From Actinomycetes bacterium (lineage in GTDB: Bacteria; Actinomycetota; CADDZG01; JAHWKV01), in NCBI GenBank assembly GCA_029263075.1, contig JAJCYE010000023.1:1-56035 (forward strand): DNA of 56,035 nucleotides. Direction: 5' to 3'. The position numbers and the translations under genes are program-made. The notes under the pieces were generated by a model. The model was not told the DNA's origin and did not search any database. It was given only the letters and a program-made list of their open reading frames with translations. This document shows, piece after piece, positions 1-56,035 of this stretch; the first letter of the stretch is position 1, and each line of letters opens with the position of its first letter.

Positions 1-302
1 GCCTGCCACCAACCGGCGGCCACAATCGATACCGGACCGCCCGAGGCCGAGACCGGCTCCAGGTGACCGCAGCACAGCCTCTGCATCTCAGGATCGATCG
101 CGAGAAGCTGCAGGGAGTCCCCCTCCACCAACTGCCAGACCTCATCGGAACTGCGGACCCGGTGCCACCGGCTGAACTCCCCAGCTCGCAAGAGGAAGTA
201 GATAACCGTGGCCATCGGCGACCGGTGGATCTCCCGGAACCACCCGCCCTCGGGGTGGGGCTGGAGGCCCAGGGTCCCCACGATTTCGTCCGCGCGGCCC
301 AT
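1..302 (-). CDS. Cupin-like DUF985 (Cupin_5) protein, 3' end outside window
   Basis: This reading frame is not in the ORF track because its stop lies beyond base 1. I translated it from the ATG at 302; about 100 codons are visible. It opens MGRADEIVGTLGLQPHPEGG, followed by WFREIHRS, YFLLRAGEFSRWHRV and SDEVWQLVEGD, the usual order of the DUF985/Cupin_5 family, a small beta-barrel fold of uncertain function sometimes linked to sugar or polysaccharide metabolism. It ends at the window edge in VAAGWWQ. The start has an AGAGGT ribosome site and lies 27 bases after the UPF0182 stop, so the two genes are probably co-transcribed. The family call is good; the biochemical role is unknown. Confidence 0.75.
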   Translation of the reverse strand, partial: MGRADEIVGTLGLQPHPEGGWFREIHRSPMATVIYFLLRAGEFSRWHRVRSSDEVWQLVEGDSLQLLAIDPEMQRLCCGHLEPVSASGGPVSIVAAGWWQ

Positions 303-329
303 TGGGACCTCTATCCCCGGATGCTGGCC

Positions 330-3191
330 CTACGGATTCCGAGCCTTCTGCAGAGCATCTTTCGCCCGCTGAAGCTCGGTTCCGTAGGTTGCCCAGTCGC
401 CGTTGCGGGCCGCCGCTTCCGCGGCACCCAGCGCGTCCGCTGCCGTCTTCAACAGCTCCTCCTGGGTCTGAGTGGTCCCCGGGTCGGGGGTGGCCCCCGG
501 CTCGGGGGTGGCCGCCGGAGGCGTGGGCGTAGCCGGAGGAACCGGCGGGGCGGGCGGCGCATCCGGTTCGGTAATAACCGTGGGGGCGTCCTCCAGCAGC
601 GCCTGGAGCGCTTGTTCGAGGGTCGGCGCCATCTTCACCTGGTCGCCGGTGGCAAGGATCACGTATTTCAATTCGGGGATGGCGTTGTTGCTTGCCTGCA
701 GGAACAGCGGCTGCGAATACAGGATGGATTTGCCTACCGGAATCACCAGCAGGTTGCCCAGAATCACGTCTGAACCGCTTTGTTCCAACAAGGTAATGGT
801 CCGGGAGATCTCCTCGTTGGCGTTGATCCGGGAGTGGATCTGCCCGACGCCACCGGTCTGGACCCCCTTGGGGAACCGGAAGTCGGCCAACTGCCCGAAG
901 TCTTCGGGGTCCGACTTCGCCGCCAACAACGACACCATGTTCGGCCGGTTGCGCGGGTTCATCGGCAGGATCATCACGTACTCTTCCTGCTCGGTGTCCG
1001 GCAACCGCATCAACACGTAGTAAGGCTCGAGCTCGGCTGTGGTGGCTGCCGGCGCCCCGGTTCCCCGCATGGGGTTCTCCGGGATAACCCACTCGTCTTC
1101 ACGCTGATAGAAGTCGGTTGAATCGGTCATGTGGTAGCGCTGGTAAACGAATGCCTGGATGCGGAAGAGGTCCTCCGGGTAGCGGACGTGTTTGCGGAGG
1201 TCTTCAGGCATCTTGTCGCCATCCAGGAACAGGTCCGGGAACGCTTTGGCCCAGGCCTGGATGAGCGGATCTTCGTCGTCCCAGATATACAGGCTCATCG
1301 TCCCGTCGTAGGCGTCCAGGGTCACCTTGACCGAGTTGCGGATGTAGTTTTCGGTTCCAATGATGCTGGCGCTGCCGTCGTTGACTCCGCCCCGGACCCT
1401 GGTCCTCTCGTTGAGCGGCACGCTTTGCGAGTAGGGGTACATGTTCGACACCGTGTAAGCGTCCAGGATCCACATGATCTTGCCCTCGGAAACCACCGCG
1501 TAGGGGTCACCGTCGAGCTCCAGGAAAGGCGCCGCCTTGCGGACCCGATCCCTGATGTCCCGGTTGAAAATCACCCGTGAGTCACTGTCGATCAAACCGC
1601 TGATTGCCAGGTTCACGTCCCGGAAGCGCCAGGCGAACGCCAGGCGGCGGGCCAGGTGCTCCAGCGGGACCCCGGCCTTTCCGCTGTAAACCGTCGTCTC
1701 GTTCCCCTCGGGAGCCGTGTAGTCCAACTCCTCCTGCTCGGTGTTGACAATCGAGTAGGTGGCGGGGCCTTCGCCGAAGTAGATTCCGGGTTGGTCCAGC
1801 TTGAGCAGGGGTGCATCCGAAGTCGGAGGGATGTCCTGCAACAAAAGGTTCGGTCCACCCTCGCCGGTGCTCTCGTTGGTTGGGCTGGCGACTGCGCCGT
1901 AGCCGTGGGTGTAGACAAGGTGGTCGTTCAACCAGGATCGGTTCTGCAGGCTGGTGACGTCCAACTCTCTCAACGCCAGCATCAGTTGCCTGCGCTGCGG
2001 CTCCAGGTCATACCGGTCGACGTCCACGTCCTGAAACTTGTAGTAGGTCCGGATCTCCTGGAGTTGGCGATAGGCGCTCATCAGGGTTTGGGGATCCCAA
2101 AGGCGAATGTTGTTCAGTGTGGTCTGGTTCTCCGCCACACTCTCGGCGCTCAACCCCGGTTCGATGGGGAACTCCTGAACCTTCATATCCTCCAGCCCGA
2201 ACGCCGCCCGGGTGGCGTTGATGTTCCGCTCGATGAACGGCCGCTCCTTCTGGAGTTCTGCCGGCTCAACCTGGAACCGCTGGATCACGAATGGGAACAG
2301 GCCCGCGGCAAGCACCGAGGTCAACAGCCACAACCCGACGCCGATCAGCGGGAGTGTCCAGCCGCGGAACCGGATGTTGACCAGGAACAGGACGGCACTG
2401 ATTATCGAGATCGCAACCAGGAGCTTGAGGGCCGGCAATTCGGCGTTGATGTCGGTGAAAGACGCACCGCCGACGGTGCCCCGGATTGAGTAGACCAACT
2501 CGTACTGGTTGATCCGGTAACCCCAGGCCCGCAAGAGGGCGGCCAGACCGATAAGCACGGACAAGTGCACCTTGACCTGCGGCGACACCCGGTCGATTGC
2601 CGCCTGGGGCCGGATCGCTCCGGTGAAGTAGTAGGCCCCGGTGACGATCAGCGTGACCACTACCAGCGCCGAGAACGACCACGCATAAATGATCTGATAC
2701 AGCGGCAGGCGGAACATAAAAAAGCCGATATCCCTGTTGAAAATGGGGTCGACTGCGTCGAACGGCACTGCGTTCTTGGCCAGCAGGAATCGATCCCACA
2801 TGGGCGCCATCCTGAGCGAGAAGAGCAGGCCGAGGAACGCACTAATCCCGATTGGGATCCAACGGGAGAAGGGCAAGAACGCCTCCCGGAAGCGTTCGAA
2901 CGGATCATCCTGGTCCCCGCTGGGGACTCGTACGGCCGGCACGGCCCGTCCCACTACCAAAAGGTTGACCAGGCACAGAATTGCGAAGGTCAGACCGAAT
3001 GCCGCTACGAGGACAACCCTCGAAGTAAGGACCTTCCAGAAAACCTGCTGAAATCCCACCTCTTTGAACCACAACAATTCCGTGTAGAGACCCACGGCCG
3101 CCGAGATGGAGATGATCAGGAAGAAGAAAAGGACCAAGAAGCTGACGCGGATCCTCCGTGCGTTGTTGGAGGCGGGCATCTTGATCACCAT
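330..3191 (-). CDS. UPF0182 family large membrane protein
   Basis: The 953-residue product matches the UPF0182 (COG1615) family common in actinobacteria and cyanobacteria. About seven hydrophobic helices fill the first 300 residues (first near residues 15-35), followed by a large soluble domain of about 500 residues with motifs such as QRFQVEPAELQKERPFI and AYDGTMSLYIWD. A Pro/Ala/Thr-rich linker (TPTPPAATPEPGATP) precedes a short helical tail (DALGAAEAAARNGDWATYG), which is also typical of the family. The length is normal. No enzymatic function has been established; an envelope role is inferred from topology. It is the first gene of a short minus-strand unit with the cupin gene. Confidence 0.9.
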   Translation of the reverse strand: MVIKMPASNNARRIRVSFLVLFFFLIISISAAVGLYTELLWFKEVGFQQVFWKVLTSRVVLVAAFGLTFAILCLVNLLVVGRAVPAVRVPSGDQDDPFERFREAFLPFSRWIPIGISAFLGLLFSLRMAPMWDRFLLAKNAVPFDAVDPIFNRDIGFFMFRLPLYQIIYAWSFSALVVVTLIVTGAYYFTGAIRPQAAIDRVSPQVKVHLSVLIGLAALLRAWGYRINQYELVYSIRGTVGGASFTDINAELPALKLLVAISIISAVLFLVNIRFRGWTLPLIGVGLWLLTSVLAAGLFPFVIQRFQVEPAELQKERPFIERNINATRAAFGLEDMKVQEFPIEPGLSAESVAENQTTLNNIRLWDPQTLMSAYRQLQEIRTYYKFQDVDVDRYDLEPQRRQLMLALRELDVTSLQNRSWLNDHLVYTHGYGAVASPTNESTGEGGPNLLLQDIPPTSDAPLLKLDQPGIYFGEGPATYSIVNTEQEELDYTAPEGNETTVYSGKAGVPLEHLARRLAFAWRFRDVNLAISGLIDSDSRVIFNRDIRDRVRKAAPFLELDGDPYAVVSEGKIMWILDAYTVSNMYPYSQSVPLNERTRVRGGVNDGSASIIGTENYIRNSVKVTLDAYDGTMSLYIWDDEDPLIQAWAKAFPDLFLDGDKMPEDLRKHVRYPEDLFRIQAFVYQRYHMTDSTDFYQREDEWVIPENPMRGTGAPAATTAELEPYYVLMRLPDTEQEEYVMILPMNPRNRPNMVSLLAAKSDPEDFGQLADFRFPKGVQTGGVGQIHSRINANEEISRTITLLEQSGSDVILGNLLVIPVGKSILYSQPLFLQASNNAIPELKYVILATGDQVKMAPTLEQALQALLEDAPTVITEPDAPPAPPVPPATPTPPAATPEPGATPDPGTTQTQEELLKTAADALGAAEAAARNGDWATYGTELQRAKDALQKARNP

Positions 3192-3254
3192 TGCAGCACC
3201 AGCTTAGCCTTTATGACCAAAACTACACTTCGGAGCCCGATGACAGCGCAGAGG

Positions 3255-5390
3255 TCAGGCGCTTCCAAGGGTGCAGGTGCAACCGCCGTGAGCCGGAGGC
3301 GCCAGATGTCCGCTTGGGAACGGCGTTTTCAGGGACACCGGGCCTGCGTCGGCGTTCTTGCGGCAGACATCGCCCGGGCACTCGCTTTCTTCCTCCGACA
3401 GGATCCATGACTTGTTGGCGCCGGACTCCGCACCCCAGGCGTCGACAAGGCCTTGGTGGTAGGCCGCATAGGAGATCCCTTCCCCCAAGAGCTGGGTCCG
3501 GACCCCTTTCCACACCCGGAAGACGTCATTGGCTCGCTCGCTCAAAGCAGGCGCCGACTCCGCTACCTCGAGCCCGGACGCGATCGCCTTCAAGACTTCG
3601 GTCCGAAGCGGGTTCAGGACCTGACGACTCAGGAGCCTGGCTACCACCGCCGAAGAATCCGCGCCTCCGCCGGCTCCTCCGACCTTGCGGCCTTCAGAGA
3701 ACGCCTGATCGAGAGCTTCTCCGAGTCCTGCGGCAAACCGGTTGAGCTGTTCATCTTTGGGGGCCAGGTTGTCGTCTGCGGTCCCCTTGCCCTTTTGGAC
3801 CCTCATCCGATCGAGCAGATCATTGTGTTCTTCCTGCAAAAGCCGCTTCAGGCGGCGTGCCGTCTGGGCCGGGAGGTCTCCGAGGGCCTCACGGCGCCGA
3901 AGAATCTGTTCGTTTGAAGTGACGGACGGGGTCAACTGCGGCTGAGGGTTGGCCTGTCGTTCCTCTTCTTCCCGCTTGCGGCGAATCTCTGCCAGCAGGT
4001 CATCGAGGGACGATCCGCCCTCGGGGGCCGGATCCTGGTCTTTCGGCTTCTCGGTTCCACCATTCTTGGGCTTCTTTGCCGACGTCTGGTCCTGCCCGGC
4101 CTCCGGCCGGGCCGCCTCCGCCTCGGGACGCGCTGACTCCGCCCTGGCGGCCTTTTCCGCTTTGGCACGGGCCGCTTCTTCTGCCTTTGCGCTAGCCGCT
4201 TCTTCTGCCCTGGCGCGAGCAGCCTCCTCGGCTTTCGCACGAGCGGCTTCTTCTGCCTTGGCACGTTCGACCGCTTCTGCCTTGGCTCTGGCCGCTTCTT
4301 CCGCCTTCGCACGGGCAGCTTCTTCCGCCTTCGCACGAGCAGCTACTTCTGCTTTGACGCGAGCCGCTACTTCTGCTTTGACGCGAGCCGCTTCTTCTGC
4401 CTTGGCGCGAGCCGCCTCTTCTGCCCTGGCTCGGGCGGCCTCTTGGCCCTTGGCGCGGGCAGCCTCCTCAGCTTTGGCTCGTGCCGCTTCTTCGGCCGAC
4501 CGGGAGCGTTCGGCTTTGAGGCGGTCGGCCTCCCGAGCGGCGGTTACCGCAGCTTGCATATCCGCCGCCTGTTGGGCTTTGCGGGCTTCGGCCTGCACCG
4601 AACGCAACTCGTTTTCCCGGCGCTCGACCTCTGCCCGGTGGGCGTTTTGGCGCGATTGGAGTTCGACCGCGGCTTCCTGCTCCCGATTCTGCAGTTGCCA
4701 GCCGCTCGACTCGGGCATTCGGCCCGGTTGCTGCTGATCCTTCTCCGACCCCTCCGGCCGCTGGCGGAATCTCGATACCGTTTTGGGTCCGGGCAACTCG
4801 ACCGGCACCCGGAGCCGGGAAATCGTCTCCTCCAACCGCCTCCGAATGTCTTCCAGTTGAGAAGCCACCATGTTCCGAGACTCTTTGATCCCGGCAAAGT
4901 CTTCTTCTGCGGCACGACGAGCCGCCGCCAACTCCTCCATGGTCCTCTGCGCCTTCAGCCGGGCATCGGTCATGATCTCGGCAGATTCCTTCATCGCCCG
5001 CTCGTGGAGCTGTTCGGCCGCCTGTTCGGCGGCCAGGAGGATTCGTTCGGTCTCCTGACCAACCAGCTTGAACGCCGATGCCCGGTCCTCAGCTTGAGTC
5101 GTCTTGGGAGGCTCGGGGCGGGTTGCCGGCTCCGGCTCCTCGCGTGGTTGTTCGGCGACCGCCAGCCTGGCGTTGACCTCGTCCAGTTGAACATTCAGGT
5201 CCCCTAGTTGCGTGCGGGACTTGGCCAGTTCGGCGTTGGAGTGACTCAACTCGGAAGTCGCCTTGGTCAATTGCTTGCGCAGGATCTTGATTTCTTGGGC
5301 GACTTCTTCGCGGAAAGAGTCGACTTCGTCCCGCGCATAACCCCTGAGCGTGACTATGAACTGGCGATTTTCGATCTCTTCAGGATCCAT
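3255..5390 (-). CDS. DivIVA-domain coiled-coil protein with Cys-rich C-terminal motif
   Basis: This 711-residue protein begins with a DivIVA signature (residues about 1-40: RQFIVTLRGYARDEVDSF), the membrane-curvature-binding segment of actinobacterial polar growth proteins such as Wag31. A long coiled coil follows, then roughly 20 copies of an EEAARAKA-type octapeptide (about residues 290-430), far longer than in ordinary DivIVA (250-400 residues). The C-terminus is unusual: after a helical region it carries ECPGDVCRKN and then PPAHGGCTCTL. This resembles the Cys/His end of Mu gpF-like phage head-morphogenesis domains. Start ATG has GGAAAG upstream. The role is probably polar or septal scaffolding; the C-terminal domain is unexplained. 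The plus-strand Ala/Ser-rich ORF at 3949-4737 is a shadow of the repeats. Confidence 0.75.
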   Translation of the reverse strand: MDPEEIENRQFIVTLRGYARDEVDSFREEVAQEIKILRKQLTKATSELSHSNAELAKSRTQLGDLNVQLDEVNARLAVAEQPREEPEPATRPEPPKTTQAEDRASAFKLVGQETERILLAAEQAAEQLHERAMKESAEIMTDARLKAQRTMEELAAARRAAEEDFAGIKESRNMVASQLEDIRRRLEETISRLRVPVELPGPKTVSRFRQRPEGSEKDQQQPGRMPESSGWQLQNREQEAAVELQSRQNAHRAEVERRENELRSVQAEARKAQQAADMQAAVTAAREADRLKAERSRSAEEAARAKAEEAARAKGQEAARARAEEAARAKAEEAARVKAEVAARVKAEVAARAKAEEAARAKAEEAARAKAEAVERAKAEEAARAKAEEAARARAEEAASAKAEEAARAKAEKAARAESARPEAEAARPEAGQDQTSAKKPKNGGTEKPKDQDPAPEGGSSLDDLLAEIRRKREEEERQANPQPQLTPSVTSNEQILRRREALGDLPAQTARRLKRLLQEEHNDLLDRMRVQKGKGTADDNLAPKDEQLNRFAAGLGEALDQAFSEGRKVGGAGGGADSSAVVARLLSRQVLNPLRTEVLKAIASGLEVAESAPALSERANDVFRVWKGVRTQLLGEGISYAAYHQGLVDAWGAESGANKSWILSEEESECPGDVCRKNADAGPVSLKTPFPSGHLAPPAHGGCTCTLGSA

Positions 5391-5477
5391 GGCGACTTTC
5401 CGAACTCAGAACAGGTGGGAGGGAGATTGAGAAAGACTAACGGTTGGGTAGGACGGTTTAAAGCACTCTCCAGTGCC

Positions 5478-6695
5478 CTAGAGGATGGGAAGGATGCCGT
5501 GCACCAACCCGTAGAGCTCATCGATGATGGCTTCCAACTCGCCCGGCAGCAGGGGCCTGAGTGGGTCAAGCACGGGCCCCAGGAGTCCGGTTGGCGACGG
5601 CGACGGAGCAGGTACGGGCACCGGTGCCGGCGGCGGCGCGGGGGCCGGACCGGAAGCCGGCGGAGGCGTCGGTTGAGCCGGTGGGCCGGGACCGGGGGTG
5701 GGCTGCCGGGACGGGGGTGGGCCGGGAACCAGCGGGTCCCCTTCATTTCGTCCGGTGGGGAAAAACACCGCGTTGATTTCGCTCTGCAGCCCGGCCACCA
5801 GACCATCGGCATCCACCCCGAAGTTCTGGGCAACCAGACCCCAGGTCGCACCCAGAACCCGTAACGCCGTCGCCTGCTCGAATCCTTTCACCAGGCTTGA
5901 AGGCTCGCCCTTCTTCCACTCACGGGCGAAAGCCAGGCCCATCAACTGATCGGAACGGCTGGCGACGCTGATCCGCTCCACGGTCTCGGGACTGATGCCG
6001 GCCAAAGCAAGGTGGCCGGCGAGCGCAGACCCGTCGGTGGCGGCCAGTTGCGGCTCCAAGCCTCGCAACAGGTTCATGAGCTTGCCGTCTACTTCGATGG
6101 CATGGGCGAGATTCGCCGAGTCCAGGGCATCGTCGCGGCTGAACTGCAGGGGCTGAGCAAGGTCGGGTGTGCCGTCCCCTGAAATCGACACCTGCCACAG
6201 CTGCGGAACGGGAATCTTATTGGGACCCGTGGCGAGCTCGAGATCCTGGACCTCGTAGGCCGCCAGCCTGGAGGAGTCGCCGGATTGGTCCAGCCGCACG
6301 GTTCCTCCGGAAAATGAGATCCCCAGCCCTTCAAGCTCCGCCCGGACCGGCTGATCCGAGCTGATCTGAAGGGTGCCGTCCGATACCTCCAGCTTCCCCG
6401 CCGGACCTACCAGAACCCGGCCCGCCACCAGCCGGTACTCCCCCGCTCCGTCCATGATGAAATCAACGCTGCTCGGTGCCTCCACCGTGAGCCGGTCACC
6501 ATCCAGCAGGTCCACTCCGGGGGCAGCTTCAACGGCCTTTCCCTCGCGGACCAGCCCCACCGAGCCGACCACCGCTTCGATGCTCCCTACAGTCCCTTGA
6601 CGATCGCCTGAACCAAGGCTCGAGCAGGCCCCTCCCAGCATCACGGCCAAGACAAGCGTGAGGGCCAGCGCCCTGCCGGTTTTATTTACGCCCAA
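5478..6695 (-). CDS. FecR-like secreted lipoprotein with proline-rich tail
   Basis: This 405-residue protein has a lipoprotein signal peptide ending in the lipobox LGGAC (Cys24). After it comes a FecR-type beta-helical segment (VGSIEAVVGSVGLVREGKA, then GDRLTVEAPSSVDFIM), as found in anti-sigma or envelope-sensing proteins, but without a transmembrane anti-sigma part. Residues about 320-370 are almost entirely Pro, Ala and Gly (PAPPPAPVPVPAPSPSP), probably a wall-spanning linker, followed by a short amphipathic end. Its start lies inside the 3' end of the histidine kinase gene (14-base overlap), so the two are translationally coupled. It may present or modulate the signal sensed by that kinase; this is inferred from gene order only. 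Confidence 0.7.
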   Translation of the reverse strand: MGVNKTGRALALTLVLAVMLGGACSSLGSGDRQGTVGSIEAVVGSVGLVREGKAVEAAPGVDLLDGDRLTVEAPSSVDFIMDGAGEYRLVAGRVLVGPAGKLEVSDGTLQISSDQPVRAELEGLGISFSGGTVRLDQSGDSSRLAAYEVQDLELATGPNKIPVPQLWQVSISGDGTPDLAQPLQFSRDDALDSANLAHAIEVDGKLMNLLRGLEPQLAATDGSALAGHLALAGISPETVERISVASRSDQLMGLAFAREWKKGEPSSLVKGFEQATALRVLGATWGLVAQNFGVDADGLVAGLQSEINAVFFPTGRNEGDPLVPGPPPSRQPTPGPGPPAQPTPPPASGPAPAPPPAPVPVPAPSPSPTGLLGPVLDPLRPLLPGELEAIIDELYGLVHGILPIL

Positions 6696-9429
6696 AAACT
6701 TCTCTCACATTCCCACCGGGAACCCGGCCGGCGGGGAACACCAACGTAAAACAGGACCCCTTATCCGGTTCGCTCTGCACCTCCAGGCGACCACCGTGGC
6801 CTTCGGCAATCCGGCGCACATAGGCCAGGCCCAGCCCCAGGCCGCCGTAGGCCCGCGTTTCGCTTCCGTCGGCCTGCACAAAGTTCTGGCCAATCTTCGA
6901 CAACTGCTTCTCATCGATGCCGATTCCTTCGTCTTTGACCGAGATCCGCACCGAGCCGCTCCCCCCGCCGTTCCTGCTCAGCTCGGCCGCCAGCAGGACC
7001 CTTCCGCCCTTGGGACTGAACTTCACCGCGTTGTCCACTAGTTCGCTGATCGCCAAGGGCACCAACCGTCGGTCGACCTCCACCTGGGGGATCGTAGAAA
7101 AGCCGGTTCGCTCAAACCGGTGGTTGGGGGAGGTCTGAGACCATTTTTCAACCAGCTCCGCAGTTATTTGGTCGAAGTCCACCGCCACCTTGTTCGGGGA
7201 AAGCCGCCCGGCCTCCATGGCGGAGAAGTCCACGAGCATCTCAACGATCCTCTCCAGCCGTTCGGCCGACGACAAGATGCCCTCCAGGAACGTCACCTGC
7301 TGTTCCCGGGGCACCTCGCGGCGCCTGAGCAGGTCCGAATAACCCTTGATCGGGGTGATCGGCGTCCTCAGTTCGTGCGAGATATTGGCCAAGAACTCGG
7401 TTTTCATCTTCTCTATTTCGACCTCTCGGGTGAGGTCACGCAAAACTGCGACCGCGCCCAACACCTCACCGCCCTCATCTGCAATTGGGGCGGACGTCAC
7501 CACTACCGGGCGAGACACACCGCTTCTCAGGTTGGCCACCGTGCCACTGACCGACCCCGTTTGCAGATCGTAGATTGACGGAGATACCGGATTTCCCGCC
7601 GGGTCACGGAGTTCAAGAATCTTTCTTACGTTGCTGCCTACGGCCTGCGACTGGGAAACCTCCAGGATCCGTTCAGCCTCCCGGTTGAACGCCACGATTA
7701 TCCCGTGGTTGTTGACGGCCACCACCCCGTCGGTCATGGACTGCAGAATGGTCTCCAGCCGGCGCCTCAACTCCACCTGCTCATCGGCAGTGTCCCGCAG
7801 GTCGCGGGTCAACTGCGCCAGGGAAACAGTCATTTGGTCGAAGGTCTCCCCCAACACACCAACTTCGTCAAACGTCTTCGGTGAGACCCTCGCCGTGAGA
7901 TCCCCTTCCCGGACCCGATCGGCCGCCTCGGTCAGGTCACGGATGGGCTGGGTGATCCGGGTTCCGAACAACAACGACAAACCCACTCCCATGGCGGAGG
8001 CCCACAGGGCGATAAAGAACAGAGGGGCGGCCAGGTTCTGTTGTTCCAACCCGATGACGCCGGAGGGGGTGCTGAAAACAAGAGCGCCGATGACCTCGTC
8101 GCCCCTGTTCAACGGGACATAGGAGTTAAAACGTTCCGTCTGGCCGACCCGGGAAAGGATGGAGATCCGCCTGCCATTCTCGAACAGGGTCTGGACGGCG
8201 CTGCGCTCCGTCGGGATGATGCCGTCGCTAACCTCGGTGGTACTGGCGAGGACCCGGGACTTGTTGATCAGGAACACCTCGCCCTCCGACCTCTGCTCCT
8301 GTAGGTATTCCAGGTCGATCAAGCGTCCGGCCACCAGGACACCAACCTTCTCCGAGTTCTCCAGGTTGAAAACCGGGGCCACCCCGATGGCCGCAATTTT
8401 GCCCGGCCCCAAGGTATCCACCGACTCTCCGGTGTCGCCACGGACCACCGCACTCTGGACAATCTCGGTCCCCACCAGGTTCAGCGCATCGGCCACGGCA
8501 AGCGTGTCGGTGCCTCCGGGTCCAGCCGCCGATACCGCCAACAGGGCCCCCTGGGTGTCCAGTGCGGCCATGAAGTCGGCGGTATCGAAAACCTGGCCGG
8601 GACCCTGGAGCCGTTCAAGGACCTGCTTGATCGCGGCCGGCCGGGTCGAAAACACCTGCCGGACGCTTTCGCTGCGGGACACCTGCTGGGCCTGGCTTTT
8701 CGACTCCTCCATTACCCCGGCAAGAATCCGTTGCTGCACCTCACCCTCCCGTTGGGCTCGGTTGAGTAGCTCACGGGTGAAATTGTTGGTGAAGACCTGG
8801 GTCATCGACCCGGATATGGCGACCACCACAACCAGCATCAGACCGATAAAGACAGCTACGACCCGAGCCTGAATGGAGGTGCGGACCACCTGTCCGAGCC
8901 ACGCCAGTACCGCCAGTCCCCCCGCCAGCCGAAGGCCGTGAACCAGGAACCAGAAACCGCCGGGTGGATCGGTGCTCAGGCTGTCGACGGTCATAAAAAA
9001 GACTTCCGAAGCCGCAAAAAGGGCCAACGCGAGGATCAGGCGCCGCACCGCAGGAACCACGGGCGGGCGGGCAGTTAGGAGGGTGGGCCCCGCCCCGGGC
9101 AGGGCGGAGGAGACCGGGGCGCTGTCCTCTGAGGGCTCCGGCTGGCGAGGTTTCCCGAGTGCCAGCGGCCGGAGTCCGGCCACCAACAACACGTAGGCCG
9201 CCATGCGAAATCCCAGAGCGGCCAAATTTTGTTCGGAGGCGGCGATCAGCGATCCGTGGAGCAGTTCCCCGAGCGCCAGCAGGAGCCAGCCGGCGCCGAA
9301 CAGGAACCGGCGCGCCGAACCGTCCGGCACGTACTGCGGCCGGTAGACAGTGACCCAGGTACCCCCTAATGCTGCAACGGTTACCAGGAATGTGGCTGCG
9401 AAATGGAATGGAGCCGGCAGTAGATCCAT
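6682..9429 (-). CDS. Membrane sensor histidine kinase (HAMP-PAS-HisKA-HATPase)
   Basis: This 915-residue kinase has an N-terminal multi-helix membrane region (about residues 1-185), another helix (VVAVFIGLMLVVVVAISG), an extracytoplasmic cache-like sensor of about 250 residues, a further helix near 470-490, HAMP (ITQPIRDLTEAADRVREGD), PAS (TILQSMTDGVVAVNN), the phosphoacceptor H-box FLANISHELRTPITPIKGY, and the ATPase N-box LVDNAVKFSPKGG with G-boxes DEGIGI and YGGLGLGLAYVRRI. All catalytic motifs are intact. No response regulator lies nearby, so its partner is elsewhere. The stop overlaps the start of the FecR-like lipoprotein gene. The extra N-terminal membrane module resembles a second sensory input, separate from the cache domain. 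Confidence 0.9.
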   Translation of the reverse strand: MDLLPAPFHFAATFLVTVAALGGTWVTVYRPQYVPDGSARRFLFGAGWLLLALGELLHGSLIAASEQNLAALGFRMAAYVLLVAGLRPLALGKPRQPEPSEDSAPVSSALPGAGPTLLTARPPVVPAVRRLILALALFAASEVFFMTVDSLSTDPPGGFWFLVHGLRLAGGLAVLAWLGQVVRTSIQARVVAVFIGLMLVVVVAISGSMTQVFTNNFTRELLNRAQREGEVQQRILAGVMEESKSQAQQVSRSESVRQVFSTRPAAIKQVLERLQGPGQVFDTADFMAALDTQGALLAVSAAGPGGTDTLAVADALNLVGTEIVQSAVVRGDTGESVDTLGPGKIAAIGVAPVFNLENSEKVGVLVAGRLIDLEYLQEQRSEGEVFLINKSRVLASTTEVSDGIIPTERSAVQTLFENGRRISILSRVGQTERFNSYVPLNRGDEVIGALVFSTPSGVIGLEQQNLAAPLFFIALWASAMGVGLSLLFGTRITQPIRDLTEAADRVREGDLTARVSPKTFDEVGVLGETFDQMTVSLAQLTRDLRDTADEQVELRRRLETILQSMTDGVVAVNNHGIIVAFNREAERILEVSQSQAVGSNVRKILELRDPAGNPVSPSIYDLQTGSVSGTVANLRSGVSRPVVVTSAPIADEGGEVLGAVAVLRDLTREVEIEKMKTEFLANISHELRTPITPIKGYSDLLRRREVPREQQVTFLEGILSSAERLERIVEMLVDFSAMEAGRLSPNKVAVDFDQITAELVEKWSQTSPNHRFERTGFSTIPQVEVDRRLVPLAISELVDNAVKFSPKGGRVLLAAELSRNGGGSGSVRISVKDEGIGIDEKQLSKIGQNFVQADGSETRAYGGLGLGLAYVRRIAEGHGGRLEVQSEPDKGSCFTLVFPAGRVPGGNVREVFGRK

Positions 9430-9488
9430 CGCGTCAATCTACGCTTTGATCGGAAGCGCGCAAGTACTTCGGCACCATCCGCATTTTG

Positions 9489-10568
9489 TTAAGCATTTTT
9501 TTGAGCGATTTTTGTAGGCGGCAGCTTCCTGAGCTCGGCGATGGCCTCTTTGAGCGTGGAGACCCCGATTACATCCATGTCCGAGCCGGCAGCCTGGCGG
9601 GCTTCATCGGCTTCGCCCTTGGGCACTAAGAAGACGTCGGCCCCTATAAGTCTCGCCCCCTTTACTTTTAAGGAGACCGAACCGACCGCACCCACTATCC
9701 CGCTGCGTTCGTCGGCGTTGCCGATGGTTCCTGTCCCGGCTATCGTCCGGCCCCCGGTCAGGTCTTCCGGGACCAGACGGTCGTAGATCGACAGCGCGTA
9801 GATAAGGCCGGCCGAAGGACCACCTATGTCCTTGCTGGAGATCGACACCTCGATAGGAGCCTTGCGGTACTGGACCAGTGTGGCTCCCAAGCCCGCACCG
9901 TCCCTGCCCTCGGCCGGATCGGTAGTTTTCACGGCAAGAGAGCGCATTTTGCCATCGCGCACCACGTCTAGCCGAACGGTTGCTCCCGGCGCGCGGCCCG
10001 CCAACTCGGCGCGCAACTCCTCAACCAGCAACACCGGCGTTGAGTCGATGGCAGTGATCACGTCGCCCGCAATCAGCTTGTCAGCCGCCGGGGAGTCCTC
10101 CGAGATCGTCGAGACAAAAACTCCCTCCGACCTATATGGCATACCCAACTCGCTCAGCGCGGCCACCGCCGCTTCCAGTTCACTTTGCGTCATCTGCGCC
10201 GCTTGGATGGACTCGGTGTGCTCCGGCGATTCGTCCGACGGGTAGATCGACTCTCGCGGGTAGACAATCTTGTCCGGGTCAAAGATCGCCTGCAGGATCT
10301 GGCTGCCGGTCGCACCCTCTGGGACTTTCACCTGGGCAGTGGTCAGGTGAATAGAGCCTTCCGATGGGTAGGTCTCGGCCGATATCCGGGTCCGCTTCGC
10401 CACATCGGGCGCCGGACCGGGCTCCAGGACCAGCAGCGGCAACTTGACGAACATGCCCAGAACGACAGCCGTTGCAACAAAAGAGGTAAGTACGAACCAC
10501 CGGGTGGCTCTCAACCACCACATCTGGCGCCGCAGATTCTTGGTGGCGCCGGAACCTAGTGCGTGCAC
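9489..10568 (-). CDS. YlbL-type PDZ/Lon-like membrane protease
   Basis: This 359-residue protein has an N-terminal membrane helix (about residues 22-48), a PDZ domain (about 140-215, with SEGVFVSTISEDSPA) and a C-terminal S16 Lon-type proteolytic domain. The expected catalytic dyad is present: Ser252 in GGPSAGL and Lys301 in VSLKVKGA. There is no AAA ATPase domain, as in the YlbL/Rv3194c group of secreted or membrane-anchored Lon-like proteases. The GTG start lies within the last codons of the MarP-like gene (13-base overlap), indicating coupled translation. An in-frame ATG at codon 16, just before the helix, is an alternative start. It probably works in envelope protein quality control. Confidence 0.88.
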   Translation of the reverse strand: MHALGSGATKNLRRQMWWLRATRWFVLTSFVATAVVLGMFVKLPLLVLEPGPAPDVAKRTRISAETYPSEGSIHLTTAQVKVPEGATGSQILQAIFDPDKIVYPRESIYPSDESPEHTESIQAAQMTQSELEAAVAALSELGMPYRSEGVFVSTISEDSPAADKLIAGDVITAIDSTPVLLVEELRAELAGRAPGATVRLDVVRDGKMRSLAVKTTDPAEGRDGAGLGATLVQYRKAPIEVSISSKDIGGPSAGLIYALSIYDRLVPEDLTGGRTIAGTGTIGNADERSGIVGAVGSVSLKVKGARLIGADVFLVPKGEADEARQAAGSDMDVIGVSTLKEAIAELRKLPPTKIAQKNA

Positions 10569-11740
10569 GGACCGGTATCCACGCCGGCACTGAGGGACCG
10601 GGCCCGGTCAACCCGGGAAGCTACCTCGGAGCCGGTGAGGGCGTAGGAAATTTTGGGGTTGACCAGCGAAGACGCAAATATGACCCCCGTAACATCGCCC
10701 TGTGCGTTGACGAACGGCCCGCCCGAGTTCCCGGGGTGAACCTCGGCGTCCAGTTGAAGGACGTCACGGGAGACCAGTTCTCGACTGTAGATATCCCGGC
10801 CCACGGCCCCCCGGAACAGGTCCCGCACCGCACCGGCGGTTACCGAGAAGGGCCCGCCGCCCGGGAAACCCAGCGCAGCCCCTTGTTCTCCCCGTGGGGC
10901 GATTCCTCTCTGGATGGCGAGGGGACTCCCGATTAGGCCGGTGGTCCGAAGGATCGCCAGGTCCAACTCCGGGTCGAACAGGACTACCGAAGTCCGGTGA
11001 GAACCGGCGGAGTCGGTCACCGTCGGACGGTCCACCCCCGCCACAACGTGCGCGTTGGTCACCACCAAACCGGGGGCGGCCACAAAGCCCGAACCCGAAG
11101 TCTGCCTCCCGCAACCCAACGACGTGATCTTGAGGACACTCGGACGGACTGAGGCAACGACACCGTCCAAATTCGGAATCCCGGTCAGCGGGACCGCCGG
11201 GGCGGGTGAGGGTTCCAGCTCGGCGAATACCGGAGGGAAGCCCGACGGGAGCAGACTTCGTTGAATTGTTGAAAACACCGATGGCGCCGGCGGCAGTTTG
11301 TCGGTCAGGCCCCGCATTACCTTGGATTCTTGGAACGCAGGCGACACCGCACCCAGACCGACTTGAGCCAGCATCCCGCCAATCAGCCAGGTACTCAGCA
11401 GCGTGACCAGCACCGCAACCCCGAGGCCACCCACCGAGTTGACCACCCCCAAAGGGGAGGCTTTGGGTACCGCCCAAGTGGCCTTGGCGCCGATAAACTT
11501 GCCGACCGTCCCGACCAGCGAAGCGACACCGAACAGAGTCGCAACCACCACCGCGATACGCAGCCCAGGGTTGTCTACCAGGTCCCCGAAGATCGGCCCC
11601 AACTTGGCGCCCAGGACCAACCCAAGGATGAATCCTGCATAGGAGAAGACCTGAACCGCCGCCCCCTGAAGAAAACCGTGAAGCGCGGAAACCGCGACCA
11701 GGGTCAGGATGACCAGATCGACCCAGTTGAGCTCGGTCAC
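10556..11740 (-). CDS. marP: MarP-like CvpA-domain serine protease
   Basis: This 394-residue protein has four hydrophobic helices in the first 130 residues (CvpA/colicin V production fold), then a chymotrypsin-like protease domain. The catalytic triad is visible as His231 (TNAHVV), Asp260 (PELDLAIL) and Ser339 (PGNSGGP). Cys210 and Cys392 stand where the mycobacterial acid-resistance protease MarP (Rv3671c) has its regulatory disulfide. The length matches MarP closely. It starts with GTG and is coupled to the downstream YlbL-type gene. In mycobacteria MarP is needed for survival at low pH; the same role here is inferred by family. Confidence 0.9.
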   Translation of the reverse strand: MTELNWVDLVILTLVAVSALHGFLQGAAVQVFSYAGFILGLVLGAKLGPIFGDLVDNPGLRIAVVVATLFGVASLVGTVGKFIGAKATWAVPKASPLGVVNSVGGLGVAVLVTLLSTWLIGGMLAQVGLGAVSPAFQESKVMRGLTDKLPPAPSVFSTIQRSLLPSGFPPVFAELEPSPAPAVPLTGIPNLDGVVASVRPSVLKITSLGCGRQTSGSGFVAAPGLVVTNAHVVAGVDRPTVTDSAGSHRTSVVLFDPELDLAILRTTGLIGSPLAIQRGIAPRGEQGAALGFPGGGPFSVTAGAVRDLFRGAVGRDIYSRELVSRDVLQLDAEVHPGNSGGPFVNAQGDVTGVIFASSLVNPKISYALTGSEVASRVDRARSLSAGVDTGPCTH

Positions 11741-11806
11741 TGCCCCTGTGCCCTCAGCACCGGCGCGCGCTGCGCCATTTGACGTCTCATCGAGTGGGGA
11801 TTCCGG

Positions 11807-12811
11807 TCAGGGACTCGTTGACGCGAACATGTCCTTCAGCAGGTGCATGGTCTCCAGGCACTTGCCGGCTCCGAAAACCACACACTCCAGCGGCCTGTCG
11901 GTCAGGTGAACGGGCACGTCGCACTCCTCCGCAATCCTCATGTCCAGTCCTCTCAGCATCCCACTTCCGCCGGTGAGAGCTATTCCCCGATCCATGATGT
12001 CCTGACCCAGTTCCGGCGGCGTCTCCGCGAGTGCCGACACCACCGCTTCAACTATCTGTGACACCGGCTCGGAAATGGCCTCCCGGATTTCCTCCGACGA
12101 AATCTTCAGGGTCTTCGGCATTCCCGTCGCCAGGTCCCGGCCCTTGATCTCCGCCTTTTCTTCAACGGCGAGAGGAAAGGCGGAACCGATCGCTATCTTG
12201 ATTTGTTCGGCGGTGCGCTCCCCAACAACAATCGCGTACTCCTTGCGGATGTGCCGGGCGATGGCGTCGTCAATGTCGAACCCTCCCACCCGGATGGATT
12301 TGTTGACCACAACCCCTCCCATGGCCAGCACTCCGACCTCGCTGGTACCGCCTCCAATGTCGACGATGAAGTTGCCCGTCGGTTCCTGGATGGGAAGGCC
12401 TGCGCCGATCGCTGCAGCTACCGGTTCCTCGATCAGGTACACGGTGCGGGCTCCGGCGGCGAGTGCCGCATCTTGAACTGCCCTGCGCTCCACTCCGGTG
12501 ATTGCCGAGGGTATGGCGATAAGCACCTTGGTTCGCGCCATCTTCCGGACGCCGACCTTCTGCATCAAAAGGTGGATGTAACGCTCGGTTATGTCGAAAT
12601 CACTGATGGCGCCCCGCCTCAAGGGCCGTTCGGCCACGATGTATCCGGGGGTGCGCCCGATCATGCGCCACGCCTCCTGGCCTACGGCCAGGACCTGATT
12701 GTTCTCTCGATTGAGGGCTATAACCGTTGGCTCGTTGAGCACGATCCCCTGGCCGCTCGCGTAGATCAGGGTGTTGGCAGTACCCAGGTCTATCGCCAGG
12801 TCGCGGCCCAT
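11807..12811 (-). CDS. mreB: Rod-shape-determining protein MreB
   Basis: This 334-residue actin-like ATPase has the family phosphate-1 motif AIDLGTANTLIY, phosphate-2 VDIGGGTSEVGVLAMGG and adenosine motif IALTGGSGMLRGLD. Length is normal. It organises elongation-phase peptidoglycan synthesis at the inner membrane. No mreC, mreD, rodA or pbp gene is adjacent, so this is a stand-alone copy, perhaps an Mbl-like paralogue. A GGAGC ribosome site precedes ATG, and the stop of the small membrane-protein gene lies 13 bases upstream, so the two form an operon. Confidence 0.95.
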   Translation of the reverse strand: MGRDLAIDLGTANTLIYASGQGIVLNEPTVIALNRENNQVLAVGQEAWRMIGRTPGYIVAERPLRRGAISDFDITERYIHLLMQKVGVRKMARTKVLIAIPSAITGVERRAVQDAALAAGARTVYLIEEPVAAAIGAGLPIQEPTGNFIVDIGGGTSEVGVLAMGGVVVNKSIRVGGFDIDDAIARHIRKEYAIVVGERTAEQIKIAIGSAFPLAVEEKAEIKGRDLATGMPKTLKISSEEIREAISEPVSQIVEAVVSALAETPPELGQDIMDRGIALTGGSGMLRGLDMRIAEECDVPVHLTDRPLECVVFGAGKCLETMHLLKDMFASTSP

Positions 12812-12824
12812 TTGTGTGCTCCGA

Positions 12825-12989
12825 TCAGCTTACTTTGCGGTCCTTACCTTCCCCTTCCGGGGCGAGAGCTTTGATGGCGCGCTGGAACGAGTCGACCGAT
12901 TTGGCGGGATCGTTGGGGGTCTTCATCCTCATCGACAGATACCCAATGAGGGCGGTGGCCATTACAACGGCAAAGATGAGATAGGCCAA
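12825..12989 (-). CDS. Small single-span membrane protein upstream of mreB (54 aa)
   Basis: This is not in the ORF track because it starts with TTG. An excellent ribosome site (GGAGG, 6 bases before TTG) sets the start. The translation has one N-terminal helix (AYLIFAVVMATALIGYLSM) followed by a soluble tail MKTPNDPAKSVDSFQRAIKA that ends KDRKVS. Small proteins with this helix-plus-DPAKSVDSF arrangement are common in actinobacteria, but I know no assigned function. It ends 13 bases before mreB and is probably co-transcribed, so it might act with the elongation machinery; this is inference. Confidence 0.7.
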   Translation of the reverse strand: MAYLIFAVVMATALIGYLSMRMKTPNDPAKSVDSFQRAIKALAPEGEGKDRKVS

Positions 12990-13093
12990 TTGGTTCCTCC
13001 GGGAAACTTCTTTCTAGGCCAGCGCTAGTGAGGCCTAGAGTAACCGAACCCCTGGTGAATTCGGGAACCATTGAGGCGATTGGCGAATAAAAA

Positions 13094-13117
13094 GGAGCAC
13101 CGGCTAACCGGTGCTCC
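13094..13117 (-). terminator. Rho-independent terminator
   Basis: A perfect 10-base stem GGAGCACCGG/CCGGTGCTCC with a 4-base loop (CTAA). Read on the minus strand it is followed by TTTTTATTC. It lies just after the 27-residue ORF and before the mreB unit, so it separates the two. The plus-strand side also ends in GTTTAAAAA but no plus-strand gene precedes it. Confidence 0.85.
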
Positions 13118-13142
13118 GTTTAAAAATCTATAAAGACTTTGA

Positions 13143-13226
13143 CTAGTTGCGCAGTGCCAGTGCCAGAACGTAAGCCAGGCCCAACACACACAAGATAATC
13201 CAAAATACCGGGTTGACGAGGTCCAC
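13143..13226 (-). CDS. Tiny putative membrane peptide (27 aa)
   Basis: This ORF is below the track's length for its own frame start. A GTG at 13226 is preceded by AGGGGG nine bases upstream. The peptide DLVNPVFWIILCVLGLAYVL plus ALALRN is almost entirely one membrane helix with a short charged end. It is followed directly by a strong terminator, giving a complete small transcription unit. The 158-residue ORF drawn through it in the track (13143-13619) runs antisense to the metalloprotease gene and is a shadow except for this end. No function is recognised. Confidence 0.5.
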   Translation of the reverse strand: MDLVNPVFWIILCVLGLAYVLALALRN

Positions 13227-13367
13227 CGGAAATTTCCCCCTCTCTGGTGTCCAATTCCTTCTGCAGAGCTGAAGTGTACAGGTTTGCGGATTTGGAACAA
13301 CCGACATTTTATCCCTACGCCTCCCAGGTTGCATCAACTGGTTTCTGAGGAATGACAAACTAGGTGA

Positions 13368-14510
13368 ATGGAAGGCATCGACAACTCCGAGCTGACCCGC
13401 CGGCTCCTGCAGATCCCGCTGTTTCGTGAGATCAACAACGCCCTGCGGGGGCAGTCCGGACCGGTGGATTGGAAAATCGCCGCTGAGATCTCCGAGGCGG
13501 TAGCCGCTTCCGGCACCCGAAGCAGCAAACCGTCGGCAGGCGACATCGAGGAGTTCCAGCAGGCATGCCGTATTGCCGAACTGGCGGTGGTCGGCCACAC
13601 CGGTCTCGGGCCGGTTCAAGGTGTCACCGATGTCCGGCTCCTATGGCGCAGCCAGTGGTCCCAGGTGAACCTGGATGCTCTCAAGCCACTCGTTGAACGG
13701 CTGGCATCCAAGTTGAGGGACAACGCGGGTGCCGGGATCGGCGCCGGGCCCGCAGGGCCCCTGGTGGGAGCGATCAGCCCCTTCTTAATGGGATCTCAGG
13801 TCGGGCTGGTGGTCGGCTACCTCTCTCACAAGGGATTGGGCATGTGGGACCTGTGCCTGCCGAGGACCAAGGCCGGCCGCCTCTACTTCAACTACCCCAA
13901 CGTCTTGGAAGTCGAGCAGGATCTTCAGGTCCCCCCCAGGGAATTTCGCATGTGGCTGGCCATTCACGAGGTGGCCCATGAAATCCACTTTCAAGCGGTG
14001 TCCTGGATGCATCCCTATCTGATCGGTTTGGTCGAGCAGTACATGGACGCCGCGGAAATCGACTCGTCCCAATTGGCATCCCGCTTCGGCAACCTGTCCG
14101 ACCCATCGGAATTAAGCACCATCCTGCAACGGCCGGAGGACCTGTTTCCGCTGCTACGATCCCCCGCCCAAGAGGTGCTGGTCGAAAGAATCTTGTGCTT
14201 TACCAGCGCGGCCGAGGGATACGGCGACTGGGTGCTTCGGAAGGCCGGATCGGGTTTGACCGAATCCTTCGACAAGATCTCCGAGGGCATGACGCGCCGG
14301 CGGGCGGAACGGTCCTCGCCCGAACGGATGATGGAAAAGATGTTCGGGCTCGACCTGGGCAACGAACAGCAGCGCCGGGGCCAGCGTTTTGTCAGCGCCA
14401 TCGCATCCGCCGGGGGCTTGGAACGTCTGTGGGTAAAGCCCGAGAACCTTCCAGACCTGGGAGAACTGGCGCAACCCGACCGCTGGCTCAGCCGGGTGGG
14501 AACCGCCTAA
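13368..14510 (+). CDS. DUF2342-family zinc-dependent metalloprotease-like protein
   Basis: This 380-residue protein has the metal-binding motif HEVAHEIHF (about residues 207-215), within the context RMWLAIHEVAHEI typical of the actinobacterial DUF2342 family, also annotated as F420-biosynthesis-associated or putative hydrolase. An N-terminal DWKIAAEIS segment and a Gly-rich helix region (MGSQVGLVVGYLSHKGLG) are also family features. Length is normal. It is transcribed alone, convergent with the anti-sigma gene. The substrate is unknown. Family assignment is firm, proteolytic activity is inferred from HExxH. Confidence 0.88.
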   Translation: MEGIDNSELTRRLLQIPLFREINNALRGQSGPVDWKIAAEISEAVAASGTRSSKPSAGDIEEFQQACRIAELAVVGHTGLGPVQGVTDVRLLWRSQWSQVNLDALKPLVERLASKLRDNAGAGIGAGPAGPLVGAISPFLMGSQVGLVVGYLSHKGLGMWDLCLPRTKAGRLYFNYPNVLEVEQDLQVPPREFRMWLAIHEVAHEIHFQAVSWMHPYLIGLVEQYMDAAEIDSSQLASRFGNLSDPSELSTILQRPEDLFPLLRSPAQEVLVERILCFTSAAEGYGDWVLRKAGSGLTESFDKISEGMTRRRAERSSPERMMEKMFGLDLGNEQQRRGQRFVSAIASAGGLERLWVKPENLPDLGELAQPDRWLSRVGTA

Positions 14511-14531
14511 GCCCCTACCCCCGGGGCCGAT

Positions 14532-15281
14532 TTAAGCCCGGATAGACGCCATGATCACCGGACCCTGCGGGGTGGTGTTGCCGGGGTTGGGTTCCCGGGT
14601 GACGGCCAGGGTCTCCTCCGACCCAACGGGCGTGTTCACCAAAATCGTTCGGATCCCGTCCTCAGGGACGAAGTCGGCAACCGGCCTCGGATCTCCCCCG
14701 GCTATCAACCAAAGGGTGTAGACATCGTCGCCCGGCTCTTCCAGCCCGGAAACGACAACCGCCGCCTTTCCCCGGTCGGCTGAAACGAAAGCCTTGCCGT
14801 AGGCACCCCCGAACTCGGCCGTCGCGTTCATTGCGATGATCACGGAGGTGGGAGAGCCGATAATTTCCAGGGCATCCCGCTGGGCGACCACAAGTTGTTG
14901 TTCGGTGGTCCGGTCGGGGTTATCCAGTTGACGGACCACCACTCCCCCCACTAGGAAAGCCAAGACGCAGGCGGCGGCCAGGCCGGCCCACTGCCAGCGC
15001 TGACCCCGTACAGAGACCTTCTTGATCGGCGTGGGGGCGGGAGCTGTATGCAGTTGGGCGGTCTGGCCCGCCAACTGCATGATCTTGTCCTTCATGTCTC
15101 CGGGAGCCTGGCGGCCCGGCACCGCCATGGCCAGCATGCCGGCGGTTTCCCGGTGCTCGGCCAGAGCCCGTGAACATTCCGAACAGAATTTGAGGTGGGC
15201 TTCGAGCTCTCGCTCTTCATCGGCGGGCAGGGCGTCCAGGGCGAAGAGGGGAACGAGCTCTTTTAGCTGATCATGAGTCAT
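14532..15281 (-). CDS. RskA-type zinc-finger anti-sigma factor
   Basis: This 249-residue protein has an N-terminal anti-sigma domain with the zinc motif HLKFCSECS (HxxxCxxC, about residues 29-37), one transmembrane helix (WAGLAAACVLAFLVGGVVV, about residues 92-110) and an extracytoplasmic domain of the RskA kind (VYTLWLIAGGDPRPV). Its ATG overlaps the 3' end of the sigma gene by 11 bases, the standard arrangement for a membrane anti-sigma and its partner. It should hold the sigma factor inactive until its outer part is cleaved. Convergent with the DUF2342 gene. Confidence 0.9.
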   Translation of the reverse strand: MTHDQLKELVPLFALDALPADEERELEAHLKFCSECSRALAEHRETAGMLAMAVPGRQAPGDMKDKIMQLAGQTAQLHTAPAPTPIKKVSVRGQRWQWAGLAAACVLAFLVGGVVVRQLDNPDRTTEQQLVVAQRDALEIIGSPTSVIIAMNATAEFGGAYGKAFVSADRGKAAVVVSGLEEPGDDVYTLWLIAGGDPRPVADFVPEDGIRTILVNTPVGSEETLAVTREPNPGNTTPQGPVIMASIRA

Positions 15282-15876
15282 AAGACCCGGTCACCTCGCT
15301 TTGCGCCAACAACGCCCGCAAACGGATCATACCGTCGCGCATACGGGTCTTGGCCGTGCCCAGGGGGATGTTGAGGCGCTCGGCGACGTCGCTGTAAGTC
15401 AGCCCTTGAAGGTAGGCCAATTCCAGGGCCTCCCGCTGTACCAGCGATAGCTCACTCAGGGCCGCCAAGACCTTGGTCTTGCGGATGGAGATCCAGGCAG
15501 CCTCGATGACCTCATCTTCGGAGGACTCTTGAGGTTCGGCGGCGAAGTTCTCCTCGCGACGGCGGACCGAGGCCTCTCGACGGACGGCGTCAACCGCTTT
15601 GTGGTGCACGATGCCCATCAGAAACGAGCCAGCGGAGCCACGGGTGGCGTCAAAGCTGTCGGGCCTTTGCCACAAAGCTAAAAACGCCTCCTGCACAATG
15701 TCCTCCGCGATAGTCCTGCTGCCGCAAACCTTGAATGCCAGCCCCAGGGCAGAGTTGGCATACCGGTCGTACAGGGCTGCAAGGCAGCGCTGATCCCCGG
15801 AGGCAAGGCCGCTGAGCAGACTCAATTCATCGGACGGCTCTTCGACCTTAGTAGGCCTTTTTGTCCTGCTCTTCAT
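15271..15876 (-). CDS. ECF sigma factor, SigK-like
   Basis: This 201-residue protein has sigma region 2 (ALYDRYANSALGLAFKV to SAGSFLMGIVHHKAVDAVRR) and region 4 (LVQREALELAYLQGLTYSDV, then NIPLGTAKTRM). With the RskA-like anti-sigma downstream it looks like the SigK/RskA pair of mycobacteria. ATG lies only five bases after a CGAATA element that fits a SigK -10 box, so the transcript may be leaderless and self-activated. The neighbouring plus-strand DUF4383 genes may belong to its regulon. Confidence 0.92.
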   Translation of the reverse strand: MKSRTKRPTKVEEPSDELSLLSGLASGDQRCLAALYDRYANSALGLAFKVCGSRTIAEDIVQEAFLALWQRPDSFDATRGSAGSFLMGIVHHKAVDAVRREASVRRREENFAAEPQESSEDEVIEAAWISIRKTKVLAALSELSLVQREALELAYLQGLTYSDVAERLNIPLGTAKTRMRDGMIRLRALLAQSEVTGSYDS

Positions 15877-15881
15877 AGGTC

Positions 15882-15911
15882 TATTCGAAAGCCTCGATCA
15901 AAAGGATTGGA
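15882..15911 (-). promoter_or_regulatory. Candidate autoregulatory ECF promoter of the sigma gene
   Basis: On the minus strand the sequence reads CCAATCC, a 16-base spacer, then CGAATAG, then the ATG of the sigma gene five bases later. Mycobacterial SigK promoters, as I remember them, have CCATCC and CCGAATA boxes, so this fits a self-controlled SigK-like promoter with little or no leader. The match is by eye and no start site has been mapped. Confidence 0.5.
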
Positions 15912-16074
15912 CAGTCTGCAGCGGGAGATCCGCTTAAAGAGTTCCAAGACTTCCAAAACTAACCTGGACATCTCCACCAATCCGATGTTGTCTATAGGCG
16001 GCTCACCCGGGACGATCCGGGTGTTCAGAGGATATGCGGTAAGTGCTCTGGCGGAACGAATAGGGAGGTTCAGC

Positions 16075-16461
16075 GTGACCCTGGCTCAAAAGTTCGCGAC
16101 CACCTTCGGGGGCGTCTACGTCCTGGTTGGCCTGATTGGATTCCTACCCTTCTTGGGAGGCACCTACAACCAGGACCCGGATGAATTGCTCGGCATCTTC
16201 GGCATCACGGCAGTCCACAACATTGTTCACCTGCTCATCGGAGGGGCGTTCCTCGGCGCCGCTAAGACCGATGCGATGGCCCGGCAGGCATCGATCGGCA
16301 TCGGAGCCGTCTACGTCTTGGTCGGCATCATCGGTCTGTTGAGCCTGGACTTCATCAACGACCTGCTGAACATCAATGCAGCCGACAACGTACTTCACTT
16401 CGTTACCGGCATCGCCGCGGTGGCGGTTGGGCTCGCGGGACGAAAGGTTGTCGCCGGGTAG
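16075..16461 (+). CDS. DUF4383 four-helix membrane protein, copy 1
   Basis: The track's ORF starts at 15907, but the real start is the GTG at 16075, preceded by GGGAGG and aligned with the ATG of copy 2 (both give a TLAQKFATTFGG or SLAQKFATTFGG N-terminus). The 128-residue product has four helices. Family motifs LGIFGITAVHNIVHLLIG and NAADNVLHFVTG identify DUF4383, small actinobacterial membrane proteins of unknown function. It is followed by a perfect terminator. It lies divergent from the SigK-like sigma gene and might be controlled by it. Confidence 0.88.
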   Translation: MTLAQKFATTFGGVYVLVGLIGFLPFLGGTYNQDPDELLGIFGITAVHNIVHLLIGGAFLGAAKTDAMARQASIGIGAVYVLVGIIGLLSLDFINDLLNINAADNVLHFVTGIAAVAVGLAGRKVVAG

Positions 16462-16477
16462 TCACAAGCTTTCTTGC

Positions 16478-16506
16478 AAAGGGCCCCTCCCACCGAGGGG
16501 CCCTTT
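16478..16506 (+). terminator. Rho-independent terminator after DUF4383 copy 1
   Basis: A perfect 12-base stem AAAGGGCCCCTC/GAGGGGCCCTTT with a 5-base loop (CCACC), followed by CATTTTC. It lies 16 bases after the stop and separates the two DUF4383 genes into independent units. Confidence 0.88.
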
Positions 16507-16544
16507 CATTTTCGGAGTGGTTTTCCGCATTCTTTTACTCCGGG

Positions 16545-16574
16545 CCAATCCAAACACCTCCCGAACTCGGAATA
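16545..16574 (+). promoter_or_regulatory. Candidate promoter of DUF4383 copy 2 (SigK-like boxes)
   Basis: CCAATCC, a 16-base spacer and CGGAATA lie 36 bases before the ATG of copy 2. The upstream box is identical to that before the sigma gene, and the downstream box differs from CGAATA by one inserted G. A CCAATCC also occurs upstream of copy 1 (15977-15983) but I see no matching -10 at the right distance there. The call is tentative. Confidence 0.35.
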
Positions 16575-16609
16575 TCCAGCAAACGTTCGATTCGATAGGG
16601 AGGTAAGGC

Positions 16610-16996
16610 ATGAGCTTGGCCCAGAAGTTTGCCACCACGTTCGGGGGCGTCTACGTACTGGTTGGGATCGTCGGATTCATTTCATTCTTTGGGGGGACCG
16701 CCGACCAATCCCCAAATGCGTTGTTGGGGATCTTCGGCGTAACCGCCCTGCACAACGTTGTTCACCTGCTTGTCGGATTCGCCTTCCTCGCAGGAGCCCA
16801 GAATGACTCCGTTGCACGCATGGTTTCGATAGCCATCGGCGCCGTTTACACACTCGTCGGCGCAATCGGGGTCCTCAACCTCGCCTTCGTCACCGATCTG
16901 CTCAACATCAACCTGGCCGACAACCTCCTTCACTTCGCCACCGGCCTGCTGGCTCTGGCAATCGGGTTTCAGGGACGCAAGGCCGTTGCCGCTTAA
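16610..16996 (+). CDS. DUF4383 four-helix membrane protein, copy 2
   Basis: This 128-residue paralogue of the gene at 16075 has the same length, the same four-helix layout and nearly identical ends (SLAQKFATTFGGVYVLVG; NLADNLLHFATG). The family motif LGIFGVTALHNVVHLLVG is present. An AGGGAGG ribosome site precedes ATG. The copies differ mainly in loop and helix residues, which suggests an old tandem duplication kept for function. It has its own promoter candidate and terminator. Function unknown. Confidence 0.9.
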   Translation: MSLAQKFATTFGGVYVLVGIVGFISFFGGTADQSPNALLGIFGVTALHNVVHLLVGFAFLAGAQNDSVARMVSIAIGAVYTLVGAIGVLNLAFVTDLLNINLADNLLHFATGLLALAIGFQGRKAVAA

Positions 16997-17010
16997 TCCA
17001 TGGACAATCC

Positions 17011-17042
17011 CCCAAGAAGGTGGCCTCTGCCACCTTCTTGGG
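17011..17042 (+). terminator. Rho-independent terminator after DUF4383 copy 2
   Basis: A perfect 14-base stem CCCAAGAAGGTGGC/GCCACCTTCTTGGG with loop CTCT, followed by TTTTCC. It lies 14 bases after the stop codon. Confidence 0.9.
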
Positions 17043-17177
17043 TTTTCCGATTCCTGGGCCTAGGTGTTAAAGTAAGTTCTGAGGGCACAGCCCAGGTTCA
17101 TGCGCACGTGCAGTACCAGCAGTTCCCTCCATGTCGGGCAACCGGCAAGGTGTATTTGTTGAAGGAGGGGATTGCAC

Positions 17178-17387
17178 ATGGCCAGTGGCACGGTTAAGTG
17201 GTTCAGCGCTGAGAAGGGTTACGGCTTTATTTCACGATCCGATGGAGACGACGTATTCGTGCATTTCAGCGCAATTGACGGCGACGGTTACCGCAACCTC
17301 GACGAGGGACAAGCCGTCGAGTTCGAAGTGACCCAGGGGCCCAAGGGACTCCAGGCGTCGTCCGTCCGTCCGGTGGATCCCGCTTGA
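17178..17387 (+). CDS. Cold-shock domain protein
   Basis: The 69-residue product [18 protein letters not shown] is a classic CspA-type single-stranded nucleic acid binder: RNP1 is KGYGFI and RNP2 is VFVHFSAI. I start it at the ATG at 17178, seven bases after GGAGGGG, not at the upstream codons used by the track. About 110 bases of leader lie between a possible TAAAGT -10 near 17067 and the start, as is usual for cold-shock genes. The stop overlaps the TTG start of the next ORF (TTGA), so the two may be translated together. Confidence 0.95.
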
Positions 17388-17749
17388 ATTTAGCCTCACA
17401 GATAGCCTGGGAAGGCAGAGTCGGGGACGCCGATCTTAGGATCGAGATCCCTCCATCCGGTCGCATTCACGCCGAGTGGAGAACCCCCGCAGGTGCGCGT
17501 AATAAGGTTGTCGATTCCATCGAGCAACTCGAACGAAGCGTCCTATTCCAACTGATCATCGGCACCGAAGGCGGATCCAAGATCTGCGAAGAGGTCGCCG
17601 ACGCAGTTGCTCTGTCTTTGGCTAACCGAGGCCCGACGACGGGTCGGGACCCGGCAGCACCTCCGCCGCCACGGCGGCGGGCCAGGCCCGGTGGCCCACC
17701 CAAACGTCGTGGTGGGGCCGGCGGAAGCCGGGGACGCCGGAGGCGTTAA
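17384..17749 (+). CDS. Hypothetical protein with Arg/Gly-rich basic tail, coupled to cold-shock gene
   Basis: This 121-residue ORF starts with TTG overlapping the cold-shock stop by four bases. The first about 80 residues form a small mixed fold ([36 protein letters not shown]). The last 35 are dominated by Arg, Gly and Pro ([21 protein letters not shown]), like nucleic-acid-binding tails. It precedes a strong terminator, so it closes the cold-shock unit. I do not recognise the family. An RNA-related role alongside the cold-shock protein is an inference from tail and coupling. Confidence 0.6.
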
Positions 17750-17773
17750 GCCACCACCAAGATTCGCAACTAC

Positions 17774-17807
17774 AAAGAGCCTGCGCATTCACTGCGCAGG
17801 CTCTTTT
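17774..17807. terminator. Bidirectional Rho-independent terminator
   Basis: A perfect 14-base stem AAAGAGCCTGCGCA/TGCGCAGGCTCTTT with loop TTCAC between convergent genes. The plus side runs into TTTTGTG. The minus side ends the rhodanese-ThiF gene. Confidence 0.85.
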
Positions 17808-17827
17808 GTGTCGTCTTAATGTACGGA

Positions 17828-18991
17828 TCAGCTGCCGACGGCCACCGCTTCTTGGGCGGTCACGTCTATGACGGCCGGAGGTACCGAACAGGTTGCGCAC
17901 TTCGGATCCTTGCGCAGCTTTAGCTCACCAAACTCGGTGGACTGCGCATCGAAGGTTAGGATGCGCCCGACCAGCGGCTCGCCGTAACCCACGAGGATCT
18001 TGAGCGCCTCGTTCGCCTGCAAAACTCCAATCACTCCCGGGAGCACGCCCAGGACACCGGCTTCCCCTCAGGTGGGGGCCAACTCGGCAGGAGGCGCCTC
18101 CGGGTGCATGCACCGGTAGCACGGGCCCCCCTTGGCAGGCCAGAAGGTGCTTGCGTAACCCTCAAACCGGTAGATGGAGCCGTAAATGCTCGGGATGCCG
18201 AATCGGTAGGCTGTTTCGTTGATCAGGTAGCGGGTGGCAAAGTTGTCTGTGGCATCGAGCACCACGTCGAAACCCGAAAACACCTCGTCGACGTTGTCGG
18301 GAGTCAACCGATCCTTGTAGACCCTGATCTTTACGTCCGGGTTGAGGTTAACGATGGTTTTGCCGGCGCTCTCCGCCTTGTTCATGCCGACCGTCGCGGT
18401 GGAGTGAATGATTTGCCGCTGCAGGTTGTTGTCCTCAACGTCGTCCATGTCCACAATGCCCAGCGTCCCCACCCCGGCTGCCGCCAGGTAATAAAGGGCG
18501 GGCGAGCCCAGACCTCCGGCACCGATCACCAAGACCTTGCCCTGCGAGATCTTTTGCTGGCCGGATTCACCAACCTCAGGGAGCACAAAGTGCCGGGAGT
18601 ATCGGTCCGCCTGCTTGTCGGTCCAGACGATAGGTTCGACCACCGGCAAACCGGCATCTTTCCACCCGGAGAATCCACCGCTCATGTGGCGGACGTTTGT
18701 GTAGCCCATCTGCTTAAGCGTTTCGGAAGCGAACGCCGATCGGTTCCCGCCCGCGCAGTACACAATCAGCGCGGCGTCCTTGTCCGGCACCTTGGACTCT
18801 GCCTGGAATTCGAGGTATCCGCGAGCTACGTGGACCGCATCGGGAAGGTGTCCCCGGCGCCACTCATCGGCCTCGCGGACGTCAACCAGGGTGATGTCTT
18901 CCTCTTTGGTTATGCGCTGAACGTCTTGCGGTTTGAGCGCGGTGGCCGCAGCTCGTGCCTGTTTCAGGAGATCCTGGCCGGACGGTGTCAT
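17828..18991 (-). CDS. Rhodanese-ThiF/MoeB fusion with in-frame UGA (candidate selenoprotein)
   Basis: The track splits this into two ORFs (18068-18991 and 17828-18046), but they share one frame, broken only by a TGA at 18070-18068 (codon 308 of 388). The N-terminal part is a rhodanese domain with active-site Cys79 in YCAGGNRSA. It is followed by a ThiF/MoeB-type adenylyltransferase with nucleotide loop GAGGLGSP (157-164), zinc-type pairs CYRC and CATC, and the C-terminal GVLGVLPGVIGVLQ. Family members read PSC-(A/G)EAG at the break, whereas this reads PT-UGA-GEAG, so the stop replaces the conserved cysteine that forms a thioester or persulfide link in ThiF and MOCS3. A SECIS-like hairpin follows. 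The protein would activate a ThiS/MoaD-like sulfur carrier. Other possibilities are a fresh nonsense mutation or a sequencing error. The domain order is the reverse of MoeZ. Confidence 0.75.
18027..18060 (-). promoter_or_regulatory. SECIS-like hairpin just downstream of in-frame UGA
   Basis: In mRNA sense, the upper stem UCCUGGG/CCCGGGA (7 pairs, one U-G) closes a 6-base loop CGUGCU. A lower stem CCGGU/AUUGG (5 pairs, two G-U) continues across a small internal loop. The apical loop begins 21 bases after the UGA and has G as its second base followed by U. These features fit the bacterial SECIS rule as I remember it (G in the first two loop bases, loop about 16-37 bases from UGA). High GC makes chance hairpins likely, so this supports but does not prove recoding. 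Confidence 0.5.
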
Positions 18992-19073
18992 TGTTTTGCC
19001 TCTTTATCCCTATTTCGAAGGTTGTAATAAGAGTATAGCGGGAGCCTACGATTAGTCGGCCGTCGCTGCGGGT

Positions 19074-20066
19074 TCAGCCTACCAGCGGAACGACCTCCGC
19101 CATGAACTCGTCCACGGCATCGGGGTCGCAAACCTGGAACGGGATCGAACCGAAGGAAAGGATTATCTCGGTCACCCCGATCTGCGCGAATCGGTCGATC
19201 TTGGTGGCTATCTCACGGTAGGTTCCGGCGAGCTTGTCCCGGGCCCACAACGGGAAGGAGAGGTGTTCGGGTCGACCGGCCGGGCCGGCGGCGGTGTAGC
19301 GCTGCCATCTTTGTTCCGCCAGGGCTTGAGTGCGGGCCGGAAGCGCGTAGAGCCCTACCGTCTTGGCTACCTCCAAGGGGTCTCGCCCGGCCCGCTCGGC
19401 CGATCGGTTCACGATGGACACCCGATCGGCGAAATCGTCCGGTTCCCATGCCCAAGCACTGTTGAACCCGTCCGACAGCCGTCCGGCCAGAGAAGCTACC
19501 CGATCACCGCGGCCCCCGATAAAGATCGGCAGGGGGTCCTGTATGGGGCGGGGAAGGCAGAGGGCGCCATCAAGTCGGTAGTGCCGCCCGTCAAACTTGA
19601 CCTCGCCTTCCGAAAGCAGACTCCGGATGATCCGGACGGCTTCGGACAACCTGTCCACCCTCTCGGCCGGGGAACCAAACGGGATGCCCGCGGCTCGGTA
19701 TTCCGGCTCGAACCACCCGGCCCCCAGCCCAAGGGTGAACCGACCGCCGGAAAGAACATCCACGGTCGCAGCCATCTTGGCCAGTACCGCTGGATTCCTC
19801 AGGTCGTTACAAACAACGAGCGCACCCAGTCGAACGGTGGTCGTACAGGCGCCAAGCGCGCTGAGACCGGTAAAACAATCAACAACTTTTCGCTCTCCGG
19901 CGGGCCCGCCGTATCGGGACAGGTCGTAGAACAGGTGGTCGGAAAGCCACACCGAGTTAAACCCCAGGGCCTCCGCCCTTTGCGCCCAGCCTGCTAATTC
20001 AGGCCAGCCGACTGGGCTGCCGGCGAGGCTGAAATCATACTGCGGCAGCGCCAGCCCGTATTGCAA
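19074..20066 (-). CDS. LLM-class (probably F420-dependent) oxidoreductase
   Basis: The luciferase-like monooxygenase fold is clear: YGLALPQYDF at the start, SVWLSDHLFY, LVVCNDLRNPAVLAKMAATV, GGRFTLGLGAGWFEPEY and FIGGRGDRV. I use a TTG at 20066, four bases after the upstream stop, which begins the protein at the first beta strand. The longer ORF to 20189 overlaps the DUF302 gene and its N-terminus is not domain-like. The product is then 330 residues, normal for the family. The cofactor (F420 or flavin) and the substrate cannot be read from sequence. Probably co-transcribed with DUF302. Confidence 0.85.
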   Translation of the reverse strand: MQYGLALPQYDFSLAGSPVGWPELAGWAQRAEALGFNSVWLSDHLFYDLSRYGGPAGERKVVDCFTGLSALGACTTTVRLGALVVCNDLRNPAVLAKMAATVDVLSGGRFTLGLGAGWFEPEYRAAGIPFGSPAERVDRLSEAVRIIRSLLSEGEVKFDGRHYRLDGALCLPRPIQDPLPIFIGGRGDRVASLAGRLSDGFNSAWAWEPDDFADRVSIVNRSAERAGRDPLEVAKTVGLYALPARTQALAEQRWQRYTAAGPAGRPEHLSFPLWARDKLAGTYREIATKIDRFAQIGVTEIILSFGSIPFQVCDPDAVDEFMAEVVPLVG

Positions 20067-20070
20067 GGCC

Positions 20071-20490
20071 TCAGACGACCGGCAGGATGGGCCCGGACTC
20101 CCCTGGGGACTTGAGAAGGTAGGTAAGTGCGCTCTGCAGGGCCTTGCGGGCGGACTCCGCCTCCCGGATTCCTTCGGTCCAGCCCTCAAGCCCTTCGGTG
20201 GGGTCTAGGGCCGCCACCACGGTTGCATCGCCTTCCTGGAACACGACGACGTTGCAGGGCAGGTGGTCGCCCACGTCGAGCCCGGGACCGCCCAGGTTGG
20301 ATGTGGTGATCAGCTTCTCCCACACCGCCATAAACAGGTGCCGCCTACCCGGCTCGTCGCCGATCCCAACCGGCGCAGGCATCTCAGACAGGATGCTGAA
20401 GCCGTGGACTTTTAACGATATCCGGGCTCGCATAACAACCTGATCGAAACCAAGTTCGGTGCGCACGCCAAGGCCATATTCCGGATCCAC
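20071..20490 (-). CDS. DUF302 family protein
   Basis: This 139-residue protein has the DUF302 pattern: ELGFDQVVMRARISLKVHGF, then a hydrophobic middle and DHLPCNVVVFQEGDATVVAA. Members are small alpha/beta proteins, often next to redox or heavy-metal genes, with unproven function. The Cys in LPCNVVV is conserved in many members. It starts with GTG and ends four bases before the LLM oxidoreductase start. It is divergent from the formiminotransferase gene, with only 17 bases between starts. Confidence 0.8.
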   Translation of the reverse strand: MDPEYGLGVRTELGFDQVVMRARISLKVHGFSILSEMPAPVGIGDEPGRRHLFMAVWEKLITTSNLGGPGLDVGDHLPCNVVVFQEGDATVVAALDPTEGLEGWTEGIREAESARKALQSALTYLLKSPGESGPILPVV

Positions 20491-20507
20491 CCCCCTATGC
20501 TACCGGC

Positions 20508-21377
20508 ATGAACAACCTGCCGGTCCTGGGATGCGCCCTCAACCTGTCCGAAGGCCGGCGCACGGACGTAGTGACGCTCGCCGCAAAGGCGGCATCCACT
20601 TCGGCCGCATTGCTCGATATCACCTCCGACCCGGACCACAACCGTTCGGTGCTCACCTTTGCCGGGCACCCTGAGGACGTGGTGAACGCCGCCCTCAAGG
20701 TGGCCGCCGCGGTCCTGCCCTTGGTAGACCTCAACCGGCACCGGGGGGTCCACCCCAGAACCGGGGTCGTCGACGTGGTGCCGTTCTACCCCGTGCAGGA
20801 CGGTTCGCTGGGCATCACGATTGACGCTGCGGTTAGGTGCGCGGGACGGTTGTGGAGCGAACTCGCTTTGCCCTCGTTCTTGTATGAGGCAGCCGCACGA
20901 TCGCCCGAGGCGCAAGCGCTGCCATGGATCCGCAAACACGCCTTCAACGGTCTTGCGCCCGATTTCGGGGGGCCCCTCCCCCACCCGACCGCCGGCGCCA
21001 CCGTGGTTGGCGCCCGGGGACTCCTGGTGGCATACAACGTCGATATTCGGGCAGAAGATGCCGGCGTCGCCCGGGCGATTGCCGCCAATATCCGCCGCCG
21101 TTATCCCGGCCAGGTCAGAGCACTCGGACTGTACTTAAAGGATCGGGGAGTAGGTCAGGTGTCGATGAACATCCTCACGCCTCGGCGACTGACGCTGAAT
21201 GAAGTGTTCGCCGCCGTATCGCGGGAGGCCGCAGGAGCGGGGGCGGCGGTGGTGGGATCCGAGATCATCGGGCTTGTCCCGCGGGCGTGTATTGACGTCG
21301 CCAACGCCGATCTGCTCAATCTACGGGAAAAGCCATTGCTCCTTGAAGACGCAGTAGAAAAGCTATTTGCCGATTAG
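20508..21377 (+). CDS. Glutamate formiminotransferase domain protein
   Basis: This 289-residue protein covers the N-terminal and central formiminotransferase subdomains (CALNLSEGRR; SDPDHNRSVLTFAG; HRGVHPRTGVVDVVPFYP; RGLLVAYNVDI). It transfers a formimino group between formiminoglutamate and tetrahydrofolate in histidine degradation. The cyclodeaminase domain of the bifunctional enzyme is absent. No other hut gene is nearby, so an alternative folate-related role is possible. Length fits single-domain bacterial members. Confidence 0.87.
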   Translation: MNNLPVLGCALNLSEGRRTDVVTLAAKAASTSAALLDITSDPDHNRSVLTFAGHPEDVVNAALKVAAAVLPLVDLNRHRGVHPRTGVVDVVPFYPVQDGSLGITIDAAVRCAGRLWSELALPSFLYEAAARSPEAQALPWIRKHAFNGLAPDFGGPLPHPTAGATVVGARGLLVAYNVDIRAEDAGVARAIAANIRRRYPGQVRALGLYLKDRGVGQVSMNILTPRRLTLNEVFAAVSREAAGAGAAVVGSEIIGLVPRACIDVANADLLNLREKPLLLEDAVEKLFAD

Positions 21378-21400
21378 GTTGTGGTTTGAAGGTCATATCT

Positions 21401-21664
21401 TTAACCGACTAGCGTGACGCCCCTCGAAGGGGATTGAGTGCGTCGTAGACGCCTTCGCTCCCGCTCACTGGTACCGCCCCAAATCCCGAACTGTTCGCGG
21501 TTTGCCAGCGCGTAACGCAGGCACTCCTGCCGAACAGGACACTCATTGCAAACTGCGCGCGCGGCTTTAGACGAGCCGCCTCGCTCGGGGAAAAAGATTT
21601 CCGGGTCCGCTTCGACGCATCGCGCCGAACCTTGCCAGGTTAGACCTTGTTGAAATATCGCCAT
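21401..21664 (-). CDS. WhiB-family iron-sulfur transcription factor
   Basis: This 87-residue protein has the four cluster-binding cysteines (RCVEAD, then AVCNECPVRQEC) and the family turn GIWGGTSERERRR. WhiB proteins occur only in actinobacteria and their phages, bind a [4Fe-4S] cluster and often partner with the principal sigma factor. The basic end RRLRRTQS would contact DNA. It is monocistronic and convergent with the formiminotransferase gene, with about 290 bases of upstream DNA. Confidence 0.95.
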   Translation of the reverse strand: MAIFQQGLTWQGSARCVEADPEIFFPERGGSSKAARAVCNECPVRQECLRYALANREQFGIWGGTSERERRRLRRTQSPSRGVTLVG

Positions 21665-21954
21665 CGGTCATACTCCGTGCGTAATTACACCGTCGTAATT
21701 CTAGCATTGGCATTTATGCCCCGGTCAAGCCCGATTAAACAAAATGCTAATAATTGACGAACATCAATAGTTTGTGAGGTAGCTGTCCTCGGGCGGAAAG
21801 CGTTATCGGGGGCGGGGGGCACGGTCGCTTGTGATCGTCATCCAACCGGGCTGTGCTCAGGCCCGACCAGACGGCACCGCAGGACGCTGTTGCCGGCCTA
21901 AGTCCCTCCGGGACTTGGGATCTATTACCGCAGCCCCGATCAGGGCAAATTAAA
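21665..21954. other. Intergenic region upstream of whiB with one hairpin
   Basis: No coding sequence is convincing here. The whiB-proximal half is AT-richer than its surroundings (around 21690-21775, including AAACAAAATGCTAATAATTG) and probably holds the whiB promoter. The distal half contains a 10-base inverted repeat CCTAAGTCCC-TCC-GGGACTTGGG at 21897-21919. I could not identify a known RNA family. Confidence 0.5.
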
Positions 21955-21981
21955 ACGGGGAGGCCCCAAGGGCCTCCCCGT
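21955..21981 (-). terminator. Rho-independent terminator after ErpA-like gene
   Basis: A 12-base stem ACGGGGAGGCCC/GGGCCTCCCCGT with a 3-base loop, followed on the minus strand by TTTAATTTG. It lies 20 bases after the stop of the ErpA-like gene. Confidence 0.85.
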
Positions 21982-22001
21982 CTGTCAAGCTGAATGGTGG
22001 G

Positions 22002-22370
22002 CTAGTGGAAGGAGTCTCCGCAAGCACAACTTCCGGCAGCGTTGGGGTTATTGATTGTGAACCCGGACTGGTCCAGGCCCTCCAACCAGTCAACCGTAGC
22101 GCCCTTGAGATAGGGCACCGACATGCGGTCCACCCGAACCGTTACCGAACCGTCGGTCAGGACATTGTCCCCGTCGAGCGGCTGATCGTCGAAGAACAGC
22201 TGGTAGCGCAAACCTGAACATCCACCCGGCTGCACGGCGACCCGGAGGAAGTACTCGGGGTTGCCTTCTCTTTCGAGGAGCTCGGCGATCTTCGCGGCTG
22301 CTGCCGAACCGAGATTGATGGGACTGGGAGCGGTTTTGGTGGAGGAAGCCTCTTCTACCTTGGTGTCCAA
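22002..22370 (-). CDS. HesB/IscA-type iron-sulfur insertion protein (ErpA-like)
   Basis: This A-type carrier protein has the three conserved cysteines in GGCSGLRYQ and SCACGDSF. It would carry [Fe-S] clusters to target enzymes such as the lipoyl synthase encoded 3 kb away. The track starts it at 22394, but AAGGAGG lies inside that extension. The TTG at 22370, five bases after AAGGAGG, is the best placed start (122 residues); the ATG one codon earlier is too close. A terminator follows. Not in an operon with other suf genes. Confidence 0.9.
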   Translation of the reverse strand: MDTKVEEASSTKTAPSPINLGSAAAAKIAELLEREGNPEYFLRVAVQPGGCSGLRYQLFFDDQPLDGDNVLTDGSVTVRVDRMSVPYLKGATVDWLEGLDQSGFTINNPNAAGSCACGDSFH

Positions 22371-22496
22371 CATATCCTCCTTGATCATCGACAAAGCGGG
22401 GCGATCATCCGAAGACTTTCACAGCGGAGGCGCACTTCGTTGAGCGCCGTATCTTGCTACCTACGGGTCAATAGTATCTCAATCCGTCCGGGTAAC

Positions 22497-22844
22497 TCAG
22501 CCTGGATCCGGCTCGCTGGCCGTTCCCTGCGCGAACCATGCCTCCAATTCTTCGGCGGACGGCGCCTCGGGCGCCGGCTTACCCTTGTGACCTTTCATCC
22601 GGTCGGGATACCCGACCACTGCGGCATCATAGTAAGGAATGCCCAATTTTTTGCAGAACGCTCCCGCCTGACCTCGGTCGGCAATGGTGGCACGTGCCCA
22701 CTCTCCGTCGCGCGCCACCAGCAGCAGGCTCTGCGCGCGGGTGGTGGTTTCGGGCTCCATGTACGCTTCGACACCCTTGTGCGTCTGGGCGAACTCCTGA
22801 AGAACCTTCATGTCAGAGCGCTTGAACTTATCGAAAAGGGCCAT
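22497..22844 (-). CDS. Conserved actinobacterial hypothetical protein
   Basis: This 115-residue protein has the layout of a small family I recognise from actinobacteria, sometimes mislabelled oxidoreductase: a helical start (MALFDKFKRSDMKVLQEF), THKGVEAYMEP, LLLVARDGEWARATI, a KKLGIPYYDAAVVGYPDRM block and an acidic end. There is no catalytic motif, signal peptide or membrane segment. Function unknown. Confidence 0.65.
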   Translation of the reverse strand: MALFDKFKRSDMKVLQEFAQTHKGVEAYMEPETTTRAQSLLLVARDGEWARATIADRGQAGAFCKKLGIPYYDAAVVGYPDRMKGHKGKPAPEAPSAEELEAWFAQGTASEPDPG

Positions 22845-22970
22845 ATTTTAAAGCTCCGTGGGAGAACCGCTAATACAGTTTCGCAGACCCCGGGACTAAA
22901 ACAAGTGGGGTTCGGCCAAAGGTAGGAAAAAGTTGAGCCGGCCCGCCGATCCACCCGCGGCACGAATCCT

Positions 22971-23255
22971 TCAGGACGGTTCACCCGCTGGCGAGGTCCA
23001 TGCGGCAGGTTTGCGAAGGGGACCGCTGCCCGCTGGCATCAACTTTAGCTTCAGCACCTTGCTCTGCCCGACCTCCACCACCTCGCCACTCCGCCTGATT
23101 ACGGAGTAGCTTGCCGCCGGACCATTCGCATCGGTAACCCGCATCAGGACCCCCGTCACTTCGCTAAAGGGGTGCTCGGGGTCGCCGGCTATGGAGAACA
23201 GAATTGAAACCCTCTCACCGAGGTTTGACTCGTTGAGGGTTGGGGTCGCTTCTAT
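22971..23255 (-). CDS. Stand-alone SH3-like domain protein, start unresolved
   Basis: The track shows only a GTG-started 62-residue piece (to 23159). The frame stays open to 23267 and the upstream codons look coding: LGERVSILFSIAGD, then FSEVTGVLMRVTD, SYSVIRRSGEVVEV and QSKVLKLKLMP. This resembles the N-terminal SH3-like domain of Rv0428c-type GNAT proteins, without the acetyltransferase. No ATG, GTG or TTG exists upstream of 23159 in this frame. An ATA at 23255 lies eight bases after GAGGAG and overlaps the ferredoxin stop; ATT at 23204 is another choice. A sequencing error is also possible. Confidence 0.4.
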   Translation of the reverse strand: MEATPTLNESNLGERVSILFSIAGDPEHPFSEVTGVLMRVTDANGPAASYSVIRRSGEVVEVGQSKVLKLKLMPAGSGPLRKPAAWTSPAGEPS

Positions 23256-23551
23256 TCGCTGCGCTCCTCAGATGGGGCGAAGGGGCTCTCGGCAGCGCCA
23301 CCTGCGGCTTCCTTGTTGGTGACGAAGAAAGTTGCGTTCTTCTCGACGTATTCCTTCCACTCCGCAGGGACATTGTCCCCGGGGTAGATGGCGTCCACCG
23401 GGCAGGCGGGGAGGCAGGCGTCGCAGTCGACACACTCCTCAGGGTGGATGTAAAGCTGGTCTTCGCCTTCGTAGATGCAGTCGACCGGGCATTCGTCCAC
23501 ACATGCCCTGTCCTTAACACCTATGCATGGTTCACAGATAATGTAGGCCAT
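23252..23551 (-). CDS. fdxA: 7Fe ferredoxin
   Basis: This 99-residue protein has two cluster motifs: ICEPCIGVKDRACVDECPVD for the 3Fe-4S site plus one 4Fe ligand, and CVDCDACLPACPVDAI for the 4Fe-4S site, followed by an FdxA-type C-terminal extension (EWKEYVEKNATFF). It is a soluble low-potential electron carrier. Actinobacteria often have several; this one might serve LipA or F420-linked enzymes, but the sequence does not tell. The next ORF begins at its stop codon. Confidence 0.95.
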   Translation of the reverse strand: MAYIICEPCIGVKDRACVDECPVDCIYEGEDQLYIHPEECVDCDACLPACPVDAIYPGDNVPAEWKEYVEKNATFFVTNKEAAGGAAESPFAPSEERSE

Positions 23552-23778
23552 TAATTCCGACTCCTTCAGACGTACTCAAAGTAGGGGGGTACCCGCCGGA
23601 GAGTCATTGTATCTATGAAGACTGGCACGCGCTCGGGGTGCGGCTAAGCCCCGATGTACCGTTGCTCCCCGACCCGGCGATAAGATCTACCCGAGCCAGC
23701 CGGGACCGGCTCGTTGGATCCGGCGCCATTATTGCGGATACCCGGATACTCGGCTTCGAGACCTGGAGGGCGGCGGAC

Positions 23779-25008
23779 ATGCTGGGCTGGGAAGTGATTC
23801 CAAGGATTCCGCTGGGAAGTCTCAGCGTTTCGCCCCACGGCGTGGGTATTGCCGTCGGCTATTTCATAGGCGCCACCATGATGGCCAAGCGCGCCCGGCG
23901 CACGGGCTTCGATGAAGACCACGCCTGGAATGCGGCAGTGGTCGGCATCCTCGGGGCAATTGTTGGCGCACGGGTGGCATACGTGGTCGGCCACAGCTCG
24001 GACTTCAGCCGTCCCCTCGAGTACCTACAGATCTATAAGGGCGGAATCTCGCTCATGGGCGGCCTTGTCGGCGGCTTTTTGGCGGCCTCCCTGTACTGCC
24101 GGGTCAAAAAACTCGACTTTTTGCGCCTCGCCGACCTGGGCGCCGCCGGGCTGGCCTTAGGCACTGCCATCGGGCGGATCGGCGACCTGGTGATCGGCGA
24201 CCACCTAGGCAAGATCACCAGTGGTTTTTGGGGCTGGGAGTATAAGGGCGGCGAACTGATCTCCTCCCCTCCTTGCGATGTAGCCGTCTACCCGAGCCCG
24301 GATGGTTGCATCCGGCCCGGAATGGTAGTCCACCAGACGGCGCTGTACGACAGCATCTGGGCCCTGGTCATCTTCGGGGTGATCCTTCGGATGGAGAAGA
24401 ACAAGAGCCGGCCCAAGGGATTCCTGATCCTGACCTGGGCCGCGATGTACTCGGTGGGGCGGATCCTCACCGACCTGACCCGGGTCGACAAGACCTGGTT
24501 CGGCACCGGGCTGACGGGGAGCCAGTTGACTGCGATAACCGCCCTGCTCCTGTCGTTGTTTTTCCTGGTCAAGCTCCGCAAATCGAAGCCGGCGGCGTCA
24601 GGATCAGCCGGTCCGGACGGGACGGTCGCCGAGAAAAGGGTTGCCGTGGAGGAGTCGGTGGTCGAAGGCCACACCCTGGCCATCTCAGCGACGGCAGAGG
24701 AGCCCAAAGAATCAACGGCCGGCGGGGGGCTTGAGCAGGTTCCGGACAAACCGGTCCCCGGTGATACGGGCGGCCCGGTGGAACCCACGGCCGCGGTAGC
24801 CGAGCCAGAGGAATCCGGACCCGCCGCCGGGATATCGGAGGTCGAGGCGACCGCCGAGCTCACGACCGGTTCGGGCGAGCCGGAAGCCGAAAACGGTGAG
24901 GGGCAAGATCCCGGTGCTCCGGTTGAGGCGGAGGTCGTCACCGACCAGCCGGACCCCTCCGGTGACCCGGAGGATTCTCCTAAGGCCGGGGACTCCGAGG
25001 AGCGTTAG
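23779..25008 (+). CDS. lgt: Prolipoprotein diacylglyceryl transferase with long acidic tail
   Basis: I start this at the ATG at 23779, nine bases after GGAGG; the upstream 47 codons in the track are not Lgt-like. Seven helices and the signature AIGRIGDLVIGDHLG, with the essential-type Arg, plus YSVGRILTDLTR, identify Lgt, which attaches diacylglycerol to lipobox cysteines. The E. coli HGG histidine is Met here (LMGGLVGG), a substitution region also variable in mycobacteria. After residue about 275 comes a 130-residue acidic, Pro/Glu/Ala/Thr-rich tail of low complexity, which is unusual for Lgt. It would serve the FecR-like and 37-kb lipoproteins in this window. Confidence 0.9.
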   Translation: MLGWEVIPRIPLGSLSVSPHGVGIAVGYFIGATMMAKRARRTGFDEDHAWNAAVVGILGAIVGARVAYVVGHSSDFSRPLEYLQIYKGGISLMGGLVGGFLAASLYCRVKKLDFLRLADLGAAGLALGTAIGRIGDLVIGDHLGKITSGFWGWEYKGGELISSPPCDVAVYPSPDGCIRPGMVVHQTALYDSIWALVIFGVILRMEKNKSRPKGFLILTWAAMYSVGRILTDLTRVDKTWFGTGLTGSQLTAITALLLSLFFLVKLRKSKPAASGSAGPDGTVAEKRVAVEESVVEGHTLAISATAEEPKESTAGGGLEQVPDKPVPGDTGGPVEPTAAVAEPEESGPAAGISEVEATAELTTGSGEPEAENGEGQDPGAPVEAEVVTDQPDPSGDPEDSPKAGDSEER

Positions 25009-25955
25009 GCGCCGTAGAGGTCCTTTAGGCGGCTCGATGCCGCCTCGTACTGCTTGCCTGCGTGATACGAACTGCGAACCAGCGGCCCCGACTCCACCCA
25101 CGCAAACCCCATTCCGGAGCCGGCGGTGGCGTACTCGGCAAACTGCTCCGGGGTGACCCAGCGGTCAACCGGGAGATGGTGATCCACCGAAGGCGCCAGG
25201 TACTGCCCTATCGTCACCAGATCCACCTTCGCCGACCTGAGATCCCTCAGGCACTGATAAACCTCTTCGTCGGTCTCCCCCATCCCGACGATGATGTTCG
25301 ACTTGGTGGGCATCTTAGGGTTCAGCTCCTTGGCCATCCGCAGCACCTCCAGGGTCCGCTCGTAGCGGAATCCAGGCCGGATCTTGCGGTGCAGCCGCTC
25401 CGAAGTCTCAAGGTTATGGGCGAACACATCCGGGCCGGCCTCCACCACCTTGGCCACCGCCTCCGGTTTGCCCTTCAGATCGCCGGTGAGGACTTCAATC
25501 TTGCAGGACGGCATCCGCCGCCGTACCGCTCGGATGGTGGCCGCCCAGATCTCTGCGACCTCCAATGGGGAGGCATCATCACGCTCGACACCGGTAACAA
25601 CCGCGAAATTCAGCCCCAGATGTTCCACCGCGGCGGCAACCCGGTCCGGCTCGGCGAAGTCCAACGGACCCGGTTTGCCCGTCTCGATGTCGCAGAACCC
25701 GCACCGGCGGGTGCACTGCCCTCCGAGGATGAGGAACGTTGCCTCCTTCGCCTCCCAGCACTCGTAGATGTTGGGGCAGGACGCCTGCTCGCAGACGGTG
25801 TGGAGGTCCAGGTCCTTGACCAGGTTTTTGAGCTCGCCGTAGTTGCGGCCGGTCCGAAGTTTGGTCTTCAGCCAAGGCGGGCGCGCAACGTGCACAGGGG
25901 GCGACTCTATGGTTCCTCGCGTGGGGATCGAGTCCCCCAAAAAGACGGTGCTCAA
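25005..25955 (-). CDS. lipA: Lipoyl synthase
   Basis: This radical SAM enzyme inserts two sulfurs into octanoyl groups bound to E2 lipoyl domains. Both clusters are visible: the auxiliary one in CEQASCPNIYEC and the SAM one in CTRRCGFC. Other motifs are PDVFAHNLET and KSNIIVGMGET. A TTG at 25955 overlaps the E1 stop by four bases (TTGA) and gives 316 residues; the longer track start lies inside the E1 gene. It is the last gene of the E2-lipB-E1-lipA operon and is convergent with lgt, overlapping its stop by four bases. Confidence 0.95.
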   Translation of the reverse strand: MSTVFLGDSIPTRGTIESPPVHVARPPWLKTKLRTGRNYGELKNLVKDLDLHTVCEQASCPNIYECWEAKEATFLILGGQCTRRCGFCDIETGKPGPLDFAEPDRVAAAVEHLGLNFAVVTGVERDDASPLEVAEIWAATIRAVRRRMPSCKIEVLTGDLKGKPEAVAKVVEAGPDVFAHNLETSERLHRKIRPGFRYERTLEVLRMAKELNPKMPTKSNIIVGMGETDEEVYQCLRDLRSAKVDLVTIGQYLAPSVDHHLPVDRWVTPEQFAEYATAGSGMGFAWVESGPLVRSSYHAGKQYEAASSRLKDLYGA

Positions 25956-28387
25956 CGCAGGGGGGCCAGATCGGGGCGGATCTCCGCGGCTATTTCGTAG
26001 CAAGCTCGCACCACGTCGTTGACGTTCGGCTTGGAGAAGTAGCCGCCGTCGATCCCGTAGGGGGAACGGTTGGCTTTGGCGGAGAGCGTGCGGGGAGCAA
26101 CTTCGAGATGTTGCCAGGCCCCCTGGACCTCAAGGACCTGCTGCATCATGTAGGCGCTTGCGCCGCCGGGGACATCTTCATCCAAGAACAGGACCGCGTT
26201 CGTGCGGGCCAGGGACCCGGCTATGGAGTGGTGAATGTCGAAGGGGTTCAGAGACTGGACGTCGATAACTTCGACGTCGACCTCAAGGGTTTCAAGTACA
26301 TCGGCTGCTTCAATAGCCACGTTGCAACACTCCGCGTAGGTGACAAGGGTCAGGTCCGAGCCGGGGCGAAGGATCTCCGGAACTCCCAGCGGCACCGTAA
26401 AAGTACCGATGTTGTCCGGGATCCGCTCCTTGCGCCGATAGCCCCTCAGGACCTCGATCACGATACCCGGATTATCGGATTGCATCAGCGTGTTGTAGAA
26501 ACCGGCAGCCCGGGTCATGTCCCGGGGCACCGCAAGATAGATGCCGCGACAGGCATTCAGGATCACCGACATCGGGGATCCGGTGTGCCACATCCCGTCG
26601 AATCGGTGCCCTTTGGTCCGGATGATTACGGGGGCTTTTTGACCGCCCGCCGACCGATAGTGAAGGGTGGCCAGATCGTCGGTCAGGGTCTGGAGGGCAA
26701 AAGCCAGGTAGTCGAGGTACTGGATATCCACTAGGGGCCTCAGCCCCCGGAGAGCCGCCCCTATCCCCTGGCCCAAAATGGTGGCCTCCCGGATCCCGGT
26801 ATCGGTCACCCGGAGGTCGCCGTAGCGCTGGTTCAGGCCCTGGAAAGCCAGGTTGACGTCGCCCAGCTTTCCCACGTCCTCCCCAACGATGAACATGCGG
26901 GCGTCCTTCTTGAGGTGGTGGTCGAAGCACCGCTGGAGCACCTGCCGGCCGTCGACCAGTTCGGACGTTCGCGAAAATACCGGTTTGCGCTCCAGGACGG
27001 TCAACGGAGACTCGTCGGACTCGCTGTACAGGTGGGAGTTGAAACGCCTCTCGTTTTCCAGGTCCATCCGGTCGAGGTATTCGACCAGGCGGTCCCGGGC
27101 CCCGCAGGGCAGGTCACGAGTTGCCACCAACGCCTTGAACAAGGTGTCGTGGATCAGCCGGCGGTTCAGCCGGTCGGGGTTCTTGAGGGTGTTGCGCAGC
27201 AGAGGGATCTCCCGGGCACCCCGGGTCTCGAGATCCAGGCCGTCCAGCAGGCGAATCGCGGCCTTTTGGTCGCGCCGGATGGGGGCCATGTGGGCCGACC
27301 ACGCGGCGCTTCGGTGACCCTCAACCACCGCCCGGTCCTCCTCCTCCAGCTCGTCCAAGAGTGCGGGGGGGAACAGCCCCCGAGCTTCAATCCACATACG
27401 CATACGGACCAGCGGATCAAAGTCCGTCTCAAAGGTCATCCGGGAACGGGACTTGTACCGCTCGTGGCTGCCACTTGCGGAGTGGCCCTGGGGCTGGGTC
27501 ATCTCTGTTACATGAAAAAGAGCGGGTATGTGGCAGGTGCGCACCCGCTCGATGCCCTTTAGGTACGCCAGGCACAGTGACGGGTAGTCCCAGCCCTTCA
27601 GGACGTGGATGTCCATGCCGGTCCCGGTCGATTCGTCCCATAAGAAACCCCGCATCGCCTCGGAAATCGACCTCTTGGTGGTCTGAAGCTCGTTGGGGAC
27701 GGAGATTCCGTACCAGTCGTCCCAGACCGAGATTGCAAGGGGGACCTGAAGGACCCCCGCGGCGTTCATGGCCTCAAAGAAGACTCCTTCGCTGGTTCCG
27801 GCGTTGCCGATGGTGCCGAACGCGACTTCGTTCCCGTTGTCGGAAAACCTTTCCACGCCATCTGATAGCGCCGGCTCATTGCGGTACAGCTTCGAGGCGT
27901 AGGCCAAGCCGAGGAGCCGGGCCATTTGACCGGCGGTGGGAGACACGTCGCTGCTGGACTGCTTTGCGGACATCAGGTTGGTAAAGCGGCCGTGCGAGTC
28001 CAGCAGCGGGGTCCCGAAGTGGTTGTTCATCTGCCGGCCCCCGGAGGCCGGTTCAAGCGACGTATCGGGCGTCCCGTAGAGCTGGGCAAAGTACTTGCGG
28101 ATATCGGACATGCCGGTGGCGAACATGAACGTCTGGTCACGGTAGTAGCCGGCCCGGAAATCGCCATCCTGGAACGCCTTGGCCATCGCCAGTTCCGCAA
28201 CCTCCTTGCCGTCGCCGAAAATGCCGAAGGTAGCCCTCCCAGCGCGCACCTCCCTAGTCCCGATCAGACTGGCCAGCCGGCTCTGGTGTGCGGTCCGGTA
28301 GTCGAACAAAATTTCGTCCGAGTCAAGACTGACCCCGTTTGGCTCCAACTCCACCCGGGTCCCCTGGAGCCGGCGCACGTCAGGCAC
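25952..28387 (-). CDS. Fused alpha/beta 2-oxoacid dehydrogenase E1
   Basis: This 811-residue protein joins the E1 alpha domain (about residues 1-430) and the E1 beta transketolase-like domain (about 470-811, from KPVFSRTSELVDGRQVLQR through VDIQYLDYLAFALQTLTDDLA). The thiamine-binding stretch reads GTIGNAGTSEG in place of the usual GDGATSEG, as in the fused E1 enzymes of Bacteroidota, and WDDWYGISVPNELQTT also resembles those. It decarboxylates a 2-oxoacid (branched-chain or pyruvate) and loads the acyl group on E2. It starts with GTG overlapping lipB. The fused form is uncommon in actinobacteria and could be acquired. Confidence 0.88.
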   Translation of the reverse strand: MPDVRRLQGTRVELEPNGVSLDSDEILFDYRTAHQSRLASLIGTREVRAGRATFGIFGDGKEVAELAMAKAFQDGDFRAGYYRDQTFMFATGMSDIRKYFAQLYGTPDTSLEPASGGRQMNNHFGTPLLDSHGRFTNLMSAKQSSSDVSPTAGQMARLLGLAYASKLYRNEPALSDGVERFSDNGNEVAFGTIGNAGTSEGVFFEAMNAAGVLQVPLAISVWDDWYGISVPNELQTTKRSISEAMRGFLWDESTGTGMDIHVLKGWDYPSLCLAYLKGIERVRTCHIPALFHVTEMTQPQGHSASGSHERYKSRSRMTFETDFDPLVRMRMWIEARGLFPPALLDELEEEDRAVVEGHRSAAWSAHMAPIRRDQKAAIRLLDGLDLETRGAREIPLLRNTLKNPDRLNRRLIHDTLFKALVATRDLPCGARDRLVEYLDRMDLENERRFNSHLYSESDESPLTVLERKPVFSRTSELVDGRQVLQRCFDHHLKKDARMFIVGEDVGKLGDVNLAFQGLNQRYGDLRVTDTGIREATILGQGIGAALRGLRPLVDIQYLDYLAFALQTLTDDLATLHYRSAGGQKAPVIIRTKGHRFDGMWHTGSPMSVILNACRGIYLAVPRDMTRAAGFYNTLMQSDNPGIVIEVLRGYRRKERIPDNIGTFTVPLGVPEILRPGSDLTLVTYAECCNVAIEAADVLETLEVDVEVIDVQSLNPFDIHHSIAGSLARTNAVLFLDEDVPGGASAYMMQQVLEVQGAWQHLEVAPRTLSAKANRSPYGIDGGYFSKPNVNDVVRACYEIAAEIRPDLAPLR

Positions 28388-29084
28388 TCACGGGTTCGGG
28401 CGGGCTCAACGACAGGTCCTCAATCCGTCCGGTCTGGAGCCGGCGGCCCATCACCTCCCCCAGCTTGTGGGCGAAGACGTTTGCCACCTCGCTGAGCGCC
28501 GGCGCGGCCCCCAGCAGATCACCCAAAGAAGTGACCCCCGATTCAGGGATACCGCAGGGGATCATTCCCGAAAAGTTCTCCAGGTCGGTGGTCACGTTGA
28601 GGGCCATACCGTGTTTGGTCACCCCGCGGCTTACGTTTACCCCCAGCGCCGCCAGCTTGCGCGACCCCACCCAGACCCCGGTGAGCCCGGGCCGCAGAAC
28701 CGCCGGCACGCCGAACTCCAACACCGTTGCCAGCGTGGCCGACTCAACCATCCGTAGATAGGCGATCACATCCGGGTTGGGTTGTTGAGGGGTCCGCAAG
28801 TCGATCACCGGATACACAACCAGCTGCCCGGGGCCGTGATAGGTGATGCTCCCGCCGCGGTCCGACTCGTGCAGGGCAATCCCCCGCTCCTGCAGTTGAT
28901 CCCGGGAGACCAGCAGGTGTTCCGGGCGGAATGCCCGGCCCAGAGAAAACACCGGAGGGTGCTCCAGGCACAACATCAGGTCCGGTAATTCGCCGGCGAC
29001 TCGGCGGCGGTGAAGTTCACGCTGCCACTTGCAGGCGGCGGCGTATTCAATCGATCCTGCATCTATCTGCAGAATCGGCTGCAT
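28380..29084 (-). CDS. lipB: Octanoyltransferase (lipoate biosynthesis)
   Basis: This 234-residue enzyme moves octanoyl groups from acyl carrier protein to E2. It shows RGGSITYHGPGQLVVYPV and the catalytic pair Lys in SRKLAALGV and Cys in IPCGIPESG. Length is normal. The ATG shares one base with the E2 stop and its own end overlaps the E1 start by eight bases, so modification and catalytic genes are made together. Confidence 0.95.
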   Translation of the reverse strand: MQPILQIDAGSIEYAAACKWQRELHRRRVAGELPDLMLCLEHPPVFSLGRAFRPEHLLVSRDQLQERGIALHESDRGGSITYHGPGQLVVYPVIDLRTPQQPNPDVIAYLRMVESATLATVLEFGVPAVLRPGLTGVWVGSRKLAALGVNVSRGVTKHGMALNVTTDLENFSGMIPCGIPESGVTSLGDLLGAAPALSEVANVFAHKLGEVMGRRLQTGRIEDLSLSPPEPVSA

Positions 29085-30466
29085 CAGCCGGGAAGCAACC
29101 CACTTAGGTCCGAAGCGAAATCTGCTTCTTCAATCAGTCCGCGCAGATAGGCGAGGAACTTCGCCGCCTCGGCACCATCGATTATTCGGTGATCCCAGGA
29201 GATGGAGAGGTTGGTCATCTGCCGGACCGCAACCGAGTCCCGTCCTTCGTCGTCGGTTACCACCACCGGGCGCTTGACGACCGCGTCGAACGCCATGATC
29301 GCCGCCTGACCGCGGTTGATGATGGGCACCGACATGATCGAACCGAAACCTCCGGGGTTGGTGATAGTGAAGGTTCCTCCCTGGACTTCGTCCGGGGCCA
29401 GTTTCCTGTTCCGGGCCCGGTCCGCAACGTCGCGCACCGCTCGGGCAAGCCCCACCACGTTCATGGTTTCCGCACCCTTGACCACCGGCACGATCAATCC
29501 GTTGTCGAGGGCCACCGCAATGCCGAGGTTCACGAAATATTTTCGGGTGATCGTCCCGTCGCCGTTCCAGGTTGCGTTGAGCTGGGGGAACTGCAGGAGC
29601 GCCTGGGTCAACGCTTTGGAGACGAACGGCATCCATGTGAGCGAGAACCCCTCCCGGGACTTAAAGGCAGGACCGGCCTCAGCCCGGAGCCGGGCAACAC
29701 GGCTCAGGTCGACCTCGATTGTGTTCCAGGCCCGTGCGGTTTCATTGGACGAAGCGATCATGTGCTCAGCGATGGCCTTGCGCATCGGACCAATCTGGAC
29801 CACTTCTTCCCGACCCTCTGCTCCGGAAACCGGGGCCGGGGCGGGCAGGGGCGCTACCGTCTGCTCGCGGGCGGCGCCGCTTGGTTCGGCGGGCGATTGC
29901 CCGTCCCCGCCTGCCGCTTGAAGGACGTCCTGCTTGGTGATGCGCCCTCCGGTGCCGGTTCCGATCACCCCGGCCAGATCGACGCCGGTTTCCGCTGCGA
30001 GCTTGCGCACCAGCGGGGAGAGTACGTTGCGAAATTGTTGACCTCCCGAGGGGCCGTCCGAGACGGCTGCCGGCGGAGGCGCGGTCCGGGGCGGGGGCGG
30101 GGGTTGGGCTGGCGCGGGAGGGGGCGCCGGGACAGGCTCCAGAGGGGCCGGGGCGGCGGCAGGAGGCGCCGGGGGGACCGGCGGAGCCGGGGCCTGAGCG
30201 GGCGGCGACCCGTTGGGGGACTCCGAGTCCTGCTCACCGTCGATCTCGGCCATGACCGCCCCCACCAGAACGGTTTCGCCCTCCTGAACCAGGATCCTGG
30301 TCACCAAACCGGACGCCGGCGAGGGGATCTCGCTGTCCACCTTGTCGGTGGACACCTCGACGAGGGGTTCGTCGACCTCGATCACATCTCCTGCCCTTTT
30401 GAGCCAGCGAGTAACGGTTGCTTCCAAAACCGTTTCGCCGAGCTGAGGCATCTTGAACTGCTGCAT
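29084..30466 (-). CDS. Dihydrolipoamide acyltransferase (E2)
   Basis: This 460-residue protein has one N-terminal lipoyl domain (Lys in VSTDKVDSEIPS, about residue 42), a Pro/Ala linker of about 50 residues, a peripheral-subunit-binding domain (LSPLVRKLAAETGVDL, then GRITKQDVL) and the catalytic core ending with SWDHRIIDGAEAAKFL, whose His and Asp are the active-site residues. It is the first gene of the E2-lipB-E1-lipA operon. Whether it is specific for branched-chain acids, pyruvate or both cannot be told; it may also serve the AceE/Lpd pair downstream, as no other E2 is in the window. Confidence 0.93.
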   Translation of the reverse strand: MQQFKMPQLGETVLEATVTRWLKRAGDVIEVDEPLVEVSTDKVDSEIPSPASGLVTRILVQEGETVLVGAVMAEIDGEQDSESPNGSPPAQAPAPPVPPAPPAAAPAPLEPVPAPPPAPAQPPPPPRTAPPPAAVSDGPSGGQQFRNVLSPLVRKLAAETGVDLAGVIGTGTGGRITKQDVLQAAGGDGQSPAEPSGAAREQTVAPLPAPAPVSGAEGREEVVQIGPMRKAIAEHMIASSNETARAWNTIEVDLSRVARLRAEAGPAFKSREGFSLTWMPFVSKALTQALLQFPQLNATWNGDGTITRKYFVNLGIAVALDNGLIVPVVKGAETMNVVGLARAVRDVADRARNRKLAPDEVQGGTFTITNPGGFGSIMSVPIINRGQAAIMAFDAVVKRPVVVTDDEGRDSVAVRQMTNLSISWDHRIIDGAEAAKFLAYLRGLIEEADFASDLSGLLPG

Positions 30467-30616
30467 TTCTGAAGCCTTTGAGTTGAGGTTTCAGCATCTT
30501 ACCCAAACGGCTTCTTGGGAGGCTTCAGCGGGGAATCAAAAAAAGGCTAAACGTTTGCGATTTGTTGCCGATAGGGAGGAACGAATACCAACCCCAACCC
30601 CCGTGGAGAGGCATTC

Positions 30617-31168
30617 TTGGAATCGGGCGACAACCTGGATCTTGCTCTCGCCGCCGCTCAGGCTAACGCCGAGTGGGGCTGGAACGGTCTCTATCGCAAC
30701 CTCGCGCCTAGCGTTACCGGTTACCTGCGCGCTCAGGGTGCAGCCGAGCCGGAGGACCTCGCCGCCGACGTTTTCCTCCAGGCCGTTAAGGCCGTGAAGC
30801 GTTTCGAGGGCAACGGGGCCGCGTTCCGGTCATGGATTTTCTGTATCGCACACAACAAGCTGATCGACGACTCCAGGTATCGTCGTCGCCGGCCCGTGGA
30901 ACCGGTGGCAGACCCGGCTCCGGGCGCCGCACCGGTTGCCGTGGAGGACCAGGTCCTCAAACACCTGGCAGAAGACAGGGTCAAGGAACTCCTCAACCGC
31001 CTGACGATCGATCAACGGGACGTGCTCCTGCTCAGGATCGTGGGGGGGCTGACGGTGGACGAGGTGGCCCGGGCCCTGGGCAAGAACCCTCCGGCTGTAA
31101 AAGCACTACAAAGGCGGGGTTTGGCCTGCCTCAAACGAGAAATATCGTTGCAAACGGTATCCGTCTGA
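30617..31168 (+). CDS. ECF-type sigma-70 family factor
   Basis: This 183-residue protein has region 2 (GLYRNLAPSVTGYLRAQGA; PEDLAADVFLQAVKAVKRF; FRSWIFCIAHNKLIDDSRYR) and region 4 (LTIDQRDVLLLRIVGGLTVD; ALGKNPPAVKALQRRGL). The TTG start has GGAGAGG upstream. It is divergent from the E2 operon. The gene behind it encodes a possible anti-sigma fragment and then a secreted repeat protein, which suggests a small surface-response regulon. Its group cannot be assigned with certainty. Confidence 0.9.
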   Translation: MESGDNLDLALAAAQANAEWGWNGLYRNLAPSVTGYLRAQGAAEPEDLAADVFLQAVKAVKRFEGNGAAFRSWIFCIAHNKLIDDSRYRRRRPVEPVADPAPGAAPVAVEDQVLKHLAEDRVKELLNRLTIDQRDVLLLRIVGGLTVDEVARALGKNPPAVKALQRRGLACLKREISLQTVSV

Positions 31169-31193
31169 GCCGTCGAAGCGTTTGCAGAAATGA

Positions 31194-31475
31194 ATGGATG
31201 TCACGATTCTCACCGACGAGGCCTGCGAAAGGCTGATTACCGGTCGCCTAACGACGGCCGACACCGATCTATGCCGGGTTGGGTGGTTCCTTGAGGATCT
31301 TCGAGCGGTCTACTCGGAACCCATTCCCAAAGCCGTTCGCGCGCTGCATCCATCGGCAGTTGCTTCGCCTCCCGACACCAAATCGTTGTGGCCACCCGAT
31401 CAACTGCGTGGCTGTAAACCCGCCCGTTCATGGTGGACCGGGACCGATTCCCCTGAGAACGATCCGCCCAAGTAG
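31194..31475 (+). CDS. Small protein resembling the N-terminus of an anti-sigma factor
   Basis: This 93-residue ORF lies 25 bases after the sigma stop. The first half (ILTDEACERLITGRLTTADT; LEDLRAVYSEPIPKAV) resembles the cytoplasmic part of proteins that follow such sigma genes in related actinobacteria. The second half (SLWPPDQLRGCKPARSWW) shows no such similarity and there is no membrane helix. Either it is a short soluble anti-sigma, or a frameshifted remnant whose membrane part now heads the next ORF: ILAGVLGVAGIAGGLGAAGVLP at 31859 looks like the helix normally found there. No strong ribosome site. Confidence 0.4.
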   Translation: MDVTILTDEACERLITGRLTTADTDLCRVGWFLEDLRAVYSEPIPKAVRALHPSAVASPPDTKSLWPPDQLRGCKPARSWWTGTDSPENDPPK

Positions 31476-31858
31476 AGCTGCAGCAACTCCTTCTTTCAAA
31501 CAACGGATGAACACCCGGTCCCATCTCACTGTGGGTACCCGCCAACTCCCGGGCCGCCCGCCCCGCCTTGCGGGGCACTCTGGTTCTGTCGCTCCCCGGA
31601 CGAGACCCCTTTCCGGCGACCTCCTGCTCGGCTCATCGGGAACGACTGATTCGAAAAAGCTCACTTTCAGTGGTATCGACAGCACGGTCAGCGTCGTTCA
31701 CAGAATTGGATGGTATCGCCCCTGCGCCGGTGCGTCGGCGTAGGGGCGGTCCATACCTACCAGACGCGACCAGTACCCGGATTAGCAGGCGGAGTTTTGA
31801 TTCCCCGCGCCTTTACAACCATCGACGGATCAATCAGCAACCCAACAGGAGGTAGTGA
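31476..31858. other. 383-base region between anti-sigma-like ORF and repeat protein, with two hairpins
   Basis: I see no convincing gene here. There is a 7-base stem hairpin GCCCCGC-CTT-GCGGGGC at 31560-31576 and a stronger one, GCCCCTGCGCCG/CGGCGTAGGGGC with a 6-base loop, at 31718-31747. Neither has a T run. The region could be the leader and promoter of the repeat-protein gene, whose ATG follows AGGAGGTAGTGA, or decayed coding DNA from a longer anti-sigma gene. Confidence 0.4.
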
Positions 31859-32833
31859 ATGCTCGAAGGAGTCCTCGGCTCGTTAGCAGCCAAAATTCTT
31901 GCAGGTGTCTTGGGTGTCGCCGGAATAGCCGGGGGGTTGGGTGCGGCCGGCGTGCTACCCGGCGTTCCCGGAATCGGCGGGAGCGCCCCGGAGGTTGAAG
32001 TAGCAGCCACCGCCGGGGACACCACGGTTTCCACCTCCTCCGCGCTCCCCGTTGACCTTGCCGGCCTTCCGCTAGGCAGCGAGGCGGCCGGCGTGATGGC
32101 TCTTATCGAGCAGGCGCAGGCAGCGGCCGACAACGCCGGTGCCGCGGCAAGCTTGTGCCTGGACACCGCCACCACCCAGGTCTCCGGGCTCGTTGCTTCT
32201 ATCGCCGGCCTCACCGACCCGGCGCAACTGCAGAGTCTGCTGGGCAAAGTCGCAGCGGTTGGAACCCAAGCACAGAGTTGCGCCGATCAGGCGACGGCCA
32301 TGGGCAGGACCGCAGTGGACAAGGCACGTGAGGCCTCTCAGGCCGCCGGAGCCCTGGATTCCGCTGGACTGGGTGATCTCGGCGGCCTCACCGATCCCGA
32401 AGATATCCTCGGCCAGATCCTGGCCGCAGCCCTAGGCGCCGGCGATGCCGCTGCTGCCGCAGAGGACCTCGCCTTGGGAATCGTCAACCAGGTGATCACG
32501 ACCGTCGGTGCGCTGCTTCCCGGCCTTGGTGACGGTGGCCTCCCGATTCCCGGCCTGGGTGACGGTGGCCTCCCGATTCCCGGCCTTGGTGACGGTGGCC
32601 TCCCGATTCCCGGCCTGGGTGACGGTGGCCTCCCGATTCCCGGCCTGGGTGACGGTGGCCTCCCGATTCCCGGCCTTGGTGACAGTGGCCTCCCGATTCC
32701 CGGCCTCGGCCAGGGCGGCCCACTACCGGGCCTGGAGAACGGCAACCCCATTGACCTGGCCAACCAACTGGTCGGCAACATCATGGGGGCTCTGGGTGGA
32801 CTGACCGGATCTCTCCCCGTACCCACTCCGTAA
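31859..32833 (+). CDS. Secreted or membrane-anchored repeat protein (GLGDGGLPIP repeats)
   Basis: This 324-residue protein has an N-terminal hydrophobic segment (ILAGVLGVAGIAGGLGAAGVLP, residues about 13-35) and an Ala-rich helical middle with two cysteines (AASLCLDTATTQ; QAQSCADQATAMG). Then come six exact copies and one divergent copy of the decapeptide GLGDGGLPIP, and an end containing LVGNIMGALGGLTGSLPVP. The repeats recall low-complexity surface or adhesin-like proteins. Strong AGGAGG site. A bidirectional terminator follows. Position after an ECF sigma gene suggests regulated surface display. I know no family for it. Confidence 0.75.
   Translation: MLEGVLGSLAAKILAGVLGVAGIAGGLGAAGVLPGVPGIGGSAPEVEVAATAGDTTVSTSSALPVDLAGLPLGSEAAGVMALIEQAQAAADNAGAAASLCLDTATTQVSGLVASIAGLTDPAQLQSLLGKVAAVGTQAQSCADQATAMGRTAVDKAREASQAAGALDSAGLGDLGGLTDPEDILGQILAAALGAGDAAAAAEDLALGIVNQVITTVGALLPGLGDGGLPIPGLGDGGLPIPGLGDGGLPIPGLGDGGLPIPGLGDGGLPIPGLGDSGLPIPGLGQGGPLPGLENGNPIDLANQLVGNIMGALGGLTGSLPVPTP
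32522..32701 (+). repeat. Six tandem 30-base repeats inside the repeat-protein gene
   Basis: The unit GGCCTTGGTGACGGTGGCCT plus CCCGATTCCC is repeated six times without gaps. Copies differ mainly at base 6 (T,G,T,G,G,T) and one GACGGT to GACAGT change; a seventh copy is degenerate. The near identity at DNA level implies recent expansion and likely length variation between strains. Confidence 0.95.
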
Positions 32834-32853
32834 GCTCGGGCGCACAAGCGCAA

Positions 32854-32888
32854 AAAGAAGGGGGCCGGATAATCCGGCCCCCTTCTTT
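32854..32888. terminator. Bidirectional Rho-independent terminator
   Basis: A perfect 16-base stem AAAGAAGGGGGCCGGA/TCCGGCCCCCTTCTTT with loop TAA, between the convergent repeat-protein and aceE genes. It serves both strands. Confidence 0.92.
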
Positions 32889-32916
32889 CATTTCGGCTCC
32901 TCGCCCGACGCCTCGA

Positions 32917-35607
32917 CTATTGGGGCCGGCCGGAGTAATCCGCCTCCGGGTCGAGCCCGTAGCCCTCCACCGCGGCTTGAACCACTTCCGGCTTGATCTC
33001 GCCCGATTGGGCGAGTGCCGCCAGTACGGCGACCACGATGTGCTCGCCGTCTATCTCGAAGTAGCGCCTCAGATTTTCTCGGGTGTCGCTTCGCCCGAAA
33101 CCGTCGGTCCCCAATGAGACGTAGGGCTCGGGCACCCAGCGGGATATCTGATCCGGCACCGAACACATCCAGTCGGTGGCGGCGACGAACGGCCCCTCCG
33201 ATCCGTTCAGGGCTTTCTGCAGGAACGAAAGACGGGGGGCCTCCTCCGGGTGCAGCCGGTTCCAACGCTCGGTTTCCAGGCAGTCCTCGCGAAGCAGCTT
33301 GAAGCTGGTGACGCTCCAGACGTCGGATGCGACGTCATGGTCCGCATCCAGCATCTGCTGCGCCCTGAGCACCTGGGTCGCCAGGATGGGGCCGCTGCCC
33401 AGGAGCTGGACCCGGTGGGTCCGTTCGCGCAGTGGGGGGCGGAGCCGGTAGATGCCCCGCAGGATCCCCTCGTCGACGCCTTGGGGCTTGGCCGGCATCG
33501 CGTAGTTTTCGTTGTACAGGGCCAAGTAGTAGTAGATGTCTTCGCCCTTGTCGATCATCCGGCGCAACCCGTCCCGCACGATCTCGGCGGTCTCGTAGGC
33601 GAACGCCGGGTCGTAGGCCTGGCAGTTGGGGAAGGTACTGGCCAGAAGCAGGGAGTGGCCGTCGGCGTGCTGCAGCCCCTCGCCGTTCAGGGTGGTCCGG
33701 CCGGCGGTACAGCCAAGCATGAACCCCCGCCCCCGGGCGTCGCCGAACGCCCAGATCAGGTCGCCGATTCTCTGGAATCCGAACATCGAGTAGAAGAGGA
33801 AGAAGGGGATCATGTGTTCGCCGTGGGTGGCGTACGCGGTCCCGGCTGCGGTCATCGAACCCATACTGCCCGCCTCAGTTATCCCTTCTTCAAGGATCTG
33901 GCCGGTCTTGGACTCCGAGTAGCTCAGCAACATGTTGTGGTCGACGGGTTCGTAGAGTTGGCCGACCGAGGAGTGGATGCTGAACTCCTTAAACAGCGAC
34001 TCAAGACCGAAAGTGCGGCCTTCGTCGGGAATGATCGGTACCACCCGGGGGCCGAAGTCCCGGTCCTTCATCAAGTCGCGCAGCAGGGCCACGAACGCCA
34101 TTGTGGTTGAGACTTCCCGGGCACCGCTCCCGCCGTCGAACGCGTCGTAGACCGGATCGCCAGGCAGGACCAGCTTCTTCGGCTTGACCCGGCGTTCGGG
34201 AACAAAGCCCCCCAGCACCTTGCGGCGGTGCTTGAGGTACTGGACCTCATCCGAGTCCTCGCCGGGATGGAAAAATGGCGGCTCCTCCCCGGACAACTTT
34301 TTGGCGGAGACCTCGATATTCAGCCGCTCGGCCAGGCGTTTGAGTTCCTGCTCATTCATCTTCTTGATCTGGTGGGCGGCGTTGCGGGCCTCGAACTCGG
34401 GTCCCAGCGCCCATCCCTTCACCGTTTTGGCCAGGATCACGGTCGGTTTGTCCTGGAGTTGAGTGGCGGTCTGGTAGGCGGCGTAGACCTTGCGGTAGTC
34501 GTGGCCCCCGCGCTTCAAACGCCAAAGGTCATCGTCCGACAGGTGTTCAACCATCCGGCGTAGCCGGGGGTCCGGGCCGAAGAAGTGATCCCGGATATAG
34601 GCTCCGGACTCAATGGAGTAGCGCTGGAACTCGCCGTCAGGCGTGGTGTTCATCTGGTGGACAAGAACGCCCTCGGCGTCCCGGGCCAGCAGGTCGTCCC
34701 ACTCCCGTCCCCAAACAACCTTCAGGACATTCCAACCTGCCCCCTGAAACAACGACTCCAGCTCCTGGATGATCTTGGCGTTGCCCCGAACCGGTCCGTC
34801 GAGGCGTTGCAAGTTGCAGTTGATCACGAAGATCAGGTTGCTGAGCGGCTCGTTGGCCGCCAGATGGAGGGCGCCGACACTCTCTGGTTCGTCCATCTCG
34901 CCGTCCCCGAGGAACGCCCACACCCGCTGTTGCGAGGTGTCCTTGATCCCCCGCAGGTGAAGGTAGCGGTTGAAGCGGGCCTGGTAGATGGCGCTGATGG
35001 AAACCAGGCCCATAGAGACCGACGGGAACTCCCAGAAGTCCGGCATCAGGCGGGGGTGCGGGTAAGAGGACAGCCCACCCTTCCACGTCGCCTCGCGGCG
35101 GAAATGCTCCAACTGCTGCTCGGTTATGCGGCCCTCCAGATAGCCCCGTGCGTAGATCCCGGGAGCCGCGTGGCCTTGAAGCCATACCTGGTCCCCCCCG
35201 CCGGGGTGATCTTTACCTCTAAAAAAGTGGTTGAAGCCGACCTCGTACAAGCCGGCGGCCGAGGCGTAGGTGGCGAGATGCCCCCCAATCCCCACGTGCA
35301 GCTTGTTGGCCCGGATCACCATGACCGCGGCGTTCCACCGGATGAGCTGGCGGATCCGGAATTCAAGGCCCTCGTTGCCCGGGTAGTAGGGTTCGTTCTC
35401 CGGCGAGATGGTGTTGAGGTAGTCGGTCTGCACCATCGACGGGAGCCCGATCTGGCGCTGCCGTGCGTGCAAGAAGATGCGGTGCAGCAGGTACCGGGCC
35501 CGGGTACGGCCTTCGGTGGCGGCCACGTCGTCGATAGCCGCCAGCCACTGAGCGGTCTCGTCCGGATAAGGATCGGGCAGGTGTCCGCCGAATACGTCGT
35601 AGGGCAT
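32917..35607 (-). CDS. aceE: Pyruvate dehydrogenase E1, homodimeric type
   Basis: This protein of about 896 residues is the long AceE form used by actinobacteria and proteobacteria. The thiamine motif is GDGEMDEPES with NLIFVINCNLQRLDGPV; other motifs are HVGIGGHLATYASAAGLYEV and GRTTLNGEGLQHADGHS. I start it at 35607, six bases after AGAGGAG; the track's ten extra residues contain that site. It oxidises pyruvate to acetyl-CoA together with E2 and E3. It follows lpd on the same strand after 103 bases. The window therefore codes for two unrelated E1 enzymes. Confidence 0.95.
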   Translation of the reverse strand: MPYDVFGGHLPDPYPDETAQWLAAIDDVAATEGRTRARYLLHRIFLHARQRQIGLPSMVQTDYLNTISPENEPYYPGNEGLEFRIRQLIRWNAAVMVIRANKLHVGIGGHLATYASAAGLYEVGFNHFFRGKDHPGGGDQVWLQGHAAPGIYARGYLEGRITEQQLEHFRREATWKGGLSSYPHPRLMPDFWEFPSVSMGLVSISAIYQARFNRYLHLRGIKDTSQQRVWAFLGDGEMDEPESVGALHLAANEPLSNLIFVINCNLQRLDGPVRGNAKIIQELESLFQGAGWNVLKVVWGREWDDLLARDAEGVLVHQMNTTPDGEFQRYSIESGAYIRDHFFGPDPRLRRMVEHLSDDDLWRLKRGGHDYRKVYAAYQTATQLQDKPTVILAKTVKGWALGPEFEARNAAHQIKKMNEQELKRLAERLNIEVSAKKLSGEEPPFFHPGEDSDEVQYLKHRRKVLGGFVPERRVKPKKLVLPGDPVYDAFDGGSGAREVSTTMAFVALLRDLMKDRDFGPRVVPIIPDEGRTFGLESLFKEFSIHSSVGQLYEPVDHNMLLSYSESKTGQILEEGITEAGSMGSMTAAGTAYATHGEHMIPFFLFYSMFGFQRIGDLIWAFGDARGRGFMLGCTAGRTTLNGEGLQHADGHSLLLASTFPNCQAYDPAFAYETAEIVRDGLRRMIDKGEDIYYYLALYNENYAMPAKPQGVDEGILRGIYRLRPPLRERTHRVQLLGSGPILATQVLRAQQMLDADHDVASDVWSVTSFKLLREDCLETERWNRLHPEEAPRLSFLQKALNGSEGPFVAATDWMCSVPDQISRWVPEPYVSLGTDGFGRSDTRENLRRYFEIDGEHIVVAVLAALAQSGEIKPEVVQAAVEGYGLDPEADYSGRPQ

Positions 35608-35710
35608 CTTCAGCTCCTCTCTATATCCCGGCTCCACCTCTAGTGTGCGCCAAACGGCCTCGGCGGGGCCCCCACTTTACGGATAATGCTCGGTTAATTC
35701 TTCGCGTGCC

Positions 35711-37117
35711 CTAGCGGTGCAGGGGCGTCCCGGCAAGCGTCAACATGGCTTCTCCCATAGCTTCCGAAAGCGTGGGGTGCGGGTGGATGAGCGCTGCGAC
35801 CTCCCGGGGCAGTGCCTCCCAATTTGTGATCAGTTGTGCCTCGGCGATGAGTTCGGTGACCCGGGGACCGACCATGTGGACTCCGAGCACCGGGCCGTCC
35901 TCCTGGGAGACCACCTTTACAAAGCCCGCCGACTCCCCCAGGATCGTCGCCTTTGCGAGTGCCGCCCACGGAAGTTTGGCCGTCTTGACTTCATAGCCGG
36001 CGTCCTTGGCCTGGGCTTCGGTTAGACCTACCGAAGCGATCTCCGGAAAACTGTAGGTCGCTCGGGGAACGCCCAGGTAGTTCACCGGGCCGTACCCGGG
36101 CACCCCGGCGATCTGTTCCGCAACGTGGATGCCCTCGGCAAACGCCACGTGCGCCAGTTGAAAGTGGGGGAACGGCAGGTTCAACGACGGCTGGGTGATC
36201 ACATCGCCGATAGCCCAGACACCGTCGACCCCGGTGCGGCACAACCCATCGACCGCTACGAAGCCGCGCTCAATCTTGACGCCCGCCTCCTCGTACCCCA
36301 GCCCATCCGAGACCGGCCCCCTGCCGACCGCTATCAGGCACTTCTCGGCCTCCAGGGTCACCACCTTGCCTGCGGAGGTCTCGACGACCAGCGTGGCTCC
36401 ACCTTCGGACCGTTCGGCGGAGGTGACCTTGGCGCCTGCATAGACCTTGATCTTGCGCTTTTCAAACTGGCGTTTGACCTGTGCGGAGACCTCCTCGTCC
36501 TCCCCGGGGGCGACCCTGGGCAAAGCCTCGACCACAGTCACGGCGACGCCGAATGAGGCGAAGACGCTGGCGAACTCCAGACCGACCGCCCCGGCACCCA
36601 CCACGATCACCGAAGCCGGCATGGACTCCAGGGATAGGGCGTGGTCGGAAGTGATAAAGGCCTGCCCGTCGATCTCAATAAAGGGCAACGACCGGGCGTA
36701 GGAGCCGGAGGCGAGGACCACCGAGCCCGCTTCGACGGTTTCGCCACCCTCGACCTCGATTGTGCGGGGCGACGTGAGCCGTCCTTTGCCCTCGACAATG
36801 TTGATCTTTTTGGACTTCACGAGTGCCGTGAGGCCCTTGTAGTGCTTGGAGACCACAAACTCTTTGCGAGAAATGACCTTGGGCCAGTCGACGGTGGCCG
36901 GCTCCGCGACCACCCCGAAGTCGCCGGCTTTGCGGAAACTCTCCATCAAGTCCGCCGAATGAAGCAGGGCCTTCGTGGGGATGCACCCGACGTGCAGGCA
37001 GGTGCCGCCGACCTTGCCTTTCTCGATAAGGGTCACCGTCAACCCGAGCTGCACCGCGCGCAGGGCTGCTGCGTACCCGCCGTTTCCGCCGCCGAGGACG
37101 GCCACATCGCTATTCAT
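35711..37117 (-). CDS. lpdA: Dihydrolipoamide dehydrogenase (E3)
   Basis: This 468-residue flavoprotein has the N-terminal FAD loop VLGGGNGGYAAALRA, the redox disulfide pair Cys40/Cys45 in GGTCLHVGC, the NAD-binding loop VVGAGAVGLEFASVF and the dimer-interface catalytic His in HPHPTLSEAM. It reoxidises lipoyl groups of the 2-oxoacid dehydrogenases. Upstream of aceE on the same strand, divergent from a lipoprotein gene. Length normal. Confidence 0.95.
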   Translation of the reverse strand: MNSDVAVLGGGNGGYAAALRAVQLGLTVTLIEKGKVGGTCLHVGCIPTKALLHSADLMESFRKAGDFGVVAEPATVDWPKVISRKEFVVSKHYKGLTALVKSKKINIVEGKGRLTSPRTIEVEGGETVEAGSVVLASGSYARSLPFIEIDGQAFITSDHALSLESMPASVIVVGAGAVGLEFASVFASFGVAVTVVEALPRVAPGEDEEVSAQVKRQFEKRKIKVYAGAKVTSAERSEGGATLVVETSAGKVVTLEAEKCLIAVGRGPVSDGLGYEEAGVKIERGFVAVDGLCRTGVDGVWAIGDVITQPSLNLPFPHFQLAHVAFAEGIHVAEQIAGVPGYGPVNYLGVPRATYSFPEIASVGLTEAQAKDAGYEVKTAKLPWAALAKATILGESAGFVKVVSQEDGPVLGVHMVGPRVTELIAEAQLITNWEALPREVAALIHPHPTLSEAMGEAMLTLAGTPLHR

Positions 37118-37202
37118 CGGGGCAGTCTAACCGGCCACCCGGCAGCACAGGAGGCGATATGGAGGCGATAAACAACGTTCCAATCTTTGACATACTGCCT
37201 TC

Positions 37203-37721
37203 ATGAAGTTGCCGAGCCTGCGGATCCTGCTGCTTTGGTCGCTCATTCCTGCCGCTGCCGCATGCAGTTTCGACCAGGACACCAAGACTTTCGAGTCCTC
37301 CGCCGGGCGATTCAGCGCCGACTTCCCTTCCGATCCGCAAACCACGATGCAGGACACCTCGGCAGAGGGCATCGACCTCGTGTTGCACTTCTTCAGCTCC
37401 GAAACCGACGATTACGCGGTCAGCGTGGGATACGTCGACTATCCGGCCGAGTTCGAGGAGGTCGACCCCAAAATCGTATTGGCCGGTGTCGCTCCGGGGG
37501 CCGCGGGCAACATCGCGGGCGGCACGGTCATCAAGAACGAGCCCGGGACCTTTCTGGAGTTCGACTCCGTCGACTACCGGGTGAATTCAGAGAAGGTGCA
37601 GTTGCAGGCCAAAGCGTTCCTGGTCAAAAACCGGATGTACCTTCTCCAGGCGATATCGGAGAATCTGGCCGACGCCGACGCCGAGTACGAACGGCTGGTG
37701 GAGAGCTTCAGGCTTCTATGA
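37203..37721 (+). CDS. Predicted lipoprotein
   Basis: This 172-residue protein has a signal peptide ending in the lipobox PAAAAC (Cys21). The mature part (SSAGRFSADFPSDPQTT; YAVSVGYVDYPAEFEE; KAFLVKNRMYLLQAISEN; ERLVESFRLL) has the pattern of small secreted proteins with a PsbP/DUF1795-like fold. No ligand or enzyme motif. It is divergent from lpd and convergent with the DUF6855-like gene. Function unknown; export and lipidation are strongly indicated. Confidence 0.7.
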   Translation: MKLPSLRILLLWSLIPAAAACSFDQDTKTFESSAGRFSADFPSDPQTTMQDTSAEGIDLVLHFFSSETDDYAVSVGYVDYPAEFEEVDPKIVLAGVAPGAAGNIAGGTVIKNEPGTFLEFDSVDYRVNSEKVQLQAKAFLVKNRMYLLQAISENLADADAEYERLVESFRLL

Positions 37722-37739
37722 TCCGCTGAACCAAGCGCC

Positions 37740-38147
37740 CTATTTGCTGCGCATGGAGTTGTTGCGAGGTTTGTGCTCCAGTTCCGCCAGTCCCAGGTGC
37801 TCCAGCAGCGGCGGAAGGTACATCCCGAACCGGCCACGGTAGCCCTTGCGCAACCCGTACCACCCCCCGACCGGGTTGTCCTCCGCCCTGCCCCACGCTT
37901 CGACCGTACCGGGCTTGGCGGGCTTTTTCTCGTCGGCTGCGCCCAACTCCACCCAGTCGCCGGCAGCGACCAGCATGGCGTGGAGGTCCTCAACGCATCT
38001 CAGGTGGTACTTCAGGGTGGTCGACCCAACAACACAGACCAGCGCGGGCGGGTCCGCATCGGGATCCCGGTACATCTTGTACTCCGAGCTGCCCGGAGGG
38101 GTCTTCAGCACCCAGGGATCATCGATGGTGCCGGCTGGATCGGACAT
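37740..38147 (-). CDS. Conserved DUF6855-like protein
   Basis: This 135-residue protein reads as a known widespread conserved family, from memory DUF6855: DDPWVLKTPPGSSEYKMYRD, ALVCVVGSTTLKYHLR, then DWVELGAADEKKP, NPVGGWYGLRKGYRGRFGMY and EHKPRNN. No enzymatic function is known to me. Strong AAGGAG site. It is last in the minus-strand cluster of Lgt-like protein, radical SAM enzyme and small membrane protein, though a 12-base gap makes membership likely but not certain. Confidence 0.65.
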   Translation of the reverse strand: MSDPAGTIDDPWVLKTPPGSSEYKMYRDPDADPPALVCVVGSTTLKYHLRCVEDLHAMLVAAGDWVELGAADEKKPAKPGTVEAWGRAEDNPVGGWYGLRKGYRGRFGMYLPPLLEHLGLAELEHKPRNNSMRSK

Positions 38148-38159
38148 GGTTGAACTCCT

Positions 38160-38459
38160 TTATCCCACGATCTCCAACAGACTCTTCACAGTAAAACCTG
38201 CGCCCGCCACGAACGCGAGACCCAGGTAGGCGAGCACCAGCCGGGTGTCCTTGAGGATGCACTTGCTGGACTTCAAGCCGCCCCGGTAGGCCTTGGTGTA
38301 GGCCCACAAACCCATGCCGGCAAAGAAGGTGACCACAGCCGCAGGCGTGAGCAGCCACGCCAACAGGGCGATGGTGGTGAAGATGCACAGCCGCAGCGGG
38401 TCGTGAACCGGACCCCTGGGCCGCAGATCCGGCGAGTTACTCCTAAGGTGTCTCGACAA
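38160..38459 (-). CDS. Small membrane protein coupled to the radical SAM gene
   Basis: This 99-residue protein has three hydrophobic segments (LCIFTTIALLAWLLTPAAVV; VTFFAGMGLWAYTKAY; LVLAYLGLAFVAGAGF) separated by a basic loop YRGGLKSSKCILKD. The TTG start has AAAGGAG eight bases upstream and overlaps the end of the radical SAM gene by 17 bases, so the two are translated together. I do not recognise the family. It could anchor or assist a membrane-lipid enzyme. Confidence 0.65.
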   Translation of the reverse strand: MSRHLRSNSPDLRPRGPVHDPLRLCIFTTIALLAWLLTPAAVVTFFAGMGLWAYTKAYRGGLKSSKCILKDTRLVLAYLGLAFVAGAGFTVKSLLEIVG

Positions 38460-40002
38460 GCGGCAGGCTCCTTTCCACGCGCTCTGAAAGTTTGGTTTTC
38501 CCCAGCTTCGGCCACGCCTGCACTGCGCAGAAGGGGGCGCACTGGTGCTGGGTATCGCTCGCGGTCCCCACGTGGATACAGCACTGGAGCAGGCGTTCTT
38601 CGAGCATGGTGTTCATATCCATGAACGGCTTGACCGTGATCCGCTTGATACGGGTGCCTATCATGTCCCGGACCTTTCTGCGGCCACCCAGAACGGCTCC
38701 CCCGGCCATCTTCGCCAGCGTGGACAGGCCGATGTCGCAGTTTTCGCAGATGTTCTTGAACAGGTCGGTGACCGTGGGGTGAGTCAGGGAGGTCACCTCA
38801 GACATCAGCCCCAATAAGGATGCCTTGACCAGTTCGCGGATCTGCTCGGGAATTTCCCGATCCGCCACCCGGTTGGAGACCAGATCCAGGTGCTGCTTCA
38901 GCCGCTCGTGGCCGATGACCTTGGCCAGCGACCTCCACTCCCCCTTGTCGTCCAAGAGCATGTAGCCGACCGACGAACAATGCGGGTGGGAGCAGGGCAG
39001 GGCGGTCAGGTCGTCCCAGCCGACCAAACCGCCGGTCTGGGGAGACAGGCGGGCCAGCACGCCGGTGTGGGTCAGCCGGTTCATCGGGTCGATGTCCCCG
39101 GAACGGCCGGACCCGAACTGGGGCTGCAGTGCGATGCCTCCCACGTAGGGCGTCTCCAGTCCGAACTTCACCACATCGCCGATTTCGTCGTCGTTCACCC
39201 CCAGCGCTGCGGTCATGGTCAGGGTGGTAAAAACACCGGCGGCGCTCAGGCGTTCCACCGCTTGTTTTTTGATGCGCCTCAGGTCGGCGTTGCGGTGGTG
39301 CTGGTGGGTGGACAGCTTGAACCCGTCGAACTGCAGGTAGACCTCGAACCGTTCCCGGTGTTTCTCCAAGAATTCCAAAAGCTCATCGTCCCGAGCGAGT
39401 TGGATGCCGTTGGTGTTGATCAGTACCCGGACGATGTCCCGGTCCATGGTTGCTTTGAGGATCGGCAGCAGGTCGGGGTGAATGGTTGGCTCCCCCCCGG
39501 AAATCATCAATACGTCCAGGCGGCCGTTCTCCCGCACCAGGCGCTGGTCGATGTTGTCCATAACCTCCCGCGCCGGGACAATGCCCCCCGCCTCGGGCGC
39601 CGACCCGGCGAAGCAGGTTGGGCAGTTGAGGTTGCATTTGTGGATGATCTCCTCCAGCAGGATGCAGGTGTGTTGGGTTTGCAGTTCGCCCAGGCCCTCC
39701 AGGTAACCGGCGGGCACCGGGGTGAAGTTGCCCGGGCTATCGGGTCCGTGCACTTTGGTGGGGGCGGTCCACTGCTCCAGATAGGTCAGGATCGCCGGGT
39801 CCTCGTCGTACATGGTGGTTACCTTGCCGTGGACCGGGCACCCGCGGACCAGCCACACCCGACCTTCGGCCTCCGCCAGATAGCCGGACAGTCGCTCGAC
39901 CTGCTCCAAAGGACGGAAGGGGTTCTCCTCGTGGCAGTGGGGGCAAAAGGCGTTGACGTAACGCCGGATCCGGTCCTGGCGAAGGGGCATACCCGGAGTC
40001 AC
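38443..40002 (-). CDS. Tes/MJ0619-like radical SAM enzyme with extra Cys clusters
   Basis: The real start is near 40002 (GTG overlapping the upstream stop as GTGA, with GGAG seven bases before) or ATG 39990; the ORF upstream to 40416 is antisense shadow. The 519-residue product has an N-terminal zinc or rubredoxin-like segment (AFCPHCHEENP; VRGCPVHGKV), a radical SAM cluster motif HKCNLNCPTCFAG, ISGGEPTIHPD, and C-terminal cysteines CENCDIG, QCCIHVG and HQCAPFCAV. That layout matches the MJ0619/Tes family. Tes joins lipid chains to make membrane-spanning tetraethers in archaea; bacterial relatives act on lipids or are uncharacterised. Here it sits behind an Lgt-like gene. Confidence 0.8.
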   Translation of the reverse strand: MTPGMPLRQDRIRRYVNAFCPHCHEENPFRPLEQVERLSGYLAEAEGRVWLVRGCPVHGKVTTMYDEDPAILTYLEQWTAPTKVHGPDSPGNFTPVPAGYLEGLGELQTQHTCILLEEIIHKCNLNCPTCFAGSAPEAGGIVPAREVMDNIDQRLVRENGRLDVLMISGGEPTIHPDLLPILKATMDRDIVRVLINTNGIQLARDDELLEFLEKHRERFEVYLQFDGFKLSTHQHHRNADLRRIKKQAVERLSAAGVFTTLTMTAALGVNDDEIGDVVKFGLETPYVGGIALQPQFGSGRSGDIDPMNRLTHTGVLARLSPQTGGLVGWDDLTALPCSHPHCSSVGYMLLDDKGEWRSLAKVIGHERLKQHLDLVSNRVADREIPEQIRELVKASLLGLMSEVTSLTHPTVTDLFKNICENCDIGLSTLAKMAGGAVLGGRRKVRDMIGTRIKRITVKPFMDMNTMLEERLLQCCIHVGTASDTQHQCAPFCAVQAWPKLGKTKLSERVERSLPLVETP

Positions 40003-40805
40003 GCGAGGTCTCCGGCCGGGCTCATCCCTGCCACTGCCCCGGACCGGTAGGCGCCCCGTGAGACCTGCCGGAAGAAGTAGATCGCCAGCAGGAGGATCGA
40101 GGGGATCAAAAAGAGCTGGGAGCCGCTCAGTCCCGACCACAGGACCTGGTTGCCCCGGACAAACTCGACGCCGAAACGGAAAACTCCGTAGGCGAAAAGG
40201 TAAACCTTGAACAGCTCGCCGGGAACCGGGATCCGGTCCCGCAGCCTCCAAAGGACGGCGAAGATCAAGATCTGAAAGGCGATCTCGTAGAGGAACGATG
40301 GGTGCATCGGAACCCCCGCCGGGGGGCTGCCGGGCAAGGTGGCCGCGATCCGGGCGTTCACCGCCATCCCCCAAGGCAACGTGGTGGGGGTGCCGATCTG
40401 TTCGGTGAAAAAACACCCCAAGCGGCCTATCGCCATGCCCAGGGCGATGCCGGGAGCGAACATATCCCCCGTCTTGCCTTCGTAGCCCACGGCTTTTTTG
40501 GTGATCAGGGCGCCCAGGTAAGCGCCGGCCAGCCCTCCCAGAATGCTCTTGCCTCCGTCGATCAACGCCCCGATCAACGTGGGGTCTTCATTCAGTTGCA
40601 GGTACTGCCACACAGTCGACAGCTTGGCGCCCACCGCTCCGAAGAGCAGGGTCCCCGCCATCACGGCGCCCAACTCCTGGGTCATCCGGCCCTGCCGGCG
40701 AGCTTCGTAAGCCATCAGGACCGTGGCGCTCAAGACTCCCAGGGTCAAAAAGAAGGCGTGGGTAGGCACCGCCAAACCGCCGAGATGGAACAGGACCGGG
40801 AGCAT
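39999..40805 (-). CDS. Lgt-like membrane protein (second Lgt family member)
   Basis: I use the ATG at 40805 (MLPVLFHLGGLAVPTHAFF), the usual Lgt N-terminus; an ATG at 40847 is possible, and the longer ORF to 41006 overlaps the divergent tspO gene. The 268-residue product has about seven helices, the Lgt-type AIGRLGCFFTEQIGTPT and YGVFRFGVEFVRGN. It belongs to the GCF-containing side group of the Lgt family rather than the canonical enzyme, which is at 23.8 kb. Overlap with the radical SAM gene suggests a joint task, perhaps handling glycerolipid substrates. Function inferred only. Confidence 0.75.
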   Translation of the reverse strand: MLPVLFHLGGLAVPTHAFFLTLGVLSATVLMAYEARRQGRMTQELGAVMAGTLLFGAVGAKLSTVWQYLQLNEDPTLIGALIDGGKSILGGLAGAYLGALITKKAVGYEGKTGDMFAPGIALGMAIGRLGCFFTEQIGTPTTLPWGMAVNARIAATLPGSPPAGVPMHPSFLYEIAFQILIFAVLWRLRDRIPVPGELFKVYLFAYGVFRFGVEFVRGNQVLWSGLSGSQLFLIPSILLLAIYFFRQVSRGAYRSGAVAGMSPAGDLA

Positions 40806-40867
40806 TTGGCCCAAGCTAGCAGGGCGCAGCCGGATAAACCAGACCATCAAGGGTCCGGGCTCTCGCA

Positions 40868-40885
40868 GGCCCCGCGTGGGGCCTG
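40868..40885. other. Inverted repeat in Lgt-like/tspO divergent spacer
   Basis: AGGCCCC-GCGT-GGGGCCT, a perfect 7-base stem with a 4-base loop, lies between the divergent starts, about 22 bases before the tspO ATG. It may be an operator or an mRNA leader hairpin. No known site matched. Confidence 0.35.
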
Positions 40886-40907
40886 CCGATTCGGCAATAA
40901 TAGGCAG

Positions 40908-41426
40908 ATGACCTCCGGCGCAACAGCCTCGGATACAGCCGGTCCCCACCGGCCGAGCCGGAAGGCCGCCGCCTTGGCGGCCGTGGCGTTCGTTGCGGGG
41001 GCCCAAATTGCCGGCGGTATCGGTGTCCCGTTCACGGACCCGGGTAGCGACTGGTACCTGAACCTACAGAAGGCGCCCTTCAACCCCCCTCCGTGGGTCT
41101 TCGGGCCGGTATGGGGCGTGCTTTATGTGGTGATCGGCCTCGCCGCGTTCATCGCCTGGCTTGCCCCTCCCGGTAAAAATCGCACCCTGGCTCTCAGGTG
41201 GTGGACCGTCCAGTTGTTGCTGAACGCCTCCTGGACGCCGGTGTTCTTCGGAGCCCGCCTCCCCGGGTGGGGCCTAGCCTTGCTGCTTGGCGTCGATGTC
41301 GCGGTGGCCGCAAGCTTCGTCTATCTGCTCCGTACCGACAAACGAGCCGGTTGGATGTTCTTGCCCTACCTGATGTGGGTGCTGTTCGCCACCAGCCTCA
41401 ACGCCTGGATCGTGGCCGCCAACTAG
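40908..41426 (+). CDS. tspO: TspO/MBR family membrane protein
   Basis: This 172-residue protein has five helices and the TspO hallmarks WYLNLQKAPFNPPPWVFGPV, WGVLYVVIGLAAFIAW and LNASWTPVFFG. Such proteins bind tetrapyrroles and are linked to stress and porphyrin handling. The ATG at 40908 is the only start that leaves the helical core intact. An N-terminal extension of about 20 polar residues precedes helix 1. It is divergent from the Lgt-like cluster. Confidence 0.93.
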   Translation: MTSGATASDTAGPHRPSRKAAALAAVAFVAGAQIAGGIGVPFTDPGSDWYLNLQKAPFNPPPWVFGPVWGVLYVVIGLAAFIAWLAPPGKNRTLALRWWTVQLLLNASWTPVFFGARLPGWGLALLLGVDVAVAASFVYLLRTDKRAGWMFLPYLMWVLFATSLNAWIVAAN

Positions 41427-41531
41427 GCCGACCCATCCCGCACTCCAGGCACGCCGCCGGCCCGTTGAGTCGCCGTCCCGGTGGTACCAACTGTCCCAGC
41501 TTGACTCCCACGCAGGTTTGCCGCGGCGTGA

Positions 41532-43079
41532 CTACTCCACCGTCAAATCCAGCAGGTGGTGACCGGTAGCGCCCGCCGGGTGGGGACGTGAGCCCTGGGC
41601 GGTTTGCACGTCGCCTTCGCCGTCGACCGCCCGCACCATCACCCGGACCTTCCCGGGTGCCGCATCGAGGTCGGCGGCCCACAGCCGCCAGGTCCGCTTG
41701 GACAGTTCTCGCTTGAGGACCGCCGGCTTCCAGGTGTCGCCCCGGTCGGTTGAGATCTCCACCCGGCGGATTCCCCGATCTCCGGCCCAGGCAACCCCGG
41801 CCAGCTTGGAGCCCCGCTTCACCCTGGCGTTGTCGGCAGGGACATCGAATCGGGACTGGGTCTTCACGTAGGCCTCGTCGCTCCAGCCACGGACCATCCA
41901 GTAGCCCTGGTAGTCGGTAGCAACCGTTTCAATCTCGGTCAGCCACTTCACGTTCTTCATGCCGTAGATGTTGGGCACGATGATCCGGGCCGGGAAACCG
42001 TGTTCGGTGTTCAGTGCCTCCCCGTTCATGCCGAACACCAGCAGGGTGTCGCTCTGGAGTGCCTCGGCCAGCGGGATGGAGTCCGAATAACCCTCAGCCC
42101 CCCGGAACACCACGTCGACAATGCCGTCCTTCAACTTCGCTTTGGCCAGCACATCCTTCAGCCTCACCCCACGCCATATCGCGGTGCCGATGAGGTCCCC
42201 GCCCACGTCGTTCGAGATGCAGGTCAGGGTGTGCGCCATCTCGATCACCTCAAACTCGTTTTGCATCTGCTCGTAGGTCAACGAGTAGGGCGACTCCATC
42301 AGCCCGTGGATCTTCAACTCCCAGTCGGTGTGGTCGACCACCGGTTTCACGATGTTGATGTCCACGTTGTAGAAGTCCTCGACCGAAGTGAACTCGGGCG
42401 AATGCCCTACCACCACGGGGAAATCGCCGCCGTCGGGCGCCACGTACTTGCGGGCCGCCTCGACGATAGTCACCTTGGGGGCGTTCCTCCTGGTCAGGAC
42501 CGCCCGCAAAACGCTGCCGCCCGCCAGCAGGGCCCCCAGACTCCAGGCGGCGCGGGTAACGAATCGGCGGCGGGACCGCGAGATGGCGTCCAGCGGGGTT
42601 TCGTCACCCTCTACCGCCTTCGGCTCGATCGCCGCCAGCAGCGGTGTGTCCAGGACCAAGATGGCGAAAACCACGGCGGCGGCAAAATAGATAACCGCCG
42701 AGGCGACGGACAGGCCGGAAACGTCTCCGAACGCCAGCACCAGCGAGGCCGCAAAAAACCCGATCCCCACCGCGATTGCCCGCCGGGCCTTTTGGGCGTC
42801 GGAGCCCTCCCGGTGGATCCTCCCGGCGATCCACCCGCCGGCCAGCAATGCCGCCACGTTGACGCCGGCCCCGAAGCCCCTGAGGGCATAAGGACCCAGC
42901 TTCTCGATCATAAAAGTGGAGAGGTCTCCGGGGACCACCCGCAGGACGATGGAGGCAATCCTGGCCGGAGGGTACGAGACCAGGGGCAGCAAGCTGCGGG
43001 CGCCGAACACCACCAGGAGTGCGGTGCCCATGGCGATAACGCCCTTGAAGAACGTGGCCCGCTTTTTTGGTCGAGTCAC
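41532..43079 (-). CDS. Membrane-anchored sulfite-oxidase-fold molybdenum enzyme
   Basis: This 515-residue protein has four N-terminal helices in the first 150 residues, a further Tat-like helix after SRRRFVTRAAW, then the sulfite oxidase molybdopterin domain (DFYNVDINIVKP; molybdenum-ligand Cys in HTLTCISNDVGGDLIG; NTEHGFPARIIVPNIYGMKN) and the dimerisation domain (SKLAGVAWAGDRGIRRVEIS). The catalytic part faces outside the cell. The natural substrate is uncertain (sulfite, or repair of oxidised methionines as with YedY). GTG start overlaps the YgfZ stop by one base. No heme partner is nearby. Confidence 0.88.
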   Translation of the reverse strand: MTRPKKRATFFKGVIAMGTALLVVFGARSLLPLVSYPPARIASIVLRVVPGDLSTFMIEKLGPYALRGFGAGVNVAALLAGGWIAGRIHREGSDAQKARRAIAVGIGFFAASLVLAFGDVSGLSVASAVIYFAAAVVFAILVLDTPLLAAIEPKAVEGDETPLDAISRSRRRFVTRAAWSLGALLAGGSVLRAVLTRRNAPKVTIVEAARKYVAPDGGDFPVVVGHSPEFTSVEDFYNVDINIVKPVVDHTDWELKIHGLMESPYSLTYEQMQNEFEVIEMAHTLTCISNDVGGDLIGTAIWRGVRLKDVLAKAKLKDGIVDVVFRGAEGYSDSIPLAEALQSDTLLVFGMNGEALNTEHGFPARIIVPNIYGMKNVKWLTEIETVATDYQGYWMVRGWSDEAYVKTQSRFDVPADNARVKRGSKLAGVAWAGDRGIRRVEISTDRGDTWKPAVLKRELSKRTWRLWAADLDAAPGKVRVMVRAVDGEGDVQTAQGSRPHPAGATGHHLLDLTVE

Positions 43080-44041
43080 TAGGTGCCCTGGAGCCGTTCC
43101 CGAAGTTCGCGGGCGCTGGGCACGCTCGGGCCCTGGATGGAGCCGGGGAGTTCGGAAACCACTGCCCCGGCGACCCCGTCACCGACGGTCACCTCCGCCT
43201 GTAGCGGGACCGCGGTGTGGACCATTCCGATGCCGAAACCACCCCCGGAAATACTTGTCACCGTTCCGGCGGGACGGCCCTCAAAGCTGATCTCGCCCAG
43301 AGCCGGTGCGCCGGTGAATTTCAGGTGACGCAGGCGCTTTTTGACCCTACCCCGCTGCGCCATGGCGACCGCTTCCTGGCCCAGATAACAGCCCTTCTTA
43401 AAGTGGACGGCCCGTTCCAGAGCCGCCTCCTGCGGCAGAAAACCCCCGGCGAGGTCATCGTCGAACGCCGGCGCACCGGCTTGAACTCTCATCGCCTGGT
43501 ATTCGTGACGGTCCAGCTTTTGGGCGTTACATCTTTGTAGAACCTCCTCAACGTCGGCCTTGCGCTGGGGCGTCACCCAAATGTCCAGGCCCTCCAGGGG
43601 CGGCGCAAGCGTAACCAGGATGGCCGAGCCGACACTGAGGTTGGAGTGGGGTTCGGTGGCGACAGGTTCGGTCAACTCCAGCCCCTGGGCGACGGTTACA
43701 ACTGCATCCGGGCCCAGGACCCGCAGGATCGTGAAGTCTTCGGTTACGTCACCCACCTTGACCTTGGTGGCGAAAACTCGCATGGAGAAGAAGTCGAGAA
43801 GGGTCTGGCGGCCGGCGCCGTCGGCGTCGGCCAGCGCGCCCTGGGCGGTTGCGAGCACCCGGAAAACCGAAGTGATCCGGCCTTTGGGCGTAAGCAGGAG
43901 GGCCTCGGCCCCCTGGCCCGGGTTGAGATCCTCCACCTGGTTGCTTAGCAGTTGGTTAAGGAACCACAACGCCTGGGGGCCGGTAAAGCTCAACTTGGGA
44001 CGTTGCTCCAGCTCGTACACAACCAACGGCTGTTCGTTCAA
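43079..44041 (-). CDS. ygfZ: YgfZ/GcvT-fold folate-binding protein
   Basis: This protein has the diagnostic YgfZ motif KKGCYLGQEAV with its conserved Cys, after a GcvT-like fold (FTGPQALWFLNQLLSNQVED; LLLTPKGRITSVFRV). YgfZ uses tetrahydrofolate and helps Fe-S enzymes, including radical SAM proteins, keep their clusters. I choose the TTG at 44041, six bases after GGAG, giving 320 residues; the track's extra 20 residues run into the divergent promoter. It is coupled to the sulfite-oxidase-like gene. Confidence 0.88.
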   Translation of the reverse strand: MNEQPLVVYELEQRPKLSFTGPQALWFLNQLLSNQVEDLNPGQGAEALLLTPKGRITSVFRVLATAQGALADADGAGRQTLLDFFSMRVFATKVKVGDVTEDFTILRVLGPDAVVTVAQGLELTEPVATEPHSNLSVGSAILVTLAPPLEGLDIWVTPQRKADVEEVLQRCNAQKLDRHEYQAMRVQAGAPAFDDDLAGGFLPQEAALERAVHFKKGCYLGQEAVAMAQRGRVKKRLRHLKFTGAPALGEISFEGRPAGTVTSISGGGFGIGMVHTAVPLQAEVTVGDGVAGAVVSELPGSIQGPSVPSARELRERLQGT

Positions 44042-44106
44042 AGACGTCTCCTTTATCAATCCACGATAACCGCCAACAGAATCAAGGCGATGTAAGTTCA
44101 AGGCTC

Positions 44107-44358
44107 ATGAAAGAGCTTGACGTGATAGAGGTTGTCCTGTTGGCCGTCTTTGTGGCGGTGCCATTTTGGGGAGTGGTCGACGCCTCCCGGATTCCCTCGG
44201 AGGCCTGGCGGAAGGCTGGCCGCAGCAAGAGGTTTTGGGTGTTCGTCCAGGTGGCGACCTTATACATCGGGGCGGTTATCTACATCGCGGGAATCCGGCG
44301 GGATGTGCGCTTCTTCCTGGCGCCCCCGGCCCCGGAGTGGGACGGAGCTAACTCCTGA
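44107..44358 (+). CDS. Small two-helix membrane protein (DUF2516-like)
   Basis: This 83-residue protein has two helices (VIEVVLLAVFVAVPFWGVVD and FWVFVQVATLYIGAVIYIAG) linked by ASRIPSEAWRKAGRSKR. The layout resembles DUF2516 or the N-terminal membrane piece of phospholipase-D-like proteins. Function unknown. It is divergent from ygfZ, and its end overlaps the convergent DUF72 gene by 11 bases. Confidence 0.6.
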   Translation: MKELDVIEVVLLAVFVAVPFWGVVDASRIPSEAWRKAGRSKRFWVFVQVATLYIGAVIYIAGIRRDVRFFLAPPAPEWDGANS

Positions 44359-45067
44359 ACCCGACCGCCTGCTCCACGGCCAGGGCGTAGGCCGGGCCCA
44401 CTCCCCCGCCCTCGTGCTTGAAGTAGCAGTAGACATCTTTGCCGGTTTCCAGAACCTCCAGCACCCTGGCCGCCCAGCTTTGCAACTCCTGGTCCGTGTA
44501 CTCCTCCTTGCGGAGCCTCAGGTAGACATGGGGGGCGGTGACGGGCACCTCGGTGAGCGCCAGTTCATCGGTGTCGGCCCCGCAGTAGGCGATGTTGTTG
44601 GCGGCCAGGATCTGTTTGGGCTCGGGGTCCCTCCAGGACTCGTGGCGGAACTCCATTGCGTAGCGGGCAACCGGCGGCAGCATCGCCGTAAAGGCCTCGA
44701 GTTTGGCTCGGTCGTACTTGAAGTTGGGCGGGAGCTGGAACAGGATCGTCCCCAGCCGGTCCCCCAGAATCCGGGCCCTCCTGACAAATTCGGCAACATC
44801 ATCTTCGCAGTCCACCAGGCGCTTGAAGTGGGTTATCCGCTGGGATGCCTTAAGCGTGAACCGAAAATCGTCCGAAGACTGCCCCTTCCAGGTTTCCAGC
44901 GTGGACTCGGACGGTAGGCGGCGAAAGGAATAGTTAATTTCCACCGAACCCAACTTCGAGGAGTAGTAGGCGAGCATTAGCTTGTCGGTGGTCCCCTCGG
45001 GGTAGAAGGGCCCCTTCCACTCTTTGAAGGCGAAACCGGAGGTCCCTACAAAAAGATTGCCTCTCAT
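44348..45067 (-). CDS. DUF72 family TIM-barrel protein
   Basis: This 239-residue protein has the DUF72 (YecE-like) pattern: LFVGTSGFAFKEWKGPFYP, LAYYSSKLGSVEINYSFRRL, FTLKASQRITHFKRL, GTILFQLPPNF, EFRHESWRDP and DVYCYFKHEGGG. The ATG at 45067 overlaps the nth stop (ATGA), so the track's longer start is unnecessary. Family function is unproven although the motif set is clear. Its place after nth repeats a pattern where such genes follow repair genes. Confidence 0.9.
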   Translation of the reverse strand: MRGNLFVGTSGFAFKEWKGPFYPEGTTDKLMLAYYSSKLGSVEINYSFRRLPSESTLETWKGQSSDDFRFTLKASQRITHFKRLVDCEDDVAEFVRRARILGDRLGTILFQLPPNFKYDRAKLEAFTAMLPPVARYAMEFRHESWRDPEPKQILAANNIAYCGADTDELALTEVPVTAPHVYLRLRKEEYTDQELQSWAARVLEVLETGKDVYCYFKHEGGGVGPAYALAVEQAVGFRS

Positions 45068-45762
45068 CGGACTTGCGACGACGGGCAGATGCCGCTCAGC
45101 ACACATTCCCCGCACTTGGGTGTCGGCGCTTTGCAAATCGCCCTCCCGTGTTCGATGAACAGGTAGCTCAGCCGGAACCAGCGGTTTTTGGGTACCAGCG
45201 CCATGAGATCCTGTTCGATCTTCACCGGGTCCTCATTGGTGGTCAGGCCCAGCCGCTGCGAAAGCCGCCTGACGTGGGTGTCGACCGCGATGCCCTCCAC
45301 CTTCCCGAACGAATTCCCCAGGACGATGTTGGCGGTCTTGCGAGCGGCGCCGGGGAGGGTGACCAGTTCCGCCATGGTCGACGGGACCCGGCCCCCGTAC
45401 TCCTCCAGCAACACTCGGGCGGTCGCCTGAAGGTTCTTGGCCTTCTGCCGGAAGAAGCCCGTGGGCTTCACGTCCTGTTGTAGCTCAAGGGGATCGGCCG
45501 AGGCGTAGTCCTCCAGGTTCGGATACTTGACGAACAATTTGGCGGTGACTTTGTTGACCATGGCGTCGGTGCACTGGGCGGAGAGGATGGTCGCAAACAA
45601 CATCTCATGGGGGTTAGAAAAATTGAGCGCACACTTGGCGTCCGGGTAAGCCTGCGACAGCCGTCGCCAGATGATCGGGAAACGTCGCTCGGGTGGGTCG
45701 GTGCGCCTGGCACGAGGCGGCCGGGAGGGCTTGATTGCGGGGGCGTCGGGCGAGGGGGGCAT
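45064..45762 (-). CDS. nth: Endonuclease III
   Basis: This protein excises oxidised pyrimidines from DNA. Catalytic Lys is in the helix-hairpin-helix LPGAARKTANIV, catalytic Asp in AVDTHVRRL, and the cluster ligands are CKAPTPKCGECVLSGIC. Length of about 232 residues with an extra basic N-terminus (KPSRPPRARRTDPP) is common in actinobacteria. The ATG at 45762 and a TTG at 45771 are both possible. It is the middle gene of a coiled-coil protein-nth-DUF72 unit. Confidence 0.95.
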   Translation of the reverse strand: MPPSPDAPAIKPSRPPRARRTDPPERRFPIIWRRLSQAYPDAKCALNFSNPHEMLFATILSAQCTDAMVNKVTAKLFVKYPNLEDYASADPLELQQDVKPTGFFRQKAKNLQATARVLLEEYGGRVPSTMAELVTLPGAARKTANIVLGNSFGKVEGIAVDTHVRRLSQRLGLTTNEDPVKIEQDLMALVPKNRWFRLSYLFIEHGRAICKAPTPKCGECVLSGICPSSQVR

Positions 45763-45785
45763 TGGGCCCAATTGTAGCTTCGCAG

Positions 45786-46475
45786 TTAACTCCGGAGGGT
45801 CAGGGTCCTGGCGAAACTCGACATCTGTTCGGAGAGCCGCTCCATTAGCTCGAGCTGCTGCGCCTGAAGGCGGTCGAGGCGATCCCCTTGAGCCCGGATC
45901 AGGGCCTCCAGGTCGGCCGTCGCCTTGAAGACCCGTTCTTCGCAGGCATTGATACGTTCGGAAAACTCCTCACGCAACTCGTCCGGATCGGGCTCTGCCC
46001 TTAAGACCGGTGGGGGGCCGGCAGCGGCGGCCTTTTGGACCTGGAGAATCTCGAAGCGCAGGTCGCTGCGGGCTTCCATGAGCCGGCTTTCGAACTCCGT
46101 GCGCAACCCTGCCAGCGCGTCGCTGGATGGAACCGTTGCGGCAGAGGGCGCTCCGACGGCTTCTAGGGCGCTCTCGATCGTCTTGCGCAGCAGGTGGATT
46201 TTCGACTCAAGCGCCTGATAGCCGTCGTCGGGCCGGGCAGCCAACCTTTCGAGGTGTTCCTCCAGTTGCTGCACCCGGGTCTCGAGGCCGGTACGGTTCT
46301 CCGCTGAATCTATGTCGCCCAGCACCCGGGCGATGCAATTCACGGAGTCCTGCTCCTCGGCTGCGAAGAACTCCCGGTCGGCCCGGCGGGCGGCCTGACG
46401 GGAGCGTTGTAGTCCCGCCAGAGCACTCCGTCTCTGTAGCGATCCTAGGAGTTCGTCGTTTTCAATCTTTGCCAT
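45786..46475 (-). CDS. Coiled-coil hypothetical protein upstream of nth
   Basis: I start this at the ATG at 46475 (MAKIENDELLGSLQRRS), 229 residues; the 75 residues before it in the track are antisense to the NERD gene. The sequence is mostly charged heptads (GLETRVQQLEEHLERLAARP; DRLDRLQAQQLELMERLSEQ), without signal or membrane segment. Probably a structural or adaptor protein. Its stop lies 23 bases before nth. No family recognised. Confidence 0.6.
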   Translation of the reverse strand: MAKIENDELLGSLQRRSALAGLQRSRQAARRADREFFAAEEQDSVNCIARVLGDIDSAENRTGLETRVQQLEEHLERLAARPDDGYQALESKIHLLRKTIESALEAVGAPSAATVPSSDALAGLRTEFESRLMEARSDLRFEILQVQKAAAAGPPPVLRAEPDPDELREEFSERINACEERVFKATADLEALIRAQGDRLDRLQAQQLELMERLSEQMSSFARTLTLRS

Positions 46476-46569
46476 GGGCGGATCAAAGATAGGCCAGGAA
46501 GGGCTCCTCTCCGCGGATTTGACCGGCACGTACATCAACTCTCCGCCGGCCCGGCGCCCGGAGAGACTC

Positions 46570-47358
46570 ATGGGATTGTGGAGCCGGGACATTGCCCCCC
46601 TGAAGCCTCCGAGCGTTAACCAGGACATGAACTCCGCCGGCGAGTCTGCGCTCAAAGAGTACGGGCGCCGGCGGGCGTCTGAACGCCGGCGGCGGCGCAA
46701 TCACTTCGGGGCAAAGATCGCCCTGCTCACTCTGCTGACGGGGGCCACTTTCGTAGTGGTCCGGGCGGCAGGTACCCGCGCTGCCGGGCGCGGGGACATC
46801 GGGGATTGGTTGGGCCTGATCCTGGCCGGAGGAGTGGCGCTGCGGTTCGCATCTGAATTGTGGAGTCCGCGGCAGACGACAAAGGCATGGCGCAAGGGGG
46901 CGGAGGGCGAAATACGGACCGCCCGGATCCTGGAGCGCCTAGGTCGGGAGTACGTCATTCAGCATGACCTGGTACTACCCGGTACCCGGGCAAACATCGA
47001 CCACCTGGTCATCGGTCCCACCGGGATCTTCACCGTGGAGACCAAAAACTACTCGGATCCGGTGAAAGTTGCCCGGGGGCGAGTGACGTGCCGGGGGCGG
47101 TCCATGGAGAGGATCGTCGTCCAGGCCCGGGCGCAGTCGGAGGCCGCTGGCAAGGCGCTGGAGAGAAGGGTCATCCCCCTGGTGTGTGTGGTCGGGGCTG
47201 GGGTAAAAACGGGGGTACTCCGCCCGCCGGTGGTCAACGGGGTCCGCTTCTGCAACAACAGGCGCCTTGTGAGCGTGATTAACCGGGGGCCTGCGATCTT
47301 GTCAGGGGCCGAAGTCGGCGAACTCGCGGCTACTTGTTTAGAGCGGATGGGAAGGTAG
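46570..47358 (+). CDS. NERD-domain membrane protein
   Basis: I start this at the ATG at 46570 with GGAG six bases upstream (262 residues). After a basic stretch (YGRRRASERRRRRN) there are two helices (IALLTLLTGATFVVVRAAG; WLGLILAGGVALRFASEL). The NERD nuclease-related domain follows: KGAEGEIRTARILERLG, then NIDHLVIGPTGIFTVETKNY, which carries the PD-(D/E)xK-like Asp and ExK. NERD proteins may be DNA-acting; the substrate here is unknown. It is divergent from the coiled-coil gene. Confidence 0.8.
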   Translation: MGLWSRDIAPLKPPSVNQDMNSAGESALKEYGRRRASERRRRRNHFGAKIALLTLLTGATFVVVRAAGTRAAGRGDIGDWLGLILAGGVALRFASELWSPRQTTKAWRKGAEGEIRTARILERLGREYVIQHDLVLPGTRANIDHLVIGPTGIFTVETKNYSDPVKVARGRVTCRGRSMERIVVQARAQSEAAGKALERRVIPLVCVVGAGVKTGVLRPPVVNGVRFCNNRRLVSVINRGPAILSGAEVGELAATCLERMGR

Positions 47359-47386
47359 GGTCCGGCTGCACCGCCGGGATGGTGCG

Positions 47387-47749
47387 CTAAATTTTGGAGC
47401 GCTGAGCCAACGCCGCCTCGACGGCGGCGATCATTTTTTTCGGGGTGGTGATCGTCAATTGAGTCACCTTGTCCGAGAGGGCACCGGCGTCCTCGGACTT
47501 CTGGGTGACCACCACCACCGGCACTCCGTCCAGCGCTCCTTCATCGGCCAGTATGCCGACCATTTCAACGCCCTGTTCCGGGAGGCGGGTGAGGTCTACC
47601 AGCAGCAGATCAGCTTCGACGCCGGCCACCTGGCGGTGAACTTCGCCCTTAGGCTCTTCGACCCAGGGAACACTGAACCCCCCCTGCCGCAACGCGCTGA
47701 CCCACGGACGACTTTCTTCCCAACACAGTACGGCAACTCGCATAGTCAC
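47387..47749 (-). CDS. Receiver-like (degenerate response regulator) protein
   Basis: The coding part of the long track ORF is only the first 120 residues from a GTG at 47749 (GAGG seven bases upstream), beginning VTMRVAVLCWEESRP. It has a receiver-type alternation of strands and helices (ADLLLVDLTRLPEQG; VPVVVVTQKSEDAG; TITTPKKMIAAVEAAL), with a possible phosphoacceptor Asp in LLVDL and a Lys near the end. The N-terminal acidic pair is reduced to EE. No output domain. It may be a stand-alone or pseudo-receiver. Confidence 0.55.
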   Translation of the reverse strand: MTMRVAVLCWEESRPWVSALRQGGFSVPWVEEPKGEVHRQVAGVEADLLLVDLTRLPEQGVEMVGILADEGALDGVPVVVVTQKSEDAGALSDKVTQLTITTPKKMIAAVEAALAQRSKI

Positions 47750-47974
47750 TGAAGATCCTCGCTGGTCAGAAGGGGGCCGAAAGTCCAGAACCCGAATGTG
47801 TCTAACTTGCCAAACTTCCGCAAGCCGAAAGGTTTCCCTTCCTCCATGATATCGCCGAAGCGGGAATTGGGGGCTCGACGGGTGGCGACGGAGCGGTAAA
47901 TGGGACTGCGAAGCTAGACTGGAAGCAGGCTTGGAGGCGTTATGCCCCGGGACCGTTTCAAAGGAGGAAGCCCC

Positions 47975-48766
47975 ATGCGTGTCACGATCCGCGACCTTTC
48001 CCGATTCAAAAGCGAACAACGCCGTTTTACCGTGCTGACCGCGTACGACCACCTGACCGCGTCCATTCTGGACGAAGCGGGCATCCCGGTCCTGCTCGTG
48101 GGCGACTCCCTGGGACAGGTTGTGCTGGGCTACGAAAACACCATACCGGTGACCATGCAGGAGATGTTGCATCACACTGCAGCCGTGGTCCGGGGCACCC
48201 GAAAAGCCTTGGTTGTGGCAGATATGCCGTTCGGCAGCTACCAGGGCTCGATAGCGGAGGGCTTCAGCAACGCCATTCGCTTCTTGAAAGAAGCCGGTGC
48301 CCACGCGGTCAAGGTTGAGGGCGCCCGGGTCGAGCTCGCCCAGACCCTGGTAGACCACGGAATCCCCGTGATGGCCCACCTGGGACTCACCCCGCAGTCG
48401 GTTCACGCACTGGGGGGTTACCGGGTCCAGGCCCGCACCCAGGAGTCGGCGGACCGGTTGCAGTCAGATGCCTTGAGCATGGAAAAAGCGGGGGCCTGTG
48501 CCCTGGTGCTGGAAGCGATCCCTGCCGAAGTTGCGACCGCCGTCAGCAGCAGTCTTACCATACCGACCATCGGGATTGGCGCCGGGTCCGGGTGCGACGC
48601 CCAGGTCATGGTCATCACCGACCTCCTGGGCATGGATTCAGGCGTTTCACCCAAATTCGTCAAACGTTACGCCAACCTGCGGGAAACGATTACCGGCGCC
48701 GTACAGTCCTTCCGCGACGACGTCGAGTCGGGCAAATACCCCGACGAACAGCACTCCTACCGGTAA
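47975..48766 (+). CDS. panB: 3-methyl-2-oxobutanoate hydroxymethyltransferase
   Basis: This enzyme makes ketopantoate for coenzyme A. Motifs are VLTAYDHLTASILDEAG, LLVGDSLGQVVLGYENT, VVADMPFGSYQ, AVKVEGA and MAHLGLTPQSVHALGGYRVQ, including the metal-binding Asp and Glu residues. I start at the ATG at 47975, seven bases after AAAGGAGG (263 residues). panC and panD are not adjacent. A 225-base spacer separates it from the divergent receiver-like gene. Confidence 0.96.
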   Translation: MRVTIRDLSRFKSEQRRFTVLTAYDHLTASILDEAGIPVLLVGDSLGQVVLGYENTIPVTMQEMLHHTAAVVRGTRKALVVADMPFGSYQGSIAEGFSNAIRFLKEAGAHAVKVEGARVELAQTLVDHGIPVMAHLGLTPQSVHALGGYRVQARTQESADRLQSDALSMEKAGACALVLEAIPAEVATAVSSSLTIPTIGIGAGSGCDAQVMVITDLLGMDSGVSPKFVKRYANLRETITGAVQSFRDDVESGKYPDEQHSYR

Positions 48767-48776
48767 GCCGGCTGCG

Positions 48777-49217
48777 CTATGGCTGGATCAGTGGCTGCAG
48801 CAGCTTGATGTAGGACGCAAAGCGCTCGGCGACCTCGTCCGCGACGTCTTCGTCGAGACCGGGCAGGTCGACCACCTCCGACAACCTCCGCCACCGGGCG
48901 GACATCGGACCTATGGCGTGACCGGACTCGGCCGCCTCCAGTCCCGGTCCCCAGGTCTCCCGCGCCCGAACCAACCGGTTCAGCACCCTGTCGTTGATTT
49001 CGGCGTCCTTCGACTCAAGGTGAAGGCCGATCTCCAGGCACGGCCGGGGGTGCGGCGCCCAGCTTCCGGTTAACACCTGGACCTCAAAATGGACCGCCGG
49101 ATCCGAGTACCAAACTTTGATCAGGCGGCCGGACTTCTCAGAGTTGAAGTTTCGAAGTGACGGGCCTACCATTCCCCTTACTTCATCGTCTATTTGGTCG
49201 AAGAAGGCTCGGGTCAT
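48777..49217 (-). CDS. Hypothetical protein, conserved-looking
   Basis: This 146-residue protein has no signal or helix. The sequence (FFDQIDDEVRGMVGPSLRNF; AVHFEVQVLTGSWAPHPRPC; LEIGLHLESKDAEINDRVL; EVVDLPGLDEDVADEVAERF) has normal composition and coding character. It is convergent with panB and its start touches the start of the plus-strand HhH gene region. I do not recognise a family. Confidence 0.55.
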   Translation of the reverse strand: MTRAFFDQIDDEVRGMVGPSLRNFNSEKSGRLIKVWYSDPAVHFEVQVLTGSWAPHPRPCLEIGLHLESKDAEINDRVLNRLVRARETWGPGLEAAESGHAIGPMSARWRRLSEVVDLPGLDEDVADEVAERFASYIKLLQPLIQP

Positions 49218-49326
49218 GGACCAAAGATATCTGAGCTCTTTCTTTCCGGATAGACGCGGAAACCTCCCAGGGCCTTCCTATACTGATCGCCCGAACAAGG
49301 CGTCTCACTATCGGTCGGAGGGCGCT

Positions 49327-49950
49327 GTGGGTGTATCCGAAGAAGAAATCCGTGACTTCGCCAGTCTTTGCCGAGGACTGCCCCCCGCCAGGGGCGTCTA
49401 CGTCCAGACGGACTATGTCACCAACCTTTTCCTGGCAGTTCTTGATTACAAGTCGAAGGCGGAAAGTGTCCGTGCCGCCCTGTTGTGCTACCGCGATCGG
49501 TGGTGGGACGAGATCCGGGACCTAGAGAGCTTGAAGAGCTTCCTGGCGCGCTACCCGGATACCCAGGAGGGCAACCTGAGAGCCGGATCCGATCTTTGGG
49601 GGTTTCGTGCCGGCCGGCGGGTGGGCGAACTTCGCAATCTGATCCGCTACTTCGAAGCCCGTGGAGTGGTCAACCAGGAGTTTCTGACCCACTGGGCCCG
49701 CAGCAGCGCCTACCGCGACTTCATGGGACGGGTGAAGGGGCTCAGCCTGCAGGTGTACGAGGGAATTCTCACCCGTCAGGGCTGCGGACCGGTCAAGCCG
49801 GCACCCCATCTACAAAGTTTTATCTGCGACGCAATGCAACGGCGCGTTCCGGACCCTGAGTTGGTCGATGTGGTGGAGAGAGCCTCGCACCTTCTGGGCA
49901 TCTCGCCCCGGGAGCTGGACCGCCGGATCTACGAGTACGAAACCGCCTGA
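49327..49950 (+). CDS. HhH-type endonuclease III-like protein
   Basis: I start this at the GTG at 49327 (GGAGG five bases upstream; 207 residues). An ATG at 49216 is possible but its 37 extra residues are not domain-like. The sequence has the helical pattern of the HhH-GPD superfamily: GSDLWGFRAGRRVGELRNLI, FMGRVKGLSLQVYEGILTRQ, then GCGPVKPAPHLQSFI and SHLLGISPRELDRRIYEYE. The position of catalytic Lys and Asp is unclear and no Fe-S motif is present, so it may bind DNA without glycosylase activity. Confidence 0.55.
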   Translation: MGVSEEEIRDFASLCRGLPPARGVYVQTDYVTNLFLAVLDYKSKAESVRAALLCYRDRWWDEIRDLESLKSFLARYPDTQEGNLRAGSDLWGFRAGRRVGELRNLIRYFEARGVVNQEFLTHWARSSAYRDFMGRVKGLSLQVYEGILTRQGCGPVKPAPHLQSFICDAMQRRVPDPELVDVVERASHLLGISPRELDRRIYEYETA

Positions 49951-49959
49951 AACAGTTCA

Positions 49960-49993
49960 GTCCGCGGACCGGAGCATTCCCCGATCCGCGGAC
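49960..49993. terminator. Inverted repeat between convergent genes, possible terminator
   Basis: A perfect 9-base repeat GTCCGCGGA...TCCGCGGAC with a 16-base loop lies between the convergent HhH gene and the His/Met-rich gene. There is no T run, so termination is only presumed. Confidence 0.4.
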
Positions 49994-50008
49994 GAACCGC
50001 AGATTGAG

Positions 50009-50431
50009 CTAGTGGATCCCGCCGCCCTGGTTGTCGCCGTGGGCGTGCTCTGAGGTGTCGTCGCCGGCAATGGTGCCGCCGTCGTTGTCAGAGGCACCTG
50101 CGCCACCTTCAACCTTTCCGGTGTCCTTTTTGACGTCCATCGGCTTTTTAGCCATGTGCCCGTGCGCCATGGGAGCGGCATCCGCAGCCATCTTGTGGGC
50201 GGCCGGACCGGCGTGGTCATCCATTCCTTCGTGGCCCGCCATACCCGGGGCCGCCGGGGCCTTCATGGCAGCCGGACCGTGGGACGCGCCGGCCACGCCA
50301 GCCTGCCCGGCGTGGGCGGCCATCGGCGCCGCTTCGTGATGGTTGGCCAGCGCCGTTACGGGAACCAGGCCCAGTGACGATGCGACCAGCAAACCTCCGC
50401 CGATCCGAACTGCTCGTTGCTTGTAGTTCAT
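50009..50431 (-). CDS. Secreted His/Met-rich protein (possible metal binder)
   Basis: This 140-residue protein has a signal peptide (AVRIGGGLLVASSLGLVPVT, cleavage near ALAN-HHEA). The mature part is built mainly from Ala, His, Met, Gly and Pro (HHEAAPMAAHAG; GMAGHEGMDDHAG; AAPMAHGHMAKKPM), with about 14 His and 10 Met in 110 residues. It ends in a Gly/Asp-rich acidic segment and HAHGDNQGGGIH. Such composition suggests binding of copper or another soft metal outside the cell. It overlaps the upstream membrane protein gene by four bases (ATGA). Not a recognised family. Confidence 0.6.
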   Translation of the reverse strand: MNYKQRAVRIGGGLLVASSLGLVPVTALANHHEAAPMAAHAGQAGVAGASHGPAAMKAPAAPGMAGHEGMDDHAGPAAHKMAADAAPMAHGHMAKKPMDVKKDTGKVEGGAGASDNDGGTIAGDDTSEHAHGDNQGGGIH

Positions 50432-51279
50432 TTGTCCTCCTTGGTTGGGGCGGGTAAATCGATCTTGTTTGGAACACTTTCCGTTGCCAAGCCCTGAGAT
50501 CCCGGTTCGCCTCCAGCCGGCGGCGAATGTTCATCCGGCAATTCGACAATATCCATGCGAGGGGGCCGAGTGAGCCTCCAGGAGATCCCGCACCCGCCGA
50601 TCAGGATTGCAACCGCCGCCAGTCCGGGCATCCCGGCCGCCGGGGAGAAGTTTCCCCACTGGTGTAGCCCGGTATTGGTTCCGATCTCCAGGACCGATCC
50701 GCTGAACAGCGCCAACGACTCCCAATTGCGCAACGACCCGAAGGAAAACCCCAGGACGGCCAACATGGCCAAACCGACCATCAGCATACGCCCGCCCAGG
50801 GTCAAGCCGGGCAGAATTCGCCAGCCCTGATTCGCCAGGGCGTCGGCGAATATCTGGTTGTCCGGTACCCGGCAACCCGGGGATGACGTGCAGGCCCGGG
50901 CGAGGGCGGGAATCACGTTCACCTCCATCAGGACCGTACCGGTAAAGATCACCGCCCCGACCACTCCTACTGCTGCCACCGCGTTGGTCCACAACTGAGG
51001 AGCCCTGGTCGCCACCTCGCCGCGAACAATGAGGACCGCAGCCAGGCCGAAGAACCCGCCCACGGCAAATGCGAAGTGCACCCGGGTCCACATGAGGCTC
51101 TGAGCGGCCAGATTGCCGATCTGGCTGAAGGAATCGCCCCGGCCCAGGCTCGGGTGTTTGCCGCTGAGATAAACCAGCATCGGGATCAAGGGGAAGCCGA
51201 TCAGGCAAACGGCCTTGGCCAGCGCCAACACTCTGACTTCGAGGGAGCGCCCGGTGGGGGTGGGGACTGAGATGGCCAC
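50428..51279 (-). CDS. Multi-span membrane protein upstream of His/Met-rich protein
   Basis: The ORF extends to 51375, but that start lies in the hsp20 promoter. I use the GTG at 51279, giving 283 residues; a TTG at 51303 is possible. About seven helices are visible (VCLIGFPLIPMLVYLSG; FAFAVGGFFGLAAVLIVRG; AAVGVVGAVIFTGTVLMEVN; GLAAVAILIGGCGI). A loop with paired cysteines (RACTSSPGCRVP) faces one side. A hydrophilic tail follows. It is coupled to the His/Met-rich gene, so the two may form a metal-handling or envelope unit. Family unknown. Confidence 0.55.
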   Translation of the reverse strand: MAISVPTPTGRSLEVRVLALAKAVCLIGFPLIPMLVYLSGKHPSLGRGDSFSQIGNLAAQSLMWTRVHFAFAVGGFFGLAAVLIVRGEVATRAPQLWTNAVAAVGVVGAVIFTGTVLMEVNVIPALARACTSSPGCRVPDNQIFADALANQGWRILPGLTLGGRMLMVGLAMLAVLGFSFGSLRNWESLALFSGSVLEIGTNTGLHQWGNFSPAAGMPGLAAVAILIGGCGISWRLTRPPRMDIVELPDEHSPPAGGEPGSQGLATESVPNKIDLPAPTKEDK

Positions 51280-51352
51280 TGGCCTGATCTTCCCCCAGTT
51301 CAATCGGCCCCGCAAATCACCACCGCGCCTATCTGTCCCCGCCTCAGTCAAT

Positions 51353-51379
51353 AAACTTGACAGGTTCACTATCAAGTTT
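51353..51379. promoter_or_regulatory. HAIR-type (HspR) operator
   Basis: AAACTTGA, 11 bases, TCAAGTTT: a perfect 8-base inverted repeat with the half-site spacing of HAIR (CTTGAGT-N7-ACTCAAG, equal to CTTGA-N11-TCAAG). HspR binds such sites to repress heat-shock genes in actinobacteria. It overlaps the hsp20 promoter elements. Confidence 0.8.
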
Positions 51380-51385
51380 TATCTT
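51357..51385 (+). promoter_or_regulatory. hsp20 promoter (-35 TTGACA, -10 TATCTT)
   Basis: A perfect -35 TTGACA (51357-51362), a 17-base spacer and TATCTT (51380-51385) lie 40 bases before the hsp20 ATG. The HAIR repeat covers the -35 and most of the spacer, so a bound repressor would block polymerase. Confidence 0.75.
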
Positions 51386-51425
51386 CGATAGCAGTCCACC
51401 GGAGCCCGAAAGGAGGGGTTAAGAA

Positions 51426-51863
51426 ATGCAAACATCTATCGCAAGGCGGTGGGATCCGCTGCAGGATCTGCTTCAGGTCGGCAACGAGGTCAGCAGATTG
51501 CTGGGGACCGCCGAATCTGCGATGAAGGGAGTATGGTCGCCCGCGGCGGACATCCTTGAGACGCCGGAAAAGTTCCAGATCGTTGTTGAGCTGCCCGGAG
51601 TAGATGTCTCGGATGTCGACATCACCGTCGAGAACGACGTCCTCACCCTGCGGGGCGAGCGCGTGTTCAACGAGCCGGAGGACAAGGGCACCTACCGGCG
51701 GGTCGAACGCTACTACGGGTCATTCGGCCGGCGCATAGCGCTACCGCCGAAATGCGACTCGACCAAGATCGACGCCTCCATGCGGAACGGGCTTCTCACG
51801 ATCGAGGTCCCCAAAATGGAGCAGGCACGGCCGCATCGCATCGAGGTACGCAGTATCGAATAA
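51426..51863 (+). CDS. Hsp20/alpha-crystallin small heat-shock protein
   Basis: This 145-residue chaperone has an alpha-crystallin domain: SPAADILETPEKFQIVVELP, VDITVENDVLTLRGERVF, YYGSFGRRIALPP and MRNGLLTIEVPK. It binds unfolding proteins without ATP. The ribosome site is AAAGGAGGGG. Its promoter carries a HAIR operator, which indicates HspR control with the dnaK regulon. No other chaperone gene is in the window. Confidence 0.95.
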   Translation: MQTSIARRWDPLQDLLQVGNEVSRLLGTAESAMKGVWSPAADILETPEKFQIVVELPGVDVSDVDITVENDVLTLRGERVFNEPEDKGTYRRVERYYGSFGRRIALPPKCDSTKIDASMRNGLLTIEVPKMEQARPHRIEVRSIE

Positions 51864-52088
51864 CAGCCGGCGCCGGGTGGGGCCGGGGAGCCCCGGCCCC
51901 ACCCGCGGCCGCCGTCGTCCTGGTTGGGCCACGTTTCGCCCGTATGCGCTGGTGGTAAAATCCACGACCGGATCATTCAACACTTCGGCCCGCGGCGGAG
52001 CGGGGGCCTGCCGCCAGCGGTAAACGCCGAAGACGCCGATGGGAACGGAGACTGCCAGGGATTTGAGAAAATCGCGTCGCGTGACCAT
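51741..52088 (-). pseudogene. Tat-signal ORF, probably truncated
   Basis: The ORF begins MVTRRDFLKSLAVSVPIGVF, a clear twin-arginine signal (RRDFLK), continues APAPPRAEVLNDPVVDFTTS and then becomes low-complexity where it runs through the hsp20 3' hairpin and antisense to hsp20. Only the first 50 codons (about 51936-52088) look real. It may be the remnant of an exported redox protein that went with the NapA-like gene upstream. A tiny intact Tat protein is less likely. Confidence 0.4.
51875..51904. terminator. Strong GC hairpin after hsp20, possible terminator
   Basis: GGGTGGGGCCGGGG followed by the complementary CCCCGGCCCCACCC with almost no loop. It starts 12 bases after the hsp20 stop. There is no T run, so it could end transcription only weakly or act as an mRNA 3' stabiliser. 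Confidence 0.5.
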
Positions 52089-52142
52089 GTCGGTTCTATT
52101 TCTCCTGCCCGCACCTCCGCATCACTAAAGGTTGGGTCTGAC

Positions 52143-52177
52143 GTCCCGGCGACGGACGGTTTGTCCGTCGCCGGGAC
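52143..52177. terminator. Perfect long hairpin after NapA-like gene
   Basis: GTCCCGGCGACGGAC/GTCCGTCGCCGGGAC, a 15-base perfect stem with loop GGTTT, lies about 30 bases after the NapA-like stop. A second hairpin (GCCGCAC/GTGCGGC, 52181-52200) lies between it and the stop. Neither is followed by a T run. They mark the junction between the respiratory genes and the rest of the window. Confidence 0.55.
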
Positions 52178-52208
52178 GGAGCCGCACGGGTACGTGCGGC
52201 GGAACGGC

Positions 52209-55028
52209 TTACAGCTTTCGAATTCGAGCGGCCAGCTTCTTGAAGTCCACCTGCCCGGAAACCGGGTCGTAGGCCCGGTGGGAGGTCCGGTTGACCAACC
52301 ACTTGTTCTTTTCCGGCTCCGCGGAGTCGGCGACGGAGAGGTTCCACGGACTGAAGACATACCCGCGCGGCACTTCGTTTCGAGCCGGCTTGATGAGGCT
52401 GTCAGCTCCGCCGACGGACGCCTTGCCCTGGTACCGGCCACGGCGGGTGATGACCTCCACCAAGTCGCCGTCTTCGATCCCCCATTGCTCCGCATCGTCA
52501 GAGTGCATTTCCACGAACTGCTCGGGCACCATGTCACGCAGTGTGCTGCTGCGAATGGTCTTGGCCGTATGGAAGTGCTCGTAGACAATGCCAAGGCCCA
52601 GCCAGACGGGATAGAGGTCCTTCTTTTCCATCTCTTCCAGGGTTAGGTCTTCATACTTCTCGACCTGATCCGGCATCTCCGGCGGCAGGGCCATGTCGCG
52701 TGCTTTCACCAAGACCTCTGGGTGGTCAATGGCATAGTAACCCTTGACGGTTCCCATCTTGCGCATGTCCTCAAAGACCTTCTTGGCTTCCGGATCGCGG
52801 TACCAGTCCACCTGCTCGCATAGGTACAGGCCCATGCGGCCTTCCTTGTCTTTGGTGCGGAAGTTCTTGTAGGGTTTCCCGCCCCACTCCTTGCCTTCCT
52901 GGCCCATGTAGCGCCGCTTGGTGCCGCCAGCCTTGGCGATCTTGTAATTCGGCGCGGGCCACTGAATGCCACGGAGCCTACGGATCTGCTCGTAAGGCGA
53001 AACCTTGTCCTTGGCTTCCACCTCCAGAATTCCCGTCAGGTCTGCATCGGAACTCTTGGAGCCTCGAATGACGGTGCGCAGCACGTCCTCCGGGTCGTAC
53101 TGCATGAGACCGCTGATCTTCTTTTTTTTGTACGGCAGCATCTTTTCGATTTGCGCGTCTGTGAATTTCCGTTTGCCGTTCTTTGTTTTGAGGAGCTTGG
53201 CAACCAGCTTGGCTTTATCGATCGCCATGTCCATGTCGGAGCGGCACTCCTTGCGCGGATTTCCCTTCTCGTCGACTGCACGCCCGACGCCATCGACCAC
53301 GTAGAGGCGTCGTTCGGAGTTGATATAGGTTCCGCCCACCCATTCGCCCCAGGTCGCCGCGGGGAATACTACGTCAGCGTAGAGGAGGTTCGGGGCGGTG
53401 CGGTAGATATCCTGAGCCACAACGAACATCTTCGTCAGTGCCGGACGAATCAGGTTATTTAAGTCCGGTTGATGGATGTGCGTGGTGTACATGTAGAACA
53501 TCGCCTTGACGTCGCCCTTAAGAGCGCGCTCGAATTGGCCGACCATGGTTCCCGGATTCTTCTGGCGGGAGGTCTCCAGCAACAGCTCCGGCGTGACGCC
53601 CCACGCGTCGGCAATGCGGCCTCGGTGCTCGGCCACGGCTTTTTTGTAGTGGTCCGGCTCCGTGTCCTTGCAGGCCAGGGGCATATTGAATGGAAGCCGG
53701 CCGGTCAGCCCTCCGGTGAGCCGTTCGCCCATGGCGTTGGGTTGCCCGGTCATAGAGAACGGGCCGGCGCCCTTGCGGCCAATGTTGCCCGTGAGGGCAT
53801 GGAGGTTGATGATGCTGATGACGTTGTGCTGCCCGTGGATGTGCTGGTTGTAGCCGATGCCCCAGAAGGAGATCACGCCACCCTTGCCGCGTTTGCGGCC
53901 GCGGATAGACGCGGCGGCGAACTTTGCGGCGATTTCTCGGATCAGTTTTGGATCAACCTTGGTCCACTTCTCCACGTCTTCAGGTTTGTAGCGTTTGGTG
54001 ACGCCTTCGATATACTTCTCCCAGCCGACCGCGTTTTTCTTGAGGAAATCAAAGTCCACGGCCTCCTTGTGATCGGTGACGATCACATGCGCGATCGCGT
54101 TGAGCACGGAGATGTCGCCGTTAATCGTGGAGACGTGATATGCTTCGTCTGGATCGTCGCCTTCGAAGCCAGCCACCGTGCCGGTGCGTCGTGGATCGGA
54201 CACGACGACGGGGACCTTGGGCTCTTTCGGATTCTTCCCTTTGGCTTTGGCGGCGTCGTAGGCGCGCTTTCGCGCCTTGACGTGATCCTGGACCCGCCAG
54301 AAGAGGATCGAGTGTGCCGCGCGGGCGTTGTGCCCCCAGAAGGTGAACATGTCCGCGTCTTCCAGGTCTTCATAGGACAGCGGCGGGGTGTCGGAACCGA
54401 AGGTCTTGAAGTAGGCTGTCACCGCTGAGGTCATACAGGTTCGCGCATTCGCCTCGATGGTATTGGAACCCAAGACGCCTTTCATGAGCTGGTTTTCGAT
54501 CCACTGCGCCTCCACGGTGAGCTGGCCGGAGCCGTACAGGCCGACACTGTTTCCGCCGTGGGTATTGTGAATCTGCGCGACCTTCTCGGCGACCAAGTGT
54601 TCGGCCTCCTCGTAGGTCGCTTTGCGCCAAACGTCTTTGTCGAAGCGGCCTTTCGTTTTGGACTCGTGTCCGGTCATGGGATCAGACATGTCCTTGCGGA
54701 CCAGGACTTCGTCCAGGCGATCCACGTAGGTGGGTTCATGCGCATTGAGCCCTTTGATGCACTGGCGTCCGCGATTCGTGGAGTGGAGAGCGTCCGCCTC
54801 GACCCGAAGGATCGTACCGTTCTTGTCCGCGTGTATGAGCGTGCCACAGCCGACGCCACAGTACGGGCATTGTGATTGCAAAGTCTTGGCGGTTTTTTTA
54901 GGCTTCTTGTCGTTCGGTTTCGCGATCGCGACCTCGCCGTTCATGGCAAGGCTCGCTCCGGCGACGGTCGCGCCCTTCAGAAGCTCTCGTCGGGATAGCG
55001 TCCACCCTTTTCGTCCTTGGCTTGGCAT
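52209..55028 (-). CDS. NapA-like periplasmic molybdopterin oxidoreductase
   Basis: This 939-residue protein has a Tat signal (LSRRELLKGATVAGASL), a [4Fe-4S] motif CPYCGVGC...RGRQCIKG, the molybdenum ligand Cys in ANARTCMTSAV (codon TGT, so not selenocysteine), FWGIGYNQHIHGQHN, and TGQPNAMGERLTGGLTGRLP, which parallels NapA. It is about 100 residues longer than typical NapA, with Lys-rich insertions (LPYKKKKISGL; AKAKGKNPKEPK). Nitrate reduction is the leading guess; another oxyanion is possible. Start ATG has GGAG. The gene looks lower in GC than its left neighbours, which suggests transfer. The cytochrome upstream is the likely electron partner. Confidence 0.85.
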   Translation of the reverse strand: MPSQGRKGWTLSRRELLKGATVAGASLAMNGEVAIAKPNDKKPKKTAKTLQSQCPYCGVGCGTLIHADKNGTILRVEADALHSTNRGRQCIKGLNAHEPTYVDRLDEVLVRKDMSDPMTGHESKTKGRFDKDVWRKATYEEAEHLVAEKVAQIHNTHGGNSVGLYGSGQLTVEAQWIENQLMKGVLGSNTIEANARTCMTSAVTAYFKTFGSDTPPLSYEDLEDADMFTFWGHNARAAHSILFWRVQDHVKARKRAYDAAKAKGKNPKEPKVPVVVSDPRRTGTVAGFEGDDPDEAYHVSTINGDISVLNAIAHVIVTDHKEAVDFDFLKKNAVGWEKYIEGVTKRYKPEDVEKWTKVDPKLIREIAAKFAAASIRGRKRGKGGVISFWGIGYNQHIHGQHNVISIINLHALTGNIGRKGAGPFSMTGQPNAMGERLTGGLTGRLPFNMPLACKDTEPDHYKKAVAEHRGRIADAWGVTPELLLETSRQKNPGTMVGQFERALKGDVKAMFYMYTTHIHQPDLNNLIRPALTKMFVVAQDIYRTAPNLLYADVVFPAATWGEWVGGTYINSERRLYVVDGVGRAVDEKGNPRKECRSDMDMAIDKAKLVAKLLKTKNGKRKFTDAQIEKMLPYKKKKISGLMQYDPEDVLRTVIRGSKSSDADLTGILEVEAKDKVSPYEQIRRLRGIQWPAPNYKIAKAGGTKRRYMGQEGKEWGGKPYKNFRTKDKEGRMGLYLCEQVDWYRDPEAKKVFEDMRKMGTVKGYYAIDHPEVLVKARDMALPPEMPDQVEKYEDLTLEEMEKKDLYPVWLGLGIVYEHFHTAKTIRSSTLRDMVPEQFVEMHSDDAEQWGIEDGDLVEVITRRGRYQGKASVGGADSLIKPARNEVPRGYVFSPWNLSVADSAEPEKNKWLVNRTSHRAYDPVSGQVDFKKLAARIRKL

Positions 55029-55108
55029 TTGTGAATCTCCTAAAGTTGTCGACCCTATTCGTTTCGCATCGGTCCGATGCTTATATTTACTTCTCCAAAC
55101 CGCGGCGG

Positions 55109-56035
55109 TTACTCTTGGTCCAATTCCGCCTGCGCTCGTAAGAACACGATAATGTGGTTTATCTGCTCTGCGTTGAGTTGCGCCATGCCGTGGCTACGTT
55201 CGGCAACCGATTGCATAGGGGTCCCCCACCGGCCCAAGGCCATGGTCGCTTGCAGGTATCCGTCGGAGGCGACTTCGAGAAAATCTTGGTTGTTCAGCGC
55301 GGGAGCAAATCCTTCATTCCCCGACGGCCCGTGGCATTGGGCGCAGTTGCTTTCGTATAGTTTCTTACCGGTCGGGACATCGCCCTGGACCTTTCGCCAT
55401 GGAACGTCCTCACGGTCTTGCCAATCGCGGATGTAGTTGGCAATGTCGATCGCCTGTTGCGAATCCAGCTCCGCATTGCCCCCGCTGCCGATGCCCTGGG
55501 GGTCCATGGCGGTGCCTTCCCGGCCCATCATGGTCATCGCAATGATGAAGCCGTCGGTGGCGTTGTCAAGGAAGCCGGGGTTGCCCAGAGCCGGACCGAC
55601 CAAGCCGCCACCATCCTGGCCGTGACAGGGTGCGCAACGCTCGTACAAGACCTTTCCACGAGCCGCGGAGGCATTGACGTCGATCCCGCGATATTGCCTG
55701 CTCACGGGGATGTCTTCGGTGGCAAACTGTTGGCTGCGCATGAAAGCGACCACGGCGTCAAGCTCCGGATCCGTCAACTCCACGATCCCGTGCTCGCCCT
55801 TGGCCATGGCTCCCATGGCCGTTCCCGCGCGGCCTTTCTGGATCATCCGCCGGATGAACGGGTCACTGGCAATCTCCAGGAACCCTTTGCGCAAGATACC
55901 GGGAGCCAGTCCCCCTTCGCCGTAGGTGCCATGACATTGTACGCATTTCTCTTGGAAGATCTTTTGGCCCAGTAGCTCCGATCCGTAAATTTTTTCGTCA
56001 CCCAGTTGGACCGATGGAACCGTCTGCCAGGCTTT
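55109..56035 (-). CDS. Multiheme c-type cytochrome, 5' end outside window
   Basis: The track starts this at 55894, but the frame is open to the window edge and upstream codons contain another heme motif. The visible 308 residues have three cytochrome c domains with heme sites CVQCH, CAPCH and CAQCH, each followed by a repeat of the type GR(A/E/W)GTxM (GRAGTAMGAM; MGREGTAMDP; LGRWGTPMQS) that supplies the methionine ligand. Further domains or a signal peptide may lie beyond the window. It ends 80 bases before the NapA-like gene on the same strand, so it probably passes electrons between the quinol pool and that enzyme. Confidence 0.88.
   Translation of the reverse strand, partial: KAWQTVPSVQLGDEKIYGSELLGQKIFQEKCVQCHGTYGEGGLAPGILRKGFLEIASDPFIRRMIQKGRAGTAMGAMAKGEHGIVELTDPELDAVVAFMRSQQFATEDIPVSRQYRGIDVNASAARGKVLYERCAPCHGQDGGGLVGPALGNPGFLDNATDGFIIAMTMMGREGTAMDPQGIGSGGNAELDSQQAIDIANYIRDWQDREDVPWRKVQGDVPTGKKLYESNCAQCHGPSGNEGFAPALNNQDFLEVASDGYLQATMALGRWGTPMQSVAERSHGMAQLNAEQINHIIVFLRAQAELDQE

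Follow-up and report, generated by a model that had tools for sequence, protein, structure and literature searches.

The archaeal tetraether lipid synthase goes by the names Tes and MJ0619, which denote one enzyme, GDGT-MAS, as stated in passages of PMC9433317 that also describe its tunnel as binding bacterial phospholipids. A preliminary description of the DNA analysed here had counted Tes and MJ0619 as two reference families, a distinction that has to be given up. The second protein family concerned is Lgt, the prolipoprotein diacylglyceryl transferase, for which Y26, H103, R143, N146, G154 and R239 are listed as essential in E. coli in the relevant passages of PMC13251419. In the same passages, Mycobacterium smegmatis MSMEG_5408 figures as a second Lgt homologue carrying Y26H and N146C with presumed low activity, and a radical SAM partner is not mentioned there. 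The bacterial membrane-spanning lipid synthase Mss shares a proposed product class with the system described below. A published linkage between Lgt and a radical SAM enzyme was not found in the open-licence literature.

The window, a contiguous stretch of 56,035 nucleotides, comes from an actinomycete MAG congeneric with the MAG 'Actinomycetes bacterium OFTM18'. Three genes follow one another on its minus strand: LGT2, an Lgt-fold paralog (39999..40805 (-); Pfam LGT, 3.8e-44), P0001, a radical SAM enzyme of 519 aa (38443..40002 (-); Pfam Radical_SAM, 1.3e-20, and HMPTM zinc ribbon, 2.6e-9), and SMP, a small membrane protein of the DPLRLC...GYxxARRAGLxxSKC family without a Pfam match (38160..38459 (-)). 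For LGT2 the ATG at 40805, used in the preliminary description, fits the homologues better, the other option being the ATG at 40847. The end of LGT2 at 39999 and the GTG start of P0001 at 40002 form a GTGA overlap, and the stop of P0001 at 38443 and the TTG start of SMP at 38459 a 17-base overlap; the coordinates were re-read and the overlapping trio stands as previously described. A DUF6855 gene (37740..38147 (-); PF21619, 2e-71) begins 12 bp downstream of SMP, and a gene for a membrane-anchored molybdopterin (sulfite-oxidase-like) protein (41532-43079), kept in the genus, lies close upstream of LGT2. The linkage of each to the cassette is confined to the window's genus and neither was accepted as a module member. 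Elsewhere in the window, the proteins encoded at 31859-32833 and 3255-5390 contain long simple repeats (GLPIPGLGDG and ARAKAEEAA).

The radical SAM enzyme compared with Tes

The AlphaFold2 model of P0001 (pLDDT 83, pTM 0.84) had a single full-length match in the PDB, GDGT-MAS (7tom/7tol, TM 0.71/0.74), with a sequence identity of only ~22%, while other radical SAM structures matched the core only (TMq of the next one ~0.35). The helical region 375-439 was modelled with pLDDT <50, so that the second lipid pocket could not be checked in the model, which counts against a reading in which lipid tails are handled. Against the NCBIfam models, P0001 reached 152.8 bits with Tes (NF045702, curated cut-off 450) and 205.2 bits with TrsS (NF045646, curated cut-off 490), the latter being the best-scoring named model; the clade B members tested likewise stayed under both cut-offs.

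In the radical SAM tree, MJ0619, acidobacterial Tes and a second acidobacterial group are separated by a 100* branch from two further clades, A and B, clade A comprising relatives at 59-89% identity to P0001 recovered in a scan of GTDB species genomes. The branch setting P0001 apart from the Tes clade (100*) has a length of 1.42. As a quick tree with some long branches (L089, L023, L091), it leaves the order within clade B unsure.

The cofactor sites show what is shared with GDGT-MAS and what is not. The rubredoxin-type CxxC...CxxH of Tes is present in P0001 as the half-sites C20xxC23 (39934..39945 (-)), counterpart of MJ0619 C9/C12 by position and conservation, and C55xxH58 (39829..39840 (-)), aligned to C33/H36, and the radical SAM CxxxCxxC (C123, C127, C130; 39613..39636 (-)) is invariant. 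Three stretches of the C-terminal cluster region carry cysteines: C337/C342 (38977..38994 (-)); C474-C475 (38578..38583 (-)), aligned to MJ0619 C455/C456; and C488...C492 (38527..38541 (-)), of which C492 aligns with C470 and C488 is clade-specific. By alignment, P0001 C342, C474, C475 and C492 correspond to MJ0619 C338, C455, C456 and C470, candidate ligands of the C-terminal active-site cluster. On the other hand, P0001 has A98, E102 and G105 in place of the [4Fe-4S]N ligands C73/C77/C80 of Tes; in the alignment these positions are 0% Cys in clade A and 93-96% Cys in clade B. Clade A carries extra cysteines at C337, C419, C422 and C488, and C337 is invariant in clade B too; the C419xxC422 pair (38737..38748 (-)) is found in 98-100% of clade A, and Tes and clade B have it hardly or not at all. 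Two labile residues of MJ0619, Met439 and Tyr459, were not conserved in the comparison with P0001, and both are described as dispensable in MJ0619 itself in passages of PMC9433317. A branch with Clostridium and others retains only two of the C-terminal cysteines and, therefore, the chemistry may differ among branches.

P0001 was not accepted as Tes, in view of its score, its clade and the cluster ligands it lacks, nor as TrsS, in view of its score. The motifs previously pointed out (CNLNCPTCFA, CPHC...CPVHG and the C-terminal Cys sets) are all present and the Tes/MJ0619 family placement holds as regards the predicted fold, but not as regards orthology: the phylogeny against Tes/MJ0619 that the preliminary description had called for places P0001 outside the Tes clade. 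As judged from model and sequence comparison, P0001 shares the fold of GDGT-MAS/Tes without being a Tes itself.

The Lgt paralog and its divergence

LGT2 scored 97.4 bits against TIGR00544, below the cut-off of 118.9, and its AF2 model (pLDDT 88) had E. coli Lgt (5azb, TM 0.66) as sole significant fold match in the PDB. Its signature GRLGCFFTEQIG (40392..40427 (-)) keeps R143 and has Cys at N146 (E. coli numbering), and the residues aligned to R239 and E243 are encoded at 40164..40178 (-). The clade A LGT2s keep R143, R239, E243, R246 and D129, with Y26 replaced by His and N146 by Cys without exception and H103 replaced by Leu in nearly all, LGT2 itself included. Measured against the essential E. 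coli residues listed in the Lgt passages cited above, LGT2 retains three of the six, R143, G154 and R239, and lacks Y26, H103 and N146. The Lgt-fold partner proposed earlier is thus borne out by the fold match and by the phosphatidylglycerol-binding arginines that LGT2 keeps.

LGT2 is not the sole Lgt of its genome, since a housekeeping-type Lgt (23638..25008 (+); Pfam LGT), which groups with the canonical Lgts, is encoded in the same window, and at least one Lgt homologue besides LGT2 was present in 18/18 cassette genomes tested. The residue combination Y26H and N146C reported for MSMEG_5408 is shared by every clade A LGT2 tested, and mycobacterial LGT2s fall in the same family. From this combination, as given in those passages, and from the mycobacterial loci examined, we infer that MSMEG_5408 belongs to the LGT2 module, whereas it has been reported as a weak Lgt.

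In the Lgt tree, all 37 Lgts linked to the radical SAM gene formed one group against 22 canonical Lgts, drawn mostly from the same genomes (98*). Among the 15 genomes with all three proteins, the distances of the radical SAM enzyme correlated with those of LGT2 at r=0.82 and with those of the canonical Lgt at 0.18 (Mantel, 0/5000). These comparisons indicate that the radical SAM enzyme and LGT2 have evolved together.

Linkage in close and distant relatives

Clade A spans Actinomycetota, Gemmatimonadota and one Blastocatellia MAG, and identity falls sharply below it, to ~28-38%. LGT2 was found near the radical SAM gene in 52/57 clade A loci, the remaining five being cut by contig ends, and SMP homologues adjoined the gene in 45/57; SMP was not found at the mycobacterial and Aldersonia loci of this survey. 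Independently of the clade A list, each protein served as a separate query against 397 Actinomycetota genomes: nine of them (5 families) contained the clade A enzyme, the nine best LGT2 matches fell in the same nine genomes, and the two genes were adjacent in 9/9, the enzyme halves sitting at contig ends in one genome. Newly drawn clade A actinobacterial loci were LGT-linked in 6/6 cases. The genome survey that the preliminary description had suggested thereby bears out a conserved linkage of the trio. The cassette was also seen on plasmids of Mycobacterium avium (pS2b, L176) and M. branderi (pJCM12687, L177), near IS elements, where the annotation of its genes goes no further than 'radical SAM protein' and 'prolipoprotein diacylglyceryl transferase family protein', separated by hypothetical proteins.

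Relatives at ~30% identity occur in Bacillota, Bacteroidota, Chloroflexota, Patescibacteria and Omnitrophota and are mostly Lgt-linked, an Lgt homologue being nearby in 20/25 loci and three of the other five ending at contig edges. Gene orders vary among the distant linked loci, a frequent one being radical SAM enzyme, ICMT/PEMT-type methyltransferase, DUF4395 protein and Lgt. The methyltransferase and the DUF4395 protein, which often has a Cys-rich C-terminal tail, lie between the two genes at L085-L088, L090-L092, L094, L096, L097, L099, L100, L104, L188 and L189. Whole-phylum searches supplied a fresh sample, in which Lgt linkage was seen at 8/10 loci of Bacteroidota, at 2/2 of Bacillota and at two further loci of Ktedonobacteria, and in a Chloroflexota group at 43-46% identity the linkage was seen in just one of six. 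An Lgt was not found near several distant radical SAM relatives (L022, L023, L084, L098, L190, L193, L200, L202-L205). On a plasmid of M. vanbaalenii (L178, 3227-8267), the neighbours of a family member are a second small radical SAM gene and genes for a methyltransferase, a disulfide oxidoreductase and CcdA, with Lgt absent; this is possibly a Trs-type cluster.

As controls, acidobacterial loci with true Tes, above the NCBIfam cut-off, were inspected and an Lgt was found at 0/10 of them; the result was the same (0/10) at loci of the second acidobacterial Tes-like group (L146-L155). This second subfamily scores ~310-345 bits for NF045702 and differs from true Tes; it seems to be widespread among Acidobacteriota, where 90/199 genomes had sub-cut-off NF045702 matches only (E <= 1e-60).

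Taken together, the survey has shown, at the level of sequence, that the radical SAM enzyme and a diverged Lgt paralog are inherited together in adjacent positions in many phyla, in most cases along with one or two very small membrane proteins. The linkage so documented is real and old, and the surveyed loci indicate that the pair reaches back much further, and is spread much more widely, than the trio first described.

Small membrane proteins and the proposed chemistry

A radical SAM enzyme of GDGT-MAS fold is paired here with an Lgt paralog dedicated to it. This pairing is real and conserved and apparently undescribed, and a slightly better than even case can be made that it represents a bacterial module, not described before, for the modification of lipids at phospholipid tails. 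In such a module, the radical SAM enzyme would draw a phospholipid acyl tail into its hydrophobic tunnel, its 5'-deoxyadenosyl radical would take a hydrogen off an unactivated tail carbon, and a C-C (or C-S) bond would then be formed with the help of its C-terminal [4Fe-4S] cluster, the candidate products being tail-to-tail coupled, methylated or thiolated. LGT2 would bind phosphatidylglycerol via its conserved arginines and pass the diacylglyceryl moiety on to an acceptor specific to the cassette, not to prolipoproteins. Against this module reading count the low identity of P0001 to GDGT-MAS and its missing [4Fe-4S]N cysteines, the reduced C-terminal cysteine set of the Clostridium branch, the distant radical SAM relatives near which an Lgt was not found, and the fact that many cassette organisms are ordinary aerobic soil bacteria, for which we know of no membrane-spanning lipid. 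Several more specific readings were weighed; these overlap, and their probabilities are not meant to add up to one.

At loci that have it, the candidate acceptor is a second small protein, SMP2, with three predicted hydrophobic segments, which is encoded at most clade A and many clade B loci and which no Pfam family fits. The loci examined point to SMP2, with its single invariant Cys, as the usual third member of the module, and not SMP. Among 38 diverse members, the sole invariant residue is a Cys ~5 to 17 residues from the C-terminus, ending a signal-peptide-like segment made of a basic loop, ~18 hydrophobic residues and GxC. An HMM built from the clade A (actinobacterial) SMP2s alone recovered clade B SMP2s adjoining the cassette in distant phyla and had no match in 232 kb of Tes control loci. 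This Cys is a lead as candidate LGT2 acceptor, and these features speak for a lipidated carrier, in which LGT2 would add a diacylglyceryl thioether to the Cys and the radical SAM enzyme would then modify the tails of the protein-bound lipid. However, SMP2 was not recognisable at the loci of the window's genus and of Gemmatimonadota (the best match in the window's own genome was partial and unconvincing, E 0.0075), its motif differs from a standard lipobox by G at -2 and a varied residue at -1, and its membrane topology is deduced from basic residues only. The carrier reading is accordingly tentative, and we would sooner doubt than assert it. Its full form, an ancient three-part system in which the Lgt paralog would load diacylglycerol on the Cys of the 3-TM mini-protein SMP2 and the Tes-fold enzyme would perform carbon-radical chemistry on the held tails, a carrier-protein logic for membrane lipids, we regard as unlikely.

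Strict membrane-spanning lipid synthesis, the reading put forward in the preliminary description, in which the radical SAM enzyme would couple two fatty-acyl tails end to end like Tes and LGT2 would handle the glycerol end, is in our estimate improbable. The GDGT-MAS fold of P0001 and its retained C-terminal cluster cysteines are in keeping with it, and proposals for brGDGT synthesis have invoked Tes homologues of bacteria (PMC8941075; PMC11868695), though bacterial Tes activity is called unconfirmed in the latter. Against it stand the position of P0001 outside the Tes clade and far under the Tes cut-off, and the acidobacterial Tes loci, which lack Lgt, are better brGDGT candidates.

Quite unlikely, in turn, is a TrsS-like or class-D-methylase-like enzyme acting on a different, possibly soluble, substrate: TrsS gives the best NCBIfam score and passages of PMC9433317 record that MJ0619 was initially assigned to methanopterin methylation, but the TrsS cut-off is not reached and the partners conserved with the enzyme are membrane proteins, among them one of a lipid-handling type (Lgt), with ICMT/PEMT in a distant branch. 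That LGT2 is a mere second prolipoprotein Lgt of low activity, as MSMEG_5408 is presumed to be in the passages cited above and as N146C in some Lgts that look like the genome's main copy might allow, with the radical SAM enzyme an unrelated neighbour, is very improbable in view of co-occurrence and adjacency over several phyla and matched divergence.

The proposed lipid-modification module bears on brGDGT biosynthesis and palaeothermometry, where the question is which bacterial Tes-like enzymes make which lipids. Among the bacterial homologues, true Tes stands apart from a second lineage, which its partner gene defines, and, therefore, surveys in which every Tes homologue is scored as a maker of membrane-spanning lipids may arrive at wrong counts. 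The second Lgt of mycobacteria, reported as weak in the passages referred to above, is suggested to be a member of another pathway, and the two or three adjacent genes offer a genetic handle in cultivable actinobacteria.
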